Source of the DNA: Diphasiastrum complanatum
Taxonomy: Eukaryota > Streptophyta > Lycopodiopsida > Lycopodiales > Lycopodiaceae
Direction of reading: 5' to 3'
Length of the DNA: 64,000 bases
Assembly: GCA_029204225.1 (NCBI GenBank)
Contig: CM055096.1
Location: 29,752,995-29,816,994, forward strand
Part shown: in pieces, positions 1 to 64,000 of the stretch
Layout: each line of letters starts with the position of its first letter
Position numbering within the stretch: position 1 is the first letter of the stretch
Translations under genes and position numbers: made by a program
Notes under the pieces: generated by a model
What the model was told of the DNA's origin: nothing
The model's database searches: none
The model's input: only the letters and a program-made list of their open reading frames with translations

Positions 1-1134
1 TTTCAAAGTGCCTAGATGGAAAAAAAAACAAGAACTTTAAAGAGCTGGATCCCCGAAGAGAGCTAGTGATGACCCTAGCATTGTTAGGGAACCTAGGTGT
101 TATGTCCATGACTAATACATAGGATTCAATATACTACTAGTCTTGGATACGGGGTACTCCAGTGAAACAAACTGTTAGTTATGCCACGTCATACTGGACG
201 TGACCCAAAAGAAACTAATATCCTTGTGAGGCCCAGAACACACTAAATGGAGTTAGTACAAGGTTTGGGACAGTGTATGCATGTGTAGAGTTATCAATAG
301 CAATTCCATGCATACAGACTCTATTCTAGATGAATCTATGTATAGGGGAGTTAGGACCTTGCATGACTATGTGCACACGTGGTTTTAGGCTCTATATAAG
401 GAGGCCAAAATCGCCCTACTACCTCACCTTTTGGTTGATTCAATGCCGGGCTCTAACTCTACTTTCACTCTGCCTATTCCTTGGCTTGGGGGTGAAGCTT
501 CTAGAGTTGATTGGTTGCTTCTACTTGGTTGGGTGGTTTCTCCATTGTGTGATTTCCATTGTGTTTGTCTTGTAAGCAAGATCTTGAGGAGCTTTCCCTT
601 ATACCAGGCATTGTTAGGCTTAACCACGTCATTTTAGCACAGGTCTACATCGAATAATAAATGCATTCAGAAAAATGTCATCATCAAATACATGCTATCA
701 AAGAATAATGGTTTCATAAAATATATGCCTTATCTCAACACTAGGCATAAAATCCTTGAAAGAACACTACCAGTTCTTGCAGTATAGCTAATAAGGATAG
801 CAATAATGCTTGTTAGGATGAAGTCAAGATATTACAAGCCAAAGATGGCTCTCCTTGTATGGTATTGTGATTATTTGCAATTAGAAAAGGGTAGGCATTG
901 AAAAACCTCATCTGTTTATGTCAATTTCCTAAAACCAAAACAGGAGCAACCTGTAGTAGTCATTTACGATAATCAGACAAACCAACGAGAGTGCCTTATA
1001 AGCAGCCTGCTAACAAAGTGGGGCAAGAAAGAACATGACTCGGTGCTTACATGATACCATAAAAAATTGCACCAAAACATTTATCGCAAGACGCAAAATG
1101 AATTCTTTCAATAGTTTTCTAGGGATCATGCAGT
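1..1134 (-). other. Intron 3 of the PH-domain gene, with an LTR-like promoter segment
   Basis: This stretch follows the donor after the third PH exon (GTAAGC, read on the minus strand at 1140-1135) and runs off the left edge. I searched it for the next expected PH exon and did not find it, so the rest of the gene should lie outside the window. Between about 171 and 642 on the plus strand the sequence looks like a plant LTR: it begins TGTTAG, has a TATATAAGG box near 390, and ends ..TTTAGCACA. No second copy is present here, so a solo LTR is only a suggestion. Confidence 0.35.
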
Positions 1135-1140
1135 GCTTAC

Positions 1141-2298
1141 CCTTGTGACGATGCTGTCTTTGAACCAAAACAGTTTTCCTTCTTTCAACACAAACCATCG
1201 CCTCCTCCATGTCTTTATGTACTCTCCTATAGAAAAACTGTATAGTTTGATTTATATCCTCAAAAATATTCGAAGGAGTGTTTCGATTGCTAAAGCTCTC
1301 TGATAAACAGGGATCCACGTGATCTAATCTCAAAAATTAGTCCAATAGATGTTCATGTCTTTAGTCAGGAGTACCGAGGATGGCTACCCTAATTGCAATG
1401 TCTTCTATTACTCATGATTTGATAGCAAAAAGTGGCAAATCTTGGAATTGCTAACCTCACAACTTTCACATGCAGCTCAGCTAAAATACCAGCAAATTTT
1501 GATTTTCATTTCCAAATCTGATTGATTTCGAAAAAAAGAATAATGTTACCCTCATGAAAAGAGAGGAAAACGAGGGCAATCAGTAGTAGTTGGTGAATTC
1601 ACAATAAAGAAGCAGCATATAAAGCAAGAAATAGATACCTTACCCTGCTTCATCAACCATCCAGTCCGTTCAGGATTACTCCAGAATTCTACCTGCAGAA
1701 CGCATTCTTATAACCACATACCTGATCTTACTTTGATCAGTGCACATAACATTGTAAATATAAACCTAATAATTCAAAGTCAAAGTCTGCATGACTGAAA
1801 CAATCCTAAGGTGTACTTGTGAAATTAAAGACAATTTTCCAGCAAATAGGAATCCAAGTTATCTATTGAAATTTGAGCTCTTTCGCAATGAAAAGCTGCT
1901 GATCAATAATATTCTAATAGACATATATATGAAAAAGTGAAACACGTGAATGCCTAAGGAAACCAAAGGGGGAGCAACGGAATCATTCACAGACGAAACC
2001 TAAGCACAAATTCAAGAAAAGATGTCACGAAAGGCAGAAAATTAACAAAAAGTCCTGGATACAAAACACTTAAAACCTGAACAGCATGAAGATTACAGCA
2101 AAACCAAGCAATCTGAGATTAACAGAATGCTCAATGGAGTTTTAAAGTGAAGCCTAAAAGCAAAGCTGCTACAGAGGAACCAAAAGAAGTTGATAGTTGA
2201 AAAAAATGAATTCGGAAAAGCCTGTCACAAAAAACGACTCAAACCTGTGGATGTTCGTTAGAATCCTTCCCCCACAAATAAGTCGTGATCCCCGCCAT
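1141..2298 (-). CDS. PH1: PH-domain protein, AtPH1-like (5' three exons; 3' end outside the window)
   Basis: Small pleckstrin-homology protein of the plant AtPH1 group; these are about 145 residues long and bind phosphoinositides or membranes through one PH domain. Exons read on the minus strand are 2298-2245, 1692-1644 and 1226-1141. Junctions are GT-AG and the phases agree (0, then 1, then 0), giving 63 codons. Exon 1 encodes MAGITTYLWGKDSNEHPQ; exon 2 has VEFWSNPERTGWLMKQ; exon 3 has EYIKTWRRRWFVLKEGKLFW, the strands that open the PH fold, followed by FKDSIVTR. In AtPH1 relatives the next residues are a PRGVI segment and then the domain's second half, which is not in the window. The ATG at 2298 was chosen because its frame joins directly to VEFWS; the N-terminus before VEFWS is always variable in this family. 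Longer reading frames over exons 1 and 3 are other-frame shadows. Whether the gene is intact cannot be judged. Confidence 0.87.
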
Positions 2299-3481
2299 TT
2301 GATCCTTGTTCGATAGCAGTGCCGGTATTGCTCCACTGGCGAGCATAAGAGATGGCGGATGGCGAGCAAAATTCTTCGTCTCCTACAGTCTTTCTTGCTG
2401 CCTTCTTCGGGGAGATGGAGGGATAGAGAAATAGAGGACGCTGGGGCATTTTGCATTCTAGGCGCGCCCACTTGGATTTTTGCCACTTGGAGGGTATAAG
2501 AGCGTTGATTGTAAATACGTGGCATAATCTGAACGCTCACTAGAAAATCCAACCGCCATGAGAGATACGCAGTCATGAGGTGGGGGAGGGGGCCTGGGGG
2601 CGTGAAAGCACGGGCGTGGGAGCGGTTTGGTCCGGTGGCCCCAGGAGCTGATGCGTGCCCAGCGCGCAGTGCCTGTCAAAAATCAATTTTTCGCGGGCGG
2701 CGCCAGGCCGCGGTCCCGGGCACCCCGCAGTGGGGGGGGGGTGTGGATTTAGATAATAACTCAAATAATTAGATACAATCCTTGACAATGATGTCAACAA
2801 GCTTTAATCTTTGGGACCCCCCAATAGCCTTAAGATGAGATGGGGTATGGCCACGCCACTCACAAAAGGAGAGATGTTAGGGTGGCTTGGGAAGGAAGTC
2901 CTCTGGCGTTAAATTATATTGGTTTGGAGTGTTGAGCACATGTTAGTTGGCCTTTTTTTTTTCTCTCTAACTTGCACAAAGTGGAAGTTGAGTGGCAACT
3001 TGGAGCCTTGGTTTGGGGACGTCAAGGGACTTTCCCAAGAGGGAACTGCACAAAGAGGGCCATGACTCCTAGCAGCCCAATAAGAGGCCATGACTCCTTT
3101 AGCGATCCAATAAGAAGCAAGTACAACAAGCATAGACGGCGAAGTAGGAGGGAGCTCGAGGTGGGGTGGGGCCTCTCCATGTGAAACAGGGTTCTTGCAA
3201 GGGCCTTGGGGGAGGGCTTAGTTCGCCCGCCCCAAAAAACAAAAATGTGAACCTACCCTTAGCATGTTCACCTGCTTCTCATTTCATGAATATAGAGTGT
3301 GAGTCATGAACAACAAGTCAAAACTCTCAATAACCTGCCCCTTTATAATAAGTAAAGGATTAACCTAATAAACCGAAATTTTAAAATGGTAATGTCTCAT
3401 TTTATAAGATTAAAAATAGATAGCGTCTCATTGAAAATTTGTTCAAACCTCGAAAATTATTGTATATCTAGTGTCCAAAAT
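2299..3481. other. 5' flank of the PH gene and intergenic DNA with GC-rich patches
   Basis: No gene was recognised. About 160 bp upstream of the PH start is a GGCGCGCCC motif (2461-2470). At 2590-2740 there is a strongly GC-rich patch ending in a G run near 2732-2741. Both are unlike the AT-rich surroundings and resemble patches near 7.06, 9.6 and 55.6 kb. The short reading frames on both strands show no family match and look like GC-driven open frames. Confidence 0.4.
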
Positions 3482-3522
3482 GAGAGAGAGAGAGAGAGAG
3501 AGAGAGTGAGAGAGAGTGAGAG
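3482..3522. repeat. Imperfect (GA)n microsatellite
   Basis: GA dinucleotide tract of about 41 bp interrupted by two GTGA variants. Confidence 0.9.
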
Positions 3523-9793
<6,271 letters not shown>

Positions 9794-9917
9794 GATATAT
9801 ATATAAAAACATTCACACTTTAGTTTGACTCAAGATCTCATGCAATTGCCATGATCTATTTATGAAATCCTAACCATATTTTTCAATCTTGGCATGCTAT
9901 AATATGTGGTTTGTCTT

Positions 9918-30305
<20,388 letters not shown>

Positions 30306-32212
30306 GGCTGGAAAGAGATAATCCCGAGCTTGTATAGATATTAAAAACCAGGTCTCATTGTGCTTAGAATGATTTCTTTAAACTAAAATTTGCAACATGT
30401 GCATATCTCCGGCCTAACTTGATTCTGCACTCCCTAGCCAGAAATTGTTGAGAGACCTATTACCATCCTAGCCAGAAATCTTTGACCAACTTATAATTAC
30501 GCTATTCTATTAGCGGAACGGCAAGTCTTGTTCTAAGAGGAGACGTTTGGATATCGTGTCTGATATGATCTGGATCTATTTTACGTCTGTGTGATCATTA
30601 GCTTGCATTTGGGGCTCTCATCAGCCTGAGCTTTATGCATCAGGCAAATAAATGAGATGCAGTTTCTTCATCCCCTGTCAACTCTAATTAGTAGCATCAC
30701 CATTACACCACAATGCACATTATTCCACATTTGATTTCCTGAGTCAGGACTCAGGACCACATAAGCCGTATCAAAACTTGAAACGGAAAAGCTCCCTGCC
30801 GCAAAAGTGCCATCGTCCCAAACCAATTCTCTCACTTGGCCATCTTCCAGGCTGTGCGAGGTGATCCTCAAGGCTCAAACGTTCTGCAGGTGGCGCCCAC
30901 CTCCAGAGTTCCTCCGATCTCGCAAGTCGCAAGAAATAGATCAAGTTACTACAGTCACCTGGCATATACAATGTACTGCATGCATATATGTATACGTTTA
31001 TCCTCCTATGAGGCTGAATAGGGAGTCCGACACAGAATTAGCAGTAGACAGTAGCAGCATCAGATCCCGTAGTTTCAGCTGCAGATGAGAATTAGTCCAT
31101 GGAATCCTTTGAGACAATGTGGCAACCACCACCCAGCAGCAGCAGGAGTAGTGGGCTCCCACTAAATGTCCACCATCCTAATCCCTTTGCTTTTACGCTG
31201 CTGCATCCATCTCCATGATTCTCTTAATCCACGTGAAGCACGATCAAAGACAACACAAACACAGCCATAAAATAAGAGCAGCGAGAGGAGAGATGAAGAC
31301 AGGCTATCCATATAGAGCAGCTCATGGGTTAGGTGGAACAGCAGCAGCTGGGTGGGCAAGAAGTCTAATCTGCACAAATACTCTGGAAAGTAAGGCAAAA
31401 AAAAGAAGAAAATGGCATGTTCATCCCACACCCCTTTATAATACCCCACCACCAAAATGATCAATCAACCGAGTCTTCAGAGACAGCATGTAGAAAGGTG
31501 GCAAAAGTCTCTATCTATCTATGCATTTTCAGTAGAGAATTGGAACTCTATTGAATGTGGGTCCCTCCCCTTTCTTTTCTTTTTGCACCCTTCCCTCTTA
31601 AAGAAAAGATGAAGGTGATTCTGAATTTGGAGAGGAGTTTTTGATACAAGTAAAAGATGAAAAAAAAAAAACAGATTGCAAGTGAAAAGGATCATTAGAA
31701 TCTTTGCCATCGTACAAAGTGACCAGTCTAGAAGCATTAGAATCGTTAGAAAATGAAAGCCATAAATTTTACAATTCTGAGTTTGAAAGTAGAATAAAAC
31801 CCATTTTTGTGCTCAAAAACTCATCCCGGAGTGACACATTAACGTTTACTGAAGGATTGGATGGTTGTGTTTGACGAGTACGTGAACTTATGAGACATTT
31901 TTTAATATCACATTATTAAGATTGAAAGTGAAATCACACTGCTTTCTTTGCTTGTTATGGAATTTGGGGGGGGAGGGGGGAGGGGCATTCCGCCCTAGGA
32001 GGGCCCAATGCCTGAGGGAGCAGGCGGAACACTCGAGAGTAAGAGGGCCTTCCTCTGCATAATGTCAATGTGTGAAGGTGGACGTTTTTTTTTTTTTTTT
32101 TTCGTACGTTTGCATGTACAAACACTTTTTTTTTTTTTTCGTGATTTCTTTTTCCCTTTTTTTTCGCATTTCTAGCGTAAATTTCTTTACATTTTTGTCA
32201 ATTTTGTTGTTT
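30306..32212. other. 5' flank of the NAT gene
   Basis: Upstream region of the NAT gene. On the minus strand a pyrimidine tract ending CTTTCCAG lies two bases before the ATG context, so a 5'-UTR intron is possible, which would put the real promoter further right in this stretch. No TATA box can be assigned with confidence. A G-rich run lies near 31966-31984 and poly-T runs near 32085-32140. Confidence 0.35.
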
Positions 32213-32331
32213 GGTGGAATGTGCATGTAGACAGTCAATGACAGGCTACCACATAGCACACGCACATTTCACCATAATGTGCATGTGCTATGTGACAACC
32301 CATCATTGGTTGTCTGCATGCACATTCCACC
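32213..32331. mobile_element. MITE-like foldback, 119 bp
   Basis: The arms GGTGGAATGTGCATG (32213) and CATGCACATTCCACC (ending 32331) are inverted copies, and the complementarity continues through ACATAGCAC/GTGCTATGT to a central loop of a few bases near 32270. The arms are about 56 bp long and roughly 80-85 percent complementary. The size and form fit a miniature inverted-repeat element. A partial further arm (TATGTACTATGTGTCAAC) follows at about 32340. I could not define a target-site duplication. Confidence 0.7.
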
Positions 32332-34733
32332 GAAAAGCTTATGTACTATGTGTCAACATTTGATTCGTTGATTATGAGAAGAATGATCACCGAACATTTT
32401 GGCTGTAAAATCCACATGAACTTTGTGTGTGTGTGGGGGGGAGGTGCCTCCAAAATACAAAGGAAACTTGAGCACTTGGCATGGCGTATTCACATCACCT
32501 ATCTTCTTGGCATGGTATATGATATGAATTCCACAAAAAAGAATTCACAAGAACATTGTGTTCATAAAAAACTACTAAAAATTTTAGAAAGACATATTAT
32601 GACTCATGAAGATGCATAAGTATATCTAGGAAAAAAAATCTAGCCATAGAAAGAGGGCTTTCTCACCATCCTTTATGCTTCACAAAATATATTTAGTGAC
32701 CTTTGCACTCATTTCAACAACCTTTTAATTATATGACTTGGTCAATAATTTTATGATTGTTTGATTGGGGCAAAGGTCACTAAAAGAACATTTTAATTAC
32801 AGTTTATAGCTATTGTGTCAAAGTCAATGAAAAGCACATTTTTCAGCTTGAAACTCACCTAAAATAGACAGACCATCTGCAAGAGGATAGTCAGAGTCTC
32901 AATACCATGCTTTGTTGCGACAAAGTTAACAACCTTGAAGGCTAAATTCATATGGGAAATTTCACAAATGATGCTTGGTCATGCAAATTGGGTTTGAAAG
33001 TGACTAGCTCTAGGACAAAAGTGGTGAGTCCACCTAGCAAAAATGACAAGCAAACAACTCATATATCATTTCATTTCATACTCTTGAAGAGGTACAAATT
33101 GTGCAAAGATCTCACATCCTCAAGAAATCATGTTCATAGGCACAACCAACACAAGAAGCATGATTTGGTGGTCACCTGCCACGTCTAACTAAAGAACATC
33201 GATGCTCATAATATCTATAAGGCAAGATAATGCCAAGGGACATGCCTCAGAGTGCAAAGCAGGGGCTTTACATGTGTAAGGGCCCTACCCAAGGGCAAGA
33301 ACTCAAAGGCAAGGGCATCAAGGGCTCACAAAGCTCTTTGCCTTGATGCTTTACTTAAGAGTAAACATCCAATGATTCTTTTAATCTTTTATCTATTGTT
33401 GGGATTGTTATGAGCGTAATTCCCTACCTGGGCTTGCCACTCGAGCCAACTTCAAGGCATTATGTGCCATAACGTCCTAGACGTTCAAACAAAAAACAAC
33501 AACTTAGAGGCATGTTGAAGTTTAGAAAACATTCTCACAAAAGTTTTAGACCATATGTTGAATATTCACACCCATGAATAAAATGGTTCAAACAAATTAT
33601 GGCCACTAAAAAGGCCATGAAGATGTTTAGAGTAATATAACCTACAAAAACTCAAAGAATGTGGTCTTTCAACCATAAAATAATCCCATGTCTTTAAGTC
33701 CTTTAAACTTAGGAAATGATTTTCTAGACACTTCTTTCTAAAGCTCAAAGGCCTTAATTTCAGTCATTTGACACTTAGCTATACACTAATAAAGAATCTT
33801 TTTCTTTTTGGACTCTATTTAAGGCTTAAGATATCTCTATATGAATGTTAATAAGATACTATCATGTGGCTTGGCATGTGCATGTACATATGGAGGTGAA
33901 CCTCTATGATACATGCAATTATTGTGAGAGTGATTGAAAAGAGAAGCCATGGCCAGGAATGAGAACTTAAGACCGATTACCCAAAAAAAAGGGTCTTTGT
34001 GATAATGTGAAACCAATGGTCGTCGTGGTGATAAGAAGAAAGTGGCCTCTAGTGCAAGACTATGATAAGCATGGTCCAAGTGTTTGCTTGAGGTGTTCCT
34101 ATCAAGAGATGTTGTGATGATTCACCCAAGGTTTGGAAGCCTCAAAAGCCTTGCCACCAATCATGATAACTTAGATAAGCCTTATCACAAGATATCACAA
34201 CCTCAATAACCCTTGCCAAAAAAATTAGAATTGTGCAACCAATAAGTTGGCATGTGTGCAAACCATTAGAGTCTAAGTTGAAAATCTACTTATGGGTAAA
34301 AATGCACAATTTGAATGGTTTATTTATTTATTTTTCTCTCGAAACTTGAATGATTTATTGAAACCTCTTATAAAAGTTAACGTTGAAATTACATTCTTAA
34401 GAATGTGACAAGTTTTAAGATGAGAATATTCATGCATGCGATGACTAGGAGCATTTAATTGAAATTCATAGTAGTATGTAGACTTCCTACTTGAGATGCA
34501 TGCGACTCATTTCATTCCTCCCTTACATGTCACCCATATCATTCCACCTATGAGCTATTCTCCTCTCCATATATAGTCTTGTGGTATGCCCTTCCCTAGC
34601 CCACTATTTGTCATTCTTTCTCCTTGCTTTATGTTTTGGTTTGAGTTTGTGAGCATGGTGTTTGTTGTGGATGCTTGGGATCTTTGGTCTTCACCATTGC
34701 TCGGAAAAGTCACCTTCGAGAAAATTGTATTCA

Positions 34734-34737
<4 letters not shown>
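32332..34737. other. Intergenic DNA, nothing recognised
   Basis: About 2.4 kb without domains or clear repeats. Short open frames have no coding features. Confidence 0.35.

Positions 34738-34785
<48 letters not shown>
34738..34785. repeat. (CA)24 microsatellite
   Basis: Pure CA tract of 48 bp. Confidence 0.97.
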
Positions 34786-34786
<1 letters not shown>

Positions 34787-36040
34787 CAAAATGTGATGTT
34801 TAGCCATGTGAGCTTGAGACTTAACCAAATTTCACCAAATCCACCAACCAAAAAACACAACAAATTGGCATGAATATTTGTGAAAATAAAAGAAGATGGT
34901 AGTGCCACACAAAGTTCTTATGAACTAGCTATTGTTTTTTTACTTAGTTTTCCATGCATGGTCCTATGCTTGGAAATATTTCAAAGAGCATATTGGACAT
35001 TTGCTATGCACGAAAATAAAACTTTCATTTTCAAATTTTATTTTAGATGGATATACAGCGAGCAATTGGTCCATAAATATAAACTATGTAGTCAATTAAA
35101 AAATAAATAAATAAACTAAAAGAAAATGTGACTAGATGAAGAGTTGGTTTGGTCAATATGTTGCAGAGTGAGTTTGAAACTTTCATGTAATTGATGTGGC
35201 TAATTTTTTTAGAATAATTGTTTTACAGCATTTTAATCAAACAATAGGTCAGAGGATATTAGTTAGTATATAGTCTTGTGACAAGTTATTTGAAAAATTG
35301 CGCCTCATAACATTTCCCAGAACTACATTTAGGTTTAGGCTCATTGGAGAAATTATTTAGGCATTGTCATCAAGCACATGAATTGCAACTTAGTAATCAA
35401 TCTCAAAAGAAACCGTATAAATTTATGAGATTTGAAACTCAAAAATTGAGAGCAATGTATAATGATGCGTTTGAAATAGAGAAATAAAAGTATCGATTTG
35501 TTTAAAGGATGAATTGATTAAATAACCAAATAAAATTTTGAAATTTGAAACAAAAATGATGATAGCACTAAATGTATTTGCAAGATTACAATTTGTTTAC
35601 ATTATAATATTAAGAACACAATATGTATTTATATATCATATGTATTTCTGTGTTTGCAGATATTATAATGAGTTCATTAAGAATCTTAAATAGTATATGT
35701 TGATGTGTTTGCAAAGATTACAACGTATTTATATATCTATAAAAAACACACAATATATTATTAATATTTTCAATGATAGTGTCTACATATATTGATATTA
35801 TGATCACATTGTATATATATTAATTTGTTTGTAAAGATTTCAATGTGTTAATAGATTATTCAACACATCGTATGCATCATTCAACGCATTATAAAGGAAC
35901 TAACTTAGACATTAGCAAGTTCATATTAATGACATGCAACATATTATAAATTTTGTGTTTTTATTAAGATGCAAAAATGAAGCATACTAAATATAGCAAT
36001 AAGTTAAAGTAAAGCATGGATGGCCATCAAGAATCCTATA
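34786..36040. other. Very AT-rich intergenic DNA
   Basis: Strongly AT-rich, with many ATATAT/TTTA motifs, particularly 35450-35960. Nothing was recognised. Confidence 0.4.
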
Positions 36041-36079
36041 CATGCAATGTTTTTGGTTTTTGTGGGAGCTTGTAAACCT

Positions 36080-36400
36080 TCTTGCAGGGAGAGGAGACCG
36101 TGGTATGCAAATTACATAGAGGTTTGTATGGTTTGAAGTAGGCTCCTTGTGCATGGTATGGACACATTGATAAGTGCTTTATAAAGCAAGGTTTTATATG
36201 TATTGCATCGGATTGCAACCTGTACATGCTTATCAAGGATGGTTCTATACTTTTAGTTGCACTTTATATGGATGATTTGATCATTAATAGCAGTCATGAT
36301 AGCTTGGTGAAAGAAGTCAAATCAAATCTATGCAAAGAGTTTGATATGATAGATTTGGATATAATGCACTATTGCTTGGGTGTGTAAGTTTGGCAAAGCA
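36080..36400 (+). mobile_element. Ty1/copia reverse-transcriptase fragment (fossil)
   Basis: Plus-strand copia RT text: ETVVCKLHRGLYGLK, APCAWYGHIDKCFIKQGF, SDCNLYMLIKDGSILLVALY, MDDLIINSS, ending LDIMHYCLGV. This is the palm region of RT around its active-site strand. A few breaks are present. It ends abruptly, and about 40 bp further right the sequence becomes a gypsy integrase end. Confidence 0.85.
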
Positions 36401-36439
36401 GTCAAAAAATTGTGCTTACTCAAACAAAGTATATTGTTG

Positions 36440-36630
36440 AACTCCTCTAAAGATTTTGTGTATTTAAGGTTACAACCTTATAGATATACTAAGTTGAAGA
36501 AAACTCAAAGCGAAAAGTTGGCTCCAAAATATTATGGACCTTTCAAGATTTTGAAGAAGATCATGAAGTTGAATCATGAATCACCGTATGCATTGAGTGT
36601 CCCACGTCTCTCTTTTGAAGAAAAGTCTAG
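36440..36630 (+). mobile_element. Ty3/gypsy integrase C-terminal fragment (fossil)
   Basis: Plus-strand text VYLRLQPYRYTKLKKTQSEK, LAPKYYGPFKILKKI and then SPYALSVPRLSFEE is the GPY/F-type C-terminal part of gypsy integrase. Directly upstream is copia RT, so the junction near 36.42 kb joins two unrelated element classes. Confidence 0.8.
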
Positions 36631-37177
36631 GAGAACACTCAACTGCAACTGTTACACTACCACTTTTGGATCATGATAATTTGGTTATGGAACGTTGTTG
36701 GATATTGGGACAAGGTATTGCGAAACGACAAGATAATCAAAGAATATCTAATTCATGAGAAAAACCTCCATGATAATTACAATTCTTGGGTCAACAACTC
36801 ATTTATTTAACAATGGTGATGACTACTACCATGAAGCTCTTGGATATGACATTCTCAATCAAGACTACTTAACTGCCGCATTCGAGTTTACTAAGCAGAT
36901 GTCTTTAGCTTTTAGGACAAAAATGTTTAAGTATGGAGAGTGTCATGTACTTTTAGTGCATCCATGCTAGAAATGCATTATAATATCCAATGTAAACTTT
37001 GATAGGCCCAAAAGGAGCAATATTGCAATTCAAGGCCAAAATGAAATCAACTTAAGTGGCCCAACCATCTGCTAATTGTATCTTGGGCTAGTTGTATGCC
37101 CCAATAGTAGGTGTCTTCAAGGCCTGCCAGAATCAGCTTCTTGGCATGGGGTGATAAGTTACATTCTTCCTTGATTT

Positions 37178-38990
37178 CTATTCGAGCTGTAAGATATTCC
37201 ATAAGCAAGTGCATGAAGATTGGTTATGCCAATCTGGATAAGGATGTAGAAGGGTGATAAGGTTGGCCAGTTCCAGCTTTATTAGGTCCTTGACCTTGCC
37301 AAGTAAAATATAGCCGCCTCTAGACTTGTTGTATGGATATTTCTTGATGAAAAGGGTGTGAAAAAGGTAGAAAACAACAGGCGAACCAGGTTGATTCTTC
37401 TTTTTCTTTTTATTAACAATTCCTTTTGTCAGATTATTAAGCGGTGCTGCTAACTTAGCATAATTCTCAATAAATCTCTTGAAGAAAAGTGTAAAACCTA
37501 AAAAAGACTTTAGTTGCCTCACAGTTCCTAGAATTGGCCACTCAATCACAATCTTGATTTTATCCTCGTCAATCTTGATCCCATTTACTGTGATCTTACG
37601 ACCGAGATAAAGCAACTCTTGCTTAAAGAATTCACACTTGGAATCTTTAGCGTAGAGTAACTCCCGACAGAGTTTCATCAAGACAATTCTTAAGTGTTCT
37701 ATGTGTTCCACCAAGGATTTATTGTAAACGAGAATGTCGTCTAAGAATACCACCTCAAACTTTCCCAAATATGGACAAAATAAATCGTTTATCATTTGCT
37801 GGAACGTTGCTGGAGCATTTGTTATCCAAATGGCAACATTAGAAATTCATAATGACCAAATCTAGAATGAAATCCTATCTTTTGGACATCTTCCGACTTA
37901 ATTCTTATTTGATGGTACCCTGTCCTGAGATCTATCTTGGTGAAATACCGTGCTCCACCCAAGCGATCTACAAGGTCATCCATCCTGGGTAATGGATATT
38001 TATTTTTAATAGTCACTTTATTAAGCCCCTTGTAATCCACACACATCCGGAAACCTCCATCTTTCTTTGCTTTAAGAAGAACAGGAGCGTCCCATAGTGA
38101 TTTACTAGGTTGAATATGTCCCATCCTTAGGTAGTTTTCTATTTGATTTGAAATCTCTGTCTCCTCTTTCGGAGAGAACATATAAGGTTGTCTAGAGACA
38201 GGTTGACTTCCTGGAATTAACTCAATCATGTGGTCTACTGACCTAGACGGTGGTAAACCATGAGGTAATTCAGATGGAAAAACATCCCTAAATTCATTTA
38301 TGATATGTTCTTTCACTTCTTGTTCATGATCTAAATTTACTGAGTTAAGAATTGCTGAGAATTCACAACCATTTAGATTCATTTCAAGAACATCCACAAC
38401 TGGAATAACATAAATTGAAAAAACTTCATACTCAGAATAATCCAATGTTTCCATTTTATTAACTGTAGAAATATGATCCAACAGACGTACAAAATTACTG
38501 CCATATAATGTAACTATCTTATCACCCTCCTTGAAAGTGAGAAATGCTTCTCAAAATCAATCAATAGAGAAGGCGGTTTACTAAATACCCATTCGTAACC
38601 TAAGATTAAATCAGTACGAGCTAGGTCTAAAATATGAAAATTAACTAATTCCGTGTGTCCTTGCATCAAAACTGGGAGCTTCGGGACTTTTATGTTCCAA
38701 GTCTCCAACTCTGCTCCTGAAGCTAGATAAACTTTATATCTATGAGATTGGGTGAAGACATCAATTTGACTTGATTCAACAGAACCTCCACTTGCTGATC
38801 TCTCATCTGATTACGATTATTCATATCATTGAGTGCCGTACTCAACTGCTGACAAATCACCATATAAGATGGTGCACCTGGATTTGCAGCTTGATTTGAA
38901 GTTTCTTTGGCCATCTCGATATATCTATCATGGAAATTACTAAATTTAGTTGATATCAAATTAACCCATAGTGAAATATTGTTGACCAAA
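37178..38990 (-). mobile_element. Ty3/gypsy fragment: gag end, protease, reverse transcriptase, start of RNase H (fossil)
   Basis: Minus-strand order from 38990 down: a gag-like segment, a protease segment (DLARTDLILGYEWV), the RT ([73 protein letters not shown]), then the palm strand VVFLDDILVYNKS and the RNase H entry (LKSFLGFTLFFKRFI, KLAAPLNNLTKG). Long open stretches survive, so it is younger than its relative at 25 kb, but it has a few breaks and lacks integrase. No LTR was assigned. Confidence 0.9.
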
Positions 38991-40245
38991 AACTGACTGA
39001 AATTGAATCCAGTATGGTCAAATCACTATTTTTAGTCAATTTCATAGATATTACAAGAAAGTGAAAAAAACTAAAAATTTCAAGTTTTCGCACTTTTGAT
39101 TCTTTTTTATAATTTTACGTTTTTTCAAAAATTCATAAAAAATCACTATCAGTTATTAAGCAATCAAAATTGAAAATTCGTTTACTGTTCGATTCTTAAT
39201 TTTACTCAATTAATGTCCCTCAGGCATGCTAAACAAGCAACATTAAACTAATTTTTTACATTTACGGAATTTTACGTAAAAATTCAGTTCTACGAAAATT
39301 GTCAACTATAAAATCCAGTTTTGTATCTAACATGCAGACATTCCATGCAAGCACAGTACCTCAAAATAGGAAATTGACATGCATGCAATCAGAACAATTG
39401 AAAATTCTACCAATTTTGTTCACAAAATTGCAAAACTTCAGATGATCATATCTTTGGCTCCAGGACACCAAATTGGGTGAGTTTTATTTGTTAAAAGGGG
39501 TCTCACCTTGGCATGTGCTTGGGAAAGCTCCTTCTAGTGACCTTTAGACTAGGTTCATTATGGCTCTTGCTTATGGCTGGCTTAAAGATCTCATATTAAT
39601 TATAGGATCACCATTTTATGTAGTGCAAAAAGGATTAAAATGAGCATTCCCATCTTGTTTCCAAAAGCAAGGCCGAAAGGCCACATAGGCCACATAGGCA
39701 CTCGTGAAAAAACGGACTTGAAGCGAAATACCAAACGAAGTCCCTTAAAAGGAAATACACTCTATAGCTCTCTCTTCTTCGTCGTCCTCCTCTCGTCCTC
39801 CGCTCCTTCTTCTTCATTGTCTTCGTCTTCCTCCTCTCCCCTTCCAGAAATGATAGCTTGGATCGCTATGTGTGTTTGTGTTTGTGTGTGCACGTGATCT
39901 TTGGGTTGAATCCTTTCCCACAAAAGGTTTAAGCGAGCCAATTTGGTAGCAATTTGGTGCTTGTATGCCAATCAGTTTCAGCATACTTGTTGCTATTGTG
40001 TAGCTGTCGGAAAGCCTACCTGCTGCGGAGGATATAACGCAGAAACTTTGGAAAATTTGCTTTAAGATTGGCGGAAGATTGATCGGAACGCGCTCACGGA
40101 TGGGCTGATTGGAAAACCTTCACATATTGCAGTCCGCATCGCAACTTCCGGTTGCAAATTACGTTGACATGATTTTTGTATTGTGATGATGTTATTGCTT
40201 GGTTAAACGAAATTCAACTGTTGAAAGTAGAGTCGAAGAGCTACT
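38991..40245. other. Left flank of the RING-ligase gene
   Basis: AT-rich DNA up to about 39.6 kb, perhaps the leader of the adjacent gypsy fragment. At 39770-39850 lies a dense pyrimidine stretch (CTTCTTCGTCGTCCTCCTC), which could be a 5' UTR but gives only low-complexity open frames. No gene was recognised. Confidence 0.35.
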
Positions 40246-40253
40246 TTATATAA
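40246..40253 (+). promoter_or_regulatory. Possible TATA box of the RING-ligase gene
   Basis: TTATATAA lies about 220 bp upstream of the chosen ATG, with no better candidate between them. Transcription would start near 40280, or slightly upstream. Confidence 0.4.
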
Positions 40254-40328
40254 GCAGTAGCTCAATAACGAAATGTATACGAGGCACCGTTTGTAGTCTG
40301 CGTGTGATCGGAAAAGCTCATCAGTTGG

Positions 40329-40373
40329 ATGTCAAGCTGCTTAGTTTTCACATTTAAGGAATTTCGGATATAG
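40329..40373 (+). promoter_or_regulatory. Upstream ORF of 14 codons in the presumed 5' UTR
   Basis: ATG at 40329 opens a 14-codon frame ending in TAG at 40371-40373, about 100 bp before the main ATG. A shorter 7-codon one lies at 40273-40296. If both are in the transcript they could reduce initiation at the main start. Confidence 0.35.
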
Positions 40374-40473
40374 TGAAAATCAAGAGCTTTGTTAATTGGA
40401 GTAGTTTCCGCTGAAGTACAAATCGACTTTCCATCTGCGTGCTGTCATTTCAGCCTGATAAGCTGCTGTCATT

Positions 40474-43400
40474 ATGGGAATTGGATATTCCAGTAGACGA
40501 ACGATTGCATCTATAGAAAACGCACACGACGAGCAACGAGCTCTTCCGGGCTATGCCCGAGGTATGCTTTCATCGCCTCCTCATACGGCAAGCATATCCC
40601 ATTCCTTTTCTTTGTTTAAATGATCGTTATATTGCAAGTATTCCTGCATCTTTAAATTCTTGTGAGTTGTAATTTCAGTCTGGCTTCGGAGCTACCATCA
40701 ATAGTTGATGATGAATTTGGCTGTACTGCAGGCGACATGAGAAGCATCCTCCCCAGTCCAGTTACATCTCCTGGCACAGCTTATGGATTGTCCAATATCC
40801 TTGCACATTATAAGATCGGTAACAAAATTGAGTTTGGTGTGAACATGAACACGGCAAGTCTCAGGCTGCAGAACGACGAAGAAAATCCTGGACATCATTT
40901 GGTGGCATTTTCTTTCGATTCTAATGCTCATGGAAGGTAAGCGATTTCAGTACAAATTATTTATTGACATACACATTTGTCCCATTGTAATGCTCGAGGA
41001 AGATAAGCGATTTCAGTAGAAATTATTCATTGAGATACACATTTTGTCCCTGAAGGTGCAACCAAATTACAAAGAAAAACCCAAAAAAAAAGGCAATACG
41101 TGTGTTATAGCTTGTAGCTAGTACCCATCAGGTACAATATACCTAGAACTTAATGGGCGGAGATCTCTCTCGTGATCAGTCATCAGCCTATCACCCTAGC
41201 ATCACGATGTCTTTGGATGCACCCGTATCTGTCTACTTCATCACGAATACAACCATTATAAATTTATATACATTGTTTCCATGTCTTTGTACTGTTTTTG
41301 TGGGTACTCTATACATTGTTTCCATGACTTTCATTTTTCTTTGTTCTCAAAAACTAGATAGAGAACCCACTCAAGATATGGTAGGCATGAAAACGGTTGA
41401 GTATATCATTTGTTTGGAAAAGGCTACGTGATAATATGTAGATAGAAGTGATAGTATGTAGATCTTCTTAATTTTAGATAACTTGGAATCATTTTATCGG
41501 CTTTGCTCTTTAGTGATGTCCTTCGTCATGAATGACTAGGCCCTTCACCTTTGGAAGGTAAAGTGAACTTATGTTTGTGCACGCGACTTGTACCTATACT
41601 TGGGTGATGATGCACTTGAGTAAGGATGTTGACCTAATATTTGATCCATATGGTACACACAATGAAGTTGACTCTCTAAGGCTTCATAAGATTGGACATT
41701 GTGCATAGTGATGTCGACTTTTGTTGGGTACTTGACCTTGATGCTTTGGGCACTTATAATTTTTTGAAATAGTTGTTATTTTGGTTGATATTAATATCAT
41801 AAATATCTTCTTAAAATATATGGATTGACATGCTTGAGGCTCCAAATTTACAAGTGGCTTTTGGGATCAGTTGCCAAGTTGTCAGAATTGCCAAATGTCG
41901 ATCAAACAAAGTTGGTTTAGGAAGTCCTTTGTGTGTTAAGAAACATTCTAACATCTGGCATTTTGCCAACAACACCTAGTCTCCCTCAACGTCAATGGGG
42001 TGCCTAATGTCCCGGAATTGTTATGAAGATCTCTTCCACACTTTTAGATTGCCACATAATTGTGATTGATTACTTAATGGCAGTGTTGCCAAGTTGTCAA
42101 AAACAACACACCAAATGACATAAAGATGGAGGGTGTGAACTAACTGGTTGAGGATACTTTGTTTTGTACTCTCTTTGGTAAGGAATTATTGGCATCTACC
42201 AACACCACCCAAGAGGACTCTCTTAATGTCAATGGGTGCCTTTTCTCCCTAAACTTCAATTCTATTTGGAAAACCACCTACAAATCTTGGAGTTTGCTTA
42301 TAACAATAGAAATTAGTTAGCATTAGTATGAGCTCATTTTTGGTCATGTACAACCATTGGTCGGACCCCTTCAACCACTGTGAACAACTAGTTCTACTCA
42401 AGCTATGGAGTACTATATTCTTTTGACTACTCAATCCACCAGATAATCAACCCATTTAGCCACTCAACTCCCATGTTTGCCAACTTAATCTAAAATCCTT
42501 ACTTTTGGATATAGATGTAGGCTTGTAATGCTCCAAATCCATATCTTTTGAAAGTAGCTTCTCTCAAATGAAATGGTATTTCATCTCGATATGCTTCATC
42601 CTTGCATGGAAGACTAGATTTATAGCTAGCTAGATGCCACCTTGGCTATCATGGAAAATTCTAGTGCCACATGCTTGCACATTGCCAATCTCACCAAGTA
42701 ACTACATAAGCCAATAAGGTGAGTCTTGAGTGGTAGAACTTAAAACATTATAGTCGACTTTAGTGGTTGAAAGGGGTATTGCTACCTGCTTTTGACTTGA
42801 CCACAAAAACCAATCATTTCCTGTATTAAAAGAAAATCATGTGGTTGATCTCATATCATCAATGTTTCTCTCCCCATTCAACATCCTTACAACCATGTAA
42901 TAATGGTATATTACCTTGTCTTTAAAACATTAGATCATGATGCATTGTTTTTCTGAAATAACAAAAAATGCACTCAGTAGCCTTCTGATGACCTTTAGTA
43001 GTGGTAGAAGACATAAATTGACTTACTAAACACATATCAAGCCTAGTTGTAGTTAGGCCGATGAAACTTACAAACAATTGATAAAATAAGGTTGAAACAA
43101 AGGGACCAATGCCATCAAACTTAGAAAGTTTTGTGCTGACCTCAATTGAAGTAGCAATAGGCTTGCAACCTGATGATTATACCAATATTGTAAATATACA
43201 AGAACGACAATTTTTTTTTAAAAAAGTGTCGATAATAGGGAATTGTTTGGGTGTGATGACAAGTGAAGGATTTTCTTGTTCAAAGAAGAGATCAACACAT
43301 GGAAGTTCAAATTGGCTTTACAAAAGAATTGCATGTCTATGTACATATGCAACTTGTATGAAATTAGGTGAAAGTCACATAATGTCTTGGCGTACATATA

Positions 43401-46400
43401 CGACATTCAAACAAGTTGAGAGAGAATTATTCTCCATTCCATATAGTGATTTGTTAGTGAGCTACGTAAATCTTCATCATTTCCAATGATTACAATATCA
43501 TCAACATTCAAAACTGCCAAAGCAAATTCTCATTAAAAGTTAATAAGTTGGAAAAGAAGAAATCCATACAAAATCATTTGAAAGAAAAATTTTGCCAATA
43601 CAATTGTGTCATGCACGCCGTTGGACCTTACTTTAAGCCATTCAAAGCCTTTTTCAATCTACACACATTTCCTTCAAGTCTCTTGACATTGAAGTCCTTT
43701 GGTTGCACCATCATTAAACTTCTTCTTCAAGATACTCATTCCAAAATTTTGACTTCACATCCACTTTGTGATGTCTGCAACCAAAGCCTGATGGAATTGC
43801 AATAACTAATGACGTAAAGTTTTCCACTTCATCCGACAAGAGTAAATGTTTCTTCATATTCAATTATTTACTTGCCTTTGACTACAAGCCTAGCTTTGTA
43901 CTTTTCTATTGAACCACCATATGCTTTGTACTCTATTCTATAAACCCATTTGTATCCAATAGGTATCTTACCATGCAAAAGATCTTCCAATCGTCAAGAG
44001 CCTTGTAATTCGATTGAATGACATTGTTAGTGATTGAGACTTCAAGCTCACTGGGAGATTTTGGTGGTCAGTTTTTGAAAAACTTGTAGCAAACCCTAGT
44101 TTGAGTTCTTAAATCACCTAAAAGTTGATGGGCAAATGGACATATCAATTACCAGATTGTGGAGGACATGCTTAGAGCATATGTATCTAGGCAGTTTGAT
44201 TGGAGATTGTTTTTTCTCAATAGTTGAGTTAATGCACAATGATGTTAGACATTATACCACTAGATTTTGTTCTTTTATGTTGATGGATGGCTTTCAACTG
44301 ATGCACTAGTTTATTTTAGATTCAAAAGTCTCAAGATGCAATCTGTAGCTGATTTCTTGTAGGATATGCAAGAAATCAGCTATCGATGGACACAAGTAAA
44401 ACATCAAACTTCAATTATCTTCACCCCCAAGCTACAGTGACTAAATACAGGAGAGGAGAGATTTTTGACAACTAAATACCAGAATTTGAAAATGGATTAG
44501 GGCACGTTTCTGTATGTACACACACACACACTAGACTCCTGGAGCCTAGGAATATTCCTTGTAAAACATTGGTTTTTTACTAAACTCATATTCCATTGCT
44601 ATTGATAGCCCTCTGCATGCATAAAGTCATCAATCAACATGCACTACTCCACATGTCCTAATTGGAGTGCATGGGCCCTCACAAGGTTATTAATCACATT
44701 TCTGGCATAGTTAGAAATGATGAGATGTAACTAATGAACTCATACATTGGAGGATCTCTTGATGCTAAATAACATATTCTCTAAATCGGACATAGACGTA
44801 ACATTGAGGATCTCTTGATGCTAAATAACTACAATGTAGTGTGAGATTTCAAATCACTCATTAGACATATTTTGAATCCAAAAAGATCCTATAAGGAGTG
44901 CCAACTAGGAGAGAGAGAAATTAAATGCTCAAGGCTACCTACATTTAGTTGTGGACAACTATGTTCACATTATGTAAATTTGTGCACATTGGTTTATTCA
45001 CCTTATTTTGAGTAGATCTCATGATAGGCAATTAGAATCTATGTTCACGTTGTGGGTGTTACTCACATGTTATATACATACAACACACATAGACAAACAT
45101 TATTTTGCCTTGTGTAGTTGAAAAGTCAAAAGATGTTTTTGTAGAAAGAATCTTTCTTAAATAGTATCTCTTGCCTTACTAGATTTGCAACTTTTGATGA
45201 ATGGAAGTTTGCATACTTTTGTATGGAGCAATTTGTTTTACTTGGATTTGGATCTTCTCAAATTCTGCCAGAGTGTACAAGTTAGCATCTGGTCAGAGGA
45301 AGATGGCACCAAGTTAAGCCAAGGCACACTTGAAAAGTTGGATGGAGAGAATACAGTTTTGTAGCTTGAAATCCACTTATCAATGAGGACGTACATATGA
45401 ATGCAAGAAGACTCGTATAAAACTGAAATGGAGATCAATTTTCAGAATCATTTACAATCTAGTGGTCTCAAACTCTCACTAAGAACATGATTTTTGTTTG
45501 AGATAGCTACTGAGTCAAGTAGTTTTACTTGGGTTTTTACTGGATCCCGTCTCAGAAAAAGAGAAGAAAAAAGGAAAAGTTGGAAATTTGAATGGGTACA
45601 TATAGCAGGTTATTAAGTTTAATGGGTACATATAGCAGGTACATTATTTGCCAATTGTTTCTATCAATTTGGACGTTGGCTCTCTGTTTTGGTTTTACAG
45701 TTATCCAGTATGCTATTTAGCTGTCTATAGGTTTTTGGTCAAACTAGTGATCTTAACATTCATGGAGGTTAAACATACCTTTTCCTTTTGCATATTTTAA
45801 CACATCGTCCATATGTACTGCACCGTTGGACTTAGTTGGACGTTTATTCTTTTGCACATGCCCAAGACATTGAGGTATTGGGTTTCGCATACTGAGTTTA
45901 ATGTGCTAATGCTGTTTGTGTTGTTTTGCAGTGTCTCCATATTTTTCATGGCTAAAGAAAAAGCAGAATGCAGTTTGATTTCTTTGAAACCCAAAATTTT
46001 TACCCCTGTTCTTCAACATTTCAAGGAAGGAATGCATCAGAAATTTATTCAGGATTCTGGCAGTGGTGTGAACCTTCGTTTATTCAGTGATGTGGATCTT
46101 AGTAAGGTAGGTAAAGACAATGTATACCCTCTTGTAGTTAGGATGGATATATGGACCAAGGGGCAGCCATTTGATGCTGCTGCCAGAGATTCTGAACAAC
46201 CGGGTTCAAGCTTGTCGAAGTCGGCAACATCTCAAATGATCCATGCTGTCATAGAAAGAAAGAACGAAGATTATAAGGTCAGAGTCATACAGCGGATTAT
46301 TTGGATGGATGGAACGAGATATGAGCTTTATAGTATTTATGGTGTTTCCAAAAATGAAAATGACTCAGAAAAACAGTGCGTGATCTGTATGTCAGAACCT

Positions 46401-47020
46401 AAAAATACAACAGTCTTCCCTTGCAGACACATGGTAAGCAGGTTTTGCTGGACTACATGAACTGGAAAACTGGAATATAGAAGAGTGTCTTTTTCTGAAC
46501 AAGCTTTATGTGACGTTTTGGGACTATTCAAAGTTGGCTGCTTATTCCAATTTCTTTGAGCTAGTCAGGGTTTGTAACTTTGTAGCATTACAAGTTTGTA
46601 CCAAAGAAGCTTTAGCCTTTCCAAAAATCTTTTCATATATTAGAATGAGCTTTGATTTGCAAGTGATCCGCGTCAAGCAGTAGGGGTTTGAGCAACTATG
46701 AGTTTTTGCTTTGCTATAGGTACATTACAACATCTCAATTTGACTTCTGACCTTAACTTTCCACATACAGTCTTTTGTACTCTGATGGGTTTTACATCTT
46801 TTATTGATAAAAGCATGAAACCTCTTCTTTTGAGTACCTATATGTTCTTAGTGCTGTCTATTCATAGCATATGGCTAATCTGGCTTGTGGGGTTTTTGTT
46901 TTTTTGCAGTGCATGTGCAACAAGTGTGCAAAAGTGATTCGATCTCAATCAAACCTTTGCCCTATTTGCCGGCAGCCTGTAGTAAAATACTTGGAACTAA
47001 AAGATTTTGAGGGTTGGTGA
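40474..47020 (+). CDS. LUL: RING-type E3 ubiquitin ligase, LOG2-like (LUL) family, four exons
   Basis: Predicted ubiquitin ligase of the plant LOG2/LUL family. Exons are 40474-40561, 40732-40936, 45932-46433 and 46910-47020; all are GT-AG with consistent phase (1, 2, 0), total 906 bp, 301 residues, a little shorter than Arabidopsis members. The start MGIGYS matches an N-myristoylation site (Gly2, Ser6), as known for LUL proteins, so the enzyme should sit on membranes. Residues 65-235 hold the family domain: [12 protein letters not shown], then after the intron [45 protein letters not shown] and [16 protein letters not shown]. The C-terminus is a C3HC4 RING (about residues 247-285): CVIC, PCRHM, CMCNKC, CPICRQP. 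The family recognises membrane partners and ubiquitinates them; the target here is unknown. Exon 2 could also start at 40679 (TTTCAG), but that frame closes within eight codons, so 40732 is preferred. Confidence 0.92.
40922..41050 (+). repeat. Tandem duplication of the exon 2 donor region
   Basis: A 62-bp segment that includes the last bases of exon 2 and its donor (40922-40983) is followed by a diverged copy (40988-41050). The first copy has GGAAGGTAAGC, the second GGAAGATAAGC, so only the first keeps a GT donor. The duplicate is therefore intronic. Confidence 0.85.
41051..42440. other. RING-ligase intron 2, left part
   Basis: AT-rich intronic DNA with short diverged internal repeats (GCCAAGTTGTCA near 41872 and 42089). 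No domain was recognised. Confidence 0.35.
42450..44060 (-). mobile_element. Degenerate Ty1/copia remnant in RING-ligase intron 2 (fossil)
   Basis: On the minus strand, 44060 down to about 43540 gives broken copia RT text ([47 protein letters not shown]). The lower part, near 42.5-42.7 kb, gives text like the end of copia RNase H ([14 protein letters not shown]). It has many breaks and is clearly old. It is opposite in orientation to the host gene. Confidence 0.65.
44061..45931. other. RING-ligase intron 2, right part
   Basis: AT-rich intronic DNA. It contains a near-perfect hairpin at 44347-44381 (AGCTGATTTCTTG, 9-base loop, CAAGAAATCAGCT), a repeated 24-bp phrase (GAGGATCTCTTGATGC, near 44753 and 44808) and a short CA tract near 44518. 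No gene was recognised. The intron ends in TTGTTTTGCAG. Confidence 0.45.
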
Positions 47021-47157
47021 TTATTAGCAAGGAATGTCAACCTGCATAGGGTTTAAGGTGGTGGTTTAGTTCTTTTATTGTACATTGAGGCCACAAAAGG
47101 AGTAGAAAACTTGTTATCGTGCAAATCAATATATTACACACCGGATATAGCTGATGC

Positions 47158-47163
47158 AATAAA
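47158..47163 (+). terminator. AATAAA polyadenylation signal of the RING-ligase gene
   Basis: A canonical AATAAA lies 138 bp after the stop codon in AT-rich sequence. Confidence 0.55.
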
Positions 47164-47701
47164 CTGATTAGTTTGATAGCCTTTTCAATTGTGATTGTTT
47201 ACATTGCATGCTCACAACATATGGGGAATGATCTTTAAGTGACCTTTGTTGGTAATGCAGGTCATTTGAGAAGTCACAAATAGCCTTGTTAGGGTGAGAC
47301 ATACCTTTGAATATAACTTGAAGTCTCTAGAAAGACCCTTCCCTTATGTAAAGGATCAACAAAAGTTTTAATCATAGAAGTCTCTACAAAAACCATTTCC
47401 TTATGTGAGTGATGAGCAAAAGTTGTACTTACTCTTACCCAACTCGATTGTAAGATGTGCCATAAAAATCATTTGGGCATCATCGTATACAATAAAGTGA
47501 TTAAATGCATCAATTGGCCACTTAAAACAAATCTGCATGGACATGTAGATTCAAATAGTGAGTTGTTTTGGCTTATAGAACAAGTAAACTTTATGAAGAG
47601 GAATTGGTATTAATTATAGAGAGAATCCTTTCGTGTATTAGATGAGCCTAGTTCAATTTCAAACCATGAGAATTCTCACAAAAGCACTTTCCAAACTAAA
47701 G

Positions 47702-47703
<2 letters not shown>
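47164..47703. other. Intergenic, nothing recognised
   Basis: AT-rich DNA between the RING-ligase 3' end and the next CT tract. It includes a loose internal repetition (GAAGTCTCTA.AAA..CC.TTCCCTTATGT near 47320 and 47370). Confidence 0.35.

Positions 47704-47777
<74 letters not shown>
47704..47777. repeat. (TC)37 microsatellite
   Basis: Pure TC tract of 74 bp. Confidence 0.97.
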
Positions 47778-47779
<2 letters not shown>

Positions 47780-49648
47780 TCCTTTTAGATTGAGAGATAG
47801 GGGCACAGACATGTCCAAAAGGTGTGCATGGTGGATGGAAGTATTGGCCTCTCCAATATTGCAACATATGTGGGGGGCCTAGTGCAAGAAAGGGTAGATA
47901 TTTTGGCTTTTGAACATGGTTGTTGGGATTTGTGTCTTAGTGTGAATAGAAATGGTAATGATTTTAGATAGAAAGGTTTTATATGACATTCTTGGCACAA
48001 CTTTTGGATTCTTTCTTTATAGTGGATAAATGGAGTTAGTTTTGGACAAAAGTTTGAGAGATGACTTAGATCAAGTTGCATTTAGATTATATTTGAAGAA
48101 CATCTAATTTTTAAAATGTGGAAGTATAATTTTCAAGAATAGGAGGAGACGTTTGTGAGAGTTAAAATTTTGAGATCATAAATGGATGAGCTCAAGATTC
48201 TTAAAAAAAAATTGGAGGTTGTGATTTTCTCCAACATAAAACTATATATTGTGACATCGAGATAGTAAAACCAAATTTCCTATAGTTTGAGTTGTTGCAC
48301 CTCTCATAGGCTTGGAAGTCATGTTCATTTGACATATGGTCAAAATTTTGAAGCAAAACTAGGACTGAAATTTTAACCACGGCCTAGGAACTTGATAATT
48401 ACCAACTGGTTCATCAAATTTATAACAAATGCAGCCCTTGATGTTTCAAGTCCCTTGAAAACGACTCTTATATGTTGCAAAAATACAAGAACTTTCTAGA
48501 AGGCAAAATTACAAAAGAAAGAGTATCATAGACCAAAAGGACTTTTCTTAAAATTGTTCTTATTATAATTGATCCTTCAACTCATAATGTCAACATGACT
48601 TCTAAGGATGTGAAATGAGATTGAAATTGTTTCATTTTGAATTATCATAAATTAAGAGCATAATTGATTCTTTATAATCATCTTAAAAAATAGGAATCAT
48701 TTCAAAAAATAATGCAAAGCATCTAGAAACATGTCTATAGCAATTTATATTCATAAGTGCAATTCATAATACAAAATAATATTTATCAAGTAAGTGAAAA
48801 ATCGTTCCAAAGAAGGCCACAACATCAACATAATTTATGATATCACAAAATTGATATTCCATTCATGATATTATTTTTGAAATTAATGGCATTTGGTAAT
48901 TATGTAGTAGTTCATCACTATAGATTATGATTGTTGTAGCTTTTCAATAAAGTTTGATACTTGACATTTATATCTAGAAGCATTGGAAGTATGTAGACTA
49001 TGACCGTTATGGCTTCTAAATCAAGTTTGAAGCTTGACATTTATATCTAGAAGAATTGGATATTATAAGCAATCATTGCATTTAGGATCTTCGAGTTGAT
49101 TGAAGGTTCATGTTTTTCTATCAATATCTTACCATGTCATGGAATTTATAACGTAGGCTCCAACTGAACATCTATCAAAACTTCTAGTGCTACACCAAAT
49201 ATTAAATACAACTTTGTTGTGGCAATCAAATCAACATCTCGGACTAAGAAATGCTTCAGTATTTCTTCATAGATTCACTATATTTACTTTGTGAAGTCAT
49301 ACATTGTTAGTTGATGCATTTGTTCTTTGTGCCAAAAAGGCACAATAGATTCATAAAGCACGATGGAATTAAATACAACTAAAAGTCCTAAAGTCAAATG
49401 TAGAGAGAGCTCATAGTCTAAGTTTAAAACTTTCATTAATCTGGACCCAACCCAAACCATTGAGATTTGGAAACATAGATCAATGGTTGGGATGGAAGGC
49501 ACCCATTTTCCTAGGGTCACTTCTATAGACAGGGTCAGTTTGATGAACTCGCCATTCATTTGACATTTACTACACTAGTAGAAGTGTGAGGGTTTTTCTT
49601 GTCCTATTCTTTTTATATATTGTGAACATGTTTTTTACTTTATTTATG

Positions 49649-49651
<3 letters not shown>
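47778..49651. other. Intergenic AT-rich DNA, nothing recognised
   Basis: No domain was recognised. A phrase TTGACATTTATATCTAGAAG is repeated near 48962 and 49034, a diverged duplication of about 70 bp. Confidence 0.35.

Positions 49652-49725
<74 letters not shown>
49652..49725. repeat. (GA)37 microsatellite
   Basis: Pure GA tract of 74 bp. Confidence 0.97.
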
Positions 49726-49727
<2 letters not shown>

Positions 49728-50411
49728 ACATCTACGTGAGATTTAATCATACATTGTCTTTGTGAATGATAATATTGCAAACTTCATTACTTCTTCTCAT
49801 CAATCGGAGAGTACCCACCTTTGTCTTACATCTCCATATCCACATCTCAAAGTCAACTTTAATTTAGGAATGAAGCCTCTGGAGAGCCATAAGCTTCTAT
49901 GTAGATTCCCCTTCATTGTAAATGCTCTATGTGGAAGTTCAAACTCACAAAAGAAAAGATCTATGGTCCAAGGGACATAGATAAACATGAAAAAACTAAG
50001 TCATATGATCCAATGTATACAAAATTTAGTTGTGACATTGAAGAATTGTGCATAACATTTATTAGAATGGCTAACTCAAATAGTCCAATTGATTGGACTA
50101 ACACAATAGGATTGGAATTACTATCTAGAGTCAAGTCAGTTGTGTTGAGCCTTATCTTGTATCACTATTTCTATTGCTTCGTACTCATACTTTTAAGCAA
50201 GTGTTTAAACATCCACTTCAAATTCTCTCTAAATAGGTTTCACAAAAAAATTGATGGAAAAGTTTTGACCTCAACTTGCTAGATAGATATATAACTAATA
50301 TTTTGCTACTTTCAATATCCATTGTACTGCTAGAAGTGGAAGTACATACATAGGTTATTGCTCTAAAAAACAAAAATTTAGACACTCATTTAATAAGTGG
50401 AACTTGTGGTA
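49726..50411. other. Left flank of the copia element
   Basis: Contains an open plus-strand frame (49929-50282) with text such as FSCDIEELCITFIRMANSNS, but no family is recognised. The right end is the target site of the copia insertion. Confidence 0.35.
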
Positions 50412-50416
50412 GAAGA

Positions 50417-51117
50417 TGTGAAGAATTGCCAAAAATTGGCAAATCTAGCTTGATCAAAAACCATGTAGAATAGTGTAAATTGTGTACACAAGTGGGTCCC
50501 ACACATGTGAGGCCATGATGCCACATGGGAAATCCATCCTAATGTAGGTTAGGTCAAGTCAAGAGATTTGGTCATGTCTATTTGGTGGTCATCCCTACTT
50601 TACAGGACCTACACCTAAGTTTAAGGTGAAAATTTGACCAACTAGCTACCTACCAAGCATAACTCTAGGAAATAGACTAGGGTTTCGTTTTAGGTCAAGG
50701 AGAGTGAGTTAACTTCCTTATTACATGCTGGAAATCCACCTAACTTCAAGAAGGAAGTCCAATTTGCTATGTATTCCCTCTCTTCATAGTGTGAAGATAG
50801 AAAATTTTTGGAGCTCATTGGCAATCTCAAGCTAGTTCACTATGTACATTGAGTTTTTGTGATCCAAATGAAACCAAATCAATTTCTACTTGTTTCTCAG
50901 GTTGAAGGCCGTACTACAGCCTGTAGTACACACGTGTGGGCTCGGATTTCAATGTTTATCAATGCTTTTGATTGTTAATGCTTGTTGTTTGTCAAATCGC
51001 CAATCTAGATCAACTTTTTTGTGTCTAGTTTTTTGATAGATTGCTAAGCAAGCATCCAATCACTCTTGTGGATCTTCTGTAGATCCATTTATGGTCTTAA
51101 AGTACATTACTTTCACA
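50417..51117 (+). repeat. 5' LTR of the copia element (701 bp)
   Basis: TG...CA-ended repeat, nearly identical to the 3' LTR. The only length difference is one 15-bp unit present twice in the 3' copy. Confidence 0.95.
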
Positions 51118-51130
51118 TGGTATCAGAGCC
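51118..51130 (+). promoter_or_regulatory. Primer-binding site of the copia element
   Basis: TGGTATCAGAGCC immediately follows the LTR, the usual initiator-tRNA-Met complement of copia elements. Confidence 0.9.
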
Positions 51131-51550
51131 AAGTACAAGAGCATAAGCCATTGATCTAATGCAAATCCATTTTTAGCAAGTTTTGGTGCTAAAAACTAGT
51201 ATTGAGAGGGCAAGCTAGAATCTTGATTTTGGTGAGGAGATTTGATCCCAAACTTGGTAGGGGTCCAAATCCGTACTGTCCACATGTGTGGGCACCTCTG
51301 AACCTGCATTTAATGCATGGTATTCATTTGATCCAAAAAAATTCAATTTGTGAGCTGTTGGTGTAATTTTTGGTGGAGATCCTAGGATAATCTACCAAGA
51401 TCATTTGCCATTGATTAGATTAATTGATTTCATGGAATCTAATTAATCTAGGCTGAGTTCAAGTCCTATTAAGGTTAAAAACAGGTCTTGAAAGTACACC
51501 AAGAATGAAGAAAGAGATTAAGTCATTTTTTTGTCCAAAAATAGCCAAAA

Positions 51551-51895
51551 TTGGCAAGATTTGATTGTAAGTAGATTTCACATCATCTTATCTTCATTCC
51601 AACTTTGTGAGGGAGTGCTAGAACTGAGATTATAAGTCCATTTGTTGGATTAGAAATCTAATTTGAGTGAAAAACTACAAGAGAGAGACCTTAGTGAGTT
51701 TCTAGAGACAATCAAATCCATTTCTTGGCAAGATTTGTTTGAAAGTAGTTTTCACTTCATCTTATCTTCATTCCAGCTTTGTGAGGGAGTGATAGAACTG
51801 TGATTATAAGTCCATTTGTTAGATTAGAAATCAAATTTGAGTGAAACACTGCAAGTGTGAGACCTTTGTGAGTTTCAAGTCAATCAAATCTATTT
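51551..51895 (+). repeat. Tandem 174-bp repeat in the element's leader
   Basis: Copies start at 51551 and 51725 (TTGGCAAGATTTG) and are about 85-90 percent alike. Both lie between the primer site and gag, in the untranslated leader where packaging signals usually sit. Confidence 0.8.
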
Positions 51896-51917
51896 CTTGT
51901 TTGTAGAAGTCACTAGT

Positions 51918-52717
51918 AAGATGGGATCTGCTGGAGCATACCTTCTAGAAGCTAGTGAGAGGTTGAATTCTACAAATTATGCTATTTGGAAGGTTAGAAT
52001 GGAGTCACTCTTGGTGCTCCAAGACCTTTATGAGTTCTTGATTGAAGATGAAGATGAACCTCTAGGTGCACAAGAGTTAGCTAGATACAAGAAGAGATCT
52101 AGGCTTGCACTTCATTGTGTGAAGATGAATGTGAGCAATGATTTGTTGAGAGAAGTATCAGCATGTACTAGTGCTAAAGAGGCTTGGGAGTCTTTAAAAT
52201 CAATCTATGAGTCTAGCAACACTTCTAGAGTTCTTATGCTTAGAAATCAAATTTTGCAAAGCATGAGAAGAAGTGAGGAGAGTGCACATGATTATGTACT
52301 CAGAATCAAGTCTCTAAATAGGGAGTTGGCTTCCATTGGAGAGAAGATTCATGATGGAGAGCTTGTACAAATTGTCCTTAATGGTCTAGGAGATGACTTT
52401 GCAAATTTGGTCCAAAGTTTTGCCATCCAAAACACTTTGCCAACTATAGAAAAACTTCACAGTGTATTAGTGGCTGAAGAGTGTAGGATGCTCCATGCAA
52501 AATCTAGGATGAGTTCCTTGTCTTTGCAGGATGGTGATGAGAAAGCCAATTTCTCAGTCAAGGGCAAAAAGAAGACCAATGGACAGAAGAAGCATCCAAA
52601 GGAGGCCAAATAAGAGGATGATGCATCAAGCTCAAAGGACAAGTCAAAGCAAAAATGCTTCTTTTGTGGAAGGAAGGGGCATTATGCATTCGAATGCTAC
52701 AAGAGGCTAAGAGCACA
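51918..52717 (+). other. gag region of the copia element (fossil)
   Basis: Copia-type gag (UBN2-like): LNSTNYAIWKVRMESLL near its start, EAWESLKSIYES, then LRNQILQSMRRSEESAHDYV and IVLNGLGDDF, followed by a basic tail and a CCHC knuckle (CFFCGRKGHYAFEC). This is the structural protein that would form the particle and bind the element's RNA. Confidence 0.88.
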
Positions 52718-52718
52718 A

Positions 52719-54077
52719 GTGGAGGAGGACAAACAAGGAAACCTTGCAAAGGAGGAGGAGGAGGATGAAGTAGATGTATTCTTGATGGCATCTACATCCT
52801 CACCAACAAGCAATAGCAATTCAAGAGACAATTGGTGGATCGACAGTGGGGCTAGCTCCCACATGTCTTGTGAAAAGGACTTTTTCTCAACCTTACACTC
52901 TTTCAATGATGCTAAAAAGTTTGTCTTTACTGCAAATGATGAAGAGTGTAGGATAGATGGTGTTGGCACCATCTCTTTGTATCTAGAATCCTCAAAATGC
53001 ATGGATCTAGAAAATGTCCTTTATGTACCATCAATCACCAAGAATATGCTTAGTGTTGGTCTACTCTTAGAAAGTGGTTTGGATGTCCACTTTAAGCATG
53101 GTGTTTGCTTCATCTTGAAGAATGATGTTTGCATTGCAAAGGGATTTAAACATGGAAGATTGTTTAAGTTGGAAGCTAGTGTTGCTTTTGAAAGAATGAG
53201 CTTGGCAAAGGAGGAGATCACTCAAGAGGAGATCTTGGCAAAGTGTGATCTTGCTTGCATTGAGGAGGAGCATCAAAAGGAGGAAGATCTTGAGGATCAG
53301 CCTCAAAGCATGAGAGTTCCAAGGGATTCCTTAATGACAATGTCCAAGTCATCAAATTGCATGCAAATTGTCCATTCAAGTGTGCATCTTGCAAGGGTGG
53401 TGAGCATTGGAGAGTCTACTATCTTTGAATACTTTTTGGAAAGTATTAGTAGACATGAGGTGACTTGTTTCTTACCTTTAAGATTCATGGTGTTTATTAC
53501 TTTGTATGACAAGACAATGAAATGGGATGCTTTGAAATCTACATTTGTTGTTGATAAAGCAATTTCATTGGATAACTATTTTTGTAATAGTTTGAATAGT
53601 GTCATAAAAGATGAAACATCATTTGTATTGGAAATCTTTGGGTCCACATGCTTTGATCATGATCATTCCAATGTAAGGACCAAAGATTATCCTATTTCAA
53701 TGATAGGAATAATGGTAGTGTTTTGCTCTTCAAGTAGAGATTGTAGAATCTACTTGTTTTCAACCAAAGAATTTGTCAATGGTGGAAATGTGATCTTTCA
53801 AGAGTGGAGGATTTGTAAACTTGAAGAAGCACCTTTGGATCAACACATTATTCAATTCATTGATGTTTTGGAGTCAAGTCAAGTGGAGGAGCAAGCTCAA
53901 GACCCAAGGACTCCAAGAAGAACCTTGAGTATCAAGATGGAGCCATCTAGGCTCAATCATATGGATCAAGCAAGACAAGTTGTCTTTGGCAACATTATTT
54001 ATGCACTTAATATTTTAATTGATGTATCTTCAAGTGCACAAAATGCCTTGGAATCCATGGCTTGGCATGATGTTTAG
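52719..54077 (+). other. Protease and unrecognised C-terminal tail of the copia element (fossil)
   Basis: A 452-codon open frame. Near residue 40 is the aspartic-protease motif WWIDSGASSHM, followed by the usual copia order (LENVLYVPSITKNMLSVGLL, HGRLFKLEAS). A normal copia element would continue into the integrase zinc-binding region. Here the frame instead continues about 270 residues (from roughly residue 180) with no family that I recognise. The tail includes EYFLESISRHEVTCFLPL, TSFVLEIFGSTCFDHDHSN, FSTKEFVNGGNVIFQEW and PRTPRRTLSIKMEP. Confidence 0.85.
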
Positions 54078-54287
54078 TTTTGAAGTGTGCTACATGTATA
54101 TAGACACATTTATGGAACATCTTGTAAGGGATCCTCTAAGAGGTGGTGAAAGATCCTTCATGGACATCATTCTCTATTGGAGTCTCAAAAGTTCCTTCTT
54201 TGTAGCTGGATTTTTTAGACACTTCTAAAAGCTTTCATTGATCTATCAAGAGAGTTGTAAATAGATCAAGCTAAATTTGAGGAGGAG

Positions 54288-55003
54288 TGTGAAGAATTGC
54301 CAAAAATTGGCAAATCTAGCTTGATAAAAAACCATGTAGAATAGTGTAAATTGTGTACACAAGTGGGTCCCACACAAGTGGGTCCCACACATGTGAGGCC
54401 ATGATGCCACATGGGAAACCCATCCTAATGTAGGTTAGGTCAAGTCAAGAGATTTGGTCATGTCTATTTGGTGGTCATCCCTACTTTACAGGACCTACAC
54501 CTAAGTTTAAGGTGAAAATTTGACCAACTAGCCACCTACCAAGCATAACTCTAGGAAATAGACTAGGGTTTCATTTTAGGTCAAGGAGAGTGAGTTAACT
54601 TCCTTATTACATGCTGGAAATCCACCTAACTTCAAGAAGGAAGTCGAATTTGCTATGTATTCCCTCTCTTCATAGTGTGAAGATAGAAAATTTTTGGAGC
54701 TCATTGGCAATCTTAAGCTAGTTCACTATGTACATTGAGTTTTTGTGATCCAAATGAAACCAAATCAATTTCTACTTGTTTCTCAGGTTGAAGGCCGTAC
54801 TACAGCCTGTAGTACACACGTGTGGGCTCTGATTTCAATGTTTATCAATGCTTTTGATTGTTAATGCTTGTTGTTTGTCAAATTGCCAATCTAGATCAAC
54901 TTTTTTGTGTCTAGTTTTTTGATAGATTGTTAAGCAAGCATCCAATCACTCTTGTGGATCTTTTGTAGATCCATTTATGGTCCTAAAGTACAGTACTTTC
55001 ACA
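54288..55003 (+). repeat. 3' LTR of the copia element (716 bp)
   Basis: Matches the 5' LTR with about 12 substitutions plus one extra 15-bp tandem unit (ACAAGTGGGTCCCAC) near its start. Confidence 0.95.
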
Positions 55004-55008
55004 GAAGA

Positions 55009-55600
55009 AAATCTTGATTTTCAGTGTGCAGTTGTTGAATGTCCACAATGCCTTGAGTGAGAAACCTGAAAGTCTCTTGGTAAAGAGTGGCCCAAAATTT
55101 GTTGTGCATACCTTGGCTCACCTAACACATTCAAGTGGCAACTTTCATGGGAGAACTCACAATTGTTACACTTTATACACCTTAAACCTATTAGTATTTT
55201 GATAATGCAACCCTCTCTCATCTTATTTAGCGATAGAATATTGAAACCCAGAAAGTAAATGTGTATAAAAACTTAATGTACATTAAGAAAGAATACATAC
55301 TATTTAAATTGACATCTATGGTCACTCACAAAACAGAAATGAATATTCAAGCATCTCTAAGTCCACATTTTTTACGGTATAATCAAAGCATGAGTATGAG
55401 CGACCAAACTGAGCTTTCTTCTCAATTGGAATGTGACTGACCATAGAGACCTGACTTTGAAAGACTTGAGTGTCTCTTGAAAGAACCTCTTTATATATAC
55501 TATCGTCGAGCTTCGTCCATGTCATCAATCCACGTGAAAATGTTTCTTTTCTATTTTTTGAAGACACCTCAGCAATCCGTGTTTTCTCACATATGTGCAG
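55009..55600. other. Right flank of the copia element
   Basis: No gene was recognised; short open frames lack domains. Confidence 0.35.
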
Positions 55601-55785
55601 AACTGTGCTAGCGCGGGTGGGCGCGCGCTAAGCATGCAGCAATACATGCACCCCCTTCCCGGGCCTGTCTGGATAGCGCCTGTCTGGGGGGGGGGGAAAT
55701 CATATTGGCCCCTCCGGCCCCTGGGCGCCGAACTGTGCTAGCGGCTTGGAGGGCGGCGGAGGGGGGGGGGGGGGGGGGCAAAGCT
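55601..55785. repeat. GC-rich patch with poly-G runs
   Basis: A GC island in AT-rich DNA: GCTAGCGCGGGTGGGCGCGC at the left, CCCTTCCCGGGCC in the middle, and poly-G runs at about 55686-55696 and 55757-55778. CTGTGCTAGCG occurs twice (about 55603 and 55733), so the patch may be an internal duplication. It shares the GGGTGGGCGCGC motif with the patch near 7.06 kb. Confidence 0.5.
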
Positions 55786-56364
55786 GGGCTTCATGCCAGC
55801 AATCTCAATTTCAGATCAATTTGAGCACGATCTGAGGCCTGGAGCAGGGTTGCCCTACTAATTCCAAGTCTGTAGAATGTTCAAATGTGGAATTCTGTGG
55901 AGAAACGATGATTTTAGCTCAACTTGACAAAGTGGCCTTTTTTCACCTTTTACCGCAAATCTACTAGGTTGTCTGTCTACAGACAAATCTCTGACATAAA
56001 CCTCAGAATCTCTCCATGACTGATTGACAATATAATTAGCTTCCTTCATGTCCTTATGGCATCCAAAACGGTACACAAACAGCGAAGAAATTACCAGTTA
56101 TGTGTAGAAAACCGTAACCCCAAACCGGTTTCAATTTTCAACTGGCTTCAAAATTGTCAATTTTGAAGCCAAAATTTTTCCTGTCTGATGCTATGCACAG
56201 GCTAATAAGCCCTCTGCTAAGCTTGGTAGGCCTCTATAAACTAGAAACCGTGCACCAGTGCTTCTCTTTCCGTCTTCAACCCGCCTTAAACCCTGAACTC
56301 TCATACGATAGTTCTCCCGAAGCTCTCTTCAACGGCGACACTGTACTGTGTACACTCCCTGTAC
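55786..56364. other. Sequence downstream of a minus-strand primer site
   Basis: If the minus-strand LTR remnant at 56.4-56.7 kb is real, this is its leader and the start of its interior. No domain was recognised. Confidence 0.3.
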
Positions 56365-56669
56365 GGCTCTGATACCAACTTAGAATTTGCTTCAAACAGG
56401 AACACAGATCATGTTACACAGTAACACAGACAGAAAACACTCTCCACAGCAAGCTCACATAGCAACTGTATTTTTCAAAATGAAATTATATTGTACATAT
56501 AGTTGTTCACTCAGACAACCCATGCATGACCCAAGTTGCCATTGGCAGGACGCGTGTCCCGTTGACTTGCCTCGCCACTTGCCTTGTGGCGAGGCCAACT
56601 GATCCTTATCGACTGATAGGACCCACAGTACAGTAGCTTAATGATTCTACTTTAATTCTAACTCTTACA
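56365..56669 (-). mobile_element. LTR remnant with primer-binding site (fossil)
   Basis: On the minus strand the segment starts TGTAAGAGTT (56669) and runs to a TGGTATCAGAGCC primer site (56377-56365), the same tRNA-Met-type site as in the copia element at 50.4 kb but following a different LTR sequence. It contains a perfect 10-bp stem (GCCTCGCCAC/GTGGCGAGGC at 56569-56595). No partner LTR or pol was found, so it is a remnant. Confidence 0.55.
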
Positions 56670-56689
56670 AGGGGCAATATACATCCTTC

Positions 56690-58658
56690 TATTGAGAATG
56701 TGGTTATGGACACTGCTACAAGAATTGTCCATTGAGACCTGGGACCAACGCGCCATTGAACTTCATTACAATACAACAAGCAACAGTTCCAGCGGGGATG
56801 CCACCGGAAAGGCAACAATTCCATGCCCCTGTGTTAGCCATTACGCGAGCACAGAAGAGGAAGGAAGTGGCTCCCTCAACACCACCATCGGTCACTAATG
56901 GCCAACCCTCAACTTCAGTGCCATATCCGAATGTGAGGGAAGAAAGGAGACAATACCAGAAGATACGGCACTGGGTACAGAGAGCACAAGTAGAGGAAAC
57001 AGAGCAAGAAAAGAACAATCGTATGGAACCTCCTACTAATGGCAAACGGGAACCACGAACGGGCTCACCATTGCACACTTATCAAAATGATCGATTGCAT
57101 CATCATGAACCACCTTTCCACGTGGTGGAGCCCGAGGAACCGTGCACTGAAAGGCTCACAAGCTTATTGGTGAGCTGTGTTAGTTTGACCCTCGGGGAAT
57201 TACTGCGGATTGCGCCACAAGCTAAAAGCCTTTCGGCTTAATGGGCCAAGGCGGACGTGGAGCCAGTAGCGCCTGAGCCCATATATTGTGTGGGCTACGA
57301 AGAGACTAGTAACATCCTCCACATCGGGACAACGTGGGAAAGCGAGGTCGCGTATCAAGGGGAAAGAGGCTGCAGTCCAACCCGACGATGAGCTAGTTGA
57401 TGATGTCTTATTTTATGTAGACATGGTACCGGAATGGGCTGCCGACATAGTTGAATATCTAATGAGGGGCCAACCAGACAAATCACTACCAAAGGCAGAT
57501 CAGCGAAAATTGATCTTGAAAGCTAGACCTTATCAGCTGATTGCCGGCCAATTGTACCAAAGAGGACCAGATGGGATTCTTCGGCGATGTATTCTTCCAC
57601 ATGAGGCCACCCAGATTATTTTCCTTTCGCATTAAGGCATGGGTGGAGGCCATTTTGCATCCGACATTATTTTGCAATCAGGATGTTGGTGGTCAATGAT
57701 TCATAAGGATACGGAGGAATACCTAAGGAAGTGCGATGTGTGCCAAAGGGCGAGGATACCAACGAGATTGAATTATGACCTTCTGCACCCGGTCTTAGCT
57801 CAAGAACCATTTGAAAAGTGGGGATTGGATTACATTGGTCCAATTCACCCTATAGGAAGAAGTACCCAGGCTCGATACATAATCGTGACCATCGATTATC
57901 TCACCAAGTGGGTTGAAGCCAAGGCAGTAAGAGTGGCTGATGCTAGGATCACTGCCAAATTTCTCTATGAAAATATCATTGTGCGCTTTGGGTGCCCGGT
58001 GGAGATAGTCAGCGATCACGAGAGTCATTTTATCAATGAGACCATCAAGGTCCTATTGGAAGAATTCTTCGTGATCCATAGAACCAGTACGCCTTACTAT
58101 CCTCGCGATAATGGGCAAGCAAAATCATCCAATAAAATCATGTGTAGCGTGCTCACGAAAACAGTTGAAGCTAGCAGATCGGATTGGGAACACAAGTTGC
58201 ATGCTGTTCTGTGGGCATTCAGGACAGCATATAAGGGAAGCACTGATTAAATGCCATTCCAACTGGTATATGGTCAAGATGTTGTAATGTCAGTAGAGTT
58301 TTTAGTTCCCTCATTAAGGACTGCCACAACGCAACGCCTTGATGAATCCAGATCTCTACAATTATGCCACGAAGCTCTACATAAGCTCTGTGAAACACGC
58401 TTACTAGTTGTGCATGCACTGGTAGTTGAAAAGGAAAGACGCAAAGCATGGTTACAAAAGAAAGATCTTTGTTCCGGAGATCTAGTCGTGATGTATAAAA
58501 CCAAAGCGATCAAGGGGAAATTAAAATTCACAGACGAAGGTCCTTATCGGATCAAAAAAATTCTTAATCATGGAGCCGTGAACTTGGAGAAGCTAGATGG
58601 GACACCTTTCGATACACCCATCAATGGTAGCCGGTTGCACAAGTACTGGCCAGTGTAG
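56690..58658 (+). mobile_element. Ty3/gypsy fragment: gag end, integrase (fossil)
   Basis: The left part has a zinc-knuckle-like CGYGHCYKNC and a low-complexity linker. From about 57390 comes the pre-integrase region (KARPYQLIAGQLYQRGPDGI), the integrase zinc-binding text (GGGHFASDII, CDVCQRARIPTRL), core text (EKWGLDYIGPIHPIGRS, DYLTKWVEAKAV, RFGCPVEIVSDHESHF, YYPRDNGQAKSS, LWAFRTAYK) and a GPY/F-type end (GKLKFTDEGPYRIKKILN). Reverse transcriptase and RNase H are absent between the two parts. It has a few breaks. It is related to the RNase H-integrase fragment at 13.2-15.0 kb, but not closely. Confidence 0.9.
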
Positions 58659-58673
58659 TGAGACAGATCCAGG

Positions 58674-60490
58674 TTGGTGGTGGCATGTTACGAAAAGTTT
58701 ATCTGTTTGGCCATCACAACTAGATCCAGGAAGATCAAGCCATATCAAGCTAGATCTCTGAGGTTTCATTCTAAGAGTTTCATTCTGGCTGTTTCAACAT
58801 TTTGCAAGGACAGAATTCAGTCCACGCTGCTGAGTCAGATTGTGGAGTTCTTCCTAGGATTCCCTGGCCCCACGGTTGTGCCATACGACTGGCATGCCTT
58901 CCTCATCCACGAACTAACAATCTCCATCAAATCAAACACACGTGAGCATATCGCAGCAGGCCCCCTGTTGTGTAACTTTGCATGTGCACTTCTCAAGATG
59001 AAAGTGCGTGATTTCCGCCGTTCCAACCTTTTGTCATCCATCGTGCCACATACCAACCTTTATCCTCCATCTACCGCATCGACATCTGCCCAACCTACAG
59101 TTACTGACATGACGGGAAGCAAAAGAATATGTGGTGTTGCCCCTTCCTCTTCATTTCCACCTACCACCAAACGTTGCACCACCACCACCACACCAATAAC
59201 AGCTCCAGCATCTATTGCTGTCACTTCCTCTTCTGTACAATTCCCTCCTCCTGTTTTTGTTGTCGCTCCTCTTCCTTCTGTTCCACCCACAACTGCTGCT
59301 TCTGTTTCCATTCCCATCTCCTCCGTTGATACTACTTCTACCTTTGTTCCATTTTCTACCACCCCTTCCATTACTATCGCATCCTCCATTGCTCCAGTTC
59401 CCGCTATTGTACCTCTCCAGTTCAACCCTTCTGACTCACAGTTGTCTTCGGACACTCTGGCGTGGATGTAGGTCATAAACTTTTCACCACCACGCCAGAT
59501 GCCACCTCTTTTTTATGCTGCACGGGCAAGTACGAGCTAGGACCCAGGCCAGCAGGCAGTAGCAATAAGTCAGGATCAGGGGTTAGACAAACAAGATCAA
59601 GGACCTCTTGATACTGGAGCTGAGACGCGGGACCAAGGCCAAGACATGGGTCCCAGCCATAGCCACGAGGAAGGACAAGCCTCCTCATCAAGAGGATCAC
59701 GTACGATATCTGCTAGCCAGGCTTTCCGACACCCCAAGTCCGTGGAGGAGAATTAAATCAATGAATTCCTATCTAAATATCTCCACGAGTCCTCAAGAGG
59801 CGGCTGGCAGATATCCTTTTCAGCACAAACCATAAAAGTCAATAAGCTGCAAGCACTACCTACCGTCCAACACAACTTGAGTGGCGCTAGCAGCTATTCG
59901 AACGGAGACCCTGCGGCCATCAGGGCCTATGTGACCAGTCTACAACAGCTAAGAGTGAACGCGCATTTCCTGCCATGCACACAACGATCCAAATGGACGG
60001 AATGCAGCACTCCTCTGGACAAGATCACAGTGTAGACCTATAATTGGCCGAGAATTCCTTCAGAGCACAGTTGGGATATGGATGTAGATGCCCGAAGGGC
60101 TCTCAGCCAATTTTCTAATAAGTATTTCAACTGCCATGACCCAACAATCCGCGCGACAGCCACTTACGCTTGGGACTTAGAGCATTTAATGGAAATTAAA
60201 ATGAAGTGGGACAATTTTCTCTCCCCAATATTCTTTGATCCAAATAAGACGTTAGCCTTAGAAAAAGTGGAAGATCAACTTCCAGTAGCTCAAGTTTACT
60301 ACCGAGCCGCATTCCTTGGCGATCCCTAGATGCACAGATTCCAAGCGTGGGTTGACCAAAGCTGGCTAACAAGAGTGAACAAGTCCCTTCACACGCCCAA
60401 GGACTTGAAAAAACTGGACCGAATAAACTTCATGGAAGATGTCACTGGCTACCTGATCCACCAGAGGCGGGCCAAGAAGACTTTGTACTA
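58674..60490 (+). other. Extra coding-like region after gypsy integrase (fossil, unrecognised)
   Basis: Coding-like text follows directly after the integrase end on the same strand. The first part (58674-59471) has QSTLLSQIVEFFLGFPGPTV and SIKSNTREHIAAGPLLCNFA, then a Ser/Thr/Pro-rich tail. A second part, near 59.7-60.5 kb, includes ARRALSQFSNKYFNCHD, LPVAQVYYRAAFLGD and DRINFMEDVTGYLIHQ. Some plant gypsy lineages carry an added ORF in this position, but I recognise no domain and cannot tell whether the two parts are one gene. A few breaks. Confidence 0.5.
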
Positions 60491-61470
60491 AATCGGCAGA
60501 GTGCCGAGGGACCGGCACTACTTCAGACCGTGGGTCCTATTGGGGGTATTCCCAACATATTGTAAACAAATAATATCGGCTAATAAAATATGTTGTGAGA
60601 GCATGACATCCTGCGCGTATAACTCCATGGCCCAATGAGCATGCAAGTTGATTTGTAAATAGAATAATAGACTTGAGCCCCTTTGTAATTAAAATAAAAC
60701 TTGAGGCCCAAAGTCATTTTAAACTTAGAAGTCTATTATTTTAGAGTTGGGTCCAAATGGAGACTCACATGAATCATGTGAAATCCAATGTACTTTTTTA
60801 AGACCTTTGGATCAAGTTGGGTCCAAGATGAATGGATAGGATTAGTGTACATATTAGCCAATAGTATTTTGGGGCAAGGGCCGTCCCCTTATATAAAAAG
60901 ACACCTCATGTACTCTATTTTGCATGCTTAATGAGAAGGAGGAAACTCTACCAAATTGGAGAGCCAAGCATCCTCATTTGCTAAGCACTCATGCTAGTGC
61001 TTTTGTTGTGTGTTTCTAATTGTTTCCATTTCTATGTTGTTGTTTTAATAGTTATGGTTTCTCAATTAGCATGCATCTTGAGCTTTTGAGTTAACCTCCC
61101 TCTCCACTCTATCTCTCTCTTTCTCTCTTCTCCTCTCTCTCTCTTCTATTCTTCTCTTCTCTTTCACACAAAATCATGATGAATGTTAGTTTAGTTGAGT
61201 AGAGTTAGGGGTGTGTAGTGTTAGTAGTGATAGAGTTAGAGAAAAAGTAGAGAACTATCTAGAAGTAGCATCTATTCATAGTTAGGCACCTATCCAGTGT
61301 TCTGACCCTTGTTGACAGGCGGGAGGGCTACTACAACGTGAGATCTTAGACCCTACAAAAAGTAACCACTTCAAGACCTAGAAAAGAAGGTCGTGAGGTT
61401 CAAGTTGGAAGAGAGACTGCAAAAGTTGTTGGGACTGCCGGAAAAAGACTTGTCGAGCCGAGAGTGGATC
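60491..61470 (+). other. LTR-like or promoter-like segment
   Basis: Contains a strong TATATAAA box (60890-60897) preceded by CCGTCCCC and followed by CATGTACTCTA, then a CT-rich stretch (61100-61165). It could be the 3' LTR of the gypsy element before it or the promoter of the coding-like region after it. No second LTR copy was found in the window. Confidence 0.4.
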
Positions 61471-61477
61471 ATCGGTA

Positions 61478-63699
61478 ATGCAATCTGGCTCTTATTGCAA
61501 TGTATCAAACAATGAAGGGCATACGGTCCAGGTAGAGCAAATCCCTGAGTTTGAGGGTGATGCAAATGTCAATCTAGATAATTTTGTAATTGATGACATC
61601 GGGTACATATGGGGTAAAAATACAATGTACCGTATAGAAAGCAAAAATATCCAACGTGCCTCACTATTCACGAACCAACGAGTTTTGGATCACTCATTTG
61701 CTGAAAAGTTGTTTGCTGATTTGAGCAAGCCCAATAGTCCACCACCCGCATCAATCAATGTCACTATAAGGCCAATTTCATTCAAGAAAGGTGATGAGGA
61801 AGATATTATTTTTGAAGGCCCAATTATGTTTGAAAAGATGTATTGCGAATTCATGTGTGTTGATAGAGTAGAGAATGAGCAAGTCTACACAGAACCTTAT
61901 CCAAAGGAGGTGGATCTCAATCTTGGATCTAGATTGGATGGATTGTGTAAAACTCGCTTTTTGTTGTATTGTATTTTTGAGCCTATCGATGGTATACATT
62001 TTTGTTATGCATGTAATGAATTGGCAAAGGTTTCATTAAATCAAAATAGGATACATCCTCAGATATTTGATGCCACTTTTAGGTTTGTGCATGCCAAGGT
62101 ATGTAAATTTAAGAATGCATCTCGTTACATTCTTGAATCAAATAGACTCAATCACGAGCGGGAAGAGAAAAGAAAAAAGAGCAGTTTGCCAGAAATCATG
62201 GAGCGTGCACGTGACCTATGGATCTCATTGAGTTGACCACACTTTGTTAAAGGAGTGAAGCTAAATCCTGAGCAACTAAAATAGATGAGAGCATTTTATC
62301 TCGGTTTGCGCGGTGTCCTTGGTAGTAGTAATGTTGGATCTTTGTTAGGACAACACACAATTACATCTTTGTATGAGAAATTCGAGGAGTACACAATAAT
62401 AATCTTTTGTTCAAATGAAACATTCAATAATTATATGCAAGTCATGAAATTGTATGTAAATGATCAAATTTGCCCTGCATTGGGATCGAGAAAGACAAAA
62501 AACAAACCGATATCTATTCGATTGTTCAGATGTTTGAGGTATATGTCGGACGCCATGTGCGATTGTATCCTAAAGAAGCTTGTAAATGGAGAATTGTATT
62601 TCGGAAGAAAAACCAGAGAAAAACACATTGATGACGGAGTTCTTCTTATGGTTCGTGAGATGGCTACACTAAGTGTTGTACAGTATTTGCTTACTATAGA
62701 ATAAGACTTGCCTTCAGATTTGGACTACAATAAAGAGAGCATCAAAAAATCATCGACCCGACTTTTTGTCGGAATTGGGTTAGAGCGCACTATGGAAAAG
62801 GCAAAGGTATAACTTCAAAATTGATTGGTGTTATACCTAAGTCCTTGAGAGCAGCTGCAGAAAATATTAAACAAAAATATCTTGTCGTCCACAATACTGA
62901 GCATGAAACTGGGACCTCAAGTAGCACCAAATGGAGGTTCTTTTGCAAAGTAAAAACTTCAAAAAATGAGGAGGCCATCTGTTGTGGAGCTGAAGAATCA
63001 AGTTTCATGACACTTCCTTCTTCGCTGTGGGAGCGTCCCACATTGTATATGTTTGATAACTTGGAGTCTTTAGACTTCAATTACATTTTGTCAATGGTCC
63101 ACCATTGCTTGACAACTCTCACGCCACAGCACAAAGTCTGTGTGATTTTTCTCTTTTTGGATCAAACAGGAAAGAGAGTATCAAATCAAGCATCAAAGCA
63201 ATGCATGATGTACGTTGTTCTATTTTTGAGGGTTACTACGAGCTGGCAACTCCATTGAAAGAAAATAATATAAATGTTCCGAACTTGCAGCATGTTCTAT
63301 TTGTTCTTTACAATGCTGAGTCCCCGAATGATGTCAGCGAGTGCATGCAAAGCAAATTTAAACTCTTGAGGTTGTGTTTCGGAGATAGTGGAAAATCGGC
63401 AAAACGTTTTGTGTCATGTAAGCCAGATCACAAAAAGAAAGCAAAGCATAATCCTTTTGTGCTCCAAGTTGGTCTATGTGCTTATATAGAATGTCATATT
63501 GTGTGGCAGAGCTCATGAACGCATCGGTCGCACTATTGTGACTATCGATATTCCAAAAAAAATAGATATGACTCGGTCCTTTCTAGCGCATCAAGACCGT
63601 TTGGAATCACCTTCAGATACAAATTCATCTGAAGACTCAAGTTCTGGGTTTGAGGAGTCTGATGAGGGTGATATGGATATAAATGTAGAGACATTATAG
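61478..63699 (+). pseudogene. Unrecognised coding-like region, fragmented
   Basis: About 2.2 kb of plus-strand sequence with clearly protein-like composition in several successive open stretches. In order they include FEGDANVNLDNFVIDDIGYI, SFKKGDEEDIIFEGPIMFEK, KTRFLLYCIFEPIDGIHFCY, then AFYLGLRGVLGSSNVGSLLG and FRCLRYMSDAMCDCILKKLV, then RAAAENIKQKYLVVHNTEHE, then IFEGYYELATPLKENNINVP and CFGDSGKSAKRFVSCKPDHK, ending in an acidic Ser/Glu/Asp-rich tail (SSEDSSSGFEESDEGDMDI). Cysteine-rich pieces such as CEFMCVDR and CYAC are present. I recognise no family: no transposase, RT, capsid or plant enzyme signature is evident. The several open frames mean either introns I cannot place or a decayed gene of some element; I treat it as a fossil. 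Confidence 0.5.
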
Positions 63700-64000
63700 T
63701 TTGTATTGGTTGTTATGCCTAAACCATGAAGGCAAATTAAGTGCTTCATACCTCAACGATAGGGGTTGTTACCGCTAATTTTGACAATATAACAAAGGAA
63801 TACAATCTGAATAAAAATTTACTATTAATGTGTCATTTTTTATGAATGTTATATAATTTTTAATTGATTTGAAAAGGTTTTCTACTATGATATGTTTATG
63901 AGAAGTTTTAAAATATTTGTATATGCATGAGTTTTATAGTACACAATCATGTCATACGCAATTCAAACGTGGTTCACATATTGTTAAATTATTGAATTTT
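63700..64000. other. AT-rich right edge
   Basis: 300 bp of very AT-rich DNA with nothing recognised. Confidence 0.4.

Follow-up and report, generated by a model that had tools for sequence, protein, structure and literature searches.

Structure of the element

The window (the whole stretch of DNA analysed, 64,000 nucleotides) contains a Ty1/copia LTR retrotransposon, recognized as such by its LTRs, their TG..CA termini, a 5-bp target-site duplication (TSD), a primer-binding site (PBS) and a polypurine tract. The features are presented in Table 1. The two LTRs present 12 mismatches over 701 aligned bases (689/701 identical), and GAAGA is found on both sides of the element, in agreement with the near-identical LTRs and TSD described in an earlier sequence-only reading of the locus. 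The PBS 12-mer is what we take to be the complement of the 3' end of initiator tRNA-Met. An Rfam scan of the whole window at gathering scores yielded no match.

Table 1. Features of the element in the window.
Feature	Positions	Strand	Details
TSD, left copy	50412..50416	+	GAAGA; direct reading
5' LTR	50417..51117	+	701 bp, TGTGAA...TTCACA
PBS (predicted)	51118..51129	+	TGGTATCAGAGC; identical 12-mer in relatives L061 and L072
Imperfect direct repeat, untranslated leader	51551..51879	+	155-bp units 51551-51705 and 51725-51879, 90% alike
gag	51921..52613	+	PF14223, E 1.9e-25; ended in the window copy by an in-frame TAA
CCHC zinc knuckle	52656..52697	+	PF00098, E 0.003, under the curated cut-off; motif read directly
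Protease region	52833..53219	+	WWIDSGASSH; PF22936 Pol_BBD, E 9.6e-23; D-S-G 52842-52850
Tail	53220..54077	+	285 codons, then TAG 54075-54077; read as eroded integrase and reverse transcriptase start
Integrase catalytic core remnant, first part	53334..53507	+	Alignment with L055, L060 and L043
SH3-like integrase C-terminal domain remnant	53628..53804	+	PF25597, E 1.6e-7, 31.6 bits
Integrase C-terminus and first reverse transcriptase residues, then stop	53805..54074	+	EPSRLNHMDQ...; ALESMAWHDV; aligned to L060
Polypurine tract	54279..54287	+	GAGGAGGAG; read from sequence
3' LTR	54288..55003	+	716 bp; carries one 15-bp tandem duplication
TSD, right copy	55004..55008	+	GAAGA; direct reading

The presence of gag and protease, also claimed previously, is borne out by their Pfam matches. 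Positions 51861-54074 constitute one coding frame spanning gag, protease and tail, in which the gag is copia-type and the order protease, integrase, SH3, reverse transcriptase (RT) start is followed, with integrase and RT as remnants only. The single open frame that had been reported thus exists, but in the window copy its gag is closed by a TAA at 52611-52613, which separates gag from the zinc knuckle. This stop is private: at 28 other places where gag is matched over its full length it is absent throughout, and gag is open in most of them. The window copy is a recent insertion that now bears a private gag stop. Given that no complete integrase, RT or RNase H is present and that catalytic residues are missing, it is not an autonomous copia element.

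Origin of the tail

The Pfam search of the element presents no match to rve, gag_pre-integrs or RVT_2, and hence neither an integrase core nor an RT. To this extent the reported lack of integrase and RT holds, yet both are present in decayed form: the tail is collinear, in one frame, with the integrase core, SH3 domain and RT start of its relatives. In the alignment with L055, L060 and L043, Ser stands in place of the first catalytic Asp (codon 53379-53381), the core remnant is not followed by the block bearing the second catalytic Asp and the Glu, and the integrase zinc finger is gone. The SH3-like region scores above the Pfam cut-off for PF25597 (27 bits), versus 84.5 bits for the same domain of a related element. 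The 3' part of the tail aligns with the segment PKRSTRTRIEPSRLTYSDK...EEANKSQYW of L060, which runs on into PF07727. Among aligned conserved integrase columns, the tail keeps 12 of 36 and, in the SH3 region, 14 of 36, versus 43 of the 54 protease columns that are invariant among relatives. A three-frame comparison of the 3' non-coding stretch 54078-54287 with the collected sequences revealed no credible RNase H remnant.

Maize Bs1 is an element with a captured host gene, and a similar capture, rather than pol, could be proposed as the origin of the tail, given that 53220-53627 and 53805-54074, each searched alone, have no Pfam match. The one-frame collinearity with the pol of the relatives, from integrase core through SH3 domain to RT start, speaks against this origin, which we rejected as very unlikely. 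As judged from these alignments, the tail is an eroded copia integrase and no new protein. The sequence-only reading had assigned the tail to no known family, and had named a match to a known pol domain as evidence against its view; the SH3-like match and the collinearity provide exactly that. In-frame erosion of an integrase can be one source of apparent unknown-function domains after the protease.

Copies in the genome

A genome search with the tail as probe yielded 2,798 candidates. Copy numbers are first-look candidate counts, and the scored subsets are the best-scoring copies, 40 for DNA and 136 for protein. The best 40 (window included) are approximately 99% identical over 858 bases, and the tail is matched over 285 of 285 residues in all 136 (window included), as expected of a tail shared among copies. 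In all 20 copies fetched, the tail is joined to an identical 3' stretch; 15 of them have two full LTRs, with an element length of 4,551-4,576 bp and a median LTR K of 0.0115, and a perfect 5-bp TSD is found at 13 of the 15 other family copies with two full LTRs. The leader repeat yields double matches in 19 of the 20, the twentieth having no leader; the variant density of the leader was set aside, as at most loci the leader is covered in part. These values support a recently amplified family, in line with the recent copia-type mobility previously proposed. RT pieces near fetched copies and LTR loci are located in the flanks only, with none inside an element, and a search of viral contigs confirmed no relatives.

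Given this structure recurs in many copies, chance is no explanation for it. The recurrence also bears on whether the loss of pol is peculiar to the window copy, in a family whose other members are complete. All 20 fetched copies share the tail and the 3' junction, all 136 scored copies share the tail, and the 40 best LTR matches include four LTR pairs spaced 3.86-3.87 kb apart, like those of the window, and one spaced 2.7 kb. A private deletion was hence rejected, and we regard it as scarcely credible.

A single gag-protease-tail frame of 730-745 codons (approximately 738), with no stop in the tail, is present in 40 of the 136 scored copies. The tail is free of stops in 114 of the 136 and contains one in the other 22, and a stop or frameshift disrupts 8 of the 32 other places in the list of nearest matches. 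In the best-scoring copies sampled, RT and integrase are missing and the population retains an intact GAG-Pro frame.

Selection on gag and tail

Variants were counted over 45 tails, 39 of which (window included) were those most like the window's and six of which were obtained via LTR similarity. The constraint p values for gag and for zinc knuckle plus protease are one-sided and uncorrected for multiple testing. Gag alleles found in at least two copies comprise 18 nonsynonymous, 17 synonymous and one stop (p = 0.002 for synonymous excess), and those in at least four copies two nonsynonymous and six synonymous. For zinc knuckle and protease the counts in at least two copies are 14, 11 and one stop (p = 0.03). 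Tail variants, in turn, comprise 26 nonsynonymous and 10 synonymous in at least two copies, and all ten in at least four copies are nonsynonymous. The difference between tail and gag is not significant for variants in at least two copies (Fisher p = 0.14), but is so for those in at least four (p = 0.0015). In recent lineages, gag is thus constrained and no amino-acid constraint is detected on the tail. A first count with 36 tails (shared 20 nonsynonymous and 12 synonymous, versus 55 and 11 among singletons) had hinted at present constraint on the tail; this signal vanished with 45 tails, as well as with 39 after near-duplicates were removed, and the hint was discarded.

Compared with its relatives, the tail has pN (0.41-0.54) below pS (0.69-0.76), hence its amino-acid sequence was under constraint for some of its history. 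This, the 114 stop-free tails and an SH3-like score above the Pfam cut-off would fit a functional, fast-evolving tail protein, which could for example be an SH3-like partner of the RT or integrase supplied by a helper, or could serve Gag-PR in targeting or RNA binding. However, the same method that detects constraint on gag detects none on the tail in recent lineages, and few conserved columns of the SH3 region are kept (14 of 36), so that we find this explanation improbable.

The tail may instead be a pure leftover, neutral deletion debris that is still open through recent loss of the integrase or luck. The variant counts agree with this, as do the stops gained after insertion (the 22 closed tails and the eight broken places), and we give this account a real chance, if somewhat less than an even one. 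On the other hand, the core, SH3 and RT-start remnants are all still in frame with one another despite at least one large deletion, and most of the residues that working integrases conserve were lost; in simulated drift without indels, an equal amount of change left tails open in 7 of 3,000 runs at K = 0.25 and in 0 of 3,000 at both K = 0.3 and K = 0.4. Given drift rarely yields such tails, the openness of this one despite heavy loss of conserved residues suggests, although it does not prove, selection merely to hold the frame open, a suggestion drawn from one family that was itself flagged for being open. Shared tail stops number 0 versus 2.1 expected, which is not significant (p = 0.12). The earlier proposal that the tail may be selected thus finds no support in the amino-acid variants of recent lineages and is retained, tentatively, with regard to the frame.

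It is conceivable, though rather doubtful, that the dead integrase serves as reading-frame filler, selected for openness and not for sequence. A stop held some 200 bases from the 3' LTR would let the packaged RNA escape decay; alternatively, the tail may be mere C-terminal mass on the Gag-PR polyprotein. If frame-only selection is true, a coding region is conserved for its frame alone. As a natural example, the family raises the question of whether the reading frame of retrotransposon RNAs has to stay open as far as the 3' LTR; if it does, some "unknown" tails of non-autonomous elements may be frame-keepers rather than new proteins.

Helper candidate and proposed lifestyle

Since the integrase is decayed and dead, the missing enzymes are probably borrowed from a related complete element. 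A related family has a complete integrase and frames of up to 1,327 codons, the latter in 2 of 141 scored copies. Its amino-acid identity to the element is 68.8% in gag and 61.4% in zinc knuckle and protease. The PBS is common to the element, L061 and L072; L059 yielded no match to it, and the sequence of L073 stops short of it. LTR end and PBS together present 77-82% DNA identity. The element shares the TGTGAA start with L072 and the TTTCACA end with L061, whereas the end of L072 is TTTGACA and the start of L061 is TATGAA. The sequence-only reading had called for a partner with the same LTRs; the PBS of this family is the same, but its LTR body is alignable with the element's for the last 65-85 bp at most. 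From these similarities, the family is the likely helper, as a candidate among the best-scoring copies, and a closer helper, or a complete copy with the same LTRs, could be hidden behind them.

The anatomy, abundance, tail identity and gag constraint are all read directly from the DNA, as is the existence of a related family whose integrase is complete and whose gag-pol frames are long. We consider it highly probable that they represent a high-copy semi-autonomous Ty1/copia family, the source elements of which encode Gag, zinc knuckle, protease and a dead integrase remnant in a single polyprotein and have lost RT and RNase H. The RNA of the element would be packaged into particles partly built from its own Gag, the helper's RT would reverse transcribe it from the common PBS, and the helper's integrase would insert the product by acting on similar LTR ends. 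An early stop in the tail would burden the RNA or the polyprotein, for instance if a long 3' UTR exposed the RNA to decay, and the tail would be kept open for this cost, its amino-acid sequence being unimportant.

Comparison with known non-autonomous elements

TR-GAG elements have terminal repeats and gag as their sole coding domain, and are mobilised in trans. The window family resembles these elements, which are named in PMC10025401, in its terminal repeats, gag and presumed trans mobilisation, but adds an in-frame protease and the integrase remnant. The previously drawn parallel with trans-mobilised gag-only and gag-protease elements is supported as a comparison.

According to PMC9744471, RLG_Sabrina_SA and RLG_WHAM of wheat are "semi-autonomous" GAG-Pro elements of high copy number without RT or integrase, thought to supply Gag and to depend for their movement on an autonomous partner, with PBS and LTR ends among the criteria by which that partner is recognized. 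The window family likewise has high copy number, GAG and protease, and no RT or integrase. However, the wheat elements are Gypsy, whereas the window family is Copia and its frame extends into decayed integrase and RT start. On present sequence comparison, it is a copia counterpart of these elements, which would extend the semi-autonomous GAG-Pro lifestyle to a high-copy Copia family.

RLG_Quinta, whose helper is RLG_Cereba, has GAG and an in-frame domain of unknown function, and shares PBS and LTR termini with its autonomous relative (PMC11302176). The likeness lies in non-autonomy, in GAG with an in-frame extra domain and in the PBS shared with an autonomous relative. RLG_Quinta, however, is Gypsy, centromere-specific and strongly shares part of its LTR with the helper, and its DUF1 has no traced origin there, whereas the window family is Copia and its tail is traced to integrase.

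The barley element BARE2 is, like the window family, a non-autonomous copia element that needs a relative to supply a protein it lacks (PMC3735527). As described there, BARE2 is unable to produce Gag and keeps pol; the window family is the reverse, with gag open and constrained and RT absent.

Structure of the element

The features of the window copy, a copia-type LTR retrotransposon, are presented in the table. Its position in the sequence-only reading (50417-55003) is borne out by the LTRs, their TG..CA-type ends, and GAAGA, which flanks the copy on both sides. The two LTRs present 12 mismatches in 701 aligned bases, one 15-bp tandem duplication, and a K2P of 0.0173. Pfam matches are gag (PF14223), the protease region (PF22936) and, weakly, a zinc knuckle. 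The frame runs unbroken but for one in-frame TAA, which the sequence-only reading overlooked. Given this TAA is in none of the 28 other places having a full-length gag match, it is private to the window copy. The untranslated leader contains a 155-bp direct repeat (units 90% alike), also present in all 19 fetched copies having a leader, and possibly a packaging or dimerisation feature.

Features of the window copy, in window coordinates
Feature	Position	Sequence or remark
5' LTR	50417-51117	starts TGTGAA, ends TTCACA
Primer binding site (PBS)	from 51118	TGGTATCAGAGC; adjoins 5' LTR
Leader repeat, first unit	51551-51705	
Leader repeat, second unit	51725-51879	
Coding frame	51861-54074	unbroken save one TAA
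In-frame TAA	52611-52613	
Tail	53220-54077	after protease
Ser codon of HSSVH	53379-53381	in tail
Polypurine tract (PPT)	54279-54287	GAGGAGGAG; adjoins 3' LTR
3' LTR	54288-55003	starts TGTGAA, ends TTCACA

Identity of the tail

The tail had been assigned to no family in the sequence-only reading, but it has a Pfam match and is collinear with the integrase of relatives. Searched alone, 53220-54074 matches PF25597, an SH3-like domain (E = 1.6e-7, 31.6 bits, cut-off 27), and the stretches before and after this domain have no Pfam match. The comparison set comprised related copia elements adjoining fetched copies. The neighbour in locus L055 has gag, protease, and an integrase with gag_pre-integrs and rve, and the closer family R (L043, L060 and L062), profiled on locus L060, presents gag_pre-integrs, rve, SH3 at 84.5 bits, then RVT_2. 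In alignment with these relatives, the tail is collinear from integrase to the RT start. The zinc-finger region is not recognisable; the first part of the catalytic core is alignable, with HSSVH for HSDVH (HSGVH in the decayed L043 copy); and the block with the second Asp and the Glu is absent or unalignable against these relatives. The core remnant is followed by the SH3-like domain, a basic 'EPSRL' stretch, the RT start (ALESMAWHDV vs EEANKSQYW in a relative), and TAG. Because of this collinear alignment, the tail is an integrase remnant and, since it lacks catalytic residues, is predicted to be inactive by known integrase chemistry.

The L055 neighbour (3281-7001; LTR end, PBS, gag, protease, integrase) lies beside a truncated family copy.

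Copies across the genome

Genome searches with an LTR probe, as the earlier reading had proposed, and with a tail probe found many copies of the element, and these rule out a private deletion in the window copy, as they share its tail, 3' junction and LTR spacing. The LTR probe (first 384 bases) yielded 387 first-look candidates; among the best 40, scored, 39 besides the window match at 97-98% identity, four LTR pairs are spaced 3.86-3.87 kb, like the window's, and one 2.7 kb. There was also one extra 61-base piece. Tail DNA yielded 2,798 first-look candidates, the best 40 of which (window included) are 99-100% identical (rounded) across 857 or 858 bases. Twenty of these places were fetched, and all 20 join the tail to the same 3' stretch. 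Fifteen have two full-length LTR matches (element length 4,551-4,576 bp, median LTR divergence 0.0115), 13 of them with a perfect 5-bp target-site duplication (TSD); in the remaining five, one of the two full-length LTR matches is missing. Searched as protein, the tail matches 136/136 scored copies over 285/285 residues (window included), with no in-frame tail stop in 114 and one in 22; the whole gag-protease-tail frame (730-745 codons, no tail stop) is found in 40. RT pieces occur in L005, L042, L043 (partial duplicates L014, L030), L050 and L053, always outside the element; two copia RT stretches from the window's decayed pol were among the queries.

Solo LTRs with a TSD occur in L004 (GCAAA) and L007/L008 (ATATA, apparently a single duplicated place); in L003 a single LTR stands alone, flanked by no perfect 5-bp TSD. 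In L048, a second, more diverged copy (1-1189, with 95.9% identity in the tail) ends abruptly at the fetched copy's 5' LTR, as if an older element had been the insertion target of a younger one; the right half of the diverged copy was not found within the locus. Copy pairs sharing stops, deletions or flanks (L010/L011, L014 (L043)/L030, L024/L026, L025/L035, L007/L008) have the appearance of segmental duplicates or of haplotypes that the assembly left uncollapsed.

Selection on the coding frame

Of the columns invariant among relatives, the protease keeps 43/54. The core part of the tail keeps 12 of the 36 that align (out of 41), and its SH3 region keeps 14 of the 36 that align (out of 37). 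Against R, gag and protease present pS of 0.68-0.77, saturated or nearly so, and pN of 0.18-0.20, versus 0.69-0.76 and 0.41-0.54 in tail segments. The few columns kept and the higher pN show that much constraint was lost from the tail once the integrase died; as pN is below pS, part of its history was under constraint. When drift was simulated from the present tail (no indels, 3,000 runs per level), 7/3,000 tails stayed open at 0.25 substitutions per site, where amino-acid identity is 59%; at 0.3 and at 0.4, 0/3,000 did. This argues for selection keeping the frame open; as a caveat, openness was the reason for choosing the element.

Variants of the recent burst were sorted by the number of copies carrying them, after removing near-duplicates (29 gag, 31 zinc-knuckle/protease and 39 tail rows; p values one-sided, uncorrected). 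No part has a synonymous excess among singletons. Among variants in at least two copies, the excess is present in gag (N18/S17/stop1 of 36; p = 0.002) and zinc knuckle/protease (N14/S11/stop1 of 26; p = 0.03), indicating source elements retain a working Gag and probably a working protease. In the tail, such variants (N26/S10/stop0 of 36) present no significant lack of stops (0 vs 2.1 expected, p = 0.12) and no significant synonymous excess (p = 0.31). No constraint on tail amino acids is thus detectable; an earlier, smaller count had hinted at one, which disappeared in the larger count. Alleles in at least four copies are S6/N2 in gag, S4/N3 in zinc knuckle/protease and S0/N10 in the tail (tail vs gag, Fisher p = 0.0015), although over all shared variants tail and gag do not differ significantly (p = 0.14).

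Candidate helper and proposed cycle

Among the best-scoring places, R is the closest relative (amino-acid identity 68.8% in gag, 61.4% in zinc knuckle/protease); neighbouring copia proteases present 44-49% in L002, L004, L006, L050 and L055, and 28% in L053. An autonomous partner with the same LTRs had been envisaged: R shares the PBS, and its LTR end plus PBS are 77-82% identical to the element's (135 and 92 aligned bases), but the LTR bodies do not align. The LTR starts with TGTGAA in L072, with TATGAA at the matching place in L061, and ends with TTTGACA and TTTTCACA, respectively; no PBS was found in L059, and the L073 sequence stops short of its position. R is abundant in the genome (2,760 first-look candidates as a DNA probe), and two 1,327-codon frames among 141 scored protein matches indicate complete R frames exist. 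Relatedness, shared PBS, LTR-end likeness and complete frames make R a putative helper; a closer one may exist, because the search shows best-scoring places only.

The LTRs most likely drive element RNA; intact copies would be translated into Gag-PR-tail, and the RNA packaged in particles containing the element's own Gag. An R-type element would supply RT, RNase H and integrase, with reverse transcription primed at the shared PBS and integration producing the 5-bp TSD. Anatomy, gag constraint and TSDs were observed here; we infer the other steps from the retrotransposon cycle.

Passages of PMC9744471 describe wheat RLG_Sabrina_SA and RLG_WHAM as 'semi-autonomous', encoding GAG and proteinase without RT and INT, with an autonomous partner recognized by criteria including PBS and LTR termini. 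BARE2, as portrayed in part of PMC3735527, is the mirror case, and an excerpt of the PlantLTRdb paper (PMC10025401) lists TR-GAG, BARE-2 and a large 'nonautonomous Copia' class. A limited literature search of titles and abstract openings, which does not prove absence, showed no copia family that combines GAG-Pro coding with a decayed but open integrase.

Other features of the window

By eye, translations of the open stretches 14182-17708, 37178-38550 and 56696-58250 resemble decayed Gypsy and Copia pol. Two exon-like open stretches read like a RING-finger protein (45801-46460, +) and a nucleobase-ascorbate transporter (21611-22084, -).
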